From positions 62,001-126,000 of the forward strand of contig CAJJCB010000026.1 in NCBI GenBank assembly GCA_905182565.1: a stretch of DNA of 64,000 bases, in the 5' to 3' direction. Origin of the DNA: Acidimicrobiaceae bacterium (GTDB taxonomy: Bacteria; Actinomycetota; Acidimicrobiia; Acidimicrobiales; Poriferisodalaceae). Positions 1-64,000 of the stretch are shown here, one piece after another (positions within the stretch are counted from its first letter, which is position 1; every line of letters begins with the position of its first letter). A model generated the notes under the pieces. The model saw nothing but the letters and a program-made list of their open reading frames with translations, did not search any database and was not told where the DNA came from. Both the position numbers and the translations under genes were made by a program.

Positions 1-2
1 CC

Positions 3-419
3 GCAACGGAGTGGTTGGTGCCAGCTATCGAGCTTATAGATGCACGTTCGTATAGACGGCATCCCGTTACAGGAGCTACTAGAACCGTCAAAGACACAAT
101 TTCTGATAACGCTGCAGACGCAGGTGTGATTCTTGGTGACGTGAGAGTATCGCCTGACGATATTAACCTTCGATGGGTCGCAGCGCTTTGCAGCCGTAAT
201 GGAGTGATTGAAGAGTCGGGGGTGGCTGCTGCTGTTCTGGGTCATCCTGCGAACGGGGTTGCATGGTTAGCTCGTCAATATTTTAAATACGGCATAGCCC
301 TAGAACCTGGTGAGATTATTCTCAGTGGTTCTTTCACAAGGCCTGTAGATTGTCGGCCGAATGACGAGTTCTCAGTTGATTACGATGAACTAGGAACAAT
401 CGATTTTTCATTTACTTAA
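3..419 (+). CDS. 2-keto-4-pentenoate hydratase / oxalocrotonate decarboxylase family, C-terminal part
   Basis: The reading frame is open to the left edge, so the gene is cut at its 5' end; about 138 codons remain and end at TAA (417-419). The visible part has the features of the MhpD/DmpH family (FAA-hydrolase fold): a PAIELIDAR stretch, then [15 protein letters not shown], and near the end a [12 protein letters not shown] segment that forms the core of the barrel in this family. Members hydrate 2-hydroxypenta-2,4-dienoate or decarboxylate 4-oxalocrotonate late in meta-cleavage of aromatic rings, in the cytoplasm. The substrate cannot be decided from the C-terminal part. The gene converges on the next one and overlaps it by 8 bp. 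An HpaB-type monooxygenase 2 kb away fits aromatic catabolism, but the link is inference. Confidence 0.85.
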
Positions 420-1368
420 TAGGGTTTTCTTGCACTGAAGTTACTAAATACTCTGTGTGAAGTTTAGTGGGGAGGCCCCCAGCTGACCGACAGGAAATAC
501 TTGGCACCACTCGTCTTTTTTTAATTTTTACTTCCCAAGTTTTATCTGAGACACCGACTTCTGCAATCCAACCACCTGGTATTTCTTTAACGATGATATT
601 TCGAGGCAAATCGTTAAGAGTCCAGCCAACTTTAGTGAGGACTGCTCGCTCTGCAATTTGCTCTGGCCCAGGAGATGCGCCCCACCACCCCCTGCAATGA
701 GATTTGAAATTCATTGCGTTGCCCGATGATTCCATGATTGATTCCAGAAGGCTGATATTCAAACCGGCCCACATCCGTCCGTCAGGCAAGGTCATGGCAG
801 TTGGAGCGAACCGGTGACCTCCTGTATGGCTTACTCGATAGACATCTACTCCATTGACGTTTTGTTCGATCTCTTCTGCAAAACGAGTTCCGTAGCTACC
901 ACAGCAAATGTCGTGACTGCCTTGGGTGCATACAAGAACGGAGCGGAGAGAGTTGTCTTCAACTTTCTGGACGCCTGGCATCTCGGCAGGATGATGGCTC
1001 ATCAGGTATTGTCGAAAGTCGTTTAGTTCATCGCTAGAAGTAAAACTGTGCTTGAAGGTATTGGCCCCAGTAAGAGTGCGTTCGAAAATAGTGACTTGAA
1101 TGTGTTCCGAATTGGCTTTAGGTACGGTTGCTAAAACTCTGGATTTGCCAATCCAAAAGTCTGATTCGGAACTCCAGTTAGCGAGAAGACTGTGTTTGAA
1201 AATAGGTTTAGGCCATGGAAGAGGAATTTCTATAAGGATTACTGCTGCTGCTGCAAATGCAGTTCCTCCTGGATCTTCGTAAATTAACTTGCTGAATTCA
1301 GAGCACTTTGGGGATTCTTCTGCCTCGGGTAACAATACAAAAGTTTCGGAAGGGGACCCGGTCGACAT
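412..1368 (-). CDS. Apd1/Aim32-like sucrase/ferredoxin-like [2Fe-2S] protein
   Basis: A 318-residue protein of the Suc_Fer-like (thioredoxin-fold) family. The diagnostic region is [11 protein letters not shown] (C147, C155, C156) followed by HTGGH (H181, H185). The C147-C156 spacing of nine and the H181-H185 spacing of four equal those of the Cys2His2 ligands of the [2Fe-2S] cluster in yeast Apd1, so a Rieske-like cluster is likely here. The C-terminal third (about 220-318) is the less conserved domain seen in bacterial members. The function is not established; these proteins are thought to be redox or electron-transfer proteins. The start ATG (1366-1368) follows the only long upstream opening. 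Its 3' end overlaps the hydratase gene in convergent orientation. Confidence 0.85.
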
Positions 1369-1536
1369 ACGCCAAGTTTAGGTTTATCTAGTTCATCATA
1401 GTCAAAATTGTTGAGTGGATACCAAAAATTAGGTTGTCTGAATAAACGAGATGCAGTCCATATACAGGAGCTTGGTAACAGACCTGTCGCCTGGCTCGCC
1501 GTACTAAATTTGAGCCCACATAGCGCAGGAGAGTTG

Positions 1537-2217
1537 CTAACTCAGTTTTTTTTCTATTTGGTTTGCAGCGAGGACAACTCTTGCTGAAACAGATTTGGGA
1601 TTTGCTAGACCTGCTGCTATGTGAACAATAGCTAACGCATAGGTGTTGAAATCACCAGTTGGCTTTATAGGAGCAGCAACAGAAACCATACCTGGTAAAA
1701 CTTCGCTGGTAGAAGTAGCCCACCCGCGCTGCCTTGCTGCAGAGACTTCGGTTCGTTCACCAGTTAATGGCGGTTTAGCAGAAAGGAGAGCTAGACCCGG
1801 TGCTCCTCGGGATATAGGGTGCCTAAAACCTGGTCGATACACGACGTGCGCATCCACGGTGCTTGGTTCTACGCTTTGAATAGTTATTGCCTCATTGTTA
1901 TCTTCCACTACCAAAAAACTAGTCATGCCAAGTTCGTTACTTAGTTTGGTCATCACTTCGTGTGTCGCTAGTTGTAACTCACCTCGTATCTGTCGGGCAA
2001 GAGTTGCTAAGTGAGAGCCTGGTTTGAGGCAGCCATTTTGATCTCTAAAGATCATATTGTGGTCTTCGAGAGTTCGGATAATTCGATAGGTGACGGTTCG
2101 TCCGAGATCTAAACTTTCTGCAAGCTGGTCGATTGTCGGAGCTACTTTGCACTGGGCGATCAAAGACAACGCTCTTAGGCCTCTGTCTAGTGTCTGGGAT
2201 CGATTAGAATCAGCCAT
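1537..2217 (-). CDS. IclR-family transcriptional regulator
   Basis: A 226-residue protein with the two-domain IclR plan. The N-terminal winged helix-turn-helix runs from about 8 to 70 (LDRGLRALSLIAQ, then TIDQLAESLDLGRTVTYRIIRTL). The C-terminal effector-binding GAF-like domain runs from about 80 to 225 and includes the family's typical PGFRHPISRGAPGLALLSA segment. It is transcribed divergently from the HpaB-type monooxygenase operon, with 72 bp between the start codons, the classic layout for an IclR protein controlling a catabolic operon. The ligand is unknown; an aromatic or carboxylic acid substrate of the divergent operon is the obvious guess. Confidence 0.93.
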   Translation of the reverse strand: MADSNRSQTLDRGLRALSLIAQCKVAPTIDQLAESLDLGRTVTYRIIRTLEDHNMIFRDQNGCLKPGSHLATLARQIRGELQLATHEVMTKLSNELGMTSFLVVEDNNEAITIQSVEPSTVDAHVVYRPGFRHPISRGAPGLALLSAKPPLTGERTEVSAARQRGWATSTSEVLPGMVSVAAPIKPTGDFNTYALAIVHIAAGLANPKSVSARVVLAANQIEKKLS

Positions 2218-2246
2218 ATCCGATTAACGCTCCCAAAATCCGATTA
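2218..2246. promoter_or_regulatory. Candidate IclR operator: 9-bp direct repeat
   Basis: ATCCGATTA occurs at 2218-2226 and again, identical, at 2238-2246, giving a 20-bp centre-to-centre spacing, close to two helical turns. It lies between the divergent IclR and HpaB genes. A related inverted piece (GGGATTTT near 2273-2280, mirroring CAAAATCC near 2234-2241) lies close to the HpaB start. That IclR binds here is inference from position and spacing. Confidence 0.45.
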
Positions 2247-2289
2247 TAGGTTAATGGTATGTGGGATTTTCGTAGAATGGAAGTTGTAG

Positions 2290-3750
2290 ATGGCAGCACG
2301 AACCGGAAAGCAAGTACTGCAGCGGTTTCGTGAAGACCCGCCCAATCTCTGGATCAATGGAGAGCGAGTTACCGACCCGACAACTCACCCGAGCACTCGA
2401 AATGCTGTGAATAGTCTCGCTGCTTTGTACGACATGCAGCATTCTCCTGAATTAGCGGAAAAAATGACAGTGACTAGTCCAACCTCAGGAGATTTGGTAG
2501 GACGTAGTTTTGTAGTACCAAAAAGCAAAGAAGATTTGCGTAGGCGATCTGAGATGCACAAGGTTTGGGCAGATGCATCGTTGGGTCACATGGGCAGAGC
2601 TCCGGATTATATGAATGTTAACGTGATGGCAGCTGGAACTGCCGGTGAGTATTTCGCCCAAATACAACCGAGATTTGGGGAGAATATAGCGAACTACTTT
2701 GAGTACGTGAGGGAAAATGATTTAACTCTCACTCACGCGTTAACGAGTCCTCAGATCGATAAATCTAAGCAAATAAATGAGTTTGACGACCCCTACATCG
2801 CACTGGGCGTAGTGAAAGAAACCTCGTCAGGAATAATAGTGCGCGGCGCCCGGATGCTAGCCACTCTCCCGCTTTCAGATGAAATACTGATTTTCCCTTC
2901 TACTGTATTGAAGGGAGGCTCTGACCTAAAGCCTTACGCTTTGGGGTTCTCATTGCCAAATAGCGCCGAAGGTTTGCGATTCCAGTGTCGTGAGCCTTTG
3001 GATTTAGGTCGGAGTCATGTCGACCACCCACTTGGTTCTCGATTTGATGAGATGGATGCATTAGTTATTTTTGATGATGTACTCGTGCCGTGGGAGAGAG
3101 TGTTCTTAATCGATGATGTTGATTTGGCGAATCAGGCGTATGGTCAAACCGGCGCTGTTTTACACATGGCTCATCAAGTCGTGAATCTTAAGATTGCGAA
3201 AACCGAAGCGATTCTGGGGACTTTGCAATCTGTCATAAATATGATCGGTACGAGTGATTACCAGCATGTGCAAGAAATGGTTGCTGAAGTAATTGTGACT
3301 CTCGAAATTATGAAAGCACTAAAAATAGCCTCGGAAGAAACTGCTTCATTAAATCGCTATGGGGTTATGACGCCTGGACGAGGCCCGTTGGATGCCGCTC
3401 GTAACTACTACCCGGCGGTGCATCGACGACTTATTGAAATTCTTCAGCTTTGTTCATCTAGTGGATTGATTATGATTCCGACTGAGGCAGATCGCCTGGG
3501 CGAGGGCGGCGCTGATATAAAAAAGTTTTTGCAAGGTAAAAATGGAGATTCAGACGAACGACTGAAATTGTTTCGTTTAGCATGGGATATGAGCCTTTCC
3601 AGTTTCGGGGGAAGGCAAGGTCTTTATGAGCAATTTTTCTTCGGTGACCCTGTTCGAATGAAACAAGCACTTTACGGAATCTATGACCGGCAGCCATATG
3701 TAGACAGAGTGAATGCGTTTATAGCTAATGATCGTTGGCCAAACGCTTGA
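2290..3750 (+). CDS. HpaB-family FADH2-dependent 4-hydroxyphenylacetate 3-monooxygenase-like oxygenase
   Basis: A 486-residue protein matching the usual length of the large oxygenase component of two-component flavin monooxygenases (HpaB/PvcC/4-hydroxybutyryl-CoA dehydratase superfamily, acyl-CoA-dehydrogenase fold). Visible signatures are the N-terminal [20 protein letters not shown] segment, [11 protein letters not shown] (about 99-109), and the C-terminal [10 protein letters not shown] element. HpaB enzymes hydroxylate a phenol ortho to the OH using FADH2 from a separate reductase; no HpaC reductase is in the window. It is first in a four-gene operon behind the IclR regulator and its TGA overlaps the next ATG by one base. 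The actual substrate is unknown; the odd gene partners argue against simple 4-hydroxyphenylacetate breakdown. Confidence 0.9.
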
Positions 3751-4673
3751 TGGAGCCTCCACTAAATGCTCGAGAAAGAATCAAATTAGCTAATAAAGTA
3801 ATTGGTACCCGCATCATTCGCACACCGATTCTAAAAATCCCTAAAGATGACATTGGAATCGGTTACCCGGTGATTCTTAAACTTGAATATCTTCAACATA
3901 GTGGCTCTTTTAAAGCACGTGGCGCGCTGCATTCGCTGATGAAACTAGATGTGGGCGTCGATGGAGTTCTTGCAGCTTCAGGAGGCAACCACGGAATTGC
4001 AGTGGCATGGGCAGCTAAGGAGCTGGGACATGCAGCAAATATTTTTGTTCCGACCATCACCTCTGATTCGAAAATTAAAAAATTAGAAAAACATGGAGCG
4101 ACAATTCATCAAACCGGTGAAAACTATGCTGAAGCCTTCGAAGCTTCAGCTACTTTTGCAGCCAGTCGAAAGATGACTACTGTTCACGCCTATGACCAAG
4201 TTGAGGTTCTAGAAGGTGCCGGAACGATTGCTTTAGAGTTAGATGATCAATGCCCGGAAGTTACAACTATTGTAGTTGCTTGTGGCGGTGGAGGACTATC
4301 TGGTGGCCTCGCTTCATGGTGGGGGACTAAAAAAAGGCTGATTGTCGTCGAAACTGAAGGTACTGGTACCTACGCTGCCGCAAAAAAACTAGCAAGACCT
4401 GTAGATATAGATGTTTCTGGGATAGCGGCAGATGCCTTGGGAGCTCGCCGTATAGGTACCCAGGGGTGGGAAGCGCTTACTTCCGTGGCTGCTGAGAGCC
4501 TTCTAATTCGCGACGATGACGTGATTGACGCTCAGGCAGTTCTGAGAAATGTTCATGGTATGGAAGTAGAACCCGCAGCAGCATTGGGCGTTGCAGCATT
4601 GCGCTCTGGTAATGTCCGAATAAGTGAGCGAGAAAACGTTGCGTTAGTTATTTGCGGAGCAAACTCAACTTGA
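3750..4673 (+). CDS. Threonine/serine dehydratase-like PLP enzyme (fold type II)
   Basis: A 307-residue protein of the tryptophan-synthase-beta superfamily. The PLP lysine sits in HSGSFKARGA, followed by the substrate loop ASGGNHGIAVAWAA and the phosphate-binding glycine loop CGGGGLSGG, all in the order found in threonine dehydratase and serine racemase. There is no C-terminal ACT domain, so it resembles catabolic or promiscuous members. I chose ATG 3750, which shares its A with the TGA of the HpaB gene (TGATG); a TTG 15 bp upstream is possible but less convincing. Translational coupling to the monooxygenase suggests that it eliminates ammonia or water from a hydroxy-amino-acid intermediate of the same pathway, which is inference. 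Confidence 0.85.
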   Translation: MEPPLNARERIKLANKVIGTRIIRTPILKIPKDDIGIGYPVILKLEYLQHSGSFKARGALHSLMKLDVGVDGVLAASGGNHGIAVAWAAKELGHAANIFVPTITSDSKIKKLEKHGATIHQTGENYAEAFEASATFAASRKMTTVHAYDQVEVLEGAGTIALELDDQCPEVTTIVVACGGGGLSGGLASWWGTKKRLIVVETEGTGTYAAAKKLARPVDIDVSGIAADALGARRIGTQGWEALTSVAAESLLIRDDDVIDAQAVLRNVHGMEVEPAAALGVAALRSGNVRISERENVALVICGANST

Positions 4674-4704
4674 AGCGCCATTCTAGAAAGAGGAGCGTCA
4701 GATC

Positions 4705-6207
4705 ATGGTGGGATTAGTCCTAGCGTTAGTAGGCGTCCCCATTGTGGCGCTTGGTTTGTATGACTTAATTCAGCGCCGTCACTCAATTCTCAGAAATTTC
4801 CCTGTGATCGGACATTTTCGATTTCTAATCGAAAAAATTGGTCCAGAGTTACGTCAATATATTGTTGCGGACAATGATGAAGAACGGCCGTTTAGCCGAG
4901 ACCAGCGACGGTGGGTCTATGCGACAGCTAAAAAAGAAAACTCTTACTTTGGCTTTGGAACTGATGATGATTTAGATAAACCTGGCCGCATAATTTTTCG
5001 TAACGCACCCTTCCCGCTCAATCGAAAATCGTCGGATGAGGCATCGGTGCCCTGCGGGAAGATTCTTGGTGGCTGGCGAAACCGTCGTCAATCTTTTCGC
5101 CCTGCATCGGTTATAAATATTTCAGCGATGAGTTTTGGCTCATTGTCAGGTGCGGCAATCAGTGCATTAAACAGAGGATCCAAGCTTAGCAATTGCCTTC
5201 ACAATACTGGAGAAGGTGGAATTTCGGAACACCACATGCATGGTGGAGATCTTGTATACCAATTAGGTACAGGGTATTTCGGGAGCCGGGATTTAGATGG
5301 AAATTTTTCGATTGATGCACTAATGAAAACAATAGCGAATGCACCGGTTAGAGCCATCGAAATTAAATTAAGTCAGGGAGCTAAACCTGGTATCGGTGGA
5401 CTTCTTCCTGCGGCCAAAGTGACTAAAGAAATCGCTAAGGCAAGGGGCGTTCCCGTTAACAGGGATGTGGCTAGTCCGAGCGCCCACACAGTTTTTTCTG
5501 ATGTCGAGGGGCTTGTAGAGTTTGTAGAGCTAATCGCTGAGAAGACAGGACTTCCCGTTGGCATCAAATCGGCAGTAGGAAGTGAAAAATTTTGGAATGA
5601 TCTCGCTTCTTATATGGCAGAGACTGAAAGAGGTCCAGATTTTGTAACGGTAGATGGCAGCGAAGGTGGAACCGGGGCAGCTCCATTAGTTTTTTCGGAT
5701 CACGTTTCGCTTCCGTTTTGGCATGCATTTCCACTTGTCATCAATGCGTTCGCAAAAGTTGGTTTGAGCGACCACATAGTTTTTATTGGTTCCGGAAAAT
5801 TGGGACTACCTGCAGAAGCCGCTGAGGCTCTAGCCCTTGGAGTAGACATTGTAAATGTGGGTCGCGAAGCAATGTTGGCGATTGGTTGTGTCCAAGCACA
5901 AAAATGTCACACAGGTCACTGCCCAACTGGTGTTGCTACCCAGTCACGATGGCTGGAGAGGGGTTTAGATCCGAAGGATAAGGGCGTTAGGCTAGCGAAT
6001 TATGTGACTGGACTGCGTTACGAGATGCTTCGACTCTCTCATGCGTGCGGAGTGGAACACCCGGCCTTGCTAAGTGAAGAAAAATTAGCGGTTACGGGTG
6101 ATGGCCGAGCTCTGATGAGTGCACACTCTTGGTATGGAGTAGCTCCCGAAATTACTCAATCAAAACAACGAGTGGCTGGGATTGCCTCCGCGCTGAAGGA
6201 ACTGTGA
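4705..6207 (+). CDS. FMN-binding glutamate synthase-family protein, membrane anchored
   Basis: A 500-residue protein with one N-terminal hydrophobic segment (about 2-21), a charged linker containing RRHSILRNFPVIGHFRFL, then the GltB-type FMN alpha/beta barrel (about 110-440). Barrel landmarks include NISAMSFGSLSG, HNTGEGGISEHH, GAKPGIGG, DGSEGGTGAAP and the cysteine segment KCHTGHCPTGVATQ, which in GltB binds a 3Fe-4S cluster. It lacks the glutaminase domain of true glutamate synthase. Stand-alone members are widespread in bacteria and mostly uncharacterised; a few act on N-methylglutamate or similar substrates. It lies 31 bp after the PLP enzyme and 17 bp before the ThDP enzyme, in the same operon. 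A role in transferring an amino group or oxidising an imine is inference. Confidence 0.92.
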   Translation: MVGLVLALVGVPIVALGLYDLIQRRHSILRNFPVIGHFRFLIEKIGPELRQYIVADNDEERPFSRDQRRWVYATAKKENSYFGFGTDDDLDKPGRIIFRNAPFPLNRKSSDEASVPCGKILGGWRNRRQSFRPASVINISAMSFGSLSGAAISALNRGSKLSNCLHNTGEGGISEHHMHGGDLVYQLGTGYFGSRDLDGNFSIDALMKTIANAPVRAIEIKLSQGAKPGIGGLLPAAKVTKEIAKARGVPVNRDVASPSAHTVFSDVEGLVEFVELIAEKTGLPVGIKSAVGSEKFWNDLASYMAETERGPDFVTVDGSEGGTGAAPLVFSDHVSLPFWHAFPLVINAFAKVGLSDHIVFIGSGKLGLPAEAAEALALGVDIVNVGREAMLAIGCVQAQKCHTGHCPTGVATQSRWLERGLDPKDKGVRLANYVTGLRYEMLRLSHACGVEHPALLSEEKLAVTGDGRALMSAHSWYGVAPEITQSKQRVAGIASALKEL

Positions 6208-6224
6208 AGAGCTAAGTTCTCTGC

Positions 6225-7877
6225 ATGACACAAATGACCGGTGGCGAAGTTGTTGCAGCAACCCTCGCAAAAATTGGCGTACGACACGTATTTGGCATAG
6301 TGAGTGTCCATAACTTGCCTATCTATGATGCTTTATCGTTACGAGACGATATCGAGATAGTCAACGTGCGACATGAACAGGCTGCAGCCCACGCTGCCGA
6401 CGCGTATTCACGAGCAAGTGGGGAATTGTGTGTCGTTTTAACTTCAACCGGTCCCGGTGCTGTGAACGCTGTAGCGGGCCTTTACGAAGCAGCATTTGTC
6501 TCGTCCAAAGTTTTAATGATCACAGGTCAGATTGAATCTCGTTTCAGAGGCAAAGGAAAAGGCTTTCTACACGAACATGAGACTCAAGCTGAAATGTTGA
6601 AAACCATTTGCCGCGAAGTGTCATCAATTCGCCACAGCGAGGAAATCAGCAAAGAGATAGCGCGAGTAGCTGACGACATTCGCTTCGGCCGTCCGCAACC
6701 TGGTGCAGTTGAAATTCCTATCGACTTACAATATAAGATGGTTGATTGTGAGATCGTAGGGTCTGAAGAGGTTCCGGCGCTAGTCCCTGAAGAATCGCTC
6801 CTAAAGGAAGCTGCTCGACAACTTTCGAGAGCAGAACGCCCGATAATTTGGGCTGGTGGCGGAGTTAATATTGCGGGTGCATCGAAAGCTCTAACAGCAT
6901 TAGCCGTTGCTCTTGACGCTCCGGTGATGACCACCATTGAGGGCAGGGGTTCGATACCTGAAGACCATCATTTGTCACTCGGTTTTTGTTCAGACCGACC
7001 GATGATGGCAGAGGCTTTCGAAGAAGCAGATTTGGTTTTGGCCGTAGGTACACGTTTCCAAAATTATGCGACAAAAGTATGGACACTTCCGCTTCCAAAT
7101 CTATTAATTCATATAGACGCTGATGCTGGAGTTATTAATCGTAATTACCCATCTTCGTTGCCTATCGTTGGAGATGCTCGATTAAGTCTTGAAGGTATTT
7201 TAGGTCACGTGACCGGTTCAAGCGTTGATATCCAATTCGTGGATCGAGTTAAGAAGTGGAAAGACGCTGATAGAGAGGAGCTTCTTAAAGAAATTGGTAC
7301 CGACCATGCCGCTATCGTTTCAATGATTCGAACAATTCTTCCTCGAGATGGAAGAATTGTTCGTGACTCAACAGTTCCTAACTACACATGGGGCAACCGT
7401 CTGTTACCGATTCTTGAGAGTCGTACATCCATGCGTGCAGCTAGCTCAGCTATAGGTCCTGGCTTACCGCTGGGAATTGGAGCGGCGCTCGGGTCAGGTG
7501 CTTCGACAGTGGTTATCCAAGGAGATGGAGGTTTGATGCTCTCGATCGGAGAGCTAGCTACTTGCGCCGAACATCAAATACCTGTGATCATTTGCGTATT
7601 TAACGACTCAGGTTATGGGGTACTGAGAATTATTCAGGACTCCGTTTATGGGCATCGGCATGGCACTGACTTACCCAAAAATGACTTTGTGAAAATTGCT
7701 GAGGGGATGGGAGTGGCTGCAGAACACGTCCGAGGAATAGACGAATTTGAACAAGCTTTTTCTCGTGCTGTCGCAACTCCAGGCCCGACTTTATTAGACA
7801 TCGATATGGATTATCTAGCACCGATAACTTTTCCGCTACCTGCACACCAGAGAAAAAAATCAAATGATCAGTTGTAA
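6225..7877 (+). CDS. Thiamine diphosphate-dependent enzyme, acetolactate synthase-like
   Basis: A 550-residue protein with the three-domain plan of acetolactate synthase and relatives. The N-terminal PYR domain has the catalytic glutamate in VRHEQAAAHAADAYSR (E51). The central nucleotide-binding-like domain starts with PIIWAGGGVN. The C-terminal PP domain has GDGG (in VIQGDGGLMLSIGELA), with the ND of the GDG-x-N motif further on (FNDSGYG). The PYR domain GFLHEHETQ stretch differs from true IlvB, so it is more likely a decarboxylase, lyase or 2-hydroxyacyl-type enzyme than a biosynthetic acetolactate synthase; no IlvN small subunit is nearby. It is the last gene of the IclR-linked operon and converges on the Ldh-type dehydrogenase 18 bp away. 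Confidence 0.92.
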   Translation: MTQMTGGEVVAATLAKIGVRHVFGIVSVHNLPIYDALSLRDDIEIVNVRHEQAAAHAADAYSRASGELCVVLTSTGPGAVNAVAGLYEAAFVSSKVLMITGQIESRFRGKGKGFLHEHETQAEMLKTICREVSSIRHSEEISKEIARVADDIRFGRPQPGAVEIPIDLQYKMVDCEIVGSEEVPALVPEESLLKEAARQLSRAERPIIWAGGGVNIAGASKALTALAVALDAPVMTTIEGRGSIPEDHHLSLGFCSDRPMMAEAFEEADLVLAVGTRFQNYATKVWTLPLPNLLIHIDADAGVINRNYPSSLPIVGDARLSLEGILGHVTGSSVDIQFVDRVKKWKDADREELLKEIGTDHAAIVSMIRTILPRDGRIVRDSTVPNYTWGNRLLPILESRTSMRAASSAIGPGLPLGIGAALGSGASTVVIQGDGGLMLSIGELATCAEHQIPVIICVFNDSGYGVLRIIQDSVYGHRHGTDLPKNDFVKIAEGMGVAAEHVRGIDEFEQAFSRAVATPGPTLLDIDMDYLAPITFPLPAHQRKKSNDQL

Positions 7878-7895
7878 GCGTGAGTATGTGCTCAG

Positions 7896-9011
7896 CTATG
7901 AAGAAACGGGTGTGCAGTCGAACGGTACGCCTAAATCGACCCCAACCTTGTTCAACGAAGATACAACTGAGCCAGGATAGGAAACCACGCCATCGGCTCG
8001 GTGCCTGTCCATAGTTTGTTGCTCTATCTCTCCTGGTAGATAAACTTGTTGACCGGGCAAACTGTCTTCTTCTCCAGCTGCCCGAATTTGAGCCACCATG
8101 TTCTCAATGTCATCAAAGTAACTATCTCGATCACGAAACACTGCGGGGTCCATAAGAAGAAAAAATTGGCCGCGGTGACCAACAGCCACATCGCCAGTGT
8201 GGTTTGAGCCAGCCAAGATACCCGCCAGAATGTTGGAGGCAGTTATCATTCCGATTCCTTTGTAACCGCCTATAGCTGGAACGATTCCCTTCATGGCTAC
8301 ATCTGGATCCACGGTAGGGTTTCCATCTCGATCCAGAAATCCCCATGCCTCAGGAATTTCTGTTCCTTCGGAGCGAGCCCTAAGAACTTTACCGAGAGCA
8401 ACCGGCGTCATCGCCATGTCAAGAACAATTGGCGCTTCACTTCTTCTAGGGAAAGTCCAAACGATCGGATTGTTGCCGAAAAGCTTTCTGCGACTTCCAA
8501 AAGGAGCAAGATTTGGGACACTTGTTGTGGTCCCATAACAAACAAATCCTGCCTCAGCGGCACTGTACGGGTAATTAGCCCCGCAACCCCAGTCGTTAGA
8601 GTTGCGAATTACACCGGCTACCATTCCACTTGTTTTTGCAACCTCTATGAGGTGTTCCATGAACCGGGTAATCACTAATTGACCTAATCCGTGATGCCCA
8701 TCGGCTACTACAACAGCTGGGGTCTCCTGAATTATTTCCATCTGTGCTTTAGGATCCGTTGATCCATCGCGGAACCAATCCACGTACCAACTAAGTCGCT
8801 GAAATCCATGGGTGTCAACGCCTCGAGTGTCAGACCAAAGCTGGTTATCTACGACAGTTTCAGCATCTTGTTGGCTCATACCTGCTGCTTTATAAGCAGC
8901 GATGCCCCATGGTCTTAACTCTTGGAGCTTAAAAGACATGGGCTTCTCTGGTTGACCAGCAGAAGGACGTTCATCGGGTATCCCTCGAGGTGAATGGCTA
9001 TCGTTACTCAC
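7896..9011 (-). CDS. Ldh-family (malate/L-lactate type 2) NAD(P)-dependent dehydrogenase
   Basis: A 371-residue protein of the Ldh_2 family, which is distinct from Rossmann-fold lactate dehydrogenases. Diagnostic pieces are DTRGVDTHGFQRL near the N-terminus, the VIRNSNDWGCGANYPY segment, LDMAMTPVALGKV and GYKGIGMI. These enzymes oxidise 2-hydroxy acids or reduce 2-oxo acids and cyclic imines (malate, ureidoglycolate, 2,3-diketogulonate, piperideine-2-carboxylate). The start overlaps the stop of the upstream isocitrate-type dehydrogenase by 4 bp (ATGA), so the two are translationally coupled and probably act consecutively on a hydroxy acid. The first 25 residues are an unusual polar extension. 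Confidence 0.9.
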   Translation of the reverse strand: MSNDSHSPRGIPDERPSAGQPEKPMSFKLQELRPWGIAAYKAAGMSQQDAETVVDNQLWSDTRGVDTHGFQRLSWYVDWFRDGSTDPKAQMEIIQETPAVVVADGHHGLGQLVITRFMEHLIEVAKTSGMVAGVIRNSNDWGCGANYPYSAAEAGFVCYGTTTSVPNLAPFGSRRKLFGNNPIVWTFPRRSEAPIVLDMAMTPVALGKVLRARSEGTEIPEAWGFLDRDGNPTVDPDVAMKGIVPAIGGYKGIGMITASNILAGILAGSNHTGDVAVGHRGQFFLLMDPAVFRDRDSYFDDIENMVAQIRAAGEEDSLPGQQVYLPGEIEQQTMDRHRADGVVSYPGSVVSSLNKVGVDLGVPFDCTPVSS

Positions 9012-10063
9012 AGTTCTCCTATCACAGCATCTGCAAACTCTTCGGTGGTACTAGTTCCACCTTGATCTTGGGTAAGTTGTTCGGCAATTGTATAGACCCG
9101 CTTAATAGCTTTGCCTAGTTGATCGGCTGCCGAAGAGAGTCCTACATGTCGAAACATTAATATAGCGGACATTAAAGTTGCTGTCGGATTGATTACCCCA
9201 AGCCCTGAAATGTCCGGCGCTGTGCCATGAGAGGGCTCGAAATAAGCGAAGTCCTCTCCGTAACATCCGGATGGTGCAAGACCTAACCCTCCGATGGTCG
9301 CTGCTCCCTGATCTGACAAAATATCGCCATACAAATTTGGTAGAAGAAGCACATCTAAGTCCTGTGGCCGCATGACTAAGCGGTGTGCTAGATCATCAAC
9401 GATGAACTCCTCATAATGCAAATGAGGGTATTCCTGTACTATTTCTTTGGCTATTTCACAAAACCATTTATCAGTTGCTGGCAGCATGTTGGTTTTAGCA
9501 GATACCGTAATTTTATTTCGCCTTTGTGTGGCTAGCTCGCAAGCGAAACGAGTTACTCGTTCAGTACCGGAACGCGTAATGATTTTCGCGGCGAAACGAC
9601 CTTCCGCAGCATCTTTGGGAACGTGAGACCTCGGATCTACAAGGTTGGCATCTAACAATTTTGAGGCGGGCCCCATAATCCCAACGTACATATCTTCTAA
9701 ATTTTCTCGAACTATAACGTAATCAATGCCCTCTGGTCTACGAAGTGGACTGTTGAAACCTGGAAGCCATTTAATCGGACGGACGTTTGCATATGTCGAT
9801 TTTCCCCAGCGCAAGTAGGAAGCTCCAGGAGTTGTCCCATCACTAGCTCCAAATAATACTGTTGACGCCTTATCAATTCTTTCAGTAACAAACTTCTCGC
9901 GATCAGCGGCATCGAGCTTCAATAGTTCTGTGCCTGTGGGTAAGCAATCCCATGTAATAGGAACGTCGAGAAATTTCAGGACTCGAAGAGTTGCGGCCAT
10001 CGCCTCAGGTGCTGCATCATCTCCTGGAATCACGCAGACATTTAGCGCATTCTCTGGATTCAT
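9008..10063 (-). CDS. Isocitrate/isopropylmalate dehydrogenase family (tartrate dehydrogenase-like)
   Basis: A 351-residue NAD-dependent beta-decarboxylating dehydrogenase. The substrate loop reads VIVRENLEDMY, and the C-terminal Mg/NAD region has LYGDILSDQGAATIGG and EPSHGTAPDISG, the family signature. ENLED in place of the usual ENTEG loop suggests a substrate other than isocitrate or isopropylmalate, such as tartrate, homoisocitrate or an alkylmalate. It is co-transcribed with the Ldh-type gene (4-bp overlap). The 185 bp between its start and the next gene on the plus strand hold no other recognisable feature. Confidence 0.9.
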   Translation of the reverse strand: MNPENALNVCVIPGDDAAPEAMAATLRVLKFLDVPITWDCLPTGTELLKLDAADREKFVTERIDKASTVLFGASDGTTPGASYLRWGKSTYANVRPIKWLPGFNSPLRRPEGIDYVIVRENLEDMYVGIMGPASKLLDANLVDPRSHVPKDAAEGRFAAKIITRSGTERVTRFACELATQRRNKITVSAKTNMLPATDKWFCEIAKEIVQEYPHLHYEEFIVDDLAHRLVMRPQDLDVLLLPNLYGDILSDQGAATIGGLGLAPSGCYGEDFAYFEPSHGTAPDISGLGVINPTATLMSAILMFRHVGLSSAADQLGKAIKRVYTIAEQLTQDQGGTSTTEEFADAVIGEL

Positions 10064-10248
10064 CTTTTTCCAACTTGCGGACTTTCGAAAGTTGAAGTTA
10101 CGTCGTCTTCCAGGCAGAGCATTTTGTGAAGGTAATAGGAGAACTTGAGCATGATTGTTGCATCCATCCGATGGGTTGCTGTGATATTAAACCAAATGGC
10201 GTAGAAATTTCAGGCTCTCATCTAGGGGTTTCTTCTAGGATGTGAATA

Positions 10249-11475
10249 ATGTCCAAACTCCGTGACCAAAGGACTGTGTTCGGAGTCCCTGGGTTTTTAC
10301 CACTCTGGATAACCGGCATTTGTTGGCACTGGGGTCGTTGGGGCATAGCTTTTCTTGCTGCTTATCACGTCAATGATCTGACTGATTCACCAAGGATGGT
10401 TCAACTAACTGGAACAGCGATGTGGGCTCCTCTACTCCTAGGAGGAGCGATTGGTGGAGTGGTTGCAGATAGATTTGATCGACTTGCGACGGTTCGAGTG
10501 CAGCTGATTGTTCTCGTCCCGGTAGTCATTTTGGTTGGTGGGCTCGAGATTTCCCATAATTTAAACCTTTGGGTGGTATACCCATTTTTGGTGATCGCAG
10601 GGGTCGGTTGGGTTGGGGATATGACGAGTCGCCGTTCGTTAGTACTGGACATTGTGGGCCCGAGCAGAATAGATAGCGCTATGGCTTTGGAGAGTATTGC
10701 CTTGGCTTCCGGCGCTGCAGTCGGGAATTTAATTGGAGGGTTTGTTGCTCAAAACTTTGGTGTTGGGGTGGCTTTCCTAGTAATTGCCTTTTTTCTAATA
10801 ATCGGTCTTATCTCTCTCGGGTGCATGCCTGATCTTGGCTTACCGGAGATAACTCCGAAAAGTGAAAGACCTTCTCCCTTAGCTGAATTACGAGAAGCAG
10901 TAGAACTTGCAAAAAACAATAGGGGACTGAGAAGTATTATCGGTGTGACCGTCCTAACAAACTTTTTCTTCTTCGCTTATTTCCCGGCAGTCCAACGCAT
11001 CGGAGCAGATATAAATGCTTCACCGACGCAGATAGGCCTAATCGCTTCGATGTCTGGATTCGGGATGATGGTTGGTTCAGTTATTCTTGGATGGTGGTCC
11101 CCGGAACGCAGAGGGCTTGCATATATCGGTGGATCAATGTTCGGAATGGTCATGCTAATTCCGTTCGCTCTAGGAAATTCTCTATTGGCGGTTACCGGAG
11201 CGCTCTTTGTCGCAACTTGTGGGATCGGTTTTTTTGGTGCGACGCAATCAACACTTGTGTTAATGACTGTGGATGAGAATATGCGAGGGCGGGCAATGGG
11301 ACTTTTGAGCACAGGAATAGGTGCTTTGCCGATTGGAGCATACGCTTTAGGTGAGATAGCGGAATATGTGGGTATTCGCGCAGGTGTAGCGATAATGTCG
11401 GCGACTGGTCTTTTCCTTATGGTGCTCTGGCTATTCAGCCATCCAGAAGTTCTAAAGATGGGTCGTAGCGTCTAG
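10249..11475 (+). CDS. MFS transporter, EntS-like exporter type
   Basis: A 408-residue integral membrane protein with about 12 hydrophobic segments. The loop between helices 2 and 3 has the MFS motif A form GGVVADRFDRLATVR, and the layout (short N-terminus, cytoplasmic loop near 195-220 with ELREAVELAKNNRGLRSII, no binding-protein domain) matches the MFS_3/EntS group that exports siderophores or drugs. The substrate is unknown. It stands alone: a 185-bp gap upstream and a 210-bp gap downstream (11476-11685), in which I see no gene. Confidence 0.92.
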   Translation: MSKLRDQRTVFGVPGFLPLWITGICWHWGRWGIAFLAAYHVNDLTDSPRMVQLTGTAMWAPLLLGGAIGGVVADRFDRLATVRVQLIVLVPVVILVGGLEISHNLNLWVVYPFLVIAGVGWVGDMTSRRSLVLDIVGPSRIDSAMALESIALASGAAVGNLIGGFVAQNFGVGVAFLVIAFFLIIGLISLGCMPDLGLPEITPKSERPSPLAELREAVELAKNNRGLRSIIGVTVLTNFFFFAYFPAVQRIGADINASPTQIGLIASMSGFGMMVGSVILGWWSPERRGLAYIGGSMFGMVMLIPFALGNSLLAVTGALFVATCGIGFFGATQSTLVLMTVDENMRGRAMGLLSTGIGALPIGAYALGEIAEYVGIRAGVAIMSATGLFLMVLWLFSHPEVLKMGRSV

Positions 11476-11685
11476 CTTGAAAACGCACAATAATGAAATG
11501 TTTGACCTAACCGCTGAGTCCTTTAGACGACACTGATATGAACCAAACATGATATTTCGAAACGTGAATTCACAAAAAGTAAAAATATGTGTCGGGTTCT
11601 CTGGAAGAAAGATGACAGACATACAGCAGGGAGAGGCCAAGAATGGCTACGCTTTGGGTTTTAGACGTTTGAGGGGATACCAACG

Positions 11686-12777
11686 ATGAAGGCTGCAGTT
11701 CTTAACCAGATACCAGGCGATCTGGTAATCGAAGATATTTCAATTGATAAGCCCGAAGCAAACGAGGTTCTTGTCCAGGTAGTGAACGCGGGCTTGTGTC
11801 ATAGTGACCTTCATTTTATGGATGCTTCTTGGCCAGGAGCGGTGCCCTCGGTTATGGGACATGAAAGCGCTGGAATAGTCCAAGCGGTAGGTAAAGATGT
11901 TTCATATGTGAAACCTGGCGATCATGTAATCACCTGTCTCTCGGTGTTCTGCGGAAATTGTAACTTTTGTCTTACCGGCCGGCCGAATCTTTGCCGCAAC
12001 AATAGTGCCGTGTCTCGTCCTAAGGGAGGGACGCCAAGGCTAACCAAGCCCGATGGAACTCCTGTTGATCAATTTGCCCGTTTGGGTGGATTCGCCGAAG
12101 AAATGCTAGTTCACCAGAATGCTGTGGTTAAAATTCGTTCAGATATGCCGCTTGACCGTGCAGCTTTAATCGGTTGCGGCGTGACCACTGGTGTCGGTGC
12201 TGTTTTTAAGACGGCACGTATCGAGCCTGGATCAACGGTGGCTGTTTTTGGTGCCGGCGGCATTGGGCTATCTGCTGTTCAAGGTGCGAGAATTGCGGGT
12301 GCTGGAAGAATAATTTCAGTGGATGTTACTGATGACAAGCTTGAGACAGCTCGTGCTGTCGGAGCGACAGACACTGTAAACGGCTCCGAAACTGATGCAG
12401 TAATGGCTATCCACGAAATGACTGGGGGCGGAGTGGATTATGCATTCGAGTGCATTGGTCTCAAAGCAACTTGTGAGCAAGCGTGGGCGGCATCGAAAGT
12501 AGGCGGCACAACAGTCATCGTAGGGATGATGCCACTCGGCGAAAAAATTGAGATTCCAGGCCACGAAGTCTTCATGATGGAGAAGCGCCTGCAAGGTTCC
12601 ATGATGGGATCGAACTCTTTCCGAGTGGATATGCCACGATATGTTGACATGTATTTAGATGGTCGTTTGATGCTGGACGAGATGATTTCCGGCCATATTC
12701 GCCTTGAACAAATAAACGAGGGATACGACCAAATGCGTCAACAAATTGGGGCTCGAACAGTCGTAGATTTTAACTAA
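11686..12777 (+). CDS. Zinc-dependent alcohol dehydrogenase (class III/NDMA-type)
   Basis: A 363-residue medium-chain dehydrogenase. Catalytic zinc ligands are visible in GLCHSDLH (Cys), GHESAG (His) and GCGVTTGVG (Cys). The structural zinc site is complete: CGNCNFCLTGRPNLC. The NAD-binding loop is VFGAGGIGLSAVQGA followed by an acidic VD, pointing to NAD rather than NADP. It is close to the actinobacterial alcohol dehydrogenases that use tightly bound NAD with an external acceptor, but that is not proven here. The SDR gene follows 31 bp downstream and probably shares the transcript. Confidence 0.92.
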   Translation: MKAAVLNQIPGDLVIEDISIDKPEANEVLVQVVNAGLCHSDLHFMDASWPGAVPSVMGHESAGIVQAVGKDVSYVKPGDHVITCLSVFCGNCNFCLTGRPNLCRNNSAVSRPKGGTPRLTKPDGTPVDQFARLGGFAEEMLVHQNAVVKIRSDMPLDRAALIGCGVTTGVGAVFKTARIEPGSTVAVFGAGGIGLSAVQGARIAGAGRIISVDVTDDKLETARAVGATDTVNGSETDAVMAIHEMTGGGVDYAFECIGLKATCEQAWAASKVGGTTVIVGMMPLGEKIEIPGHEVFMMEKRLQGSMMGSNSFRVDMPRYVDMYLDGRLMLDEMISGHIRLEQINEGYDQMRQQIGARTVVDFN

Positions 12778-12808
12778 ATATTTTCCAGGTGATAAGGGGG
12801 AACAGTTG

Positions 12809-13633
12809 ATGGAAGTAGCTGGCAAGGTCGCTGTTGTGACAGGAGCGGCAAGTGGAATGGGTCTGGCTATGGCAAATACTTTTGCTCTAGCAGGCATGAA
12901 GATTGTTCTTGCTGATATTGAAGCTGAACCACTTGATGAGGTGGTTAGGGACCTAACTAACGGCGGTCATGAGGCTATAGGGGTATTAACCGACGTTTCG
13001 AAGTTAGAAGAAGTTGAAAAACTCGCTGATACAACACTTAGCCATTTTGGTGCAGCGCACGTTCTATGTAATAACGCAGGAGTGGGACTTGGAGCGCCAG
13101 TCGGTGGAACTTCCATGGCGGACTGGAAATGGACTTTAGATATTGATCTATGGGGGCCGATATATGGAGTCGAAACCTTTTTGCCAATTATGGAAAAACA
13201 AGGCGAAGGCCACATAAATTCGACTGCCTCGATGGCCGGACTTTATGCGGGAGCGTCTCTCGGAGCTTACAACGTAGCTAAACATGGAGTCGTCGCGTTA
13301 ATGACTTCGCTCGAACGGGATTTACGCTGGCAGAACTCAAACGTTCATGCCTCAGTGTTATGCCCGGGACCAATCAATACTAATATTGTTGATAGCGAGC
13401 GAAACAGAGAACAAGATGATGCTGCAAACCATGTTGCTTCTGAACAGGGCGACAAGTTTTGGAACTTCCTTACTAAGACTTTAGCTGGGGGTATGGACCC
13501 GGCTGAAGTAGGGCCTTTGGTTTTAGACGCCGTGGTGAACTCTAAATTTTGGATACTGACTCATCCAGAAATGGCTGCTGTAACTATGCGTCAGCATCAA
13601 AGCATGGTTGATACTCAAAAATTGACCCGATAA
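12809..13633 (+). CDS. SDR-family oxidoreductase
   Basis: A 274-residue classical short-chain dehydrogenase. The cofactor loop is TGAASGMGLA, the structural NNAG is present, and the active site Ser (NSTASMAG) and YNVAK are intact. The Asp of ADIE after beta-2 favours NAD(H). ATG 12809 is preferred over the adjacent TTG at 12806; an AAGGGGGA stretch lies upstream at ribosome-binding distance. It follows the zinc alcohol dehydrogenase in the same direction and ends just before a putative 12-codon mini-ORF and an MFS transporter. Confidence 0.92.
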   Translation: MEVAGKVAVVTGAASGMGLAMANTFALAGMKIVLADIEAEPLDEVVRDLTNGGHEAIGVLTDVSKLEEVEKLADTTLSHFGAAHVLCNNAGVGLGAPVGGTSMADWKWTLDIDLWGPIYGVETFLPIMEKQGEGHINSTASMAGLYAGASLGAYNVAKHGVVALMTSLERDLRWQNSNVHASVLCPGPINTNIVDSERNREQDDAANHVASEQGDKFWNFLTKTLAGGMDPAEVGPLVLDAVVNSKFWILTHPEMAAVTMRQHQSMVDTQKLTR

Positions 13634-13653
13634 ATTTTTTCAGGAGAATATCA

Positions 13654-13692
13654 GTGATTAAAGTTCTCGGATTGTTTGAAAATCTAAAATAG
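13654..13692 (+). other. 12-codon mini-ORF with a good ribosome binding site
   Basis: GTG at 13654 follows AGGAG (13642-13646) at seven-base spacing and opens a 12-codon frame ending at TAG (13690-13692); the peptide is MIKVLGLFENLK. It sits 29 bp before the MFS gene. It could be a leader peptide, or the remaining N-terminus of a decayed EthD-like protein, whose family often begins MIKVxGLxK. Both readings are weak. Confidence 0.3.
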
Positions 13693-13721
13693 ACTAGAAA
13701 AAACAGTAGGCTACACAACCA

Positions 13722-15167
13722 GTGACTGTCACTAGTGGTATTCGTGATCCAACGGTATGGCAGGTTTATCCGGCTAATAGTGCTCCGAGTATTGTTCCAC
13801 AGTCACTAACTTATCGACGGAAACTTCTCTGGGTGATAGCTTTCGCTGTCTTGGGTTTCGGCTCGCTGATGACGCTGGTTACCGCTGCTTTGCCGACAAT
13901 CGCTGAGGACCTCGATACTACGGTCACAAATGCTGGGTGGATCCTGACTGGGCTCATGTTGGCAATGGCAATAGCTACTCCGGCAGGCGGAAAACTCGGA
14001 GATATCTATGGCCACCGCCGCATATTCCTCATTGGCGTGATTGGAATGACAATCACAATGTTAGCTACCTACTGGGTTTGGAGTATCGGGACGTTTATTT
14101 TTATACGCGTTCTTTTTGGGCTAAGCGGAGCGCTCATGATGCCAACCGGGATAGCTCTGTTGATGCACGCTTTCGGTTCTGCTGAACGTGCCAAAGCAGT
14201 TGGCTGGTTTCAATTCGCCATGACTGGAGCTCCAACGATCGGAGTTGTGGCGGGTGGGCCGCTTCTAAATGTTTTTGGGTGGAGAGCAGTTTTTCTGGTT
14301 TTCGGGGCAATCAGCACCGCCTCTGCGCTTGCAGCCTTGCTAGTGGTGAAACCCATCCCCAAGGGCTTAAAAGCGAAGATCGATTGGCTTGGAACTTTCC
14401 TCCTGGCTATTGCAACGCTATTGGTTTTGCTAGCAATCACTCGTGTACCTGTGCTTCTCGGGAACGACCGTCAAGTTGCCAGCGACCCTACTTTGCTAGC
14501 GATGCTAGTTGGAAGTTTTTTCCTGTTCTGGGTGTTCGTACGGTGGGAAAAGCGAATAGCAAGCCCGCTGCTCGACATGCGCTTGTTTCAGAAACGAAGC
14601 TTTTCCCTTCCGCTTTTTTCGGCTGCGTGTAACCAGTTTGCTTATATGGGTGCGTTCATAGTCATTCCTGGCGTCCTGCAGGGTCCTTATGGTTATTCTG
14701 TCGGGGCCGCCGCAATGCTAATGGTTCCACGTCCAGGTGTCTTCGCACTGGCTTCTCCAATGGGCGGTTACCTGGTGACGCGTGTTGGAGCACAGAAGCC
14801 AATGTATTTTGGAACTACAGCCATGATCGGATCAATGGTGGCTTTCGCGCTAGGTAGCAAGCCAGGAGGTGTTGGCTTGGCAATATTGATGATTGGACTT
14901 ATGCTCTCCGGTGTTTCTGCTGGGATCGGGTCACCTGCGTATCAAACACTCGTGGCGAATTCTGTGGAGGATCGGGATTTGGGAATTGCCAATGGAATGA
15001 ACCAGACGGTTATGTTTATTGGAATGATTTTGGGGATTCAATCAATGCTCGCCATAGCTGGTAGCGACCCATCTACTGAACGTCTTCGTGCAACGTTTAT
15101 CTTTGGTGCCTCAATAGCAGCATTAGGCTATATAGCTCCTATATTTACCGGACGTCGTTCAAGTTAA
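13722..15167 (+). CDS. MFS transporter, DHA2 (EmrB/QacA-like) type
   Basis: A 481-residue protein with 13-14 predicted membrane segments. Motif A is GGKLGDIYGHRRIF and the drug/H+ antiporter motif region GLSGALMMPTGIALL follows, typical of the 14-helix DHA2 group. GTG 13722 is used as start since no ATG lies before the first helix. The roughly 40-residue hydrophilic N-terminus is ordinary for the group. It probably exports a toxic or excess metabolite of the surrounding catabolic genes. The crotonase gene follows after 47 bp. Confidence 0.92.
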   Translation: MTVTSGIRDPTVWQVYPANSAPSIVPQSLTYRRKLLWVIAFAVLGFGSLMTLVTAALPTIAEDLDTTVTNAGWILTGLMLAMAIATPAGGKLGDIYGHRRIFLIGVIGMTITMLATYWVWSIGTFIFIRVLFGLSGALMMPTGIALLMHAFGSAERAKAVGWFQFAMTGAPTIGVVAGGPLLNVFGWRAVFLVFGAISTASALAALLVVKPIPKGLKAKIDWLGTFLLAIATLLVLLAITRVPVLLGNDRQVASDPTLLAMLVGSFFLFWVFVRWEKRIASPLLDMRLFQKRSFSLPLFSAACNQFAYMGAFIVIPGVLQGPYGYSVGAAAMLMVPRPGVFALASPMGGYLVTRVGAQKPMYFGTTAMIGSMVAFALGSKPGGVGLAILMIGLMLSGVSAGIGSPAYQTLVANSVEDRDLGIANGMNQTVMFIGMILGIQSMLAIAGSDPSTERLRATFIFGASIAALGYIAPIFTGRRSS

Positions 15168-15214
15168 AGCGGTTATTGCTGCGATGAGAAAATTTTTCGG
15201 GCAGAATATGTTCC

Positions 15215-15997
15215 ATGTCCTTTCGATCGACAGATTATGAAACCTTAGAAATCGAACCCACTGGAGAAGTCCTTCGAATCTGGCTCAACCGTCCAGAGTC
15301 AAGGAACGCACATAATCAACAAATGATTAAAGAGGTAGGCGATATCTTCCTGGCCCTTAATGCTCAAACAGAGTTTCGGGTGGCTGTCCTTGGAGGACGC
15401 GGAAAGTCATTTTGTGCGGGCGCAGACAGAAAAGAAATTTTAACAGCACCATCTAACGATGTTGAAGCTCGTTATAGAGGTCAACTTGGACGGCGAGCTG
15501 TAAGAGCTATCGAAGACTGCGAAGTGGTCACGATCGCACGAGTTCATGGGCATGCAGTTGGCGGAGGTTGTTGCTTTTCTACTTCTTGTGATTTCAGATT
15601 GGCAACGGCTAACACCGCTTTTTATGTTCCTGAGGTGGAGTTGGGAGTTCCGTTACCGTGGGGAGCTACTCCTCGGCTGATCAGCGAAGTTGGTGCATCT
15701 AGGGCGCGACAAATGGTCATGTTGGCCGAACGTATAAATGGAGAAGTGGCCAAGCAATGGGGATTAATTCATGAAGTTGCTGCGGACGAAGATCTACTTG
15801 ACGAACTAGTGAGCGAATGGGTGAATCGATGCCTAGCGTTGCCTCCGCTTTCCGTTCATATGGCCAAGTATCAGATGCGCGGTTACGCGCAAGTTAGTCG
15901 GCTCGGAGATATATCAGAGTTCGATGGAGATGCTTCTGCTCTAGCAATGAGAAGTGATGAGGCGAAAGCTCGATTTGGTAGTTTCGGCACTGGCTAG
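15215..15997 (+). CDS. Enoyl-CoA hydratase/isomerase family protein, one catalytic Glu replaced
   Basis: A 260-residue crotonase-fold protein. Oxyanion-hole segments are SFCAGADRKEI and HAVGGGCC. In hydratases the second segment reads GGGCE with the first catalytic glutamate; here that position is Cys (GGGCC). The second glutamate is kept (VPEVELGV). One-Glu crotonases are usually isomerases, hydrolases or dehalogenase-like enzymes rather than hydratases, so the exact reaction is open. It converges with the CMD-family gene 10 bp downstream. Confidence 0.9.
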   Translation: MSFRSTDYETLEIEPTGEVLRIWLNRPESRNAHNQQMIKEVGDIFLALNAQTEFRVAVLGGRGKSFCAGADRKEILTAPSNDVEARYRGQLGRRAVRAIEDCEVVTIARVHGHAVGGGCCFSTSCDFRLATANTAFYVPEVELGVPLPWGATPRLISEVGASRARQMVMLAERINGEVAKQWGLIHEVAADEDLLDELVSEWVNRCLALPPLSVHMAKYQMRGYAQVSRLGDISEFDGDASALAMRSDEAKARFGSFGTG

Positions 15998-16007
15998 CAG
16001 AGCCTAG

Positions 16008-16832
16008 TCAACTCCGAGCATCAATTTTGGAGTATGCCTTTTTCATTGCTAGGACCCCTTCGACTGCCTTCGGGATACCCCCGTAGATAGTCATTTGAAC
16101 CATTATCTCCTCAACTTCTTCTCGCGAGAGCCCGTGATTCAGAGCAGCTGGGATATGAAATGCAAGTTCGTCAATTCGACTCAGAACTGTCAGAATCGAA
16201 ACAACCACGAGGCTGCGATCTCGTCTAGAAAGTTCATCGCGCGACCAGACATCTCCGAAAGCCCAGTTGTATGCAATAGCCCCGACTTCTCCTAAATGAT
16301 CTATGAAATTTTTATAGTCATCATCTAAATTCTCTGAGCAACGTCCGTCCGTAAGTGTTTTACGCACGTCATGGGCTCGCAAACGTCGTTCCTGATCATC
16401 TAACAGCGCGCTCGGCTGCCGTTCGGGTAGACGCTCGACACCGTCTATAATTCGGAAACGTTCTTCGATCACTCGGGTTGCCTGCATAGCCATTGGAAAG
16501 CCTGCGTACGCTGCAACATGAAGTAAAACTTCTTCAATTTCGCTTCGTTGTGCGCCATGGTTCAAGCCAACCATTGTGTGAACTGAGAGCTCTTCAGTGT
16601 TTCCGATTGTGGCTAAAACGCTAATCACGATAAGGCTGCGATCTCGCCGGCTTAGTTGAGGGCGTGCCCAAACATCACCCATAACTACATCGAAAGCGAA
16701 ACTACCCAAAGCTCCGTGTTGGCGACGCATTGCTCGAGCCCCTCTTTCAGGATCACCGACAGAGCCAGCCATAAAACCATCGAAAACCTCTAGAGCATCG
16801 TTGTGTCTTTCTTCGTAGCTGCGTGATTTCAT
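16008..16832 (-). CDS. Double-domain carboxymuconolactone decarboxylase family protein
   Basis: A 274-residue protein made of two tandem CMD domains (about 10-125 and 150-268). Each copy repeats GDVW(A/S)R, LSRRDRSL(I/V)V(I/V)S, EL..H, LNHG and a terminal Y(A/G)G.P.A motif, so the gene arose by internal duplication. Single-domain PcaC decarboxylates 4-carboxymuconolactone in the beta-ketoadipate pathway; double-domain versions are common in actinobacteria with unproved substrates. There is no CxxC as in AhpD, so peroxidase function is unlikely. The ATG has a strong AGGAGG ribosome binding site on the minus strand. Confidence 0.9.
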   Translation of the reverse strand: MKSRSYEERHNDALEVFDGFMAGSVGDPERGARAMRRQHGALGSFAFDVVMGDVWARPQLSRRDRSLIVISVLATIGNTEELSVHTMVGLNHGAQRSEIEEVLLHVAAYAGFPMAMQATRVIEERFRIIDGVERLPERQPSALLDDQERRLRAHDVRKTLTDGRCSENLDDDYKNFIDHLGEVGAIAYNWAFGDVWSRDELSRRDRSLVVVSILTVLSRIDELAFHIPAALNHGLSREEVEEIMVQMTIYGGIPKAVEGVLAMKKAYSKIDARS

Positions 16833-17056
16833 TGCTATTCCTCCTGGATGAGTCAGAACTCTTGATCAGAACCTAGTGCAGCGCGATACAGGTGTGCTCT
16901 TTCTTCTTCGCTAGCTAATTTAAGTAACGTAAATACTAGTCCTTGAAAATATGTGGAAAATTTAGTGCTATCACTATGGAGGATGTGGATGGATTTAGAT
17001 AACTGAGAAGTACTCTCAATAGCAGATCAGCCGAGGGTAAAAATTTAACTGATCTG

Positions 17057-17108
17057 GAGCTAAACGACTGAGCTAAACGACTGAGCTAAGAGACTGAGCT
17101 AAGGGACA
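17057..17108 (+). repeat. Four tandem copies of a 13-bp unit ending at the start codon
   Basis: The unit GAGCTAAACGACT is present twice exactly (17057-17069, 17070-17082), then with two changes (17083-17095) and again in diverged form (17096-17108); the next gene starts at 17110. The last copy reads GAGCTAAGGGACA and so supplies the AAGGG that serves as ribosome binding site. Unit 13 bp is not a codon multiple and the block is not translated. The rest of the 277-bp gap (16833-17056) holds no gene I can recognise. Confidence 0.9.
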
Positions 17109-17109
17109 A

Positions 17110-19497
17110 ATGAGGGGTTTAGAAGGAATTCAAGTAGTTGAGATTGGTCAAATGGTTGGTGTCCCGTGGGCAGCCAGAATTATTGCTGATCTAGGAGCAG
17201 ATGTAATAAAGCTTGAACCGCCTGAGGGAGATCAATCTCGCTATAGGGGCCCTTATAGCGGTAAATTCGATATCAATAAGAGCGGTCTATTTGTCGTTTT
17301 GAATTTTAATAAACGCAGTGTTTCGGTCGACTTAGGCACTAAATCAGGGATGGAACGATTACATAGCCTGCTAGCTGACGCTGATCTTTTGATTCATGAT
17401 TTGGCGCCAGATTTGGTAAATTCTCTTGGTTTAGGAGAACTCTCACTTCGCTCTCGATACCCATCTATGGTCACTTGTTCTGTTACACCCTTCGGGCGCT
17501 CTGGGCCATACTCTGGCTATCAAGCAGAAGACCTTCAGGTAATGCATGGCGGGGGCTGGGGATGGCTTACACCTGGAGGTTCTGATCGCCCAGACTTGCC
17601 GCCATTAAAACCTCATGGGCAACAAGCTGGTTTTCAGATTGGGTTTGCAGCGGCGACGGTCGCACTTGCAGCGGTTGACAAAGCGCAACGAACTGGAACT
17701 GGTGAATATATAGATTTTGCTGGGATGTCCTATATAGCGAGCATGTTAGAAGCGGGCTTTATTACGTATACCTACACTGGCCAGATACCCGGACGCATTG
17801 GGACAAGAGTTTTAAATCCATGGAAAATACTGCCGACTAAAGATGGTCGTATCTTTGTTGTGTGTGTTGAAGATGATCAATGGCGTCGACTTAAAGAGAT
17901 AATGGGACATCCAGAGTGGGCTGAGATGGAAATATTTGATACTCAGCAGGGAAGATCAGATGCAGCCGACCTTTTGCATCTTTGGTTAGGGGAATGGATA
18001 GCTCCTCAAAAAACTGCAGATCTTTTTCATCTTGGCCAAGCTAATAGAGTCGCTTTTGCGCCTGTAAACACGATTGCTCAGATGGCTTCCGATCCGCACC
18101 TTGATGATCGTGAATTTATTGTTAACTTAGACCAACCCGGTATGGGAGTTCTCAGAATTCCGGGACCTCCAAGTAAGTATAAGAATCCTTGGTGGTCGGT
18201 TCGTCGCCCTGCTCCGGCTTTAGGGATTGACCAGACAGCTGGCTTCAAAACAAGCCGACCGACTAGTCAGATTGATGCTAAAGCTGTTAGAGCGCGACCT
18301 CTTGAGGGAATACGGGTAGCAGACTTTTCATGGGTCTGGGCCGGCCCATTCTGTGGGCTTCACCTAGCTCATTTAGGAGCCGAAGTTATAAAAATTGAAT
18401 CTGCTGAGGCACCGGATTTAGGGCGACGGTTACCGTTACACGCAACTGATTGCATAGAGGGACCGGATACGAATGGGTACTTTAACCAATGGGGACAGGG
18501 AAAAAAGAGTGTAAGAATCGATCTTTCCACTGAGAAAGGCAGATCGATAGCGAAAGAGATTGCGCTTAAATGTGATGTTGTTTTATCAAACTTTGGGACT
18601 GGAGTAATGGACCGGTTTGGCATGGGTTACGAGGACTTGGTAGCTGACCGAAGCGACGTTATCGTGGCGACGATTAGTGGTTATGGACAGGAAGGCCCCT
18701 ATAGCAAATACATAGGATACGGACCTACTACGGCACCGTTATCGGGCTTGTCATCGCTTACTGGATACGAAGGAGGAGACCCGGAAGAAGTGGGAGTAGC
18801 CCTTGGAGACCCGGCTTCTGGTATTGCAACAGCTTTCGCTATAGTCGCTGCGCTCGCAGCGCGACGTCGAACTGGAGAGGGGCAGAGCATTGACACCTCT
18901 CTATGGGAAGCAACGACAGTTTGTGTAAACGAAGGATGGATGGAATGGCTCCTTACAGGAAACGAACCAAAAAGAATTGGCAACCGAGATCCAGTAATGT
19001 CACCCCATAACATATACCGATGCCTAGGTGAAGACAGCTGGGTAGCGATAGCATGCCGTACTGATAAAGACTGGCAAAAGCTCTCTGAAATTATTGATTT
19101 TGGTAAAGATCAAAATATATTTGCGACTGCTTCTGAGCGTAAAGAAAATGAAGCCACTATTGATGATCTGATAAATCAATGGACACGAACTCAAGACCAA
19201 TGGCATGTTACTGAGCTTCTGCAATCAGTTGGTATCCCTGCTATGCCATCGCTCGATGCCAAGTCTCTAGAACAAAACCCTCATCTTAATGAACGTGGGG
19301 TTATCGAACGGCTTCCTCACTCTGCGGTCGGCAAAAAAAGTCACGTTGGTGTGCCATGGCTGTTGGATACTGCCACGAACGGAGTACTGCGTTCGGCGCC
19401 GCTATTAGGCGAACACACTACTGAAGTGCTCATGACAGTGCTGGAAATGTCTGAAACAGATATTGCAGCGTTAGCTGAAGAAGGGATCTTGAAATAG
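17110..19497 (+). CDS. Fused double-domain CaiB/BaiF (class III) CoA-transferase
   Basis: A 795-residue protein containing two complete family III CoA-transferase domains (about 1-365 and 396-795), joined by a short linker. Each starts with the family N-terminus (LEGIQVVEIGQ and LEGIRVADFSWVWAGP). The catalytic aspartate is visible in each half (D202 in GEYIDFAG, D595 in GQSIDTSLWE). Family III enzymes form interlocked dimers, so the fusion should make a pseudo-dimer. They move CoA between carboxylic acids such as oxalate, carnitine or arylsuccinate; the substrate is unknown. A 13-bp tandem repeat sits immediately upstream. A second such fusion occurs 14 kb downstream. Confidence 0.92.
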   Translation: MRGLEGIQVVEIGQMVGVPWAARIIADLGADVIKLEPPEGDQSRYRGPYSGKFDINKSGLFVVLNFNKRSVSVDLGTKSGMERLHSLLADADLLIHDLAPDLVNSLGLGELSLRSRYPSMVTCSVTPFGRSGPYSGYQAEDLQVMHGGGWGWLTPGGSDRPDLPPLKPHGQQAGFQIGFAAATVALAAVDKAQRTGTGEYIDFAGMSYIASMLEAGFITYTYTGQIPGRIGTRVLNPWKILPTKDGRIFVVCVEDDQWRRLKEIMGHPEWAEMEIFDTQQGRSDAADLLHLWLGEWIAPQKTADLFHLGQANRVAFAPVNTIAQMASDPHLDDREFIVNLDQPGMGVLRIPGPPSKYKNPWWSVRRPAPALGIDQTAGFKTSRPTSQIDAKAVRARPLEGIRVADFSWVWAGPFCGLHLAHLGAEVIKIESAEAPDLGRRLPLHATDCIEGPDTNGYFNQWGQGKKSVRIDLSTEKGRSIAKEIALKCDVVLSNFGTGVMDRFGMGYEDLVADRSDVIVATISGYGQEGPYSKYIGYGPTTAPLSGLSSLTGYEGGDPEEVGVALGDPASGIATAFAIVAALAARRRTGEGQSIDTSLWEATTVCVNEGWMEWLLTGNEPKRIGNRDPVMSPHNIYRCLGEDSWVAIACRTDKDWQKLSEIIDFGKDQNIFATASERKENEATIDDLINQWTRTQDQWHVTELLQSVGIPAMPSLDAKSLEQNPHLNERGVIERLPHSAVGKKSHVGVPWLLDTATNGVLRSAPLLGEHTTEVLMTVLEMSETDIAALAEEGILK

Positions 19498-19581
19498 TGT
19501 GTGCTTAATAGGGGTAAGATAGAGCTACACAAATTTATTACCAAAACGTGTGGGATCGTTTGACAAATTGGGGGGAGTGAA

Positions 19582-21288
19582 GTGAGCGAATTATTAATTC
19601 GTGGGGGCACACTTATCGATGGCAGTGGACGCGCAAGACGTCGCGCCGATGTGATGGTGGATGGCGGCGTAATCACTGAGATAGGTTTGTTAGGGGGCCG
19701 TAAAGCTAAACGTATAGTTGAAGCTGAAGGTCAGATAGTTAGCCCAGGATTTGTGGATGTGCATACTCATATGGATGCACAAATTGCCTGGGACCCGATG
19801 GGTGAGAGTTCATGCTTCCACGGAGTAACGACTGCTGTGATGGGAAATTGCGGATTTACTCTCGCACCAGTTCGCTCAAACGAACGACATCTTGTAGTTC
19901 GAAATCTTGAAAGGGCTGAAGATATATCTGCAGAGGCCATGGCAGCTGGTATCGACTGGTCTTGGGAAACTTTTCCAGAATATTTAAATTTTGTTGACAG
20001 AACGCCCAAAGGAATTAATTACGCAGGCTATATCGGCCATTCAGCATTGAGAACATGGGCTATGGGCGAAAGAGCTTTTGAAGACTCTGCCAACGAAGAT
20101 GATCTTGCCCTGATGGTAGGGCAGCTTCGTTCGGCAATGAAGTCTGGTGCCATGGGTTTTACAACCTCGGTTTCTGTAAATCATGCGACTTCTGATGACC
20201 GCCCGGTCGCAAGCCGAATGGCGAATTGGTCAGAAGTAGAGCTATTAGTTTCCGAGATGGGGAAATTGGGTGCTGGAATTTTTGAACTAGCTCACCACCA
20301 TGATCTTCGTTCTCGAGATCCGGAGAAACGCGAACTGTATATTAGCCGTTTGGTAGATCTTGCTGTTCGAACTGGAGTGCCAGTCACTTATGGAATGCTT
20401 GCTACCGGTAAAGGTGACTTAGGTTGGAAACCTGTCGTTGAACTTTTAGACAGAATAAATTCTGCAGGAGGAAGGTCTTGGGCTCAGGTGCATACTCGCC
20501 AATTCGGGGTACTGCTATCCTTTTCCACGCAGCTTCCTTTTGACTCGCTTCCTATATGGAAAGAACTTAGGGAAGCCACGCTAAAAGATCAGTTATTGGC
20601 GCTGAGAGATCCTGGGATGCGCTCTAGCTTGATGTATGAAGCTGAACATGGAGACTATGGACGATCGATTGGCGCAGAGGCCCGCAAACCGGAATGGGAA
20701 TTCATATATCCGATGGAGTCGGCGCTGCCTCCATACCGGTCGATAGCGGAAATTGCTGTAGCTGAAAATAAGAAACCCATTGATGTTTTTTTTGATGTTG
20801 CATTGTCTCATAACCTAGACATTTTCTTTATTCAGGCTGCTGCTAATCAGGACCAATCGGTAGTCCTTGATCTAATGAAACACCCCTTTGCTATCCCAAC
20901 GTTTAGTGATAGCGGTGCACATGTTACGCAAATTATGGACTCTTCGATTCAGACTCATTTACTTGGGCATTGGGTCCGGAATGAAAAAGCTTTTTCGTTA
21001 GAGGAAGCGATTCACCGCTTGACGTTGGTGCCGGCTCGAGCTTGGGGCTTTGATGATCGTGGGATATTGGCCGAAGGAAAAGCTGCAGATATTAATATTT
21101 TTGACTCAGAAAGCATTAGTCCCAACTTGCCTGAGTTGCTCCATGACTTGCCGTCAGGCGCAGCACGGTTACGGCAGACTTCGGTTGGGATAAAAGCAAC
21201 TATTGTCAATGGTGAGATTCTTGTTGAAGATGGCGAAACTACAGGTGCGACTCCAGGATTCTTGCTACGCGGCCCGCTAGCGAGTTAG
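19582..21288 (+). CDS. N-acyl-D-amino-acid deacylase-like amidohydrolase
   Basis: A 568-residue metal-dependent amidohydrolase (D-aminoacylase/dihydroorotase-like, subtype III). Landmarks are the small N-terminal beta domain with IRGGTLIDGSG, the first metal site DVHTHMDAQ, GNCGFTLAP, GHSALR, and SDSGAHVTQ with a late metal-site Asp. GTG 19582 follows GGGGGAG at suitable distance. Members cleave N-acyl-D-amino acids or related cyclic amides. It follows the CoA-transferase fusion by 84 bp and converges on the NAD-epimerase-like gene with a 4-bp overlap. A paralogue of the same length lies at 49718-51412. Confidence 0.9.
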   Translation: MSELLIRGGTLIDGSGRARRRADVMVDGGVITEIGLLGGRKAKRIVEAEGQIVSPGFVDVHTHMDAQIAWDPMGESSCFHGVTTAVMGNCGFTLAPVRSNERHLVVRNLERAEDISAEAMAAGIDWSWETFPEYLNFVDRTPKGINYAGYIGHSALRTWAMGERAFEDSANEDDLALMVGQLRSAMKSGAMGFTTSVSVNHATSDDRPVASRMANWSEVELLVSEMGKLGAGIFELAHHHDLRSRDPEKRELYISRLVDLAVRTGVPVTYGMLATGKGDLGWKPVVELLDRINSAGGRSWAQVHTRQFGVLLSFSTQLPFDSLPIWKELREATLKDQLLALRDPGMRSSLMYEAEHGDYGRSIGAEARKPEWEFIYPMESALPPYRSIAEIAVAENKKPIDVFFDVALSHNLDIFFIQAAANQDQSVVLDLMKHPFAIPTFSDSGAHVTQIMDSSIQTHLLGHWVRNEKAFSLEEAIHRLTLVPARAWGFDDRGILAEGKAADINIFDSESISPNLPELLHDLPSGAARLRQTSVGIKATIVNGEILVEDGETTGATPGFLLRGPLAS

Positions 21289-22412
21289 AGCTTAGTTAGA
21301 GGTGTCCGGGTCGCTGGGTTCTCGTGCCTTCCAACGTATGCGGAACTATATCCCGGTTCGCTTACCCAGCTAACTTTTCGAAGATCTGAAGCGTATTTTT
21401 TAAAAATTTCGATCTGGATATCTTCACTTTCGTATTCAAATGGGTCGTTTAATTGTTGCTCAACCGGGCCTCCTTTTTCGGGAGGGTTTTCGAGCAGGTA
21501 ACGAGTAGCTTCTCGCCATGCCTGAACTGGCGACTTCAGATCTGAATAACCTAAGTCTCTAACGGCTGGAGCAATATCGAGGACTCTATGCGTGTTCGAC
21601 CAACTGGTGAGCATTGGGCGCGTGGAAGGCGCAAGATAGTGAGGAATAGAAATTAGTTCCCATTCATGCCCAACCTCGTCTGCAACGATTTCAGCGATTT
21701 GAGTTATAGATAATGATTGTTGATCTGAAACATTATAAATTTTTCCGATCGCAGAGATAGGACGATCGCATGCGAGTAAAGTTGCGTGAGCTGCATTCTC
21801 TATCCACATTTGGCTTTTAAGAGTTAACCCGCCATCGGGAACTATGAGAGTAGGCCTTCTGTCGATTGCTCGGCGAACAATTGGCCATTCTCTAGGCAGT
21901 ATCTGTCGTGGACCGTATATTTGTGGATATCGAAGATGAATTGCCTCTGGATGGAGAGCAAAGACAGCCTCTTCTGTCTCGCGAATTTTTCGTAATTTGC
22001 GAAAATGCTCATCATCTCCTACCAGCTCAGCTGAGGATGGATTAGGGACCGGTAATCCTTCCGGGAACAGGTCATCTGGATTGGCAAACCCGTGGTAGAC
22101 CCCAACCCCACCAATCGTTACTAAGTGGCCAATTTTGCCAGCAAGTAGCTCGACCAAGTCTCTTAGACGGCCATACATTACGACACCAAGATCAAATGTT
22201 CTTGTGTTGATTGCTTCAGCTGAGGCATTTCGATCAAAAGGGTTTGTATGAATATGTTCTACCTCATCGCTGATTAGATCAGTTTCGTGTCGCCCTGTGT
22301 GCATAATCGTAACTTTGTAGCCACGGCGAGTAAGGCCGTTTACGATAAGAGGACCAGTTGGACCTGTTCCGCCAATTACTAGAGCTGTTTCCATACAGCT
22401 ATTGTTACCCAT
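21285..22412 (-). CDS. NAD-dependent epimerase/dehydratase family protein
   Basis: A 375-residue extended SDR. The N-terminal nucleotide loop reads ALVIGGTGPTGPLIV, an atypical GGTGPTG form. The centre has HLRYPQIYGPRQ, and the C-terminal region resembles the isoflavone-reductase/sugar-epimerase mixtures common in actinobacteria. The usual YxxxK tyrosine is not obvious; HLRYPQIYG carries candidate tyrosines but no lysine four residues on, so activity may be non-canonical. An internal ATG at 22394 (METALVIGG) is an alternative start; the longer form is kept because GAGAAG precedes it. Confidence 0.88.
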   Translation of the reverse strand: MGNNSCMETALVIGGTGPTGPLIVNGLTRRGYKVTIMHTGRHETDLISDEVEHIHTNPFDRNASAEAINTRTFDLGVVMYGRLRDLVELLAGKIGHLVTIGGVGVYHGFANPDDLFPEGLPVPNPSSAELVGDDEHFRKLRKIRETEEAVFALHPEAIHLRYPQIYGPRQILPREWPIVRRAIDRRPTLIVPDGGLTLKSQMWIENAAHATLLACDRPISAIGKIYNVSDQQSLSITQIAEIVADEVGHEWELISIPHYLAPSTRPMLTSWSNTHRVLDIAPAVRDLGYSDLKSPVQAWREATRYLLENPPEKGGPVEQQLNDPFEYESEDIQIEIFKKYASDLRKVSWVSEPGYSSAYVGRHENPATRTPLTKL

Positions 22413-22497
22413 CTATGACTTCTCGTGTGTAAGAAGATTTTTTTTAGTTTAGTCCTGTAGCGTATTGGCAGAACTAAATACCCAGGGGGTAATCGCA

Positions 22498-22740
22498 GTG
22501 GCGACAAAAGCGGGAGATCGTCTTGATTTTGACGGCGGCATTCAGGTAATTGTTACCAAAGGTGGCGAAGGTGATATTACCCATGCTGAAGGTGGCGAAG
22601 GACTGAAAGTCGGTAAGCGTTATCAGGATGAAGAAACAGGTATTGAAGTATTAGTTACTAAGCCTGGAGCTGTAACTCTTCAATGCAACGGAAAAGATAT
22701 GGCTCTGCAGGAGCCAAAGAAAACAAAGTCTGCGGATTGA
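22498..22740 (+). CDS. Small desulforedoxin-like protein lacking most metal cysteines
   Basis: An 80-residue soluble protein. GTG 22498 is chosen over TTG 22465 because CAGGGGG lies eight bases before it. The C-terminal half aligns without gaps over about 33 residues with desulforedoxin (GKRY for GDVY, QDEETG for KCELCG, GAVTL for GGGTL, QCNGKDM for VCCGEDM). Of the four iron-binding cysteines only one is left; the others are Asp, Thr and Asn. The N-terminal half (GDRLDFD..GIQVIVTKGGEGDI) looks like a second, weaker copy of the same module (compare GIEVLVTKPGAVTL). It probably no longer binds a rubredoxin-type iron; the function is unknown. It is followed 23 bp later by a three-gene crotonase/CoA-transferase operon. 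Confidence 0.7.
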   Translation: MATKAGDRLDFDGGIQVIVTKGGEGDITHAEGGEGLKVGKRYQDEETGIEVLVTKPGAVTLQCNGKDMALQEPKKTKSAD

Positions 22741-22763
22741 TACCGTTTGAGTAAGAACAGACC

Positions 22764-23501
22764 TTGACTTCTGACGACTTAAAAGTAACGCGTTCGGAAG
22801 ATGGAGCCATAGTTCGGTTAGACCTCCCAGGCGGTGAGCTAACCAGTTCTACGGCGTCTCAATTTTCTGATCGTTGTTCGGAAATAGCTCAAGACAGAGA
22901 TGTCAAAATTGTTGTTGTGAGTTCGCTGGGGACCGACTTCTGTGTTGGTGCTGCAAAAGATTTAGACCGAGCGGAAGTAGTCCCGGACCCGGCTTCAGCC
23001 TTAGCCGCTGTTTCAGTTCCTGTTGTTGGGCTATTTAGCGGTAAGTGTCACTCAGTGGGTTTAGAAATTGCCCTGTGTTGTGACATCCGTGTTGGTGCTC
23101 GAGATTCTACGTTTGAGTTATCTGATCCAATGATGGGCATCATGCCGATGTGGGGTGGTACTCAACGACTCCCCCGGGCTATTGGAACTGGTCGCGCAAC
23201 TACGATGCTTCTGCTTGGCAAAAGCATTTCTAGTGATGTGGCTATTTCTTGGGGAATCTTGCATGAACTGACAGACACACCGGAAAAAACTTTAGAGGAA
23301 CAGTTAGTACTTCTTCTAGGTAGTGGTCCAATAGCGTTAGCTATGGCTAAAGAGTCTGTATATCGAGGAACTGAACTCCCTCTGCGCGATGCGCTGCGCC
23401 TGGAGGGTGACCTTAATCACCAGTTAGCTGCTACTCAAGATCGAGATGAAGGTCTGCGTTCTTTTTTTGCTAAACGACCCCCTGATTTTTCCGGGAGATG
23501 A
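22764..23501 (+). CDS. Enoyl-CoA hydratase/isomerase family protein
   Basis: A 245-residue crotonase. The first oxyanion segment is DFCVGAAKDLD and the second is CHSVGLEIALCCD, which keeps the first catalytic Glu (GLE). At the second Glu position (normally PE) the sequence has SDP (FELSDPMMGIMP), so Asp replaces Glu. GGTQRLPRAIG is conserved. TTG 22764 is the only credible start. The stop overlaps the next start by 4 bp (ATGA), coupling it to the CoA-transferase-like protein. Probably acts on an enoyl- or hydroxyacyl-CoA intermediate made by that transferase. Confidence 0.88.
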   Translation: MTSDDLKVTRSEDGAIVRLDLPGGELTSSTASQFSDRCSEIAQDRDVKIVVVSSLGTDFCVGAAKDLDRAEVVPDPASALAAVSVPVVGLFSGKCHSVGLEIALCCDIRVGARDSTFELSDPMMGIMPMWGGTQRLPRAIGTGRATTMLLLGKSISSDVAISWGILHELTDTPEKTLEEQLVLLLGSGPIALAMAKESVYRGTELPLRDALRLEGDLNHQLAATQDRDEGLRSFFAKRPPDFSGR

Positions 23502-24463
23502 CTCAACGTTGGCTCCCTGAAGGTCTTCATAGCTTAGGTGCAGAGCTTGGACGGGCTCTAGACTCGCGCCTTAGAATTCCAGTGGTCGGAGACACTGAAT
23601 TTTGGCTCGATCTTCCAGAACTTCTGGTACGAAATCCTTCTCGCCCAGAACAGCCAGTTAAATGGAGTAACGGTTACCTATGTTTAGACCTGGGACCAGA
23701 TGATTTAGAAACGTGGACATCTTTCCTCAGCGTCGCTGGATCAGACCCCGAGCCTGAATCTTTGGCGAAACGAGCACAAGTTTGGCGGCTACCGGTCATT
23801 CCGTTTCGTGAGAATGCTCGCAAAGTGCAACCTTTAGATCTTGGAAATATTTCTGGCAAAGTTGATTTGAGGGGAAAACAAGTACTTGATTTAACATCTA
23901 TGTGGGCTGGACCTCTATGTTCTGAACTCCTTGGTAGAGCTGGTGCTCGCGTAATAAAAATTGAGGCTGATGTACGCCCTGATGGGCTTAGGTTTGGCGA
24001 TGGCGATGATGGAACCGGTCAGGCTCCAATGTTTCTAGAACTTAACAAGTCTAAAGAAATTTGGAATTTAGATCTCAGGAAATGCGTTACTTCATCAGCT
24101 TTTGAACAGCTGGTAAAGTCATCTGACCTTGTAGTTTCGTCGATGTCGCGACGAGCGCTTTTTAATCTAGGGTTGACCGCGGATCACCTAACGCTCATTA
24201 ACGAAAATGTTCGTTCGCTTTCTATTAACGCTTTTGCTGCGGGTACGCCGGAAGAGAGTTGGGTCGCTTATGGAACAGGAGTCCATGCAGCTTCGGGCTT
24301 AGGCTGGACATCAACGATTCCTATCTCCCCTGCGTATTCATACCCTGATCCCATAGCAGGGTTATCGGCATGTTTGATTGCGGTTGCACAACTAGCAGAT
24401 GAGGCTGAACAGCATAGAGAAGTATCCCTGGAAGAATCTATTGCTCCGTTAGTTAACAAATGA
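23498..24463 (+). CDS. Short CaiB/BaiF-like CoA-transferase
   Basis: A 321-residue protein. Residues 1-120 form an unrecognised N-terminal domain. Residues 125-315 carry the family III CoA-transferase core: LRGKQVLDLTSMWAGPLC, GARVIKIEA and a short version of the C-terminal region. It is about 80 residues shorter than normal members, and the catalytic Asp position appears as Glu (HREVSLEES), so it may be a partner subunit or inactive. It is flanked on both sides by crotonase genes with 4-bp ATGA overlaps, so the three genes (22764-25167) form a tight operon. Confidence 0.85.
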   Translation: MTQRWLPEGLHSLGAELGRALDSRLRIPVVGDTEFWLDLPELLVRNPSRPEQPVKWSNGYLCLDLGPDDLETWTSFLSVAGSDPEPESLAKRAQVWRLPVIPFRENARKVQPLDLGNISGKVDLRGKQVLDLTSMWAGPLCSELLGRAGARVIKIEADVRPDGLRFGDGDDGTGQAPMFLELNKSKEIWNLDLRKCVTSSAFEQLVKSSDLVVSSMSRRALFNLGLTADHLTLINENVRSLSINAFAAGTPEESWVAYGTGVHAASGLGWTSTIPISPAYSYPDPIAGLSACLIAVAQLADEAEQHREVSLEESIAPLVNK

Positions 24464-25167
24464 AGGAGCGGGTGGAGTTATCTATCGATGAGAATGGCAT
24501 AGCGGTAGCAACTATTAGTCACGCACCACTAAATATTTATGATTTAGAAATGCGCGATTCTCTAATAGAAATTTTTGAAGCGGTTCGAGATATCCCAGAC
24601 ATTCGATGCTTTGTGCTTCGCGGCGAAGGTAAACATTTTGGGGTAGGAGCTGATTTAACCGAGTTCGGGAGTGCCGACTCAATATCTGAAGCTAGGCGAA
24701 TTCGGTGGGAACGAGATCCATGGAATTTGTTGCTAAGTTTAGAAGTTCCAAGCATTGCTCTACTTCATGGATTTGCTATGGGCTCTAGCTTAGAAATGGC
24801 CTTGTTATGCGATATCCGTATTGCGGCATCTGACACCGTCCTTGGTCTACCCGAAACTAAGCTAGGAATGTTGCCTGCTGCCGGAGGCACCCAAAGTCTT
24901 ACCCGAGTTATCGGAGCAAATAAGGCCCTACCTCTGATTCTGACTGCGAGAAATATAGATGCTAAAGAAGCATTATCTTTGGGAGTAGTTTCTGAAGTAG
25001 TACCGCCGGGCGATCTCGAAAAACACGGAATTTATTGTGCCCAAAGAATAGCGCTCATGGATTTGTCAGTCACCAGCCGTTTGAAAAGATGTATAAGCGG
25101 TGCAGGAGATTTGTCTTTAGCTCAAGGCCTTGAATTGGAAAAACGTCTGGCCTCCCAGATCAGATAG
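24460..25167 (+). CDS. Enoyl-CoA hydratase family protein with both catalytic glutamates
   Basis: A 235-residue crotonase. Both catalytic glutamates are kept: GSSLEMALLCD and GLPETKLGM. The oxyanion segments HFGVGADLTEF and HGFAMGSSLE are also present, and GGTQSLTRVIG matches. Among the crotonases of the window this one looks most like a true hydratase. It is the last gene of the operon with the short CoA-transferase (4-bp overlap). The following gap (25168-25279) has nothing recognisable. Confidence 0.9.
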   Translation: MKERVELSIDENGIAVATISHAPLNIYDLEMRDSLIEIFEAVRDIPDIRCFVLRGEGKHFGVGADLTEFGSADSISEARRIRWERDPWNLLLSLEVPSIALLHGFAMGSSLEMALLCDIRIAASDTVLGLPETKLGMLPAAGGTQSLTRVIGANKALPLILTARNIDAKEALSLGVVSEVVPPGDLEKHGIYCAQRIALMDLSVTSRLKRCISGAGDLSLAQGLELEKRLASQIR

Positions 25168-25279
25168 AAAAAAGTCAACTTGTGCGTGAACAATCCCCAA
25201 AGATGGCATTGTCTAACTGGAATCACGGTTAAGCAGGGACCGCGAAGCTAACAATATTTAGGAGAAAAATATTTTCAGG

Positions 25280-26452
25280 CTAAACGGCTATGTTGTAGAG
25301 GCTCGCAGCATTGTCTTGGAAGATAGCCCGTATGTCGTCATTGCTTAACCCCTCGAGAGCTGCATACAGAGAGTCATCATCCCTGGGGTACAGACATGTT
25401 GGATGAGGGAAGTCTGTTTCAAACATTACGCTCTGATTTCCTAGGAAATCTATTGTTGGTTTGATGGTCGATTTTTCGAACCAAAAGCAACCGTAAAACT
25501 GTCGTTTAAAATACTCAGACGGGAGAATTGAGAGGTCTGATAACTCGTTTGGAGCCGTTTCGTACATTTGATGATCTAAAACTTCAAGGAAAAATGGTAA
25601 CCATCCGATGCCGCTTTCAACTGAAACAAATTTAAGCTCAGGAAAGCGTTCGGGAACACCCGAATATATTAAATTACCTACCGTTCGTGCATTTCCCATA
25701 AATAAATTTGCAGATCCAACGGCTAGTTTTCTTTCTGCTCCAAACGAAGGCCATGGAGCCTTCCCAAAGAAATCAAGATTTCCCTTAGACGAACCGATAT
25801 GGAAATTTATCGGCATTTTTAATTCTGAACATATTTCCCAAACAGGGTTCCAGTCAGAGGTAGCCATATCAGGCATACCCGCTTCTTCTGGATTGGCGCA
25901 GGTGACTATTCCTCGTAGACCGTTACTATGAGCTCGCTTGACTTCTGCTACTGCAGCTTCCAGGTCCCACCAGGGGAGTAAAGCCATGCCGAAGACGCGT
26001 TGACCCGTATCCTCTTGGAATTCAGCTAGTGCATCGTTATATATTGAGACACTTAGAAGTCGCAGCTCATTATCGGCTGATTTAAGGAAATTCTGATTTC
26101 CGAAGCCTGCAACATTTGGATACATTATTTGCGCGTGTATACCTAAAACATCAAGCATCGCGGTTCTAGCTTCCGGTTCGAAGCTTGCTCTATGAACCAT
26201 CTCATTGTCCATATCAAAGAAAGCGGTACCGGTAATCTTTCGCCCTTCAGTATCAATAACAGAAGAGGCAATCGGTAATCCGATAGGAATATCTTTGTCG
26301 AACCACCATCTTCTTTTTCCTCCTCGTTCGGCCATCTGAGGAACTCGATCTTTCCACTTAGCGGGAGCCCGGCTAGTCCACAGGTCATAAGGTTCAGACC
26401 AGTGGCTATCGGTGTCGATCACTTTCAGTTCGTTAAAAATGTCAAGTCTCAA
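25280..26452 (-). CDS. Amidohydrolase-2 family metal-dependent hydrolase
   Basis: A 390-residue TIM-barrel hydrolase/decarboxylase of the Amidohydro_2 family. The N-terminal metal motif is DTDSHWSEP, then a long barrel with NFHIGSSKGN and the C-terminal ETDFPHPT, in which the Asp is the final metal ligand. This family includes ACMSD and gamma-resorcylate decarboxylases; many actinobacterial members are uncharacterised. Its start ATG overlaps the stop of the upstream selenoprotein gene (4 bp), so the two are translationally coupled. A second family member is at 35439-36641. Confidence 0.9.
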   Translation of the reverse strand: MRLDIFNELKVIDTDSHWSEPYDLWTSRAPAKWKDRVPQMAERGGKRRWWFDKDIPIGLPIASSVIDTEGRKITGTAFFDMDNEMVHRASFEPEARTAMLDVLGIHAQIMYPNVAGFGNQNFLKSADNELRLLSVSIYNDALAEFQEDTGQRVFGMALLPWWDLEAAVAEVKRAHSNGLRGIVTCANPEEAGMPDMATSDWNPVWEICSELKMPINFHIGSSKGNLDFFGKAPWPSFGAERKLAVGSANLFMGNARTVGNLIYSGVPERFPELKFVSVESGIGWLPFFLEVLDHQMYETAPNELSDLSILPSEYFKRQFYGCFWFEKSTIKPTIDFLGNQSVMFETDFPHPTCLYPRDDDSLYAALEGLSNDDIRAIFQDNAASLYNIAV

Positions 26453-27072
26453 TTTGGTCGCTCTCCGAACTCGGGACTCTGATTACGAGTCTTCTTTAAC
26501 TCCCAGAAACCGTCGATGTCACCAAGCATAAGCATCCCATCCCAAAGCTTTAAAGCATCAGGTCCTTTCGGAACCCTAGTAATTACTGGCCCAAAGATAC
26601 CTATTCGTTTATTATCGGATCGGTTCCACGCGATTATGGGCGTGCCGACATCATCTCCGACGAGCTCGAGACCTGCATCCATCCGCTCTCTAATAATAGA
26701 ATCCCACTGTTCTTCATCTGCTGCTTTGGCGTGGGATTGATCTAATTTAGTTGCATTGAGTGCATCTGCAATGTCGAAATCTAAGTCTTTATCATGATGG
26801 ATCCGAGAAGCGAATTCCCAGTAGAGGCTAGATAAAGCCTGATCTCCGTCGATGGAACGCACTGATTCCATGACTCGAAGCATCTTGTGTGTTGTTGTTG
26901 ACTTTTGATAGTAGGAACTACCTTCAGCCGGGTCATTTTTGAATAATAAACTTATTGGTTGCCATGTGATATTTAAGTCTCTCTTATCAGCTACTTCTTC
27001 GACAACCCAACGGGCTGTCACCCAACACCAAGGTCAGAGAGGGTCTATCCAAAATTCAATATTCTTCGACAT
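26449..27072 (-). CDS. Selenocysteine form of a mycothiol-dependent nitroreductase-like (Rv2466c/DsbA-fold) protein
   Basis: The annotated frame runs from ATG 27072 through an in-frame TGA at 27034-27036 (codon 13) to 26449, giving 207 residues. The N-terminus reads IEFWIDPL-U-PWCWVTARW, which matches the Rv2466c active-site segment (DPLCPWCW) with selenocysteine in place of the first Cys of CPWC. Downstream landmarks also fit: GTPIIAWN, GPVITRVPKG, LWD near the end and a C-terminal FWELKKTR. Without reading through TGA the protein lacks its first strand and active site. Rv2466c is a mycothiol-dependent reductase of the DsbA/FrnE type in mycobacteria. A potential hairpin follows the TGA (27012-27023). 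The gene is coupled to the amidohydrolase and diverges from an acyl-CoA ligase. The Sec assignment is strong inference from sequence alone. Confidence 0.87.
27012..27036 (-). promoter_or_regulatory. Candidate SECIS after the UGA of the nitroreductase-like gene
   Basis: On the minus strand the UGA is followed by ten bases and then GGGUGACAGCCC (27023 down to 27012), a four-pair stem (three G-C and one G-U) with a GACA loop. This is the shortest of the three candidates; the GUGA at the loop is shared with the other two. Energetic folding has not been computed. Confidence 0.45.
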
Positions 27073-27174
27073 AATGGCAGACTAGCTTTCTATTCGCTCG
27101 GAGAGTCGGATAATTTGTTTAAGGCACCTAGTGTGCTAGGGGGATCATCTCGGATTCCGTACAGGGGAGTTAAC

Positions 27175-28746
27175 GTGAATCTAGGAATGCTTTTATTTAT
27201 GCCGGCATCTATAGCTGGTGATCAAGTAATTCTTATCGACACTTCAACGGAATCGAACAGCGGTGTTGCCCGAGAAGTTACATACTCAGAGTTACTGGAG
27301 AACACAAGCAAAGTAGCTGGAATGCTGTCATCTCTCGGCGTGGAGGTTGGCGACAGAGTGGGGATCTTTGCCACGAACAGCGTTGCTTGCGTCGAAGCTA
27401 TCTTCGGTGCGGCCTTTGTTGGAGCAACTGTCGTCCCGATGAACTTCCGAGCGGGAGCTGAGGAAGCAGCTCACTTGATGGCCGACAGTGGTGTCAAAGT
27501 CTTGTTTACCGAAACTCGGTATGCACAGCTTGTCGCTGATAATCGACCAGCTACCGTTGAGCACGTATTTATGCTTGACGTTGCAGAATCATATGTAGCA
27601 GCTCGAGATGGAGCGTTTGAACTGCCAGTTCCTGAAGATGTTGATTCTGATGGTTTATGTGCCCTGTTATATACGAGTGGAACAACGTCGATGCCAAAAG
27701 GCGTCAAATTAACTAATGGCGCTATCACCGGATACGTCATGGGCTCAAATGATGCAGCATCGGGTGAAGATATGGGTCGGATGGCGCTAGCTGCGCCGCT
27801 GTACCACATCGCAGGAGTCACTTCGATGCTGAATGCTCTCTACAGCGGACGAATTGTCGTTTTGCTCCCTCAGTTTGAAGCAGAAGCATGGATTGAAACG
27901 GTTCAGAAGCATTCTGTAACTCATGCATTTCTGGTTCCAACAATGCTCGCTAGAGTCATGGAAGCTGACAACTTCAGCAAGACCGCTTTCGAAGGAATGG
28001 ACGGAATAACCTATGGTGCTGCGCCGATGCCGCCATCTGTTATACGTCGAGCTATTAGTGTCTTCCCAGAAAATGTTTCATTTGCCGGAGCCTATGGACA
28101 AACCGAAACTACTTCGACGGTAGCGGTTCTAGATCCAGATGATCATCGAGTTGAGGGAACTGAAGCTGAAAAAGCTTTAAAACTTAAGCGATTAAGTTCA
28201 GTTGGCAAGGTGCTGGATGACGTCGAAGTCAGAATAGTTGATGAGGCTGGTCTCCCCGTGGGATTAGAAGTGCTAGGAGAAGTTCAGTTGCGCACGTTTA
28301 GAGCCATGGACGGATACTGGGGCAACGAAGAAAAAACGCGAATTACAGTTGATAATGAGGGTTGGGTTCATACTGGTGATCTTGGGTATTTAGATATTGA
28401 TGACTATCTCTTTCTAGGTGGTCGAACTGGAGACATGATCATCAGAGGCGGTGAAAATGTCTCGCCCGATGAGGTAGAGGCTGTTCTATATGAAAACGCT
28501 ACGGTGCTAGAGTGCGCTGTCGTAGGTGTTGCGAGCGAGGAATGGGGCGAGCGGGTGGTAGCTGCTGTCGTTGTTCGATCTGGCAGCGGAACAACGGCTG
28601 CGGAACTTGTTGCTTACGCGAAAGGCAAGCTAGCTCCATTTAAAAGACCAGAAGCGATTCATTTAATGGATGAATTACCACGGACTTCCACAGGCAAGCT
28701 TTTGCGTAAGGACTTAATACCTCTCTTGGAAGAACTTGGCATCTAA
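27175..28746 (+). CDS. AMP-forming acyl-CoA synthetase
   Basis: A 523-residue member of the ANL superfamily. The P-loop A3 motif is LLYTSGTTSMPKGVKLT, A5 reads GAYGQTETTST, A7/A8 give HTGDLGYLD and GRTGDMIIRGGENVSPDEVE, and the catalytic lysine motif near the C-terminus is RTSTGKLLRK. GTG 27175 is chosen since AGGGGAG lies six bases upstream; the longer TTG form (27115) has no such signal. It activates a carboxylic acid (medium or aromatic by context) and probably feeds the CoA-transferase/crotonase genes around it. Its end overlaps the following amidohydrolase start. Confidence 0.92.
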   Translation: MNLGMLLFMPASIAGDQVILIDTSTESNSGVAREVTYSELLENTSKVAGMLSSLGVEVGDRVGIFATNSVACVEAIFGAAFVGATVVPMNFRAGAEEAAHLMADSGVKVLFTETRYAQLVADNRPATVEHVFMLDVAESYVAARDGAFELPVPEDVDSDGLCALLYTSGTTSMPKGVKLTNGAITGYVMGSNDAASGEDMGRMALAAPLYHIAGVTSMLNALYSGRIVVLLPQFEAEAWIETVQKHSVTHAFLVPTMLARVMEADNFSKTAFEGMDGITYGAAPMPPSVIRRAISVFPENVSFAGAYGQTETTSTVAVLDPDDHRVEGTEAEKALKLKRLSSVGKVLDDVEVRIVDEAGLPVGLEVLGEVQLRTFRAMDGYWGNEEKTRITVDNEGWVHTGDLGYLDIDDYLFLGGRTGDMIIRGGENVSPDEVEAVLYENATVLECAVVGVASEEWGERVVAAVVVRSGSGTTAAELVAYAKGKLAPFKRPEAIHLMDELPRTSTGKLLRKDLIPLLEELGI

Positions 28747-30088
28747 TTTGAAAGGCCCGTGCCTAATCAAAGGTCGGATAACTAGGTTTGGTAACCAAAA
28801 TTCTGAAGCATCAAATATTCTTTTAATTGATGATGTAGCAACGGCTCTGGACGTTACTGTTTCTGCTGACATTCCTACTATTAGATTGGCAGAAAATGAA
28901 TGGGTGCAACCTGGGTATAAAGATGACCATATCCATGTGATGTCAGTGCTGGCAAGCCTCTGTTCGGTAAATGTATCTTTCTGCGAGACGATACCAGAGT
29001 TGATGCAAACACTAGCTGAAGCGGAAAGTAGTGATGGCGAGTGGTTGAGAGTCTGGGGCTATGATGATGCATTACTTCGTGAACGACGCCATCCAACTCG
29101 GGAAGAATTAGACCAAGTAACTGGGGACACACCGACCGTTCTTCATCACCGTACTGGCCATGTGGCTGTTGCTAACTCGGCTGCTCTCTTAGATTTGGGA
29201 GTACCGAATAGTTCGAGTGAAATTTTAGTGGAGAGGCATGACTTACTTTCTAAGGTCCCGCGACTTTCGCTAAACAAGATTCAAAGCGCAGCGAGCAAAA
29301 TGTTTCAGCAGTGTGAAGAGGATGGCGTTGTTTCGGTAACTGATGCTACGCATACAAATAATTTAGATTCGCTGGAACTACTAGATAGTCTTTTCAATCC
29401 AGCTATCAGCCCAAACCTTGTTGCTATGGTCGGCGCAGAAAATCTCGGTGGCCTCTCTTATGGTAAACGATTTAGAAATCTGTCTGTGGGGCATGCAAAA
29501 GTAATGCCTGACATCTCAGGAAAAGCTTCAATAAGTCATCTAGTCGAACAAGCCCATATCCGAGGCTTCCCAACAGCCGTGCACTCAATGGATATAGATA
29601 CGTTAAACGATGCCCTCTTAGCATTTGCGGATAGCCCGGCCCCAGAGTTAGTGAAAGACAGAATTGAACACTGTTCGCTAGCATTACCGGAACAGCTTGA
29701 TTTATTGAGCAAACTAAATATTGCCGTGTCCACACAGCCTTCTTTTTTGGTTTATCGAGAGCAAAAATACTTGGAGCAGCTAACCAGCGTGGAGCGGAAG
29801 TGGCTGTGGCCACTCCGTAGTTTGTTAGAACGTGGTGTGGAAGTAACCTTGTCATCTGATTCTCCAGTCGTTCCATGTAAACCAGAAGAGTGGATTAAGG
29901 CAGCGTCGCAGAGAAGCCTTAACGGTGATGAATCAGTAAGTGAGAAGACAGCGAGAAGGCATTCGTTAGTCCAAGAAAATATTCTCGGCCTTTCAGCAGA
30001 GTTCCTAATCGTGGGAGCAAATTTGAAAGATGAGGATAAATACCGTCGCCTCGACCAAACGTTGTTAGTACGATCTGGTAAATGTTAA
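28736..30088 (+). CDS. Amidohydrolase family protein (YtcJ/amidohydrolase-3 type)
   Basis: A 450-residue protein with the layout of amidohydrolase-3: a short N-terminal beta part, the metal motif region GYKDDHIHVMSV (normally GFxDxHxH), HHRTGHVAVAN, a barrel His in HSMDIDTLNDA, RIEHCSLA and the late metal Asp in LSSDSPVVP. The TTG start overlaps the acyl-CoA ligase by 11 bp, with GGAAGA ahead of it. Members hydrolyse amides and exoenzyme substrates; the substrate is unknown. It sits between the ligase and the CoA-transferase pair in one apparent operon (27175-33589). Confidence 0.85.
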   Translation: MASNLKGPCLIKGRITRFGNQNSEASNILLIDDVATALDVTVSADIPTIRLAENEWVQPGYKDDHIHVMSVLASLCSVNVSFCETIPELMQTLAEAESSDGEWLRVWGYDDALLRERRHPTREELDQVTGDTPTVLHHRTGHVAVANSAALLDLGVPNSSSEILVERHDLLSKVPRLSLNKIQSAASKMFQQCEEDGVVSVTDATHTNNLDSLELLDSLFNPAISPNLVAMVGAENLGGLSYGKRFRNLSVGHAKVMPDISGKASISHLVEQAHIRGFPTAVHSMDIDTLNDALLAFADSPAPELVKDRIEHCSLALPEQLDLLSKLNIAVSTQPSFLVYREQKYLEQLTSVERKWLWPLRSLLERGVEVTLSSDSPVVPCKPEEWIKAASQRSLNGDESVSEKTARRHSLVQENILGLSAEFLIVGANLKDEDKYRRLDQTLLVRSGKC

Positions 30089-30101
30089 GGGAGTTAGCGT
30101 A

Positions 30102-31298
30102 ATGCCTGGGCCAATGAGTGGGGTACGCGTCGTTGAGTTGGGATTATGGGTAGCGGGACCAGCGTGCGGCGGCATTCTGGCTGATTGGGGAGCGGAAGTA
30201 TTTAAAGTCGAACCTCATGCAGGTGATCCATTCCGTTCGATGGAATGGCTCTACGGAGACCAAGGTAACCCGCCATTTGATCTGGATAATCGTGGAAAAA
30301 AAAGCGTTGTCATAGATCTGCAAACTCCTCGGGGAATAGAGCTCATGCATTCGCTTCTTGACTCAGCCGACGTATTCGTTACGAATTTTCGACCTGGTGG
30401 TTTAGAACGTCTTGGACTTGATTATCCAACTCTGGCTGCGAAGTACCCAACGCTGATATATGCGAGCGTGACTGGGCTCTCTTTGCGTGGGGCTGAAACT
30501 GACAGGCAGTCATATGACATAGGCGCATTTTGGGCACGAGCCGGAATTGCAAGCGCTTTGAGTTCAGGTGGTTCAGAACCACCGGTTCAGCGAGGTGGTA
30601 TGGGCGACCACATGACAGGGATGTCTGCAGCTGCTGGTGTATCTGCAGCTCTATTTCATAGAGAAAAAAGTGGGTCAGGCCAGTTAGTAGAAGCCTCCTT
30701 GATCCGACTAGGCACATACATGTTGGGTTGGGATCACAACGTTACGGCAGTCACGGGTGTTGACACTGAGGCAAAAAGTAGATTACGCCAACCGAACCCA
30801 CTTATAAATTGTTATTGCTGTTCTGAGGGAGAATGGCTCTGGATGCTTGGGCTCGAAGGAGACCGTCATTGGCCACAAGTAGTGAAGGCACTTGATAGAG
30901 AAGATTGGTATAATGAACCGAAGTTTTCGACTATTGAAAATAGATTAGAAAATGCAGAATTTTTGACTACAAAAATTGATGAAGTTATGTCCGGTAAAAC
31001 TAGGTCGGAATGGGGAGAAATATTCGATCAGAATGATGTTTGGTGGGCTCCGGTACAATCAACTCTTGAAGTGTTGAATGATCCTCAGGCTCGAGCTGCT
31101 GGCTGTTTCGTGGAAGTCCCAACCCCTGATGGTCAAATGGTTGAGATGGTAGCCACACCGATTGACTTTTCAGAGACTAAATGGACTGTGTCGTCGGCTT
31201 CACCTGAGTTAGGGCAAGATACAGAACTTGTCCTAATGGGACTAGGAATTGGATGGGATCAGATAGAAGAGCTTAAATCTTTGGGAGTAATTCCTTGA
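30102..31298 (+). CDS. CaiB/BaiF CoA-transferase
   Basis: A 398-residue, normal-length family III CoA-transferase beginning GVRVVELGLWVAGP. The catalytic position is GQLVEASL, with Glu where the classic enzymes have Asp. AAGGGAG precedes the ATG. Its TGA overlaps the TTG start of the next, double-domain transferase (TTGA), so the two are translated together and might form a hetero-oligomer. Confidence 0.93.
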   Translation: MPGPMSGVRVVELGLWVAGPACGGILADWGAEVFKVEPHAGDPFRSMEWLYGDQGNPPFDLDNRGKKSVVIDLQTPRGIELMHSLLDSADVFVTNFRPGGLERLGLDYPTLAAKYPTLIYASVTGLSLRGAETDRQSYDIGAFWARAGIASALSSGGSEPPVQRGGMGDHMTGMSAAAGVSAALFHREKSGSGQLVEASLIRLGTYMLGWDHNVTAVTGVDTEAKSRLRQPNPLINCYCCSEGEWLWMLGLEGDRHWPQVVKALDREDWYNEPKFSTIENRLENAEFLTTKIDEVMSGKTRSEWGEIFDQNDVWWAPVQSTLEVLNDPQARAAGCFVEVPTPDGQMVEMVATPIDFSETKWTVSSASPELGQDTELVLMGLGIGWDQIEELKSLGVIP

Positions 31299-33589
31299 GT
31301 GTCGCTGGAGCCCTAGCTGAAGTTAAGGTAGCGGAACTAGGCGGGTCACTAGCTGGATCCTATGCCGCAAAGCTTTTTGCAGATTATGGAAGCGAAGTAA
31401 CACTACTTGATGGCAACAACCAACCTGCCGCCGCAGCTTTCTTTGATATTTCTAAACATTTAGAAAGTAATTATGAGGAGCATTTATTAGACGCTGACAT
31501 CGTCATTCAGTCCTCGTCTGTTGACGGTATTGAAGTTCCATTCCAGCCTCGTTACTCCCGACAAATTGTTCTTAGAATTTCTCCATTTGGAATAGAAGGA
31601 CCGTATCGAAATTGGCGTTCGACCGATCTGGTGGACGCTGCCATCAGTGGACATCTTCGATTGACTGGTGATCCTAAAAGGGAGCCTTTAAATGGAGTAC
31701 CTGACCTAGTTCATTTAGCTTCAGGAATAACAGGGTTCATAGGTGCGCTGTCTGCCTTGTACGTTCGGTCTCGCACAGGACACGGTCAAGTAGTTGAGAC
31801 GTCACATCAAGAAGTTTTAGCTGCACTCCATCAGTTCACATTGTTGAGGCATACCCATAATGGAAGTATTCTCAGTCGGTTAGGAAATAGATACGCTGGC
31901 CCTGGAACTCCAATAGGTGCCTATGAGTGTTCTGATGGTTGGATTGGTCTAGCTGTTTCGCAAACTGACCAGATGGAAAGAATGCTTGAAGTCACAGGTC
32001 TGACAGGATTGCTGGATGAACCAGGTATCACATCGATAGTTGACTTGATGTCTGATCAGGAGCTAGTAGATAGTGCTTTAAGACCCTATCTTTTCGCGCA
32101 GAAGAGACATGAGTTAGTTGAACTTTTTCAAGCGTTGCGTATTCCAATCGCACCTGTGTCAGGGATGGAAGATCTTTTAGCTGACGGGCATCTTGCTGAG
32201 CGAGACTTTTGGCAAACTGAAACAAGAGAAGGGTTAAGCTTACCTGGACCACCATTTCGGATGAGTAAGCATCAATGGGAGTTAGCCCCCAAGAGGGTTT
32301 TCGGTAAATCTGACGATGACCGTGAGCCTTTGGAAGGCTTGACCGATGGGCCGTTAGCAGGCATACGAGTTTTAGATATGACGCGCGTTTGGGCCGGTCC
32401 TCTTGCCGCCCGAATACTAGCGGACTTAGGGGCTGAAGTTCTGATGACTGAGGTCCCATGGACCAGGACACCTGTGAACGTTCCAGAATCTTATGTCAAA
32501 AATACCCACTTTTTTCCCGATGATGAAGCTGGCGATGAACCTTGGAATCGAAGTGGGTTCCACAACAAATACGCTAATAATAAGCTGTCCGCTGTTATTG
32601 AGATAGATAAAGAAAAGGGCCGTGAGTTATTCGCTAAACTCGTTGCCAAATCAGACGTTGTAATCGAAAATTATGCGCCGCGAGTTATGCCAGCTTTTGG
32701 ACTTGATGAAAATTTCCTGCATAGCCTAAATCCAGATCTTGTTTATGTGACGATGCCTGGCTACGGTCGAGATGGACCAAATCGAGATTGGCTTGCGTAC
32801 GGTCCTACTATTGCCGGCCATGTTGGACATACTGCGTTAACCGGATATTTAGATGAAGGGCCCTGGAAAAATGGTATCGCATGGCCAGACCCGATTGCGG
32901 GGATGCATGCTGCTGCTGCTGTAATCATTGCTCTGTTGGACCGAAAGGTACAAACGGACATACAAGGTCAGACAATAGAAGTTGCTCAAATGGAAACTGC
33001 GATCAACATGATCGGACATCACTTAGTAGCGTCTCAGTTTTTTGGTGAACAAAGAAGGTGGGGTAATCGACGTCCTGGGAGAGCTCCACAAGGCGTTTAC
33101 AAATGTATAGGCGAAGACAGGTGGATAGCTATCTCGATTGTAGACGATCATTCTTGGCGAGCGCTTTGCAACTATGCCTCTTGGCACGGCTTAGAAGATC
33201 TTGTCACGGCTGAGCGTTGGGATCGACACGATGAACTTGATAAGAAGATCTCAGATCTCGCTAGCAGACACAACGATCAAGAGTTGATGTTCCAGCTGCA
33301 GGAGATAGGTGTGCCTGCCGGAGCCGTGAATGATGCCTCAAATGTGATGGAAGACCTGAATTTAGACTTCAACAAATTTTTCAGTAAATTAGATCATCCA
33401 CAAGCTGGAAGCCATTTTTGGCCTCGGTTTGCTTGCCGGTTGTCATTGACTCCTGCCACTATGCGTGCAGCAGCTCCTAGCATGGGCCAACATAATCATT
33501 ATGCGGCTTGTGATCTAGCTGGTCTAAGCGATACCGAGTACGAAGAGTTGGTTATCCTAAAAATTCTGCGCACGAAGCCCCCAGAGTAA
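31295..33589 (+). CDS. Second fused double-domain CaiB/BaiF CoA-transferase
   Basis: A 764-residue protein with two CoA-transferase domains (about 1-345 and 350-764). The second starts LAGIRVLDMTRVWAGPLA. The first domain's N-terminus is divergent and short: FFDISKHLESNYEEH stands where long members have a longer nucleotide region. Both catalytic positions read Glu (GQVVETS and GQTIEVAQ) rather than Asp. It is the last gene of the operon and converges on an esterase 5 bp away. Domain order and the presence of a single-domain partner just upstream differ from the 17110-19497 fusion. Confidence 0.93.
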   Translation: MSVAGALAEVKVAELGGSLAGSYAAKLFADYGSEVTLLDGNNQPAAAAFFDISKHLESNYEEHLLDADIVIQSSSVDGIEVPFQPRYSRQIVLRISPFGIEGPYRNWRSTDLVDAAISGHLRLTGDPKREPLNGVPDLVHLASGITGFIGALSALYVRSRTGHGQVVETSHQEVLAALHQFTLLRHTHNGSILSRLGNRYAGPGTPIGAYECSDGWIGLAVSQTDQMERMLEVTGLTGLLDEPGITSIVDLMSDQELVDSALRPYLFAQKRHELVELFQALRIPIAPVSGMEDLLADGHLAERDFWQTETREGLSLPGPPFRMSKHQWELAPKRVFGKSDDDREPLEGLTDGPLAGIRVLDMTRVWAGPLAARILADLGAEVLMTEVPWTRTPVNVPESYVKNTHFFPDDEAGDEPWNRSGFHNKYANNKLSAVIEIDKEKGRELFAKLVAKSDVVIENYAPRVMPAFGLDENFLHSLNPDLVYVTMPGYGRDGPNRDWLAYGPTIAGHVGHTALTGYLDEGPWKNGIAWPDPIAGMHAAAAVIIALLDRKVQTDIQGQTIEVAQMETAINMIGHHLVASQFFGEQRRWGNRRPGRAPQGVYKCIGEDRWIAISIVDDHSWRALCNYASWHGLEDLVTAERWDRHDELDKKISDLASRHNDQELMFQLQEIGVPAGAVNDASNVMEDLNLDFNKFFSKLDHPQAGSHFWPRFACRLSLTPATMRAAAPSMGQHNHYAACDLAGLSDTEYEELVILKILRTKPPE

Positions 33590-33593
33590 TTAC

Positions 33594-34478
33594 TCAGAGC
33601 TCTAGGTGAATAGAAAAAAACTCTGCGATTCGGTTGATTCCATCCTGAGCCTCTGGAAATAAACCGACGAATGTGTGCCATACATGAATCATCTCAGGCC
33701 ATACCTCAAGTGTCACGGAGACTCCTGCCGCTGATGCTTTCTCAGCTAACCTCTCGCTGTCGGAAAGAAGCATCTCATCATCTCCAACATGGATAAGCAT
33801 TGGCGGTAGTCCAGACAGGTCAGCTTGAAGAGGCGACGCATATGGATCGTTGGAGTTGTCATTTGGGCCAAGAAATTGGCTTTTGAACTCACGTATCAAG
33901 TCGAGCCGAATTAAAGGGTCTCTGGATTGGCGCGATGACATGGTGTCTCCTGATAGTCCCATATCAATCCAAGGAGAGATCGGAGCTGATGCGACAGGCA
34001 GCGGAAGACCTTCATCGCGGATTTTGAGTTGAGCTGCGATAGCTAAGCCCCCTCCTGCGGAGTCACCACTAATAGCAATTTTCTTTGGCTCGTAGCCTTC
34101 GTTGAGTAGCCATTTGTACGAATTGATGGCATCTTCTACGGCTGCCGGATGGGGGTTCTCAGGAGCTAACCGGTACTCAACTGAAAGAAGTTGACAGTTA
34201 GAAGCTAGAGCTAAGTTTCCGGTTAGATTCCGGTGTGAAGCAATTGATCCACCGACATACCCCCCTCCATGGAAATAGAGGATGACCGCATCGGACGCTG
34301 CTCCTTCAGGAATTTGCATCTCTGCCGTCACTCCGCTGGCATTAATTAAGGTGCCCTTAACTCCCTTTGCAAGCGGGCGAGCTCCTGCATCAAGAAAAGC
34401 TCGATTAGCTTTTATTTCGCTAGGAATGGGTTTGCTAGCAACGAGATCTCGAATTTTGTGGAAGGCTTCACTTGCCAT
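33594..34478 (-). CDS. Alpha/beta hydrolase, hormone-sensitive-lipase family
   Basis: A 294-residue esterase. HSL oxyanion motif: YFHGGGYVGG. Nucleophile elbow: GDSAGGG. The Asp is in HVGDDEMLL and the His in MIHVWHTF. ATG 34478 is preferred over 34499, seven codons upstream, because a GGAG lies nine bases before it. Probably hydrolyses a short acyl ester or amide of a pathway intermediate. It diverges from the SDR at 34562. Confidence 0.9.
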   Translation of the reverse strand: MASEAFHKIRDLVASKPIPSEIKANRAFLDAGARPLAKGVKGTLINASGVTAEMQIPEGAASDAVILYFHGGGYVGGSIASHRNLTGNLALASNCQLLSVEYRLAPENPHPAAVEDAINSYKWLLNEGYEPKKIAISGDSAGGGLAIAAQLKIRDEGLPLPVASAPISPWIDMGLSGDTMSSRQSRDPLIRLDLIREFKSQFLGPNDNSNDPYASPLQADLSGLPPMLIHVGDDEMLLSDSERLAEKASAAGVSVTLEVWPEMIHVWHTFVGLFPEAQDGINRIAEFFSIHLEL

Positions 34479-34561
34479 ATTTTTTATCTCCGTTTTCATG
34501 ATGCTCTCATAAGCACGATAGCCCCAGTAGGTTGTTCTATGTAAAGAACTAGGGGATGAGT

Positions 34562-35356
34562 ATGTTACTGAAAGATAAAATATCGATAGTCACTGGAGGC
34601 GGCTCCGGTATTGGAGCCGCTAGCTCAAAGCGATTCGCTGATGAGGGTGCTGCTGTAGTTGTAGCCGACATCCGTAAACGAAAAGCAGAGGAAGTAGCCA
34701 GCTTCATTAATGAAAACGGCGGCCATGCCATAGCCATTGAAGTTGATGTATCTGACTCGGATTCAGTGAGTTCTCTGATCAGGACATGCGTGCAGGAATA
34801 CGGTGGACTGGACGTTATGTACAATAATGCCGGAACTCTGCTTCCTGGTAATGTTATCGACCTGGAAGTCGCAGACTGGGATTTGGTTATGGCAGTCAAT
34901 GTAAGATCAGTTTTTCTTGGCGGAAAGTTTGCTATTCCTGAAATGCTAAAAAGAGGTGGTGGTTCAGTAATTAATACTGCTTCTATCTCAGGCATGCACG
35001 GTGATGGAAGCAGTGTCTCGTATGCAGCCAGCAAAGCGGCGGTTATTAATCTGACGAGAGCAATGAGCACTGATCACGCATCTCAGGGCATCAGAGTTAA
35101 CGCTATTTGTCCTGGAACGATAGAGACCCCGCCAGTTAGTAGAATGATGCAAAATCCGGGTGTTCTTGAAGTTCAGCTCAAGGCACACGCGATCGGGCGT
35201 CTCGGGCAACCGGAAGAGATAGCAAACGCAGCAGTTTGGCTTGCTAGTGATGAATCTTCTTTCGTTACTGGTGAATCAATAGTTGTAGACGGAGGACTAC
35301 GAGCCCGATCTCCGCTAGGTCACCTAGCTGATCCGCGCCCTGTTCACAAGCGTTAA
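34562..35356 (+). CDS. SDR-family oxidoreductase
   Basis: A 264-residue classical SDR with TGGGSGIGAA, NNAG, the serine in NTASISG and YAASK. The acidic VADI after beta-2 suggests NAD(H). ATG 34562 has AGGGG at proper distance; ATG 34556, six bases upstream, abuts the same AGGGG and is therefore less likely. The following 82 bp contain no other gene. Confidence 0.92.
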   Translation: MLLKDKISIVTGGGSGIGAASSKRFADEGAAVVVADIRKRKAEEVASFINENGGHAIAIEVDVSDSDSVSSLIRTCVQEYGGLDVMYNNAGTLLPGNVIDLEVADWDLVMAVNVRSVFLGGKFAIPEMLKRGGGSVINTASISGMHGDGSSVSYAASKAAVINLTRAMSTDHASQGIRVNAICPGTIETPPVSRMMQNPGVLEVQLKAHAIGRLGQPEEIANAAVWLASDESSFVTGESIVVDGGLRARSPLGHLADPRPVHKR

Positions 35357-35438
35357 ACGCAAAGACTCGAAAGGGTCTCTTGCTTTTGAACCACCTTGAC
35401 TCAGCACATTAAATTTTGAGTTGATTCATGATTTTTTG

Positions 35439-36641
35439 TTAAAAGTCGAAAAGTTTACGCGCGTTATCGCCTACGAACCCACGGCGGTGTTCTTTGGGAA
35501 ACATTGAAACCAGTTCATTTAAATCATGCACGTACTCAGGCGTGTGGTCGGCATGGGGGAAATCTGAAGCCCAGATGAATCTTTCGTATCCATAACGCTC
35601 AGCTAGAGCGGGAATAGTTCTCTCATCTGGGTCACAGCTAATCCAAATTTGACGCATGAAGTATTCACTTGGTTTCATTTCTAGTGGGACTCGGCCGCCA
35701 ATAAACGTGTGGCTGTAAACAGCGTCTATCCGATCTAGCCAGTATCCGATCCAACCGCCGCCCGATTCCAAAACCAGAACTTTTAGTTCGGGATACAGGT
35801 CGAACACGCCATAATCAAAAAGCGTAGTGAATTGGTGTCTGACGCCATCAGAGGCAGTAACTGATGCAGTCAAGCGGAGTTGCTTGACGTTTTCCCAAGT
35901 TCCCATTCGGCCGCCTTTAGTCCACTGCGGCTCGAAAGTTGGGTGGATCGCAAAAGGAACACCGAGCTCTTGAGCAGTTTCAAAAACGATGTGATTGTCA
36001 GGATGGCCTAATGGTTTTGCTGAATGTGTGAATGGGGCAACGTAACAGCCCTTGGCTCCCTCATTGACCGAGCGTCTCAATTCGCGAGCTGCAGCTTCCG
36101 GATCTGATAGTGATAAGTGTGCGGTCGGGATAAGCCGCCCTTTCCCATCTTTACAGAAGTCAACGATCCAACGATTGTATGCCCTGGTATAGGCCTGGCT
36201 AAGCTCTGGGTCAGTTAATTCGGCTTCCCACAAAAGGCCGACTGTTGTGTACAAAATCGCAGCGTCTAAGTTCTCAGCATCAAGCACTTCTAGACGTTGC
36301 GATGGGTCCATTGACCCATAGGGAGATTCATTCATGTACTTACGGTCGGGGTTGTTCTGAATGTCTGCTAGATCAGGTGCGCCCATGGCCCCCAGAGTCG
36401 CAGGAAACCCACGTCGACTCATCTTGCTTCTTTCACCACCGATCTCAAGCTCTTCAAGCCCTTTTTCATCAAGGCAAATTTTGAGTGCGGTCTTTTTGTA
36501 TTTTTGTTCTAAATACTCTTCCCAAAGATCAGGTGGCTCAAGAATGTGACCATCTGCATCAACTGCGCCACTGTTCTCTATTCGGTACACATCATGCATC
36601 GGCTGGTTGGGTAGCTCATTTCGCTGCATCGGCGTTGACAT
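35439..36641 (-). CDS. Amidohydrolase-2 family metal-dependent hydrolase
   Basis: A 400-residue Amidohydro_2 protein. The N-terminal metal site is AVDADGHILEPPDLW; the central and C-terminal landmarks are FAIHPTFEP, LESGGGWIGYWLDR and ASDFPHADHTPEY. It resembles 25280-26452 in plan but is divergent in sequence. The likely reaction is decarboxylation or hydrolysis of an aromatic or amide substrate, which is inference. The gene is followed downstream by nothing on its strand for 60 bp. Confidence 0.92.
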   Translation of the reverse strand: MSTPMQRNELPNQPMHDVYRIENSGAVDADGHILEPPDLWEEYLEQKYKKTALKICLDEKGLEELEIGGERSKMSRRGFPATLGAMGAPDLADIQNNPDRKYMNESPYGSMDPSQRLEVLDAENLDAAILYTTVGLLWEAELTDPELSQAYTRAYNRWIVDFCKDGKGRLIPTAHLSLSDPEAAARELRRSVNEGAKGCYVAPFTHSAKPLGHPDNHIVFETAQELGVPFAIHPTFEPQWTKGGRMGTWENVKQLRLTASVTASDGVRHQFTTLFDYGVFDLYPELKVLVLESGGGWIGYWLDRIDAVYSHTFIGGRVPLEMKPSEYFMRQIWISCDPDERTIPALAERYGYERFIWASDFPHADHTPEYVHDLNELVSMFPKEHRRGFVGDNARKLFDF

Positions 36642-36703
36642 TTAATCTCCCCGGATTGATACTGATAATGTATTCTTGCACTTTGAAAGGTCTGATGGCG
36701 TAA

Positions 36704-37471
36704 TTAACGTGCGGAAGCACCACCGTCAATGTTTAATGTGGTTCCACTGACGTGACTTGCTCGAGGGGATACAAGAAAAGTAATCACATCCGCACATTGT
36801 TCTATTGTCCCCGGAGCGGGATCACTCGGAATGAGTTCTTCCCATCGACCTGGGTCACCTAGTTCAGCTTCTGCTGTTTGGCGAAGTAAATCTCCCATAC
36901 GGTCAGTAACTATCAGCCCAGGATTTACGGCTAGGACCCGCACCCCATGTTGAATACTTCGGCTACCAAGAGCGGTAGTTAGGCCGACAAGTCCGCTGTT
37001 GCCAACTGCGCCTGCAATGTACGTAGGTTGAGGTCGAACTGCGGCTGCACCAATTACATTGAGGAGAACTCCGGATCCTCGCAGCTCCATAGCTGGAACC
37101 ACATGTCGGCAAATGTTTATGTACCCAAATACCTTGAGATCCCAGGCATTTCTCCAGGTCTGCTCATCGATGTCTGCGATATTTCCGCCTGGGATAGCTC
37201 CGGCATTGTTAATCCATATGTCAGGTATACCGGTTACTTCGACAAGAGCAGCTTGGCTCTCGCTGGTGGAGAGATCAAAACTGTGAACTTTAACATTCAC
37301 ACCAGGATTATCTCTTCGAATTTTATCGGCGCTTTTATTGAGAAGATCCGCATTCCGAGCAACTAAGTGAAGGTCGCATCCTTCTTGGGCTAAAGACACA
37401 GCGCATCCGAAACCGATTCCTTTCGAAGCCCCAGTGATGACTACTTTTTTCCCTGCTAGCTGAAGGTCCAT
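36704..37471 (-). CDS. SDR-fold protein with replaced catalytic triad
   Basis: A 255-residue SDR with normal cofactor parts: TGASKGIGFG near the N-terminus and NNAGAIPGG. In the gapless alignment of the active-site region with classical SDRs, Ser is Gly (LNVIGAAA) and the YxxxK pair is Gly and Asn (GAVGN). The C-terminal VSGTTLNIDGGA is typical. The loss of Ser, Tyr and Lys argues against ordinary hydride transfer to a carbonyl. The same YIAGxxGN pattern occurs, from memory, in a distinct SDR subgroup, so it may be a conserved alternative rather than decay. It lies divergent from an intact SDR at 37567. Confidence 0.9.
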   Translation of the reverse strand: MDLQLAGKKVVITGASKGIGFGCAVSLAQEGCDLHLVARNADLLNKSADKIRRDNPGVNVKVHSFDLSTSESQAALVEVTGIPDIWINNAGAIPGGNIADIDEQTWRNAWDLKVFGYINICRHVVPAMELRGSGVLLNVIGAAAVRPQPTYIAGAVGNSGLVGLTTALGSRSIQHGVRVLAVNPGLIVTDRMGDLLRQTAEAELGDPGRWEELIPSDPAPGTIEQCADVITFLVSPRASHVSGTTLNIDGGASAR

Positions 37472-37566
37472 TTGTTGACCGTACTTCTAAATGCAAGCAC
37501 GATGCCGTCAAGATGGGCGAGAATAAGAGGTTAAGTAACTAAACAGAAAAGACTGAGGGTAAAAAT

Positions 37567-38433
37567 ATGAGTAATCGACTTACTGGCAAAGTTGCGATTA
37601 TCACTGGTGGCGCTAGTGGCATGGGCCTCGCTACGGTAAAACGTTTTCTAGAAGAAGGCGCTTCTGTCGTAGTCGGAGACCTCAACGCTGAGAATGGTCG
37701 AGCACTTATGGAAGCAATGAAAAAAACAGGGAATGCTGAAAACATCCGCTTCACGCGAACAGATGTTTCGGTGGAAGATGATGTCGCAGCCATGACAGAC
37801 TTAGCGATCGAAGCTTTTGGTCGCCTTGACATTGTCTTTAATAACGCAGGGATAGGAGGCGCTTTCGGACCAATTACTGAGATCGAAGTAGATGATTGGG
37901 ATATCACATTTAACGTGCTCGTAAGGTCAGTGTTTTTGGGAACGAAACATGCTGCTCGAGTGATGATTCCACAAGGCGAAGGCGGTTCGATAATTAACAC
38001 TGCATCGATAGCAGGAATGGGAGGTGGCGCTGGCCCTCAAGCGTATTCAGCAGCGAAGGCAGCAGTCGTGAACCTATCGAAAACTACGGCGGTTGAGCTA
38101 GCTGAGAATAGTATTCGGGTGAATGCCATTTGTCCGGGACTGATTTTCACTCCGCTAATGCACAGTGGTAATGAGGAACAAGCTGAAGAAGTTGTATCTG
38201 AACTTCAACCCTTGAAAAAGAGGGGGGAAGGCAGCGATATAGCTGCTATGGCAGCTTTTTTGGCTAGCGACGATTCCCTTTTCGTTAGCGGCCAGGAACA
38301 TATTGTTGATGGCGGACTGTTAGCGGCAGGTCCTCGTGTTCAAGGGCGCCTGCATAACTCTCGTAATCTACACCGTACTGTAGGAATGGCTTACGGTTCG
38401 ACTGGGCAAACAGCCTCAGCGCGTCGTCTCTGA
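37567..38433 (+). CDS. SDR-family oxidoreductase
   Basis: A 288-residue intact SDR: TGGASGMGLA, FNNAGIGG, NTASIAG and YSAAK. A C-terminal extension of about 40 residues (GPRVQGRLHN onward) goes beyond a normal SDR. It is transcribed divergently from the altered SDR (95 bp between starts) and converges on the CoA-transferase at 38450. Confidence 0.93.
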   Translation: MSNRLTGKVAIITGGASGMGLATVKRFLEEGASVVVGDLNAENGRALMEAMKKTGNAENIRFTRTDVSVEDDVAAMTDLAIEAFGRLDIVFNNAGIGGAFGPITEIEVDDWDITFNVLVRSVFLGTKHAARVMIPQGEGGSIINTASIAGMGGGAGPQAYSAAKAAVVNLSKTTAVELAENSIRVNAICPGLIFTPLMHSGNEEQAEEVVSELQPLKKRGEGSDIAAMAAFLASDDSLFVSGQEHIVDGGLLAAGPRVQGRLHNSRNLHRTVGMAYGSTGQTASARRL

Positions 38434-38449
38434 TTTCTTGGTCGTGTAA

Positions 38450-39736
38450 TTATGTGTTCAGAGCATTTTGGAAATTAGGATGAGCTATTGATGTAAGCAA
38501 TTCTGCTCTTTCGCGCAACGTTTTTCCTCTTAGTTCAACTGCTCCGAATTCTGTGACCACAATATCTGCAGTGTAGGAAGGCAGAGTAGTTGGAGCGCCC
38601 GGCGACAGGCGAGTGACTATCTTTGAAACCGTACCTCTGGCTGCAGTGGCGGGCATAGCAATGATTGCACGGCCTCCAGTAGCAACTGATGCCCCAAACG
38701 CGAAATCTGGTGCTCCACCGGGCCCTGAGATGTAGCGTCCCGAAGCGAATTCGCTATTGCATGACCCATCTAAAGCAATCTCAACTGTTGATTGGAGAGC
38801 GACGAAATTATTTATGGAAGCCATTCCTTTAAGTCCGTGGGTCCAAGCACCATTGGCCATTCTGATTCGTGGGTTATTGTCTACCCAGTCATACAAATCT
38901 CGAGTTCCCATGATTTCTGCTGCGACGGAAACGCCGACATCGCAACCTTTGTTTAGATTATCAACTACTCCAGACTCGATTAGTCCGATGCAAGCATCAT
39001 TGATCATTCCCCCGTGCAGTCCAAGCCCGACCCGCTGTCCGAGAGTTGACAGAACCGCATCGGGGATAGCACCGATGCCGAATTGAAGAGTTGAACTATT
39101 TTCAATAAATTGCCCAACATGACCTGCGATAGCAATAGATATTGGGTCACTTTTCGCTGGGGTGAGCTCTTTCAATGGTTCTTCGATCTGAATCAGTAAG
39201 TCAAAATCTGAACGGTGACACTCTCCGTCACCATGCACATATGGCATAAGCGGGTTAATCTGGCCGATTACTAGCGGCGCCTTTTTTAGAAGTGAGACGT
39301 GACCTCCAACTCCAGTTCCAAGGCTCATGTTCCCGTTAGCTTTAGGCGAGCTAACCTGACAAATCATCACATCTGCAGCTAGGGCAGCATTGGGGTCGAA
39401 GAGGCCAGTTAGGTCAGAGTATCTCCCTGGGACTATGCCAAAGTGCGGGCTATCAAGAACGTGTCGACATGCAGCTGAAGGTTGAAGCGATCGCCAGCTA
39501 AAAGGCTTTCCTAAGTGGTTCATGGGTGCGGGTGTATCTAGTAAAAAGGCACTTACAAATTCTAGACTTTTGAAGTTGCCTCGTCGGGCATCAAGTTCTT
39601 CCAGGAACTTGAAAGGAGTTCCTGAACCTTGGGCCAGATAAATTCTCGCACCATCAGGAATTGAGCTTATAGCGGATTCGATTGTGACGCTTTTACCGGC
39701 TCTGATCTCAGACATAGAGATTACGATAGAGCGCAA
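38450..39736 (-). CDS. Acetyl-CoA hydrolase/transferase-family (4-hydroxybutyrate CoA-transferase-like) protein
   Basis: A 428-residue two-domain family I CoA-transferase-like protein. Landmarks are LQFGIGAIPDAV and the following LGLHGGMINDACIGLI, which occupy the place of LGIHTEMxxD in 4-hydroxybutyrate CoA-transferase; the catalytic glutamate of that segment is therefore Gly here. GGAPDFAFGA is also conserved. If the alignment holds, the enzyme cannot form the usual glutamyl-CoA intermediate by this residue. The ATG at 39736 is followed by another at 39715; either may be used. It diverges from the CMD-family gene 38 bp away. Confidence 0.88.
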   Translation of the reverse strand: MRSIVISMSEIRAGKSVTIESAISSIPDGARIYLAQGSGTPFKFLEELDARRGNFKSLEFVSAFLLDTPAPMNHLGKPFSWRSLQPSAACRHVLDSPHFGIVPGRYSDLTGLFDPNAALAADVMICQVSSPKANGNMSLGTGVGGHVSLLKKAPLVIGQINPLMPYVHGDGECHRSDFDLLIQIEEPLKELTPAKSDPISIAIAGHVGQFIENSSTLQFGIGAIPDAVLSTLGQRVGLGLHGGMINDACIGLIESGVVDNLNKGCDVGVSVAAEIMGTRDLYDWVDNNPRIRMANGAWTHGLKGMASINNFVALQSTVEIALDGSCNSEFASGRYISGPGGAPDFAFGASVATGGRAIIAMPATAARGTVSKIVTRLSPGAPTTLPSYTADIVVTEFGAVELRGKTLRERAELLTSIAHPNFQNALNT

Positions 39737-39774
39737 ATCTCTGAAATTCAGTGAGGTTCGCGCGATACTGATTT

Positions 39775-40344
39775 ATGACCTATCGCCCAAGTTCATTCAG
39801 AATTACGCCGATCACTGAGACAGACGAAGAATTAAGCGCACTTTTAGAAAAAACTTTACTGATAGACGGAAAGCCGGCAAATATTTTTGGTGTGTTAGCT
39901 AAACACCCGGCGCTTTTAAAAAGATTTAATCTGTTAGGTGGATTTATTTTAAACAAAGGAATGATTCCTGAACGTGAACGCGAAATAGTAATTTTACGAG
40001 TTGGGGCTAACTGTAGATCTAGATACGAGTTTGGCCAGCACACCCTAATTGGACAAAAATGTGGACTCAGCGAAGAAGAAATTGTGGCTCTGCTGCGCCC
40101 GATTGGCTCAAACGTTTGGGATAAAGCTGACGGGGCGCTCATCAACATGGTCGATGATCTATGCCTGGATGACTGTGTCAGTGACAAAACATGGGTGATA
40201 TTAAAAGATTCTTGGAATGATGCGGAAATAATTGAACTTATATTGACCGCAGGTTTCTATCGGATGGTTTCTGGATTTTTGAACTCCGCAGGTATTGAAC
40301 TTGATGAAGGGGTACCTGATTTTCCTGAAGACCCAACTATCTAA
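39775..40344 (+). CDS. Carboxymuconolactone decarboxylase family protein
   Basis: A 189-residue single-domain CMD/AhpD-like protein with REREIVILRVGANCRSRYEFGQH, in which the single Cys-Arg-Ser-x-Tyr-Glu segment replaces the CxxC of AhpD. A second cysteine pair (CLDDC) occurs further on, but not in AhpD position. No peroxidase role is supported. It sits in the divergent gap of the CoA-transferase and converges on the acyl-CoA dehydrogenase. Confidence 0.87.
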   Translation: MTYRPSSFRITPITETDEELSALLEKTLLIDGKPANIFGVLAKHPALLKRFNLLGGFILNKGMIPEREREIVILRVGANCRSRYEFGQHTLIGQKCGLSEEEIVALLRPIGSNVWDKADGALINMVDDLCLDDCVSDKTWVILKDSWNDAEIIELILTAGFYRMVSGFLNSAGIELDEGVPDFPEDPTI

Positions 40345-40363
40345 AACACGTTGGTCGGAATAT

Positions 40364-41515
40364 TTATTCTGAAAATAGATCTCTTGTAATCACGACATTC
40401 TGAATTTCGGTCGCCCCGTCTAAATAGTGGGTCAGCCTCGAAGCTGCCAAATGGCGAGAGAGCGAGTGTTCTCTCAGCGAACCGTTTGCTCCCATTACCT
40501 GCATGCACTCTGCTAAGCCCTTCTCAGTAGCGCGAGTTGAGAACTTCTTAGCGTGCGCGGCGGCTACGCCAGCGTTGCCGCCTGCAGCAATAATGTTCGC
40601 CGCTTCGTAGGTCAAAAGTGTGGCGGCTTCAAGATCCGTAGCAACATCTCCGAGCATGAATCTAATACCTTGTAGATCTGCAAGTCTTCCGCCGAACGCT
40701 TGTCTGTTTAGAACGTAGTTTACGGCGGTCTCCAGACCTGACCGAAGCATCCCGCAGGACATGGCGCTCACAAGGACTCTCGCAAGGTCTATTCCTTCCA
40801 TCGCAGCGCTAAAGCCTCGCGACGGTGGGAGGAATAAGTTCGCGTCGGGAACCCTGCAATTTTCGAACCGAATCCCGTTGGTGCCCATACCGTGACCACC
40901 AAATAATTCGTAGCCAGGAAGGCGTTGAACTCCTTCGGAGTCCGCTTCCACTAGAAATGTCGCTATTCCTCGGTGGCCCTCCGAGGGGTCAGTTTGAGCG
41001 TAAACAGATAGAAGGTTCGCTTCGGTCCCGTTGGTAACCCAGGCCTTCTCACCGTTGAGAATCCATTCCCCACCATCTCTATGCGCCTGAAGCTCGATAG
41101 CCGCAGCATCTGAACCGACTTTAGGTTCTGTCAACAAAAAAGCACCAAGAACTTTTCCATTAACTAGCCCTGGTAGAAAACGACTTTTGAGTTCGGTACT
41201 TCCTTTCCGTGCAATGGCGCCAGCCAAGTTATTGTGACAGACCAGTGAGAAGGCAACAGAAAAATCAACAGCTGCAATATGCTCCAAAATTTTTGCTAGT
41301 TCGATCGAGTCTATTTGCTTCCCCCCATATTCTTCTGGGACAAGCAAGCCGGTTAAACCATTTGAAGCTGCGCTGTCAAATGCTTCTCGAGCAAACCTGC
41401 GTTCTCGCTCCCAAGTCTCAGCGGTTGGTGCCAGTTCTTTGATAGCCCAATCTTTAGCTTCGAGGATTCGTTGTTCACCGGGTGCTCTGCTTAAAGTTTC
41501 TTCAGTAAAGTTCAC
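40364..41515 (-). CDS. Acyl-CoA dehydrogenase
   Basis: A 383-residue FAD acyl-CoA dehydrogenase. Landmarks: FLLTEPKVGSDAAA, EKAWVTNG, and the C-terminal helix with YLDGATEIQNVVI. The catalytic base position normally Glu (YEGT) is read as Asp here (LDGAT), as in some subfamilies. It introduces a 2,3-double bond into an acyl-CoA and passes electrons to ETF. It diverges from the amidase, with only 22 bp between the two start codons. Confidence 0.95.
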   Translation of the reverse strand: MNFTEETLSRAPGEQRILEAKDWAIKELAPTAETWERERRFAREAFDSAASNGLTGLLVPEEYGGKQIDSIELAKILEHIAAVDFSVAFSLVCHNNLAGAIARKGSTELKSRFLPGLVNGKVLGAFLLTEPKVGSDAAAIELQAHRDGGEWILNGEKAWVTNGTEANLLSVYAQTDPSEGHRGIATFLVEADSEGVQRLPGYELFGGHGMGTNGIRFENCRVPDANLFLPPSRGFSAAMEGIDLARVLVSAMSCGMLRSGLETAVNYVLNRQAFGGRLADLQGIRFMLGDVATDLEAATLLTYEAANIIAAGGNAGVAAAHAKKFSTRATEKGLAECMQVMGANGSLREHSLSRHLAASRLTHYLDGATEIQNVVITRDLFSE

Positions 41516-41537
41516 AAACTAAGAGTATCTTCAAAGC

Positions 41538-43001
41538 ATGAGTGAGGAACTGGGTTTACTTCCTGCCAATGAATTATTAACGCTGTTGGCAAGTAAAACT
41601 ATAAGCAGTGTCGAACTGCTAGAGCATTTGTTGAGACGTAATGATGCTCTTGGTTCGCAATTAAACGCAATTATCACCTTTGATACTGATAATGCGCTAG
41701 CGACTGCCCGTGCAATAGACAATGCTCGGGCAAATGAGGAATCTCTTGGGAAGCTAGCTGGACTGCCTATGACTGTCAAAGATGCGTTAGCGGTGAAAGG
41801 GGTCAGGTCAACAGGGGGAGCGGTCGAACTAAAGAACCATGTGCCAAATAAAGACGCCGATGTTGTATCAAATGTCCGAAATGCGGGAGCTGTTGTGTTT
41901 GGCAAAACTAATTTGCCCCGATGGTCCGGAGATATTCAGGCCACTAACGAAATTTTTGGAACTACTAATAACCCGTGGGATTTAAGTCGTGGCCCCGGGG
42001 GCTCATCAGGTGGTGCTTCAGCTGCTCTTGCAGCTGGCTTGACTGCGTTGGAAATCGGAACTGACATAGGCGGCTCGATTCGACTACCCGCCCATTTCGC
42101 TGGAGTGTGTGGCCACAAACCAAGTTATGGGGTCGTTTCGCAACGCGGCTATATAGATCATGTTTCGTACGGCCACGGCGATGCGGATGTTAACGTCGTT
42201 GGCCCGTTAGCTCGTTGTGTTGATGATCTTGAACTGCTGTTTGATGTTCTTATAGAGCCAAGTGCACGACCTGATCAGCCAATGAGATTAACACTTCCTG
42301 TTCCCAGGAGCGATGCTCGGAAAATGAGGGTCGCAGCTTGGATTAATGACGAAAATTGCCCAACTAGCATCGGCGTAGCTGAAGTGTTGGAAGCAGCTGT
42401 CTCGGCAATACGAGCAGATGGAATAAGCGTCGACGAAACTGCTCGACCAGACGTGAAATTTGAAGATGTGCATACTGTCGGATTGCCGTTGATATCAGCT
42501 GCTACATCGCCTGGTCGAACTGATGAAGAGTTCGAAGCGCTGCAAGAGATTGTCAAAAATAAGAGCAGCGAAGATCCAACTCTTGTGATGCGTGCCAGTG
42601 CGTCGACTGTCGCACACCGTGATTGGTTGTTGCTAGCTGAGACGAGAGATAAGAACCGCCGCAAGTGGTGGAATTTTTTCCAAAGCTGGGATGTGCTGCT
42701 TGCACCAGTCGCAATTACAGCTGCATTCCCTCACCAAATTGAAGGAAACCTTTACACCAGAACTTTGGATGTTGATGGGGGAGAGCGACCTTACGCTGAT
42801 CTAATTGTATGGACCTCGCAGTTTGGCTATGTGTATTTGCCTTCAACCGTGGTGCCTGTCGGAAAGACGAAAGAAGGCCTTCCAATAGGAATACAGGTTG
42901 TTGGTCCTTATCTAGGTGACCGAACGACGATCGAATTTGCAAAATATATAGAACAATTACTCGGTGGCTATAAGGTTCCTCCGCTAGCGAGAATTAAATA
43001 A
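41538..43001 (+). CDS. Amidase of the amidase-signature family
   Basis: A 487-residue AS-family amidase. The Ser-cisSer-Lys catalytic set is visible: Lys in MTVKDALAVKG, the glycine/serine stretch GPGGSSGGASAALAAG with the cis-Ser, and the nucleophile in DIGGSIRLPA. Length fits. It hydrolyses an amide to acid and ammonia; fits with the acyl-CoA ligases and dehydrogenases nearby. It converges on the MaoC-like gene 5 bp away. Confidence 0.93.
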   Translation: MSEELGLLPANELLTLLASKTISSVELLEHLLRRNDALGSQLNAIITFDTDNALATARAIDNARANEESLGKLAGLPMTVKDALAVKGVRSTGGAVELKNHVPNKDADVVSNVRNAGAVVFGKTNLPRWSGDIQATNEIFGTTNNPWDLSRGPGGSSGGASAALAAGLTALEIGTDIGGSIRLPAHFAGVCGHKPSYGVVSQRGYIDHVSYGHGDADVNVVGPLARCVDDLELLFDVLIEPSARPDQPMRLTLPVPRSDARKMRVAAWINDENCPTSIGVAEVLEAAVSAIRADGISVDETARPDVKFEDVHTVGLPLISAATSPGRTDEEFEALQEIVKNKSSEDPTLVMRASASTVAHRDWLLLAETRDKNRRKWWNFFQSWDVLLAPVAITAAFPHQIEGNLYTRTLDVDGGERPYADLIVWTSQFGYVYLPSTVVPVGKTKEGLPIGIQVVGPYLGDRTTIEFAKYIEQLLGGYKVPPLARIK

Positions 43002-43006
43002 GAGTT

Positions 43007-43486
43007 CTAGTCATCGACGTGTGACGAACGAATCATTCGAGTTGGCGTGTAGACCATCACCACTTCGTCTTTCTGATTAAAAACTTCGTTTCGAGTCGTA
43101 ACAATTCCGCGATCCTGAGCAGAAGTTAGTCTTGCCTCAGTGACTTCGGCTATCACCTGAAGAGTATCCCCGACATAAGTCGGTCCTAACACTTTGATTT
43201 CAGCTCCAAGGTAAGCCATACCCGTCCCTGCGATGGCTCCGCCGCTGATAATTAATCCTTCTGCGATAGACATCACCAGACTTCCTGGGACAAGGCGACC
43301 GCTGTATCCAGCTCGTTCGGCTCCGGTTGCATCTAGAAATAACCCCTCTACAAATCCGAACTGAGTGGCATAGACGACTAAGTCGGTTTCGCTAACAGTT
43401 CGGCGAGACGTGCTCCAACGTCTGCCTATAGGTAGCTCATCAAAGGTCCACCCTCGGTGAGGCCGCGGCGGAAGGCTAATAGACAT
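43007..43486 (-). CDS. MaoC-like hydratase
   Basis: A 159-residue hotdog-fold protein of the MaoC/FAS1-like type. VPGSLVMSIAEGLI and YLGAEIKVLGPTYVGDTL match the hotdog-fold helix and the conserved turn, and an earlier VYATQFGFVEGLF segment takes the place of the catalytic Asp/His of R-hydratases (no clear Asp-x4-His is seen). Probably acts on a 2-enoyl-CoA or on a mesaconyl-type substrate. It diverges from the selenoprotein gene at 43598. Confidence 0.88.
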   Translation of the reverse strand: MSISLPPRPHRGWTFDELPIGRRWSTSRRTVSETDLVVYATQFGFVEGLFLDATGAERAGYSGRLVPGSLVMSIAEGLIISGGAIAGTGMAYLGAEIKVLGPTYVGDTLQVIAEVTEARLTSAQDRGIVTTRNEVFNQKDEVVMVYTPTRMIRSSHVDD

Positions 43487-43597
43487 GTGATCTCCTCAAG
43501 CTAGATCGGTATAGCGACATTATCTGAGGTTTTGGGCAAACATAGTCAAGCACACGTATCCTGGTGCCATAGCGCAGATGATAGGGGTATCGAATTA

Positions 43598-44500
43598 GTG
43601 AAAGATCGACGAACTCACCGTTCATATGTTAGTTACATAGACAAGTCGCGAGAGTACTATGGAGCACAAGGGTATCCACAGGCTTATCAATGGTCGTACA
43701 ACTGCGATGTTCCTTTTACTGTTCCGGCTAAACCTATGTCTGAATGTCGCGTCGGTCTGGTAACGACTTCCTTCTTTGACCGGTCTTCTGATCGACATGC
43801 CGTGGCAGGGACGACAGACAAAGAGCCATATGCAGCTCAGTGCGATGATGCGCTTGGAGGCCTATACAACAAGGATCTTTTTTGGGCTAAAGACACCACG
43901 CACACCGAAGATTTGGACAGCTATCTGCCGATTAACAGGCTACGCGAACTCGAGAGCAGAGGCGTTATAGGATCTCTCTCAAAACGTTTTTATGGTGTAC
44001 CTACTGATTACAGTCACCGTCGAACTCAGAAAAAAGACGCACCACAAATTCTAGAGTGGATGATTGAGGATGAGGTTGACGTTGCATTACTTGTTCCCCT
44101 CTGACCTGTGTGTCACCAGACCGTGAGTCTGGTAGCTCGACATCTCGAAGAAGGTGGAATACCTACGGTGATTGCAGGAAGCGCTCGAGACATAGTCGAA
44201 GAAAGCGGCGTTCCTCGTTTTGTATTTACAGATTTCCCTCTCGGTAACCCCACGGGGAAGCCATACGATGTTGAGATGCAGCAGGCAATTGTTTCGACCT
44301 GTCTTGAGACCTTAGAGCGTGCCTGGGAACCCAGGACCACGATACAGACGCCGTTCGTATGGGATGACGGTAGTAATGATTCATGGCGAGCTCAGTTTAT
44401 GCTGGTCGATGAAAGCAACAGAAGGACCCTAGCTCAAGCCGGGGACGACCGACGAAATGCCCAAAAAGCGGCAAAGGTAAAAGGTAAAGGTAGGGAATAA
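43598..44500 (+). CDS. Selenoprotein of the GrdB/PrdB (glycine/sarcosine/betaine/D-proline reductase B) family
   Basis: One frame extends from 43598 (GTG; a TTG at 43532 is possible) through TGA 44102-44104 to TAA at 44498-44500, about 300 residues. Two shorter frames on either side of the TGA together make one family member: residues before it match the N-terminal region (PMSECRVGLVTTS, RLRELESRGVIGSL) and those after it the C-terminal part (ALLVPL-U-PVCHQT, LEEGGIPTVIAGSARDI, DFPLGNPTGKP). The UPVC motif (U169, C172) equals the UxxC redox motif of these reductases; Cys versions read CPVC. A seven-pair hairpin follows the TGA (44115-44133). The family reduces C-N bonds or selenium/sulfur substrates; for this aerobic-looking context the substrate is unknown. 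It is followed after one base by an alpha/beta hydrolase start. The start codon is uncertain. Confidence 0.87.
44102..44133 (+). promoter_or_regulatory. Candidate SECIS after the UGA of the GrdB/PrdB-family gene
   Basis: After UGA (44102-44104) come ten bases, then ACCAGAC (44115-44121), a CGUGA loop (44122-44126) and GUCUGGU (44127-44133): a seven-pair perfect stem with a five-base loop. Bacterial SECIS elements lie directly downstream of the Sec codon with a small apical loop containing GU, as here. It also encodes the conserved QTVSL stretch, so both constraints overlap. Confidence 0.6.
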
Positions 44501-44501
44501 A

Positions 44502-45371
44502 TTGAGTCATGCAGAGAGAGGCGAAAGGTTAGCCGCAGCGCCAAACCCTGACGTATATATTCCGGTTGCTGAAGGTTTAAATATAGCTGCTGATATCTAC
44601 GGAGAAAAAGGTCAGTTAGTTCTCCTGCAGCATGGCGGAGGACAAACACGTCATGCGTGGAAGAGTGCTGGAAGCCAGCTTGCAGCCGCTGGTTATCGAG
44701 CAGTGAGCCTCGATGCTAGAGGACACGGAGACAGTGACTGGGCTCCTGATGGGGATTACTCAAATGACGCGTTGGTGGCAGACCTCGTAGCAGTTGTAGA
44801 GCACTTTGACCAAAAGCCAATTTTGGTAGGGGCATCAATGGGCGGAGGAACCTCATTAGCGGCTGTTGGAGAAGGCGCTGTTGAGGCTAAAGCCTTAGTT
44901 CTAGTCGACACAGCACCTAGAATTGAAGCTAGTGGCGTGCGAAAAATAAGAGATTTTATGGCTCAGGCGCCCGAAGGATTTCAGTCGCTCGAAGATGTCG
45001 CAGCGGCGATCGGAAATTATCAACCTCACCGGGATCGACCAAGAAATTTAGATGGTCTCGCAAAAAACGTTCGGCTCTGGCCAGATGGTCGTTACCGCTG
45101 GCATTGGGATCCGCAATTCATGGCACGAAAACGAGTGCTCGCTGATCGAATTCCTCGACAGGAGGCTGCTGCCAGAAATGTGAAATGCCCATCGCTGCTA
45201 GTGCGAGGTGGGCTGAGCGATGTGCTCTCCGAAGAAGGAGCTCAGGCGTATCTTGATCTGGTACCGCATTCGAAATATACAAATGTTGGACAAGCAGCTC
45301 ACATGGTAGCGGGTGATAGAAACGATATCTTTGTTTCGTCTGTCTTAGACTTTCTGTCTGAACTCGATTGA
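44502..45371 (+). CDS. Alpha/beta hydrolase
   Basis: A 289-residue alpha/beta hydrolase of epoxide-hydrolase/haloperoxidase-like layout: oxyanion HGGGQTRHAWKS, nucleophile elbow GASMGGGTS, acid in the VRGGLSDVLS region and the final His in QAAHMVAGD. It starts with TTG one base after the stop of the selenoprotein gene, and GGGAA lies upstream, so the two genes are co-translated. Confidence 0.92.
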   Translation: MSHAERGERLAAAPNPDVYIPVAEGLNIAADIYGEKGQLVLLQHGGGQTRHAWKSAGSQLAAAGYRAVSLDARGHGDSDWAPDGDYSNDALVADLVAVVEHFDQKPILVGASMGGGTSLAAVGEGAVEAKALVLVDTAPRIEASGVRKIRDFMAQAPEGFQSLEDVAAAIGNYQPHRDRPRNLDGLAKNVRLWPDGRYRWHWDPQFMARKRVLADRIPRQEAAARNVKCPSLLVRGGLSDVLSEEGAQAYLDLVPHSKYTNVGQAAHMVAGDRNDIFVSSVLDFLSELD

Positions 45372-45400
45372 TTAAGAAGTTTTTCAAAACCACAAATTAA

Positions 45401-46078
45401 TTAAGGAAAAGGGACATCCCACGTGTCCCTGAAAGCTATTTCTTGGACCGGTTTACGAGTGAGTTTTGTGTATTGCTTCTCTACAACTGGCCAGCCAATA
45501 GCTATGAGCGCGCCTAGTGCAAATCCGTCAGGGGTATGAAATAGTTGATCGCAGGACTCCTGTTCAGCTGCAAGTAAGGTTGTTAGAGAAGAACCGAGTC
45601 CTTCATTGGTGCAACCTAATAAAATGTTGTGCACCAGTGTGTAGAGCGAGCCGCCACCAACAATGCTTTGCCGATCCAAATCCTTATCAGTCACAGCAAG
45701 AGTCGACAGATCTACGTAGCAGCACATCAAAACAGGCACCTCATGCATCTTCTGAGCAAAGTCATCAGTTCGACGCAGACGATTAACAGCAAAGTTGGTA
45801 CCGTGCTCCATCTTGTTACCGGAGCCATCTCCCTGAAAGCCAACAGTTCCTTCTAAGGCGTGTTGGAAATATGGGTCCCATTGCTTGCGGTGGAGGTCTG
45901 CGACTCGTCGTTTTTGATCGGTGTCGGTGACAACAACAATTCTCCATCCTTGCCGGTTGCCACCCGAAGAAGCAAAACGTGCATTGTCGAGAACTCGGTG
46001 AATGGTTTCATCATCAACTGGATCATCAGTAAAATATCGACAAGACGGCGTGGTTCTCATAGCGTTGTAAAGCTCCAT
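45401..46078 (-). CDS. Nitroreductase-family FMN protein
   Basis: A 225-residue nitroreductase-fold protein. The N-terminus MELYNAMRTTPSCRYFTDDPV and NARFASSGGNRQGWRIVVVTD are the FMN-binding landmarks. The start at 46078 (an ATG six codons into the longest open frame, 46096) is chosen because it begins the family N-terminus. This group includes flavin reductases and reductive dehalogenase-like proteins; the substrate is unknown. It diverges from the cyclase-like gene at 46131. Confidence 0.92.
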   Translation of the reverse strand: MELYNAMRTTPSCRYFTDDPVDDETIHRVLDNARFASSGGNRQGWRIVVVTDTDQKRRVADLHRKQWDPYFQHALEGTVGFQGDGSGNKMEHGTNFAVNRLRRTDDFAQKMHEVPVLMCCYVDLSTLAVTDKDLDRQSIVGGGSLYTLVHNILLGCTNEGLGSSLTTLLAAEQESCDQLFHTPDGFALGALIAIGWPVVEKQYTKLTRKPVQEIAFRDTWDVPFP

Positions 46079-46130
46079 TTGGTGAGCCTGACACAACTAT
46101 TGTTGCTAATAAAGTCTAAGGTCCGTTTAC

Positions 46131-46595
46131 GTGAAAAAAATGACGTGGGTTTGTTCAACTTTCGAAGCAGAGGATAAAAAAAATGAGTTAGAAGCACAAG
46201 AGTTACTTAGTTCAATTCTCGAGAGTGAAGGTGGCGTAGCTGTAGCACACGATTTCGTGTCAATACTGTGCTTCGATGAAGCCAGAGAAGCTGTTGAAGC
46301 AGCAGTTGTCGCTCAGTGGAAAGTGCAGCGCTCGCAATCTAAATCTGAAGCTAAAGCTCGGATAGGAATCCACATTGGAGATCTATCGACGGCTCTCGAG
46401 CTGGTATCTGTGACAAATGGCAACCAAATTATTTTTACCCAAGAGATTGATATTGCAACAAATGGAATGCTTGATGCGCGTTTGCTGGGCAATTTTAAGT
46501 TAAGTGACTCGGAACCAGTTAGGCAACTATGGCTATCGACGGATAGTCGCCCGAAAATTGATGCGAGACCTGTTCGGCTGAATGAGCAGAGATGA
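46131..46595 (+). CDS. Small protein resembling a degenerate class III nucleotidyl cyclase domain
   Basis: A 154-residue protein. The middle (ARIGIHIGDLST, GNQIIFTQEID) matches the RxGIHxGxx..GxxI core of class III adenylate/guanylate cyclase homology domains, and the end matches their last strands. The metal-binding aspartates of that fold are not visible (no FxDxVxF before the core; the segment HDFVSILCFDEARE is in its place but altered). An alternative start is ATG 46140. It is probably a regulatory or inactive cyclase-like domain; the assignment is tentative. Confidence 0.5.
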   Translation: MKKMTWVCSTFEAEDKKNELEAQELLSSILESEGGVAVAHDFVSILCFDEAREAVEAAVVAQWKVQRSQSKSEAKARIGIHIGDLSTALELVSVTNGNQIIFTQEIDIATNGMLDARLLGNFKLSDSEPVRQLWLSTDSRPKIDARPVRLNEQR

Positions 46596-46659
46596 GGTTA
46601 TCGGGGCAAAAGTTTTGTGGGGGAGCTAGATTTGGGAAACAAACTTGGAAGGGAATGGA

Positions 46660-47760
46660 ATGACGACCGAGGCTCGAGTAGTTATAGTGCCACAAGAAGT
46701 CGGGCTACCGCTCGAAGTCGTAGATCTAGAACTTCGTGACCCTGATTCTCATGAGGTAGTCATTAAGCAATATGCATCGGGTATCTGTCATAGCCAATTG
46801 CATACTATTCACAATTCAAGAAACGCACCACAAATATTGGGTCATGAGTCAACTGGTGAAGTAATTGCCATAGGAGAAGCGGTAACTGATTTGGCAATCG
46901 GCGATACTGTCATGGTTACTTGGGTTCCAAAAAATTTAGATACTGCGAGACGTCAGGGCGAAATGATGGAGATCGCCTTGCCTGATGGGCAAAGAGCAGT
47001 GAGCCTGAACGTTTTCACCTGGGCTACCCATACGATCGCCGATGAGATGTTTGTAGTGAAGGTGCCGGAAAGCGTTGATCACGAAAGTTGTTGCATCATA
47101 GGATGTGCGGTAATCACTGGAGCCGGTGCGGTCATGCACACTGCGAAAGTCGGACCGGGCAACAGCGTGGCTGTGTTCGGAGCGGGCGGAGTTGGATTAT
47201 CCGCTATCGCTGCTGCTGCTCATCTAGGAGCGAACCCCATCATTGTGGTTGATTTATCAGACGAAAAATTAGAGTTTGCGAAAAAGTTTGGTGCAACACA
47301 TGGAATAAATGCTTCAAAAGTAGACCCAGTCGAAGAAATCAAAAAACTAACCATTGATACCGAAAAGTTTGATTTACTGCGGCAACCTTTGGCAGGCGTC
47401 GATTACGCATTTGATTGCATCGGACATTCGGTAACCATGAAGCAGATATCCGAGGTTGTGAGGGCAGGCGAGTTTGGCCAGTCTCGGGGCGGTACAGCTG
47501 TTCTTGTAGGAGTTCCGCAAAGCCCAATTGAGCTTGATAGTCGTCATATGTTTGTTGGTGAGCGAGCATATGTTTGCTCTTTGGGAGGTTCGTGTGAGCC
47601 TGAAGTTGATTTGCCTAGGTTCATTGAATGGCATAACGAAGGAATACTTGACCTTGACGAGCTAGTCACCCAGCGCTACAAAATCGATGACATTAATCAA
47701 GCTGTGTCTGACTTAGAAACGGGCGCTATAGCTGGTCGCGCAATCCTAGTATTTGAATGA
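46660..47760 (+). CDS. Zinc-type alcohol dehydrogenase lacking the structural zinc cysteines
   Basis: A 366-residue medium-chain dehydrogenase. ATG 46660 is chosen because GAAGGG lies six bases before it; a TTG 15 bp upstream is the alternative. Catalytic zinc ligands are present in GICHSQLH, GHESTG and GCAVITGAG (Cys, His, Cys). The structural-zinc four-Cys loop is replaced by VPKNLDTARRQGEMM, without any Cys. The NAD loop is VFGAGGVGLSAIAAA followed by VVD. It is coupled to the next gene (4-bp overlap), a crotonase, and is about 45% similar by eye to the ADH at 11686. Confidence 0.92.
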   Translation: MTTEARVVIVPQEVGLPLEVVDLELRDPDSHEVVIKQYASGICHSQLHTIHNSRNAPQILGHESTGEVIAIGEAVTDLAIGDTVMVTWVPKNLDTARRQGEMMEIALPDGQRAVSLNVFTWATHTIADEMFVVKVPESVDHESCCIIGCAVITGAGAVMHTAKVGPGNSVAVFGAGGVGLSAIAAAAHLGANPIIVVDLSDEKLEFAKKFGATHGINASKVDPVEEIKKLTIDTEKFDLLRQPLAGVDYAFDCIGHSVTMKQISEVVRAGEFGQSRGGTAVLVGVPQSPIELDSRHMFVGERAYVCSLGGSCEPEVDLPRFIEWHNEGILDLDELVTQRYKIDDINQAVSDLETGAIAGRAILVFE

Positions 47761-48542
47761 AGGCTATGAGAGAAAACGAAATTGTTGGTAACGAAATGCC
47801 AACTCTAAGAGTTGATGGTTCCCGAGCTCGTATAAGACTTCGGCGGCCAGAAAAACGTAACCGTGTAGAGCCGAAGGACCTAGAAGCGTTAGTTAATTTT
47901 GTCCAAGAAATACATGCAAATTCTTCGATACGTTGCGTAACGATCGAAGCCACTGGGCCGTCATGGTGTTCGGGGTATCACCTGGGAGCTCTGGCTGCCC
48001 GCGACAAACATAAATATGGTTTTAACGAAGGTTGCGACGCAATTGCTTCAATAAAAGTTCCTACCGTTGCGGTCATCGGAGGCAATATTCACGGTGGGGG
48101 TACAGACCTTGCAATGGCGTGTGACATGAGAATAGCATCTAGCTCAATAATGCTGGCAATGCCTGCCGCAAAAATCGGCCTGCAATATTATGCGACTGGG
48201 CTTCAAAGATTTGTCGAGCGTATTGGCCCTTCTGCGACTAAGCGTATTTTTTTGACCGGGGAAAGTATCCAAGCCGATGAATTGCTTACCATGGGTTACC
48301 TGACGGAAATATTGGATCAGGATATGCTTGAGCCGAGAGCCTCAGAGATTTGTCAAGCTATCTCCATTTTGGCTCCCAACGCCGTGAAAATGACAAAGAA
48401 GGCGATAGACGACCTAGCGGGCCTGAACCCTGATTTAGATCAAATCCAAACAAATCATTTAGCCTCTGCCCGATCACAAGATCACCTAGAGGCCATGAAG
48501 GCCTTAAGAGAGAAACGTAACCCAAATTTTGAAGGAAGCTAA
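47757..48542 (+). CDS. Enoyl-CoA hydratase/isomerase family protein with both catalytic Glu changed
   Basis: A 261-residue crotonase with the oxyanion GGGTD (GGNIHGGGTDLAMACD) and GHT-like segment SGYHLGALAA. The first Glu position is Asp and the second (normally PE) is PA (AMPAAKIGL). Such changes occur in crotonases that are not hydratases, such as isomerases, hydrolases or C-C lyases. It is translationally coupled to the alcohol dehydrogenase. The 120-bp gap after it holds no gene that I recognise. Confidence 0.88.
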   Translation: MKAMRENEIVGNEMPTLRVDGSRARIRLRRPEKRNRVEPKDLEALVNFVQEIHANSSIRCVTIEATGPSWCSGYHLGALAARDKHKYGFNEGCDAIASIKVPTVAVIGGNIHGGGTDLAMACDMRIASSSIMLAMPAAKIGLQYYATGLQRFVERIGPSATKRIFLTGESIQADELLTMGYLTEILDQDMLEPRASEICQAISILAPNAVKMTKKAIDDLAGLNPDLDQIQTNHLASARSQDHLEAMKALREKRNPNFEGS

Positions 48543-48662
48543 GGTTGGTGACAACGCCCGCCAATAAATAGCAATCTCACTGCTGTTATTCCATGAGGAG
48601 TAGAAGCTAAAGATGATTTGTGATGACAAAGCTACGAATTAATAGTAGGTAGGAGTTCTACA

Positions 48663-49700
48663 ATGTCAGATACAGAGCCACCAGTCATAGCTGTCAATAG
48701 AGTTAGTTCTTGGATAGGCAACAACGCAGAAGTCGACGGAGCCCTCACTTACAGCTTAATCGCCGGTGGTAGGTCCAATATGACATTCACGGTAAGCGAT
48801 AATAGTGGCGTTAGGTTTGTTCTCCGTCGACCACCTACTGGTAAACTTTTGCCTTCTGCCCATGACATGGCGCGCGAATATCGACTCATGCATTCGCTCC
48901 GAGGCACTGAGGTGCCGGTGCCTGAGATGGTCGGCCTGTGCCAGGACGAAAGCGTGAACGGGCGCGATTTCTACGTAATGAACTATGTGGATGGGATAGT
49001 TGTACGTGATGTGGAAATTGGGTCCTCCATGAACGAAGGCATCCGTAGAAAGATGTCAGAGTCATTAATCGACACTCTTTGCGCACTGCACCGTGTTGAT
49101 ATTGATCATGTTGGGCTTGGCGACCTTGCTAAACGGAATGGGTATATAGAACGTCAGATTAAAAGGTGGTCTGGGCAATGGGAGAGTTCAAGAACTCGTG
49201 ATATCCCTCTTGTCGATTCTGTCGCCCGAGAACTTTTAGTTCAGCTGCCTGAGCCGAGTCCTACGACGATAGCTCACGGTGATTATCGCCTTTCTAATTG
49301 TATGTTTGACTCTTCTGGGTCGGTAATAGCGGTTCTGGATTGGGAGCTGTGCACACTTGGTGAGCCGATGGCTGACCTCGCGGGTCTCTTAGGGTATTGG
49401 TATGACAAAAATTCCGATGATGAGTTAGTCGGTGATGCAGCAACTACACAACTTCTAGGGTTCATGAGTCAAGACGAGCTAGCGGCTCGGTATGTCGAAG
49501 AAATGGGAATTCCTGGTGGCTCAGTGGATTACTATCGGGCATTTGCAGAGTGGCGGCTGGCCTGCATCGGGGAAGGAGTTTATTCTAGATATCTAGGCGG
49601 TCAGCAAGGCATTCAAAGCGAAGAAATTGATTTAGAACAAATGCAAAAAAGCGTCACTACTCACGTTGAGAAAGCGGCGAAAATGCTTCAAATGCTGTGA
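48663..49700 (+). CDS. Phosphotransferase (APH/ACAD10-like) family protein
   Basis: A 345-residue kinase-fold protein of the APH/choline-kinase superfamily. The catalytic loop is HGDYRLSNCMFD and the metal loop VLDWELCTLGEPMADLAGLL. The same two motifs occur in ACAD10-type kinases, which act in acyl-CoA catabolism by phosphorylating hydroxy acids or aminoglycoside-like compounds. It is probably catabolic here. Confidence 0.92.
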   Translation: MSDTEPPVIAVNRVSSWIGNNAEVDGALTYSLIAGGRSNMTFTVSDNSGVRFVLRRPPTGKLLPSAHDMAREYRLMHSLRGTEVPVPEMVGLCQDESVNGRDFYVMNYVDGIVVRDVEIGSSMNEGIRRKMSESLIDTLCALHRVDIDHVGLGDLAKRNGYIERQIKRWSGQWESSRTRDIPLVDSVARELLVQLPEPSPTTIAHGDYRLSNCMFDSSGSVIAVLDWELCTLGEPMADLAGLLGYWYDKNSDDELVGDAATTQLLGFMSQDELAARYVEEMGIPGGSVDYYRAFAEWRLACIGEGVYSRYLGGQQGIQSEEIDLEQMQKSVTTHVEKAAKMLQML

Positions 49701-49704
49701 AATA

Positions 49705-49733
49705 GCGAATGGTTTTCTTAAATTCCATTTCGC
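49705..49733. terminator. Possible bidirectional terminator stem
   Basis: GCGAATGG (49705-49712) pairs with CCATTTCGC (49725-49733), with one unpaired base, between convergent genes. T-rich sequence lies in the loop and there is no long T-run after the stem, so it is weak. It overlaps the end of the amidohydrolase reading frame. Confidence 0.3.
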
Positions 49734-51412
49734 AGAAGTTTGCCACTATAGGTATTCGTTTGTTGATCATTCTCAATAGTGATTTCGCCGTTGATAATAA
49801 CGTTTTGGTAGCCCGACGCTTTCTGGATCCGTCGCCATTCCCCACCCGGTAAATCGTGCACCACTTCCATTGGAAGCACTTTTAAATTAACTGGGTCATA
49901 GACGATTATGTCTGCGGGACTTCCCTTGCGGATCACACCACGATCTTGGAAGCCAGCCAATTGAGCTGGCAGCGCTGAAAGTTTACGATGAGCTTCTTCG
50001 TAAGTAATCCACTGGTTGTCTCGCACCTGTTCGGTCAGTGTTTCGGTTGGGTAACGCCCAGCAGTTAAGAACTTTGTATGAGCGCCTCCATCAGACACAC
50101 CGAACAACATATGTGGATAGGTGACAATGTCTTTAAGATGATCACTATTATTTTGGGGAGGAGCTACGAAAAATAAGGTGTCCAGTCCATCTTCCACAGC
50201 GATATCAAGCATGATGTCTACCTCATGCTTACCGCTGAGTTCAGCGGCTTGGGCCACAGACATTTCTCTGTAGCGTTCGGTGCTGTCTGAGCGAGGAGAA
50301 AGGATGGTCACAGTGCCCAGTGGGGCTGTCGCTGTAGCTGGAAGATTGTCTTTGAGTCCTTGACGCCTCGATGGATCGGCAAATTTAGCTAGTCGCTCTT
50401 CTTTCGTGCCCATGCATGCTTGCATCCAATCCTCAGAGTCATCGTAAAGGTTCCAGTCTTCAAGAGTAAAAGTGAAGCCAGCGTTGCTGGTTACACCCTG
50501 ACCGTAGACAGGTATTCCTCGCTCTCGACAGCGTTCCAGCCATTCGATTTGACGTTTGTGAATATGCGGACGGTCTTCAAATGCTTGAACAACGTTATGC
50601 AAGAGTGGCCTGCCGCTGATAGAAGCGATCTCTTCAAGATGAGCTAAATCATGTTTAATATCATTAGTGGTTAATGTCATCTGAATGACACCTTGATTTC
50701 GGTCAGCTAATACTTGAGCGAGAACGCGAGCGGTTTCGTCGTTCATCATGTCGGTTGGCATCGGAGTTCCATCCCAATCTCGCTGAACTGCAGAGGGACC
50801 TGTAGGAGGAAGACGCTGGGCCGACCATCCACACCCACCAGCGTCCATCGCTGCATGCACCATTTTTGAGAGAGCATCATGCTCGCTGGCAGTCGGCATA
50901 CGTCCCGCTTTGGCATCAGCGAGGCCGAGAACTTGAATGAGCATCGGGCCGATGGGAACGTAAGGCAAAATGTTCATAGCCTTTGGCGTGCGTTCTAAAC
51001 TATCTAGGTACTCCGGAAAGGTTGTCCAATCCCACGGCATGCCTTCAGCCATGGAATCGTAGGGAATCGCTTCTACTCGAGTCATCGACTTCATTGCGTA
51101 CTCGCGCATATCAGGGTCGACGGGCGCAAAGCCGAAACCGCAATTTCCGATTGCTACCGAAGTGATTCCATGCCAACCCGAAAGCGTGCAGTAAGGATCC
51201 CAAAAAATTTGTGCATCGTAATGCGTATGTAAGTCAACAAACCCGGGAGCAACATGCATTCCGGTAGCATCGATTATCTGTTTCGCTTGGCTACTGTCGA
51301 CTCGGCCGATTGCCGCAACGCGACCATCAATTATCCCGACATCTCCTCGGACCCTCGGAGCACCTGTCCCATCGAAGATAAGCCCATCTTTGATAACTAT
51401 GTCGTAGACCAT
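49718..51412 (-). CDS. N-acyl-D-amino-acid deacylase-like amidohydrolase
   Basis: A 564-residue amidohydrolase with IKDGLIFDGTG, the metal motif DLHTHYDAQIFWDP, GNCGFGFAP and GVSDGGAHTKF. It is a full-length paralogue of 19582-21288 and conserves the same sites. Probable substrate: N-acyl-D-amino acids or hydantoin-like amides. It ends next to the kinase in convergent orientation. Confidence 0.92.
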   Translation of the reverse strand: MVYDIVIKDGLIFDGTGAPRVRGDVGIIDGRVAAIGRVDSSQAKQIIDATGMHVAPGFVDLHTHYDAQIFWDPYCTLSGWHGITSVAIGNCGFGFAPVDPDMREYAMKSMTRVEAIPYDSMAEGMPWDWTTFPEYLDSLERTPKAMNILPYVPIGPMLIQVLGLADAKAGRMPTASEHDALSKMVHAAMDAGGCGWSAQRLPPTGPSAVQRDWDGTPMPTDMMNDETARVLAQVLADRNQGVIQMTLTTNDIKHDLAHLEEIASISGRPLLHNVVQAFEDRPHIHKRQIEWLERCRERGIPVYGQGVTSNAGFTFTLEDWNLYDDSEDWMQACMGTKEERLAKFADPSRRQGLKDNLPATATAPLGTVTILSPRSDSTERYREMSVAQAAELSGKHEVDIMLDIAVEDGLDTLFFVAPPQNNSDHLKDIVTYPHMLFGVSDGGAHTKFLTAGRYPTETLTEQVRDNQWITYEEAHRKLSALPAQLAGFQDRGVIRKGSPADIIVYDPVNLKVLPMEVVHDLPGGEWRRIQKASGYQNVIINGEITIENDQQTNTYSGKLLRNGI

Positions 51413-51489
51413 AAATTTGAGACCTCTGCACTAGTGATAATCATCCACAATAGAAGCGGAAAAAGTTTGAGGTCGTAAAAAATGTATTT

Positions 51490-52707
51490 TTAAAATGGCT
51501 CTCTATCAATTCCTAAGACATAACGACCAAGTTGATGGTTGATTCGATCTTCATGAACATTAATGTGGAGTGGCATAGCTCGAAAATCACGATAACGACG
51601 TTCAAAGCTACCGCCCTCGCGGAGCGCAGTTCCTCCTTGCGTTTTTTCAAGTAGCTGCATCGCCTCTGAGAGTTGATTGACTGCCATCGAAACAATAGAC
51701 ATTTGCCGGAAATAGTCAGCTTCGGTAGGGACCTGATGAGCTTCGATCCGCCTGTCAACCTCGGTGCAGGCCATCTCGATAGCTGCCCTTGCCGAAGATG
51801 CCAAAGCCGTGGCTTTACCTAAGTTAATTTGAACTGTGGGTCTTTCAACCATTTTGCCACCCATAAGAATCCGCCGAGAGCGAACTGACGCGCATGCTTC
51901 TTTCAATGCCATTCGAACTACACCGGTTGCCATCCAGCCTAAAAAAACATCAGACAACCCAACCCAATCTTCTCGGTATCGATGGTGGATAACTGGAACT
52001 GTTCGCAACGATTCTGCTCGATTTGCTCCGAACCAAGAGACGCAACGGCTGAGCTGAACTCTGACATCACTGTAATGAACATCGTCAGTAGCTGATGCTC
52101 TTAGCCCTGAACCGTCCCAGGTGGGGTCAATCTTGACTCCGCTAGTCGATGTAGGAATTATCGTAAAGCGCAGATCCATAGGTCGAATTGGGTTACCTGA
52201 CTCATCTGTAACCGCAAACACGACGCCGCAATGATCGGCATATCGGCTTCCGGTTCCCCAGGTAGCAGTCCCGTTCAGAATGGCTTCACCGCCCTCGATT
52301 CGCCCATAGACACTGCTCCCGGCTCCGGCGGGGAAAGATACCCACTGGCCAGCTTCTACTATTTCTTTTAATAGTGATATGTGGTCCGGACCTAAAGTAC
52401 CTACAAAAAGGTGAAACACACAGAGATGATTCCAAAGAGTCCATGCAGTGGATGGACACCTCGACGCAATGGCCTCTAATTCGCGACCCATCTGTAAAAC
52501 TGATTGCTCGGTACCACCTAAATTCGCAGATGCTGCCATGCGCATAAAGTCAGTCCCTCGAATTGCTTCGGTAGCAGCTGAGGACACGGTTCTAGTTTCA
52601 TCGGCGAGCTGTGCTTGGTCCGCAAGTTTCTCGAGAAAAGGAGCACTAAATAAATTAGTTTCGTTCACCGGAAGAAATATGTCGACGGGATCTATTTCGT
52701 TGACCAT
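51490..52707 (-). CDS. Acyl-CoA dehydrogenase-fold flavin monooxygenase (DszC/HpaH-like)
   Basis: A 405-residue protein of group D flavin monooxygenases (DszC, HsaA and relatives; acyl-CoA-dehydrogenase fold). Visible pieces are the PSTAWTLWNHLCVF segment, the flavin-loop SFPAGAGSSVYGRIEGGEAILNG and the C-terminal helices with EAMQLLEKTQGGTALREG. HsaA/DszC-type enzymes use FMNH2/FADH2 from a separate reductase to hydroxylate or oxidise aromatic and thiophene-type substrates. No reductase is adjacent. The divergent gene (30 bp away) is a PNPOx-like protein, which could serve as a flavin partner (inference). Confidence 0.85.
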   Translation of the reverse strand: MVNEIDPVDIFLPVNETNLFSAPFLEKLADQAQLADETRTVSSAATEAIRGTDFMRMAASANLGGTEQSVLQMGRELEAIASRCPSTAWTLWNHLCVFHLFVGTLGPDHISLLKEIVEAGQWVSFPAGAGSSVYGRIEGGEAILNGTATWGTGSRYADHCGVVFAVTDESGNPIRPMDLRFTIIPTSTSGVKIDPTWDGSGLRASATDDVHYSDVRVQLSRCVSWFGANRAESLRTVPVIHHRYREDWVGLSDVFLGWMATGVVRMALKEACASVRSRRILMGGKMVERPTVQINLGKATALASSARAAIEMACTEVDRRIEAHQVPTEADYFRQMSIVSMAVNQLSEAMQLLEKTQGGTALREGGSFERRYRDFRAMPLHINVHEDRINHQLGRYVLGIDREPF

Positions 52708-52737
52708 TGGATAACAGTATCCGAAGAGTCCTATGGT

Positions 52738-53397
52738 GTGCCTATGCCAGAGTCAGAATATGTTCGAACAAATAAAACTGAGGTAAAACGTAAACCAGAT
52801 AGAGGTAGCTATGACCGAGAAACAGTGCACTCGATCCTTGATGAGGGCCTTGTAGCCCATGTGGGAATAGTCCAGGGCGAAACTCCACTAGTTATTCCAA
52901 TGACTTATGGACGAGTTGAGGAACAACTGTATTTACACGGGTCAGCTGCGAGCCGACTCCTCCGGGATGCTCGTGATGTTGATGTTTGTGTGACAGTTAC
53001 GCTGCTAGATGGTTTAGTCTTAGCTCGTTCATTAATTAACCACTCAATGAATTATCGATCAGTAGTAATCTTTGGAAAAGCAAAACAAGTAACTGATTTA
53101 GATGAAAAAAGTTCCGCACTGGAAGCAGTTACTGAACATATAATTTCTGGCCGAGTAGCAGCTACTAGAAAAAATTCTGCCAAGGAAATTCAGTCGACGT
53201 TAGTACTCTCTGTCCCCATTAATGAAGCATCTGCAAAAATTCGGTTCGGACCTCCTCATGATTACGAAGAAGATATGGAACTCGATGTATGGGCTGGGGT
53301 CATCCCAATAGGGATGGCAATCGGTGCCCCCGAACCTGATGAGGTCTCAAGCGACTTAATTGCTATCCCTGATCACGTAAAAAAGTGGAAGAGATAA
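52738..53397 (+). CDS. Pyridoxamine 5'-phosphate oxidase-family flavin-binding protein
   Basis: A 219-residue NimA-like split-barrel flavin-binding protein; PLVIPMTYGRVEEQLYLHGS is the FMN site. GTG 52738 or ATG 52744 is the start. These bind FMN or F420 and include nitroimidazole reductases; the role here is unknown. It converges exactly with the luciferase-like gene at 53398. Confidence 0.88.
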   Translation: MPMPESEYVRTNKTEVKRKPDRGSYDRETVHSILDEGLVAHVGIVQGETPLVIPMTYGRVEEQLYLHGSAASRLLRDARDVDVCVTVTLLDGLVLARSLINHSMNYRSVVIFGKAKQVTDLDEKSSALEAVTEHIISGRVAATRKNSAKEIQSTLVLSVPINEASAKIRFGPPHDYEEDMELDVWAGVIPIGMAIGAPEPDEVSSDLIAIPDHVKKWKR

Positions 53398-54426
53398 TCA
53401 CGAGTCTGGCAAGTAGGGCAAAACTTCTTCTCCAAACCGTTGAACGGTTTCTTGAAGCTCATTGTTGCTGATTCCTCCCATATCGAACATAAACAATTGT
53501 CGATCATGTCCTAACAGTTCGTGAATTTCGCTCATACGTTCGACGCATTCCTGAGAGCTGCCAGCGACAGCAGGGCCGCTCAAAGATGCGTCTAGATCGA
53601 AGGGAAGCTTAACCTTTCCGTCAGTATTGGCTTGAATTAAGTCATCGACAAAGTTCCAATAATGTCCGTATCTCGGAACGAAACGCGCAAGCATGTCTTG
53701 GTTATTTTTACCAGCAAAAGCATGAGCACAAGACCCGATGTGGATATCTCTTGGGTCGCGCCCAAACTCTTGCCAGGCCTCACGATAACGCTCGATGATG
53801 GGTACAAACATTTTGGGGTGACCAAAAACTGATGGCAACATTAAGTGAAAGCCCCATCGAGCTGCTAGTTCTGCAGACTCGTGGGATCCTGCTCCTACCC
53901 ACATCGGAATTTCACGAGTGGGTCTCGGTCTTGTGGTTATATTGTCGAGTGGTTCTCTAAATTTACCGCTCCAAGTAACATTTTCTGAGTTGAGTAACTT
54001 ATGAACTAAACCAATTTTTTCTGCAAATATTTCGCGAGCATCATGAATCGAAAGGCCAAACGCAGGGTATGTTCGAGAGAAAAAATTACCCCTACCAGCA
54101 ACAATTTCAACTCGGCCAGGAAAAAGATTATCAAGGGTGGCATAGTCTTCTGCAAGACGTGCAGGGTCTAGCGTGGGAATCAAAGTAACTGCGGTCGAAA
54201 GAATAAGATTGGGAGCGCGTTCGCCGATAGCACTCAGAACTACCGGAGGTGAGCTCAACATATAGTCATTGAAATGGTGCTCACCAATATGCACTGCATC
54301 GAAGCCGGCATCATCAGCCCACCCGGCGTAGTTGACGAGTTGTCGATGACGGTCTGACTCTGATATTCGCTCTTTGGTGTGTGGATGTGCGAGGTTGTCC
54401 CCAAGACTCATAATTGCCGATTGCAT
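53398..54426 (-). CDS. Luciferase-like monooxygenase
   Basis: A 342-residue bacterial-luciferase-like TIM barrel: GFDAVHIGEHHFNDY (the EHHF motif of FMN-using members), PGRVEIVAGRGN and the ARWGFHLMLPSVFG segment. The EHHF motif points to FMNH2 rather than F420. It follows 10 bp after the next gene in the same operon. Confidence 0.92.
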   Translation of the reverse strand: MQSAIMSLGDNLAHPHTKERISESDRHRQLVNYAGWADDAGFDAVHIGEHHFNDYMLSSPPVVLSAIGERAPNLILSTAVTLIPTLDPARLAEDYATLDNLFPGRVEIVAGRGNFFSRTYPAFGLSIHDAREIFAEKIGLVHKLLNSENVTWSGKFREPLDNITTRPRPTREIPMWVGAGSHESAELAARWGFHLMLPSVFGHPKMFVPIIERYREAWQEFGRDPRDIHIGSCAHAFAGKNNQDMLARFVPRYGHYWNFVDDLIQANTDGKVKLPFDLDASLSGPAVAGSSQECVERMSEIHELLGHDRQLFMFDMGGISNNELQETVQRFGEEVLPYLPDS

Positions 54427-54436
54427 TATTAGTAGC

Positions 54437-55492
54437 TCAACTTTCCCTGCCGCTACCTGCTAGCTGCGCCAGCAAGATTACTGATTCGTCTTGTGAAGTA
54501 TTGATATTCATTCCTGTGATCCCGCTATCTGCCCATTGGAGATAGCGCTTAGTTATTCGTTCTCGAGAGCCGTATAGGCCCGCGTCGTCAACGTATTCAT
54601 CCGGGATCGCTTCTGCTGCTTCAGTTTTGTATCCCGCTAGATACAACTCTTGAACCCTAGCGGCGACGTCGGCGTAACCTCGCTGGATCATGTGCTGGTT
54701 ATGGAAGTTGACTTCTTTATGTCCCATTCCGCCGGCGTATAAGGCGATATTATCTTTTGCTTTCTTGAAAATTGTTCCGATATCGTCTGATATTTGAACT
54801 GGACATTGTGCGATTATGTCAAAGTCTTTCCAGCTCTTTTCATTACCATTATTTCGAGCTCGAGAGAACCCTTCTTCTATCCAAGGGCGGTAATGATTCA
54901 TGCGGCCGGGCACAAAGTGCATAGGGAGCCAACCGTCACATAGCTCAGCGGTAAGTTTAACGGTTGCTTCGGAACCGCTACCTAGCCAAATTGGCAGAGA
55001 TGGATTTGTGTGGAGGATCGACGTTAGTGGCTTGCCGAGGCCGGTAGCGCCATCTCCGGTGAAAGGTAATTGGTACTCGGTGCCTTGGTGCGACACTGGT
55101 GCTTGTCTCTCGAATATTTTGCGCATAATCTGGATGTAGTCTCTAAGGCGCCAATATGGCTTTCCCCAAGGTTGGCCATACCAGCCTTCGACGATTTGAG
55201 GACCGGAAACACCTAGCCCAACAATCATTCGATTTCCACCAGCCAGGGCATCGATTGTTTGGGCCTGCATCGCTGCCATAGCGGGAGCTCGGCCGGCGAG
55301 CTGGATAATTCCTGTACCTAGTTTTATTTTTTCCGTAAAAGCGGCGATGTATGCAAGAGGAGTCATGGCATCAGACCCATATGCCTCAGCTGTCCAGACA
55401 GAATGATAACCGAGTTCTTCGGCCATCTTTATGCGATCGATAGGAATGTCTAACTTCGATCCTGAGTATCCGAGCATAAGCGCAAGTTTCAT
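54437..55492 (-). CDS. LLM-class F420-dependent oxidoreductase
   Basis: A 351-residue luciferase-like protein starting MKLALMLGYSG, with the actinobacterial F420-type profile AEELGYHSVWTAEAYGSDAMTPLAYIAA and LGTGIIQLAGRAPA. GGGAG lies before the ATG on the minus strand. The 132 bp behind it hold nothing recognisable. Likely an F420-dependent reductase or dehydrogenase of a hydroxy or keto compound. Confidence 0.93.
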   Translation of the reverse strand: MKLALMLGYSGSKLDIPIDRIKMAEELGYHSVWTAEAYGSDAMTPLAYIAAFTEKIKLGTGIIQLAGRAPAMAAMQAQTIDALAGGNRMIVGLGVSGPQIVEGWYGQPWGKPYWRLRDYIQIMRKIFERQAPVSHQGTEYQLPFTGDGATGLGKPLTSILHTNPSLPIWLGSGSEATVKLTAELCDGWLPMHFVPGRMNHYRPWIEEGFSRARNNGNEKSWKDFDIIAQCPVQISDDIGTIFKKAKDNIALYAGGMGHKEVNFHNQHMIQRGYADVAARVQELYLAGYKTEAAEAIPDEYVDDAGLYGSRERITKRYLQWADSGITGMNINTSQDESVILLAQLAGSGRES

Positions 55493-55624
55493 GACAATTT
55501 CTCCCTAATCAAATAGTCGATATTGCTTGCTTCAATCTTAAACCTTTATCTAGTTGGAAAGAGATAGGGTCTGTTGCAAACTAAATCGTGGGCATGGGAT
55601 AAATTTGGCCATTATGCAATGGGC

Positions 55625-57109
55625 TTAGTTGATGCTTCTTTCATGTCCCACCCAGTACGGTGCCCGTAACTCTCGTTTTAGTACTTTTCCTGGCCCGGAT
55701 TTCGGTAGCTCTTTTTCTTGGAATGCTATTGACCTCGGAAGTTTGTAGCCGGCCAAGGAAGTTCTGCAGAAGTCAATAAGTTCGCTTTCTGTAAGTGAGG
55801 TGTCTCTTGGAACTACCGTGGCATGGACTTGTTCCCCCCAAACCGGATGAGGTATTCCGAAAACAGTTGCTTCTAATATTTTGGGATTTTGGTAAATGAC
55901 TTCTTCTACCTCAGAACAGTAAATATTTTCCCCGCCGGAAATAATCATGTCTTTGGCGCGATCTACGAGAAATAAGTTTCCTCCATGGTCTAGATAGCCA
56001 ACATCACCGGTTCGATACCAGTCACCTTGAATGACCTCTGCAGTCTGTTCAGGTTTATTCCAGTAACCACTAGTTACGTTTGGACCTTTTACCAAAACTT
56101 CACCAGGCTGCCCTTGGTCTGCGTCTATTTTGATAGACACGCCCAGAGTTGGGCGCCCTACAGACTTGCCTAGCGGCGTGTCGATAAGTAATTGTTCGGA
56201 CCGCAAGCCGGTTACCAGGGGGGCCGTTTCAGTAGCCCCATAAATATGTATGAATTCCGCATTCGGAATTTGTTCGCAGGCTTTTCTGAGTACTTCTGTA
56301 GAGATAGGAGATGCCCCATGTGCCAACAGAGTCATAGTATCTAGCGACCTCGGATTTTTGGCTTGAGCTTCGACCATCGCTGCGATCATAGTTGGTACTA
56401 AAAGCGTGGAAGTGCAGCGCTCCATCTCGATGAGATCTAGACAAACATTAGGATCGAAAGTTGGAACGATTATTTGTGCAACACCAAGAGAAAGACATTG
56501 AAGGACTGAAAGCGTCCCAGCTGCATGAAACATAGGTGCAGCCAGAAGATACTTATCTTCTGCAGATAAGGGCATCATGATTTGACAATGCACGGTATTA
56601 GCTAAAATGTTTCGGTGGGTTAGCATTACCCCCTTACTCTTACCCGTCGTGCCTCCTGTATAAAAAAGTCCAAGTAGCGCATCCTCGGAAACGTCAACAA
56701 ATGGCAGCGGTTCTGAGTTCTGAATAAGCTCTTCGTATTCAGCAATGGAAATAATCTGTTCTACGTTCTTCGACAATGGCCCTGGATCACGATCAGTAAT
56801 CAAAAGATTAGCTTCGCCATCTTCGAGAGCGTATTCGAGTTCAGAAAAAGCCCAACGTGTGTTTAAGGGCATGATTTCTCTACCATGAGAAGGAATTGCT
56901 AAGTACAGTTCTGCGTAGATTTCTGAGTTTGCCGCCCAAATAGCTACTCGCTGGCCTTCGCTAACACCTAGCTCATTTAGAACTGAGCCAACTCGATGAC
57001 AGCGATCGAAAAATTCGGTAAAAGTTCTTTGTCGATCTTCGCAGATAAAAGCAATTTCTTCCGAGTGCATTTGTTCGGCTAGAGATAGAGCATCGCTGGT
57101 TGTTTGCAT
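55625..57109 (-). CDS. AMP-forming acyl-CoA synthetase
   Basis: A 494-residue ANL ligase. P-loop LFYTGGTTGKSKGVMLT, A5 IYGATETAPL, A7/A8 YRTGDVGYLD and DMIISGGENIYCSEVE, and C-terminal lysine PKSGPGKVLKREL. The open frame extends 73 codons further upstream, but that part (to 57328) has a non-conserved sequence with no family match, so ATG 57109 is chosen. It is followed by both luciferase-like genes on the same strand. Confidence 0.9.
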   Translation of the reverse strand: MQTTSDALSLAEQMHSEEIAFICEDRQRTFTEFFDRCHRVGSVLNELGVSEGQRVAIWAANSEIYAELYLAIPSHGREIMPLNTRWAFSELEYALEDGEANLLITDRDPGPLSKNVEQIISIAEYEELIQNSEPLPFVDVSEDALLGLFYTGGTTGKSKGVMLTHRNILANTVHCQIMMPLSAEDKYLLAAPMFHAAGTLSVLQCLSLGVAQIIVPTFDPNVCLDLIEMERCTSTLLVPTMIAAMVEAQAKNPRSLDTMTLLAHGASPISTEVLRKACEQIPNAEFIHIYGATETAPLVTGLRSEQLLIDTPLGKSVGRPTLGVSIKIDADQGQPGEVLVKGPNVTSGYWNKPEQTAEVIQGDWYRTGDVGYLDHGGNLFLVDRAKDMIISGGENIYCSEVEEVIYQNPKILEATVFGIPHPVWGEQVHATVVPRDTSLTESELIDFCRTSLAGYKLPRSIAFQEKELPKSGPGKVLKRELRAPYWVGHERSIN

Positions 57110-57382
57110 GATGTGATTTCGGATAGGCGAATAGGGGCACTCGATCTGAGTATTGTGCGAGCAAGCCACTCGCTGTGAAATTATGATATCGAGCTTGCAA
57201 AGTTTCCCATCATTATAAATCTTTGGCGCGCTGAGAAATATTGTGAATGCGGAGAAGTCCAGAAGCTTTAGTTTGTTTTTCGAATACCAAACAGTCTCAG
57301 CTCTGCGTGGGCTATGTTGCGTATGCAATACCTGGGTACGAAAATCTAGCCGGGTCGCGTAAATCTATGGGGAGTTCCAATC

Positions 57383-58276
57383 GTGCAGATTGACCGTTTA
57401 GCTTCAGGTCTTATGTTTCCAGAAGGTCCGGCTGTCGGCCCTGATGGAACGCTCTACGTTACCGAAATAGCCGGCCAACGAATTTCAAAAATTAGTGATG
57501 CAGGTGTTGTAACCACATTTGCCGAGACTGGCGGCGGGCCAAATGGAGCAGCCTTCGATACTGCTGGTAATTTGTTGATTTGCAATAACGGCGGCAGGTG
57601 GCCAACAGATATGCCGTCTACAAAAGGTGCTGGCCCGGTTGAAAATGGTTCCGGAAGAATACAAATCATTAATGCCGCAGGAACTGTTAACGACTTTCTA
57701 TTTGAGATTGATGGCGTGCCTCTAAACGCTCCGAACGACGTGTGTTTTGATGGCTACGGTGGATTTTATTTTACCGATCCAATTTGGTCCGGTTTAGTAG
57801 GGGGAGAGCGAGATGCGGGGCCTGTGTGCTACGTAGATACAAATGGGTTAGCGACTAGAGTAGCCGGAGGTATCGGCTTCCCTAATGGCCTTGGAGTCCG
57901 AGATGATGGGCGCGTGCTCGTGGTTTGTGAGTCGCTGACAGGAGCACTCCTTAGTTTCCAGATCGAGGCCCCTGGTGTATTAAGCAGTACTTCTAAATTA
58001 AATGGGATGATTGGCCGCAGGTCAGTCCCTGACGGATTTTGTTTCGATGCTTCTGGCCGCATTATTGTCGCTGGACACGGTTCGAATAATTTGTTTGTGC
58101 TGGATGGCCGAGATGGTAGACCCATCGAAGTTATTGAGCTTCCTGAACCTGGAGCGACTAATTGTTGTTTCGGAGGAACTGATTTCAAGACGTTGTACGT
58201 AACTTCGTCAGATCATGGATATGTGTATGCCATTGACTGGCCGGTTGAAGGTATGCAACTATTTCATAATCGGTAA
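57383..58276 (+). CDS. SMP-30/gluconolactonase family lactonase
   Basis: A 297-residue six-bladed beta-propeller. Metal ligands are visible in FPEGPAVGPDG (E14), LNAPNDVCFDG (Asn) and VPDGFCFDASG (Asp). Family members hydrolyse sugar or aromatic lactones and need a divalent metal. It diverges from the acyl-CoA ligase and converges with the amine oxidase. Confidence 0.92.
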   Translation: MQIDRLASGLMFPEGPAVGPDGTLYVTEIAGQRISKISDAGVVTTFAETGGGPNGAAFDTAGNLLICNNGGRWPTDMPSTKGAGPVENGSGRIQIINAAGTVNDFLFEIDGVPLNAPNDVCFDGYGGFYFTDPIWSGLVGGERDAGPVCYVDTNGLATRVAGGIGFPNGLGVRDDGRVLVVCESLTGALLSFQIEAPGVLSSTSKLNGMIGRRSVPDGFCFDASGRIIVAGHGSNNLFVLDGRDGRPIEVIELPEPGATNCCFGGTDFKTLYVTSSDHGYVYAIDWPVEGMQLFHNR

Positions 58277-58316
58277 GAATAAATTTTAGCTTCCGAAGAT
58301 TTTTGCTTGTAATGAC

Positions 58317-60239
58317 CTAATGGCAGTGACCATTGCTGCTTGGCGGAACATCAATTGCTGGATTCCGCTCGAAAAATCCATCAGGCACCATTAAGAATCC
58401 AGCGTATTCGGTAGGCATCACTGGATAGTCTTCCAGCCGAACATCATGTGTGAGTCCGAAACTATGCCAGACAGTTACGTCTGTTTCGGTGATCGAACGA
58501 TTGTCGGCTGTATATCGTGGGAGCCCTTGCCCAGCATTTTTTTGTGTCGGATAATCTCCGGCAGCGTACCGTTCGGATTGAACCGTAGGTGTTACCCACA
58601 AATTATGTTTAGCAAAAGCGGCTCTTTCGCCATGGGGTGAGTCAGCTGAGGCGAACATCGTTGCTGTGGCCGAAGGAAGCAAGCGGTAAGCAGTTGGGTA
58701 TCCAAGACGGTTGGTTTTGTGTGAATTTTCTATTTTCCAATATCTGCTAGTTGCCGAGCTTGTGTCGCGCATAGCCGAGTTTTCGTCGCTGAGGAGCGTT
58801 TCAGTAGCCGCGAAAGCTGTGCCGTGGGGATTATCTGAGCCAGGTGGAAGCGCTTGGGTATTTACTTCGACGACGTTGTTGCTGGTTCCGTCAACAGCCA
58901 TATCAAGCCGCACACAAAAAATGTGTTGATGAATTGGGGCAGCCACATTTGGTGCAATCTGTCGAGCAAAAGTTAAATCGTCACCATCACGGTGTGAGCG
59001 TGTAGTCAGAATGCCGGTGAGCTTTATCTCAAGCTTGATTGAGCCATCGAGGTGAAAATACCAAAAGAAGCCATACTCGTAATTGCCTACTGTGGAGATA
59101 CTGCTGACAACCAACCGCCTAGACCTTCGTACTTCCACCTGTCCAGTCAACATGTCAGTATGTTTCCAGCCAATTCCAAAGTCTTCTTCGTGGATACATA
59201 TCGCGTTTTTAGTGCTCATGATGCTGCCGTCATCAAGCATTTGAACTGCATCCAGATAGACAATTTCACCGATACAGTCGCATCCGAGCGTCAGAGAGTT
59301 GGCTGTCATTCCAAGTCCAAACTCACCTGAATCGAGAGCATGTTTGAAGGTCTGGCTAGGTCTAGTATCGCCGTAGGGGACAACCATTTCTGCTAGTGAC
59401 GCCCGATCAATGATTGGTCGCTCGACACCATCTTGGGTATAAGTGACTCGGTGCAGTACCAGGCCTTCGGTGTCATCCATGACTAGCCTGAAGCGCCACT
59501 TTTGCCAAGAAAGTTGGTTGTCGTCGATAGAAAAACTAACTCCTTCAGGTTGGCTGATCTCTACGGGTCGAAGGTCTTCTCTGAGAGGGCCGTAATTATT
59601 GACAATTGATTCAACATCGTAATTTGCTTGCTCAGTTGCCATTGGCCACTGATCAAAATCCTCGATATGTAAGACTTCCAAACTATCCACGTCGACATGG
59701 ATCATCAGTCCGTCGATTGGAAAGGCATAGCCGTTGTCATCCGGATTAGGTCGGTGAAATGCTATACAGCGTTGAACTCTTCTACCATCTTCGAATTCGA
59801 ATCCGTAATCTCCGGTAGGCCACGGATCAACCTGGACCGTAGATGCATCGGTGATACCTCGTTTAGAAAGTGCTTTCTGAAAGTCGGGATTATTTTTGCA
59901 TGCCTCCATTACCTTAGAAAGCTCAACGAACCCAACTCGTGGAATGACACCTGGGACTAGCTCCCAACGGTCTACTTCGCCTCGACTTATCGAAACGCGG
60001 GCCTCGTAGGTTTCCCCTTTCGAATGGACGACGAGGTCAAGTCGGCGATCAGCTAAATCACCCGCGATCCAGGATGCGACCTCAACCTTTGGTGGCTCGT
60101 GAATGCAGCAACCATGGAATGTCGCATCGCTATCGATATGACCGCTGCGTCTCAATATGTCTGCACTTGTTTTGATTTCGTCGGCAGTCATCATCGAAAG
60201 TGGGTGCATCACATATATGATAGGCGCTTTTTGGCGCAT
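58317..60239 (-). CDS. Copper amine oxidase (tyramine/phenethylamine-type)
   Basis: A 640-residue copper amine oxidase of actinobacterial type. The TPQ precursor is Y387 in STVGNYEYG; the catalytic base Asp is D303 in ALDSGEFGLG; the copper ligands are H437 and H439 (PIHQHIF) and H598 (LTHDVRLED). No signal peptide is visible, so it is probably cytoplasmic. It oxidises a primary amine to an aldehyde, giving NH3 and H2O2. It is divergent, 50 bp away, from the seleno-peroxiredoxin, which suggests control of the H2O2 it makes. An internal ATG at 60209 is an alternative start. Confidence 0.95.
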   Translation of the reverse strand: MRQKAPIIYVMHPLSMMTADEIKTSADILRRSGHIDSDATFHGCCIHEPPKVEVASWIAGDLADRRLDLVVHSKGETYEARVSISRGEVDRWELVPGVIPRVGFVELSKVMEACKNNPDFQKALSKRGITDASTVQVDPWPTGDYGFEFEDGRRVQRCIAFHRPNPDDNGYAFPIDGLMIHVDVDSLEVLHIEDFDQWPMATEQANYDVESIVNNYGPLREDLRPVEISQPEGVSFSIDDNQLSWQKWRFRLVMDDTEGLVLHRVTYTQDGVERPIIDRASLAEMVVPYGDTRPSQTFKHALDSGEFGLGMTANSLTLGCDCIGEIVYLDAVQMLDDGSIMSTKNAICIHEEDFGIGWKHTDMLTGQVEVRRSRRLVVSSISTVGNYEYGFFWYFHLDGSIKLEIKLTGILTTRSHRDGDDLTFARQIAPNVAAPIHQHIFCVRLDMAVDGTSNNVVEVNTQALPPGSDNPHGTAFAATETLLSDENSAMRDTSSATSRYWKIENSHKTNRLGYPTAYRLLPSATATMFASADSPHGERAAFAKHNLWVTPTVQSERYAAGDYPTQKNAGQGLPRYTADNRSITETDVTVWHSFGLTHDVRLEDYPVMPTEYAGFLMVPDGFFERNPAIDVPPSSNGHCH

Positions 60240-60289
60240 GTAACATCGGTGGTTATAGAATGGCGGTACACGCTTGTTATAGGAGATCC

Positions 60290-60745
60290 ATGCTTGAAGT
60301 AGGCACTACAGCCCCAATATTCGAATTAGATGACCACCACGGGGTAAAAACGTCGCTAGAGGATTTTCGAGGCAAGTGGGTTCTTCTTTGGTGGTATCCG
60401 ATTGCTGGGACCCCTGGTTGAACGATTCAAGGTGGAGGGCTCCGTGACCGAGCTCCAGAATTTGCTGATGCTAACGCCGTAATTCTTGGCGCTTCTTTTG
60501 ACACCGTTGAGGCTCAGAAGTCCTTCGTTGATAAAGAAAATTTTCCGTATAAATTATTAGCTGATCCGGAAAAAGTTGCTGGTGCAGCTTATGAAGTTAT
60601 TAGTGACAGAGGCTTCCCATATAGGCACAGCTACTTGATTAATCAAGAAGGAGTAATAGCCAAGTCATACGATATGAAGGGGCACCCTGACTTAGCTTTA
60701 CATGCTGGAGAAGTTTTGGCAGATATCGCTGCCCTAAGCCAATAG
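60290..60745 (+). CDS. Selenocysteine-containing Bcp-type peroxiredoxin
   Basis: The frame starts at ATG 60290 (AGGAG just upstream), passes an in-frame TGA at 60419-60421 (codon 44) and ends at TAG 60743-60745: 151 residues. The active site reads WYPIAGTPG-U-TIQGGGLRD, matching the peroxidatic motif PxxxTxxC of the BCP/PrxQ group (normally TPGCTIEGCGFRD) with Sec at the peroxidatic position. The resolving Cys five residues on is Gly, and the protein has no other Cys, so it is a one-Sec peroxiredoxin that needs an external thiol such as mycothiol or thioredoxin. Truncation at the TGA would leave 43 residues without an active site. It diverges from the H2O2-producing amine oxidase. A potential hairpin follows the TGA. 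Confidence 0.92.
60419..60457 (+). promoter_or_regulatory. Candidate SECIS after the UGA of the peroxiredoxin
   Basis: Starting 11 bases after UGA, UGGAG (60433-60437) pairs with CUCCA (60453-60457). Then comes a GG bulge and CUC/GAG (60440-60442, 60450-60452), with an apical loop CGUGACC (60443-60449). Eight pairs with a bulge and a GU-containing loop fit a bacterial SECIS. A smaller alternative (GGA/UCC with a GGGC loop) competes with it. Confidence 0.5.
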
Positions 60746-60761
60746 CTTTTACTCAGTAGGT

Positions 60762-62507
60762 ATGGATTCATACCCGCAAGAAGTTGGTGTATCGCAGGTA
60801 TTTCTAGAACTTATTGCTGATCACCTTGAATATCTGTATCCAAACGTTGATTGTGAAGCCTTAGCTGAACAATGTATAAACGCAATAGGTATAGATAAGA
60901 ATACGGATCTTACGAAACTAGATCCGAAGCGTTGGACTGAAGCTGATGTGATTCTGTTGGCCTACGGGGATTCATTTCTTGATGGAAATCGAGCCCCTCT
61001 TAACGTCTTGGGCGAAACCCTGGATGCCTATTTCAGTGATTTCTGTTCGATTCTACATATTCTACCTTTTTTCCCATCTAGCTCAGATGATGGATTCTCG
61101 GTCATTGACCATAAAGAAGTTGATCCTCTTCTAGGCAACTGGAGTGATATCGAATCGTTATCTTTTCGTTTGAAACTGATGGCCGATGTTGTACTTAACC
61201 ATGTGAGTTCTGAATCTGAGTGGTTCACCCAGTTCCTGCTAGATCAAGAGCCTGGAAATAGGTATATCAAAATAATAAATCCTGGTGATGACCTTACGAA
61301 CGTAGTAAGGCCTCGTTCTCGATCGTTAGAGCGGCAGGTGAATACAAAAACGGGAGTGAAGTCAGTTTGGTGTACCTTCAGCGATGACCAAGTAGACCTC
61401 GACTTTTCAAACCCTGATGTATTTTTGGAAATACTAAAAATTGTGAATCGTCTCCTGGAAGCAGGAGTCCAATGGTTTCGACTCGATGCAGTAGCGTTTA
61501 TCTGGAAGATTTCGGGAAGCGGTTGTGTCCACCTTCCAGAAACGCATGAATGTGTAAAAATTTTAAAGGCGCTTCTTCACAAACGACAGCCTGACGCTGT
61601 TTTAGTTACTGAAACTAATGTGCCACACAAGCAGAATATGTCATATTTTGGTGAGGGAGACGAGGCTGACGCAATATACAACTTCAGTTTACCGCCTTTG
61701 ATACTTCATACATTTATAGGTCAATCAGTGGCAGCCCTTAACGCGTGGACTGCCAAAATAAGTTATGAAGCAAAAAGTGGAGTTTTTTTGAACTTTATTG
61801 CCAGTCATGATGGAATCGGTCTTCGTCCGATCGAAGGCCTATTAAGCCACCATGAGGTTGAAAACTTAATTGACGCAACTATAAATGCTGGTGGAAAATA
61901 TGAAAGCTACAACACGCCGAGTGGGCCGAAGCCATATGAGCTCAATGTTTCGCTCTATGATTTATTGACCTCAGAAGGAAGAGAATATGGAAAGGCTTGC
62001 TATTTAGCAGCGCATACTCTCATTTTAGTGTTTGCAGGTGTGCCTCTTCTCTATATCAACAGTTTGATGTGCCTTCCAAATAATAACGATGGAATGGAAA
62101 AGAGGGGATTTAATCGGGCGATAAACCGACGATCGCTTAATCGTAAAGAGCTGTTACATGTCTTGGACGAGCAAAATATGGATCCAATAAATTTATTTGA
62201 GGAGCTAAAACGAAGAGTGCAGATACGTCGTGCTCAACGAGCATTTCATCCTCAAGCGGGCCAAATTCATGTACATCTTGGAGATGAAGTATTTGGACTG
62301 CTGCGGACCAGCGACGACGGGTTCCAAAAAATTTTATGCATAACAAATATTTGTTCCCGATTAGTCAATCTCGATGTGGAGAATATTCCGGCTTCGTTTC
62401 GAGGAACCTTGATCGACCTATTGACGAACGTGCAAATAGATCTTGATAATGGGCTTCGGTTAGACCCTTATGGGACCTATTGGTTATCTCTTTCGACAGC
62501 AGAATAA
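60762..62507 (+). CDS. GH13 subfamily 18 phosphorylase, probably glucosylglycerate phosphorylase
   Basis: A 581-residue GH13 protein of the sucrose-phosphorylase type. Catalytic residues: nucleophile D242 (WFRLDAVAF), acid/base E284 (VLVTETNVP) and stabiliser D350 (NFIASHDGIG). HILPFFPSSSDDGFSVID and DVVLNHVS are family regions. The convergent neighbour is glucosyl-3-phosphoglycerate synthase (31-bp overlap of the 3' ends), so glucosylglycerate phosphorylase (GgaP type) is likelier than sucrose phosphorylase. It starts 16 bp after the peroxiredoxin stop. Confidence 0.9.
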   Translation: MDSYPQEVGVSQVFLELIADHLEYLYPNVDCEALAEQCINAIGIDKNTDLTKLDPKRWTEADVILLAYGDSFLDGNRAPLNVLGETLDAYFSDFCSILHILPFFPSSSDDGFSVIDHKEVDPLLGNWSDIESLSFRLKLMADVVLNHVSSESEWFTQFLLDQEPGNRYIKIINPGDDLTNVVRPRSRSLERQVNTKTGVKSVWCTFSDDQVDLDFSNPDVFLEILKIVNRLLEAGVQWFRLDAVAFIWKISGSGCVHLPETHECVKILKALLHKRQPDAVLVTETNVPHKQNMSYFGEGDEADAIYNFSLPPLILHTFIGQSVAALNAWTAKISYEAKSGVFLNFIASHDGIGLRPIEGLLSHHEVENLIDATINAGGKYESYNTPSGPKPYELNVSLYDLLTSEGREYGKACYLAAHTLILVFAGVPLLYINSLMCLPNNNDGMEKRGFNRAINRRSLNRKELLHVLDEQNMDPINLFEELKRRVQIRRAQRAFHPQAGQIHVHLGDEVFGLLRTSDDGFQKILCITNICSRLVNLDVENIPASFRGTLIDLLTNVQIDLDNGLRLDPYGTYWLSLSTAE

Positions 62508-63688
62508 AGTTGAGCGAGTGTTCCAGGTAAATTATTTTCAATCTGCAACCAGCTAGGCATAGACCGAAAAGACCGATGGCCAGCCAGATGTTTTTCACCC
62601 TCTTCGAGGAAACATTTTTCAAAGAGTCTGGCCGCTAATTGTTCTTCTTCTCTATTGTATTTAAAACCATTTATCTCAGAGTCATTGGCATAACGGTTAA
62701 TGGCCTCTTGAGCATTCTGGCGGTAGGCAGTGCCTATAGAAGTTAGAGCCTCTCGTGTGATGAGAGCATTGTTATCAGCTAGCCCACTCAAAATTGTCTG
62801 TAGAATATCTCTACTCATTTTGTGAAGGCCTAAATCAGAGTTATCTACGGAAAGAGATTGATGCTTATGGTCATAGCGAGAAGTAACAGCTATCTGGCAA
62901 ATATTTTGGCGTTGATTAAGCCTATAAATCTCCGAAAGAACCCCAATCTCCAGCCCCCAATCACCAGGCATGCTAATTCTGTTAGCTAGCTCTTTACGCA
63001 TCGCAAATTCTCCTGCTAGAGGATACTTAAAGCTCCTGAGATAATTCAAATAATCAGAAGAACCGTAACACTGAGCGAGAGCATCTAACAAAGGGCTCGT
63101 GAGGAGTCGAACAAGTCGCCCACCGAAGTGAGATTCGGTAGCTCTGTAATAAAATCCTTTGGCGAAGGAATAATCGAAGGTCGGATGAGCTACCGGATAC
63201 AAGAGTCGAGTCAAAAGACTGGCATCATATGTAACTATGTCCGCATCATGCAAGGCAACTATCTCACCTTGAGCTGAACCCAAGAAATAGCCGAGGCAGT
63301 GCCAAACGTTGCGACCTTTGCCAGGTGCTGTGGCTGAAGAAAAATGATTACACAAAGATTCGCTCATAGAACTGACAGCAGGGCCGTCGTTCCAAATGAT
63401 TCTTATTTTTTGGGGCAGTACGGAGAAAAATTTTTTAGCCTCGTTGAACTGCTCAGGACTAGCTTGATCTAGACCTATTATTACTTCGCTTAAATAGTCT
63501 GCTCCTCGCAACTGAGTGACTATGTTTTTAAGTGCGGGTCGCTCCAGTTCTGAGATTAAACAAGGAATGATTATAGAAATAGGTCGACTCTTGCTCCATG
63601 AGCAAAGGTCCCGCTCAAGACTCTCTGAAGTTCTATTACTAAAATCGTGAAGAGTTGCGATTGATCCACTTTGAAGAAAATCTGTCAT
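62477..63688 (-). CDS. gpgS: Glucosyl-3-phosphoglycerate synthase
   Basis: A 403-residue GT81 glycosyltransferase. PISIIIPCLISE starts the GT-A fold; APGKGRNVW and the metal motif HDADIV (D148/D150) are conserved, as are EFAMRKELA and GDWGLEIGVLSE. It makes glucosyl-3-phosphoglycerate from UDP-glucose and 3-phosphoglycerate, the first step to glucosylglycerate (osmolyte) and methylglucose polysaccharide. The ATG has GAGG five bases upstream. The phosphatase GpgP is not in the window. Confidence 0.9.
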   Translation of the reverse strand: MTDFLQSGSIATLHDFSNRTSESLERDLCSWSKSRPISIIIPCLISELERPALKNIVTQLRGADYLSEVIIGLDQASPEQFNEAKKFFSVLPQKIRIIWNDGPAVSSMSESLCNHFSSATAPGKGRNVWHCLGYFLGSAQGEIVALHDADIVTYDASLLTRLLYPVAHPTFDYSFAKGFYYRATESHFGGRLVRLLTSPLLDALAQCYGSSDYLNYLRSFKYPLAGEFAMRKELANRISMPGDWGLEIGVLSEIYRLNQRQNICQIAVTSRYDHKHQSLSVDNSDLGLHKMSRDILQTILSGLADNNALITREALTSIGTAYRQNAQEAINRYANDSEINGFKYNREEEQLAARLFEKCFLEEGEKHLAGHRSFRSMPSWLQIENNLPGTLAQLYSAVERDNQ

Positions 63689-63829
63689 AGTGACCTCGCA
63701 GATATTGAATACCTCTTGAATACAAACTTAGATGCTGAACGATGGCTTAAACGAATCTAATTGCGAAGTGGCATGAAATATTTCTCCCGGGCGGATTCGC
63801 TATAGAGGGCTCTGAGCGCGATAGATTGA

Positions 63830-64000
<171 letters not shown>

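Follow-up and report, generated by a model that had tools for sequence, protein, structure and literature searches.

The window, that is, the whole 64-kb stretch of DNA that was analysed, belongs to a genome of 2.65 Mb with a completeness of 95.6%. Under translation table 11, the region of interest is read as two open reading frames, which lie in one continuous frame interrupted by a single TGA (Table 1). When this codon is translated as selenocysteine (Sec), the product comprises 300 residues, with U169 located in the sequence LLVPLUPVCHQTVSL. The start site is approximately the same in the orthologs. The Pfam model PF07355 (GRDB) matched residues 35 to 166 with 23.8 bits (cut-off 22), and the NCBIfam model TIGR04483 (PrdB) covered residues 40 to 252 (E 5e-28). 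With the TIGR04483 match extending across the TGA, both halves are assigned to a single protein. The initial annotation, in which one TGA splits a single member of the GrdB/PrdB superfamily at a UPVC motif, was thereby confirmed with respect to frame continuity and, as PF07355 scored above its gathering cut-off, to superfamily membership.

Table 1. Features of the PrdB-like gene locus (positions within the window)
Feature	Position	Strand	Remarks
PrdB-like gene, predicted selenoprotein	43598..44500	+	GTG start, TAA stop, 300 aa, Sec169
In-frame TGA, predicted Sec codon (U169 of UPVC)	44102..44104	+	Conserved TGA; Cys in distant relatives
Predicted SECIS hairpin	44115..44133	+	7-pair stem, CGUGA loop at 44122-44126; covariation, frozen synonymous sites, covariance model
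Alpha/beta hydrolase (Abhydrolase_1, PF00561)	44502..45371	+	Next gene downstream; sole neighbour retained in both syntenic and rearranged family members
MaoC-like/FAS1-type dehydratase-fold protein	43007..43486	-	Divergently oriented neighbour, retained in most genera of the family; listed as context

The TGA is found at the same place in every close ortholog (61 genomes, comprising the host and 60 relatives). It recurs in independent assemblies, by which an assembly error as its source was ruled out. The nearest named relatives of the protein are from Acidimicrobiia, mostly marine metagenome-assembled genomes (96% to L071). A scan of the GTDB species genomes with the family alignment yielded 379 relatives, the best 80 of which were examined for the Sec position; two patterns, one with Cys at this site and one placed near the N-terminus, kept the scan unbiased toward TGA. 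U was present in all of these 80, which span Acidimicrobiia, Myxococcota, Thermodesulfobacteriota, SAR324, Alpha- and Betaproteobacteria, and Chloroflexota, and a Cys form was not found among them. A shift of the TGA to non-conserved places, which would have spoken against its function, was thus not seen in the best 80 of the 379 relatives. Cys in exact register with U169, as anticipated in the initial annotation, occurs in distant relatives, namely as CPMC (L166) and CPLC (L175, L176), and as CPVC in Roseomonas and CPIC in Haematobacter (L184, L185). The latter two are plasmid-encoded proteins named "glycine/sarcosine/betaine reductase selenoprotein B family protein" by NCBI; they share 34% to 41% identity and the same length with the PrdB-like protein but carry Cys instead of Sec and have different gene neighbours. 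The Roseomonas gene adjoins a convergently oriented selO, which encodes a protein adenylyltransferase (L184:4905-7290). A variant with two in-frame TGA codons, UPIU (UxxU) in place of UPVC, was detected in two Actinomycetota genomes (G137 and G170; L161:1915-1926 and L162:1915-1926). In reviews, UxxU is described for Prx-like proteins and a few other families, and PrdB appears only as UxxC (PMC13188914; PMC9312934).

Ten nucleotides past the TGA starts a hairpin of seven pairs with a five-base loop (ACCAGAC-CGUGA-GUCUGGU), exactly as initially described. Its folding energy is ordinary (z −0.4 to −0.7 versus shuffles) and was rejected as evidence for a SECIS element. The hairpin alone therefore proves nothing, and the case is carried by conservation. 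The codons H173 to L178 (HQTVSL) are synonymously frozen, with a mean excess codon homozygosity of 0.38 versus 0.03 outside this stretch of the gene (55 gene sequences), a level not attained in any of 100,000 permutations. In an alignment of 30 diverse sequences, 94% of the stem cells pair, and nine double-sided compensatory cells are distributed over four of the seven pairs, a value as high as this being reached in none of 500 shuffles. The covariance model built for the element matched exactly three PrdB-like paralogs in the host genome and nothing else at E values up to 1, from which it follows that other selenoprotein genes, including selD, must use a different hairpin sequence. A search of the 64-kb window against Rfam gave no match at the gathering threshold. 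The stem covariation and the frozen codons support the proposed SECIS role, and as far as sequence comparison can tell, the hairpin is a real SECIS element whose RNA is under selection. In most members of one genus of the same family (L038-L046), the CGUGA loop is replaced by GAUCG, with the inner stem unchanged.

The genes selA, selB, selC, and selD, for which a search had been proposed, are all present in the host genome. On contig 22, selA (392 bits) adjoins selB (271 bits; a C-terminal piece is located further on), and the tRNA-Sec with the anticodon TCA is encoded on the same contig. The selD gene (348 bits; L054:3535-4590) itself encodes a selenoprotein (SHGAGUACKL). The absence of this machinery had been named as an argument against recoding; instead, the full set was found. 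All 31 checked Actinomycetota genomes holding a member of the PrdB-like family contain selA. A Cys form with concurrent loss of the Sec machinery was not seen, as the three Cys-bearing Actinomycetota genomes (3/3) also possess selA. The recoding of the TGA can be considered close to certain, and with high confidence codon 169 is predicted to be decoded as Sec, making the gene product a selenoprotein of a PrdB-like (UPVC) family. SelB together with tRNA-Sec is predicted to insert Sec at this UGA on account of the SECIS hairpin behind it, in agreement with genome content, conservation, and covariation. The reading of the TGA as an ordinary stop in a pseudogene, a frame-split gene, or a faulty assembly, which would explain the two open reading frames under table 11, has practically no probability left. 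It is refuted by conservation, with the same TGA in all relatives and both halves retained, and it also conflicts with the SECIS covariation and the complete Sec machinery.

Several lines of evidence separate the protein from the classical reductases. D-proline reductase PrdB of Enterococcus raffinosus and Terrisporobacter is homologous over about 215 residues, has Sec in register, and shares the GIPT and P-G motifs downstream of it. However, the identity is only 25% to 26%, PrdB is encoded beside prdA, and it lacks the N-terminal YIDKSREYY segment of the PrdB-like protein. The UGTCHR motif of annotated prdA-linked PrdB is replaced by UPVCHQT. The score for the equivalog model TIGR04483 (98.2 bits) is well below the curated cut-off of 300, and the same holds for the glycine reductase selenoprotein B model TIGR01917 (45.2 bits versus 602.2). 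In the phylogenetic tree, the protein falls into a clade of 27 rows (support 99/97) apart from real PrdB. The selenoproteins B of glycine, sarcosine, and betaine reductase (GrdB/GrdF/GrdH) match in the C-terminal half (E 1e-10 to 6e-12) but are about 430 residues long and work with GrdA and GrdE, and the PrdB-like protein lies far below the cut-offs of these families. PF09338 (PrdA/GrdE) had no match in the host genome and 27 other family-bearing genomes, anaerobic lineages included, and none in any positive-control genome, though the model does recognise real PrdA; PF04723 (GrdA) likewise matched neither the host genome nor a control genome. Judged by its sequence, the protein is neither a D-proline reductase nor, strictly speaking, a PrdB or GrdB. 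A role differing from that of the clostridial D-proline or glycine reductase had been postulated before, and the low equivalog scores, the UPVCHQT motif, and the separate clade are in line with this.

Nearly every Acidimicrobiia ortholog of the family (24 loci) is immediately followed by the alpha/beta hydrolase gene, also where the surroundings differ, and this link was not seen outside this marine Acidimicrobiia family. Among 113 neighbours at 30 loci, mainly from other phyla, no Pfam family occurred in more than three members as a conserved operon partner. The PrdB-like protein may thus be regarded as stand-alone, with no partner conserved across phyla and the hydrolase link restricted to the marine Acidimicrobiia family. 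Two luciferase-like monooxygenases and a copper amine oxidase, members of families that usually use O2, are encoded in the window, and a gene of the RPE65 (carotenoid oxygenase) family is located elsewhere in the host genome. These predicted enzymes fit an aerobic host, which supports the setting proposed initially. Those in the window also stand against the idea that a true D-proline or glycine/betaine reductase, with this protein as one subunit, serves amino acid reduction in micro-oxic niches. Despite TIGR04483 being the best NCBIfam match and despite the alignment of U169 with Sec of the Enterococcus and Terrisporobacter proteins, this idea is very improbable in view of the bit scores, the deviating motif, clade, and N-terminal segment, and the missing PF09338 matches in 28 genomes and PF04723 match in the host genome (no control genome matched either).

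The supposition that the protein represents an undescribed branch did not hold. In the Sargasso Sea, Sec-containing UxxC PrdB ranked third in abundance among selenoprotein families (42 genes; PMC1088965); it was also among the commonest selenoproteins of the Global Ocean Sampling (GOS) data, with 235 sequences (PMC2398784), and NCBI names the Cys relatives. The marine "PrdB" likewise carries Sec in UxxC, belongs to pfam07355, and is abundant in the surface ocean; in the accessible parts of both reports, it is named D-proline reductase without further function or genomic context (PMC1088965; PMC2398784). Based on motif, family, and habitat rather than on a sequence comparison, and as far as the accessible parts of these reports describe it, the UPVC subfamily is presumably identical with this marine "PrdB". 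"Proline reductase" selenoproteins have also been listed for bacteria without Stickland fermentation, for example Anaeromyxobacter and Geobacter (PMC1794560). The family is therefore known already, and the literature searched contained no report on the function or structure of the PrdB-like UPVC family. Relatives were not found on viral contigs. Since the standard code halves the gene, an abundant selenoprotein of the sea can readily be overlooked or misnamed after an anaerobic enzyme.

In the predicted structure (pLDDT 91.8), U169 is positioned just past a strand (162-166) and before a helix (170-185), a position often occupied by a reactive selenol or thiol. According to the model, it lies in a Rossmann-like alpha/beta core and is paired with Cys172 in UxxC. 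Besides the motif, D105, P111, D161, E184, G187, T190, R207, D212, P214-L215-G216, and G220 are invariant, which suggests that the protein has a pocket for a substrate and is not simply an electron carrier. Fold searches returned only generic Rossmann-like matches (LacI-type, SDR) with a best Z of 8.8 and a best Foldseek E of 0.0055, and a sequence search of solved structures gave no match.

Our best guess, held tentatively, is that the protein acts as a thiol/selenol reductase on a small metabolite; the chemistry is extrapolated from PrdB, a distant homolog (about 25% identity). In such a mechanism, the selenol of U169 would attack an activated carbon-heteroatom bond or another electrophile of the metabolite, leaving a selenenyl-sulfide between U169 and C172, to be reduced by thioredoxin or a comparable thiol donor. 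Catalysis would proceed without the pyruvoyl subunit used by D-proline and glycine reductases. It is conceivable, at a lower level of confidence, that the proteins form an oxygen-tolerant, stand-alone selenoenzyme family that, with no pyruvoyl partner and in nearly all cases with Sec in place of Cys, performs reductive cleavage of the GrdB/PrdB type on a substrate from marine aerobes.

Two other functions were considered. A reductive detoxifying enzyme, whose selenol removes a halogen, a nitro group, a peroxide, or a similar electrophile and whose substrate is shared by the downstream hydrolase, would agree with an autonomous, patchily distributed gene with paralogs and with the retention of the hydrolase gene. 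A study on fluoroacetate reduction in Synergistota reportedly mentions a GrdB-like protein (PMC10838667), which was counted for this explanation as well. It is rather doubtful, however, as the hydrolase link was not seen outside the Acidimicrobiia family and the gene context holds no clue to the substrate. A general thiol-disulfide oxidoreductase or antioxidant protein acting on protein or low-molecular-weight disulfides is unlikely: the searches made revealed no thioredoxin-like match for the predicted fold, and the invariant YID..R..Y, W, RDI, and DFPLG outside the motif resemble a substrate pocket, even though the location of UxxC at the N-terminus of a helix in the model and the lack of a fixed genetic partner would suit such a function. 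The identity of the substrate of the putative reductase would reveal for which kind of selenium chemistry marine bacteria that live with oxygen bear the cost.

Aerobes are said to retain few selenoproteins (PMC13188914). In contrast, the host genome keeps three paralogs of one selenoprotein family. The two further PrdB-like genes each contain a single TGA, and their products share 34% and 31% identity with the protein described here and score 27.2 and 26.2 bits with PF07355. One of them, the third paralog (L003:1438-2580, host contig C26, about 242 kb), encodes 381 amino acids with the motif UPLCTRT and has a C-terminal extension of more than 100 residues without a match in Pfam. In the SECIS element of this paralog, a wholly different stem (GCGUAC/GUACGC) is combined with the same CGUGA loop.
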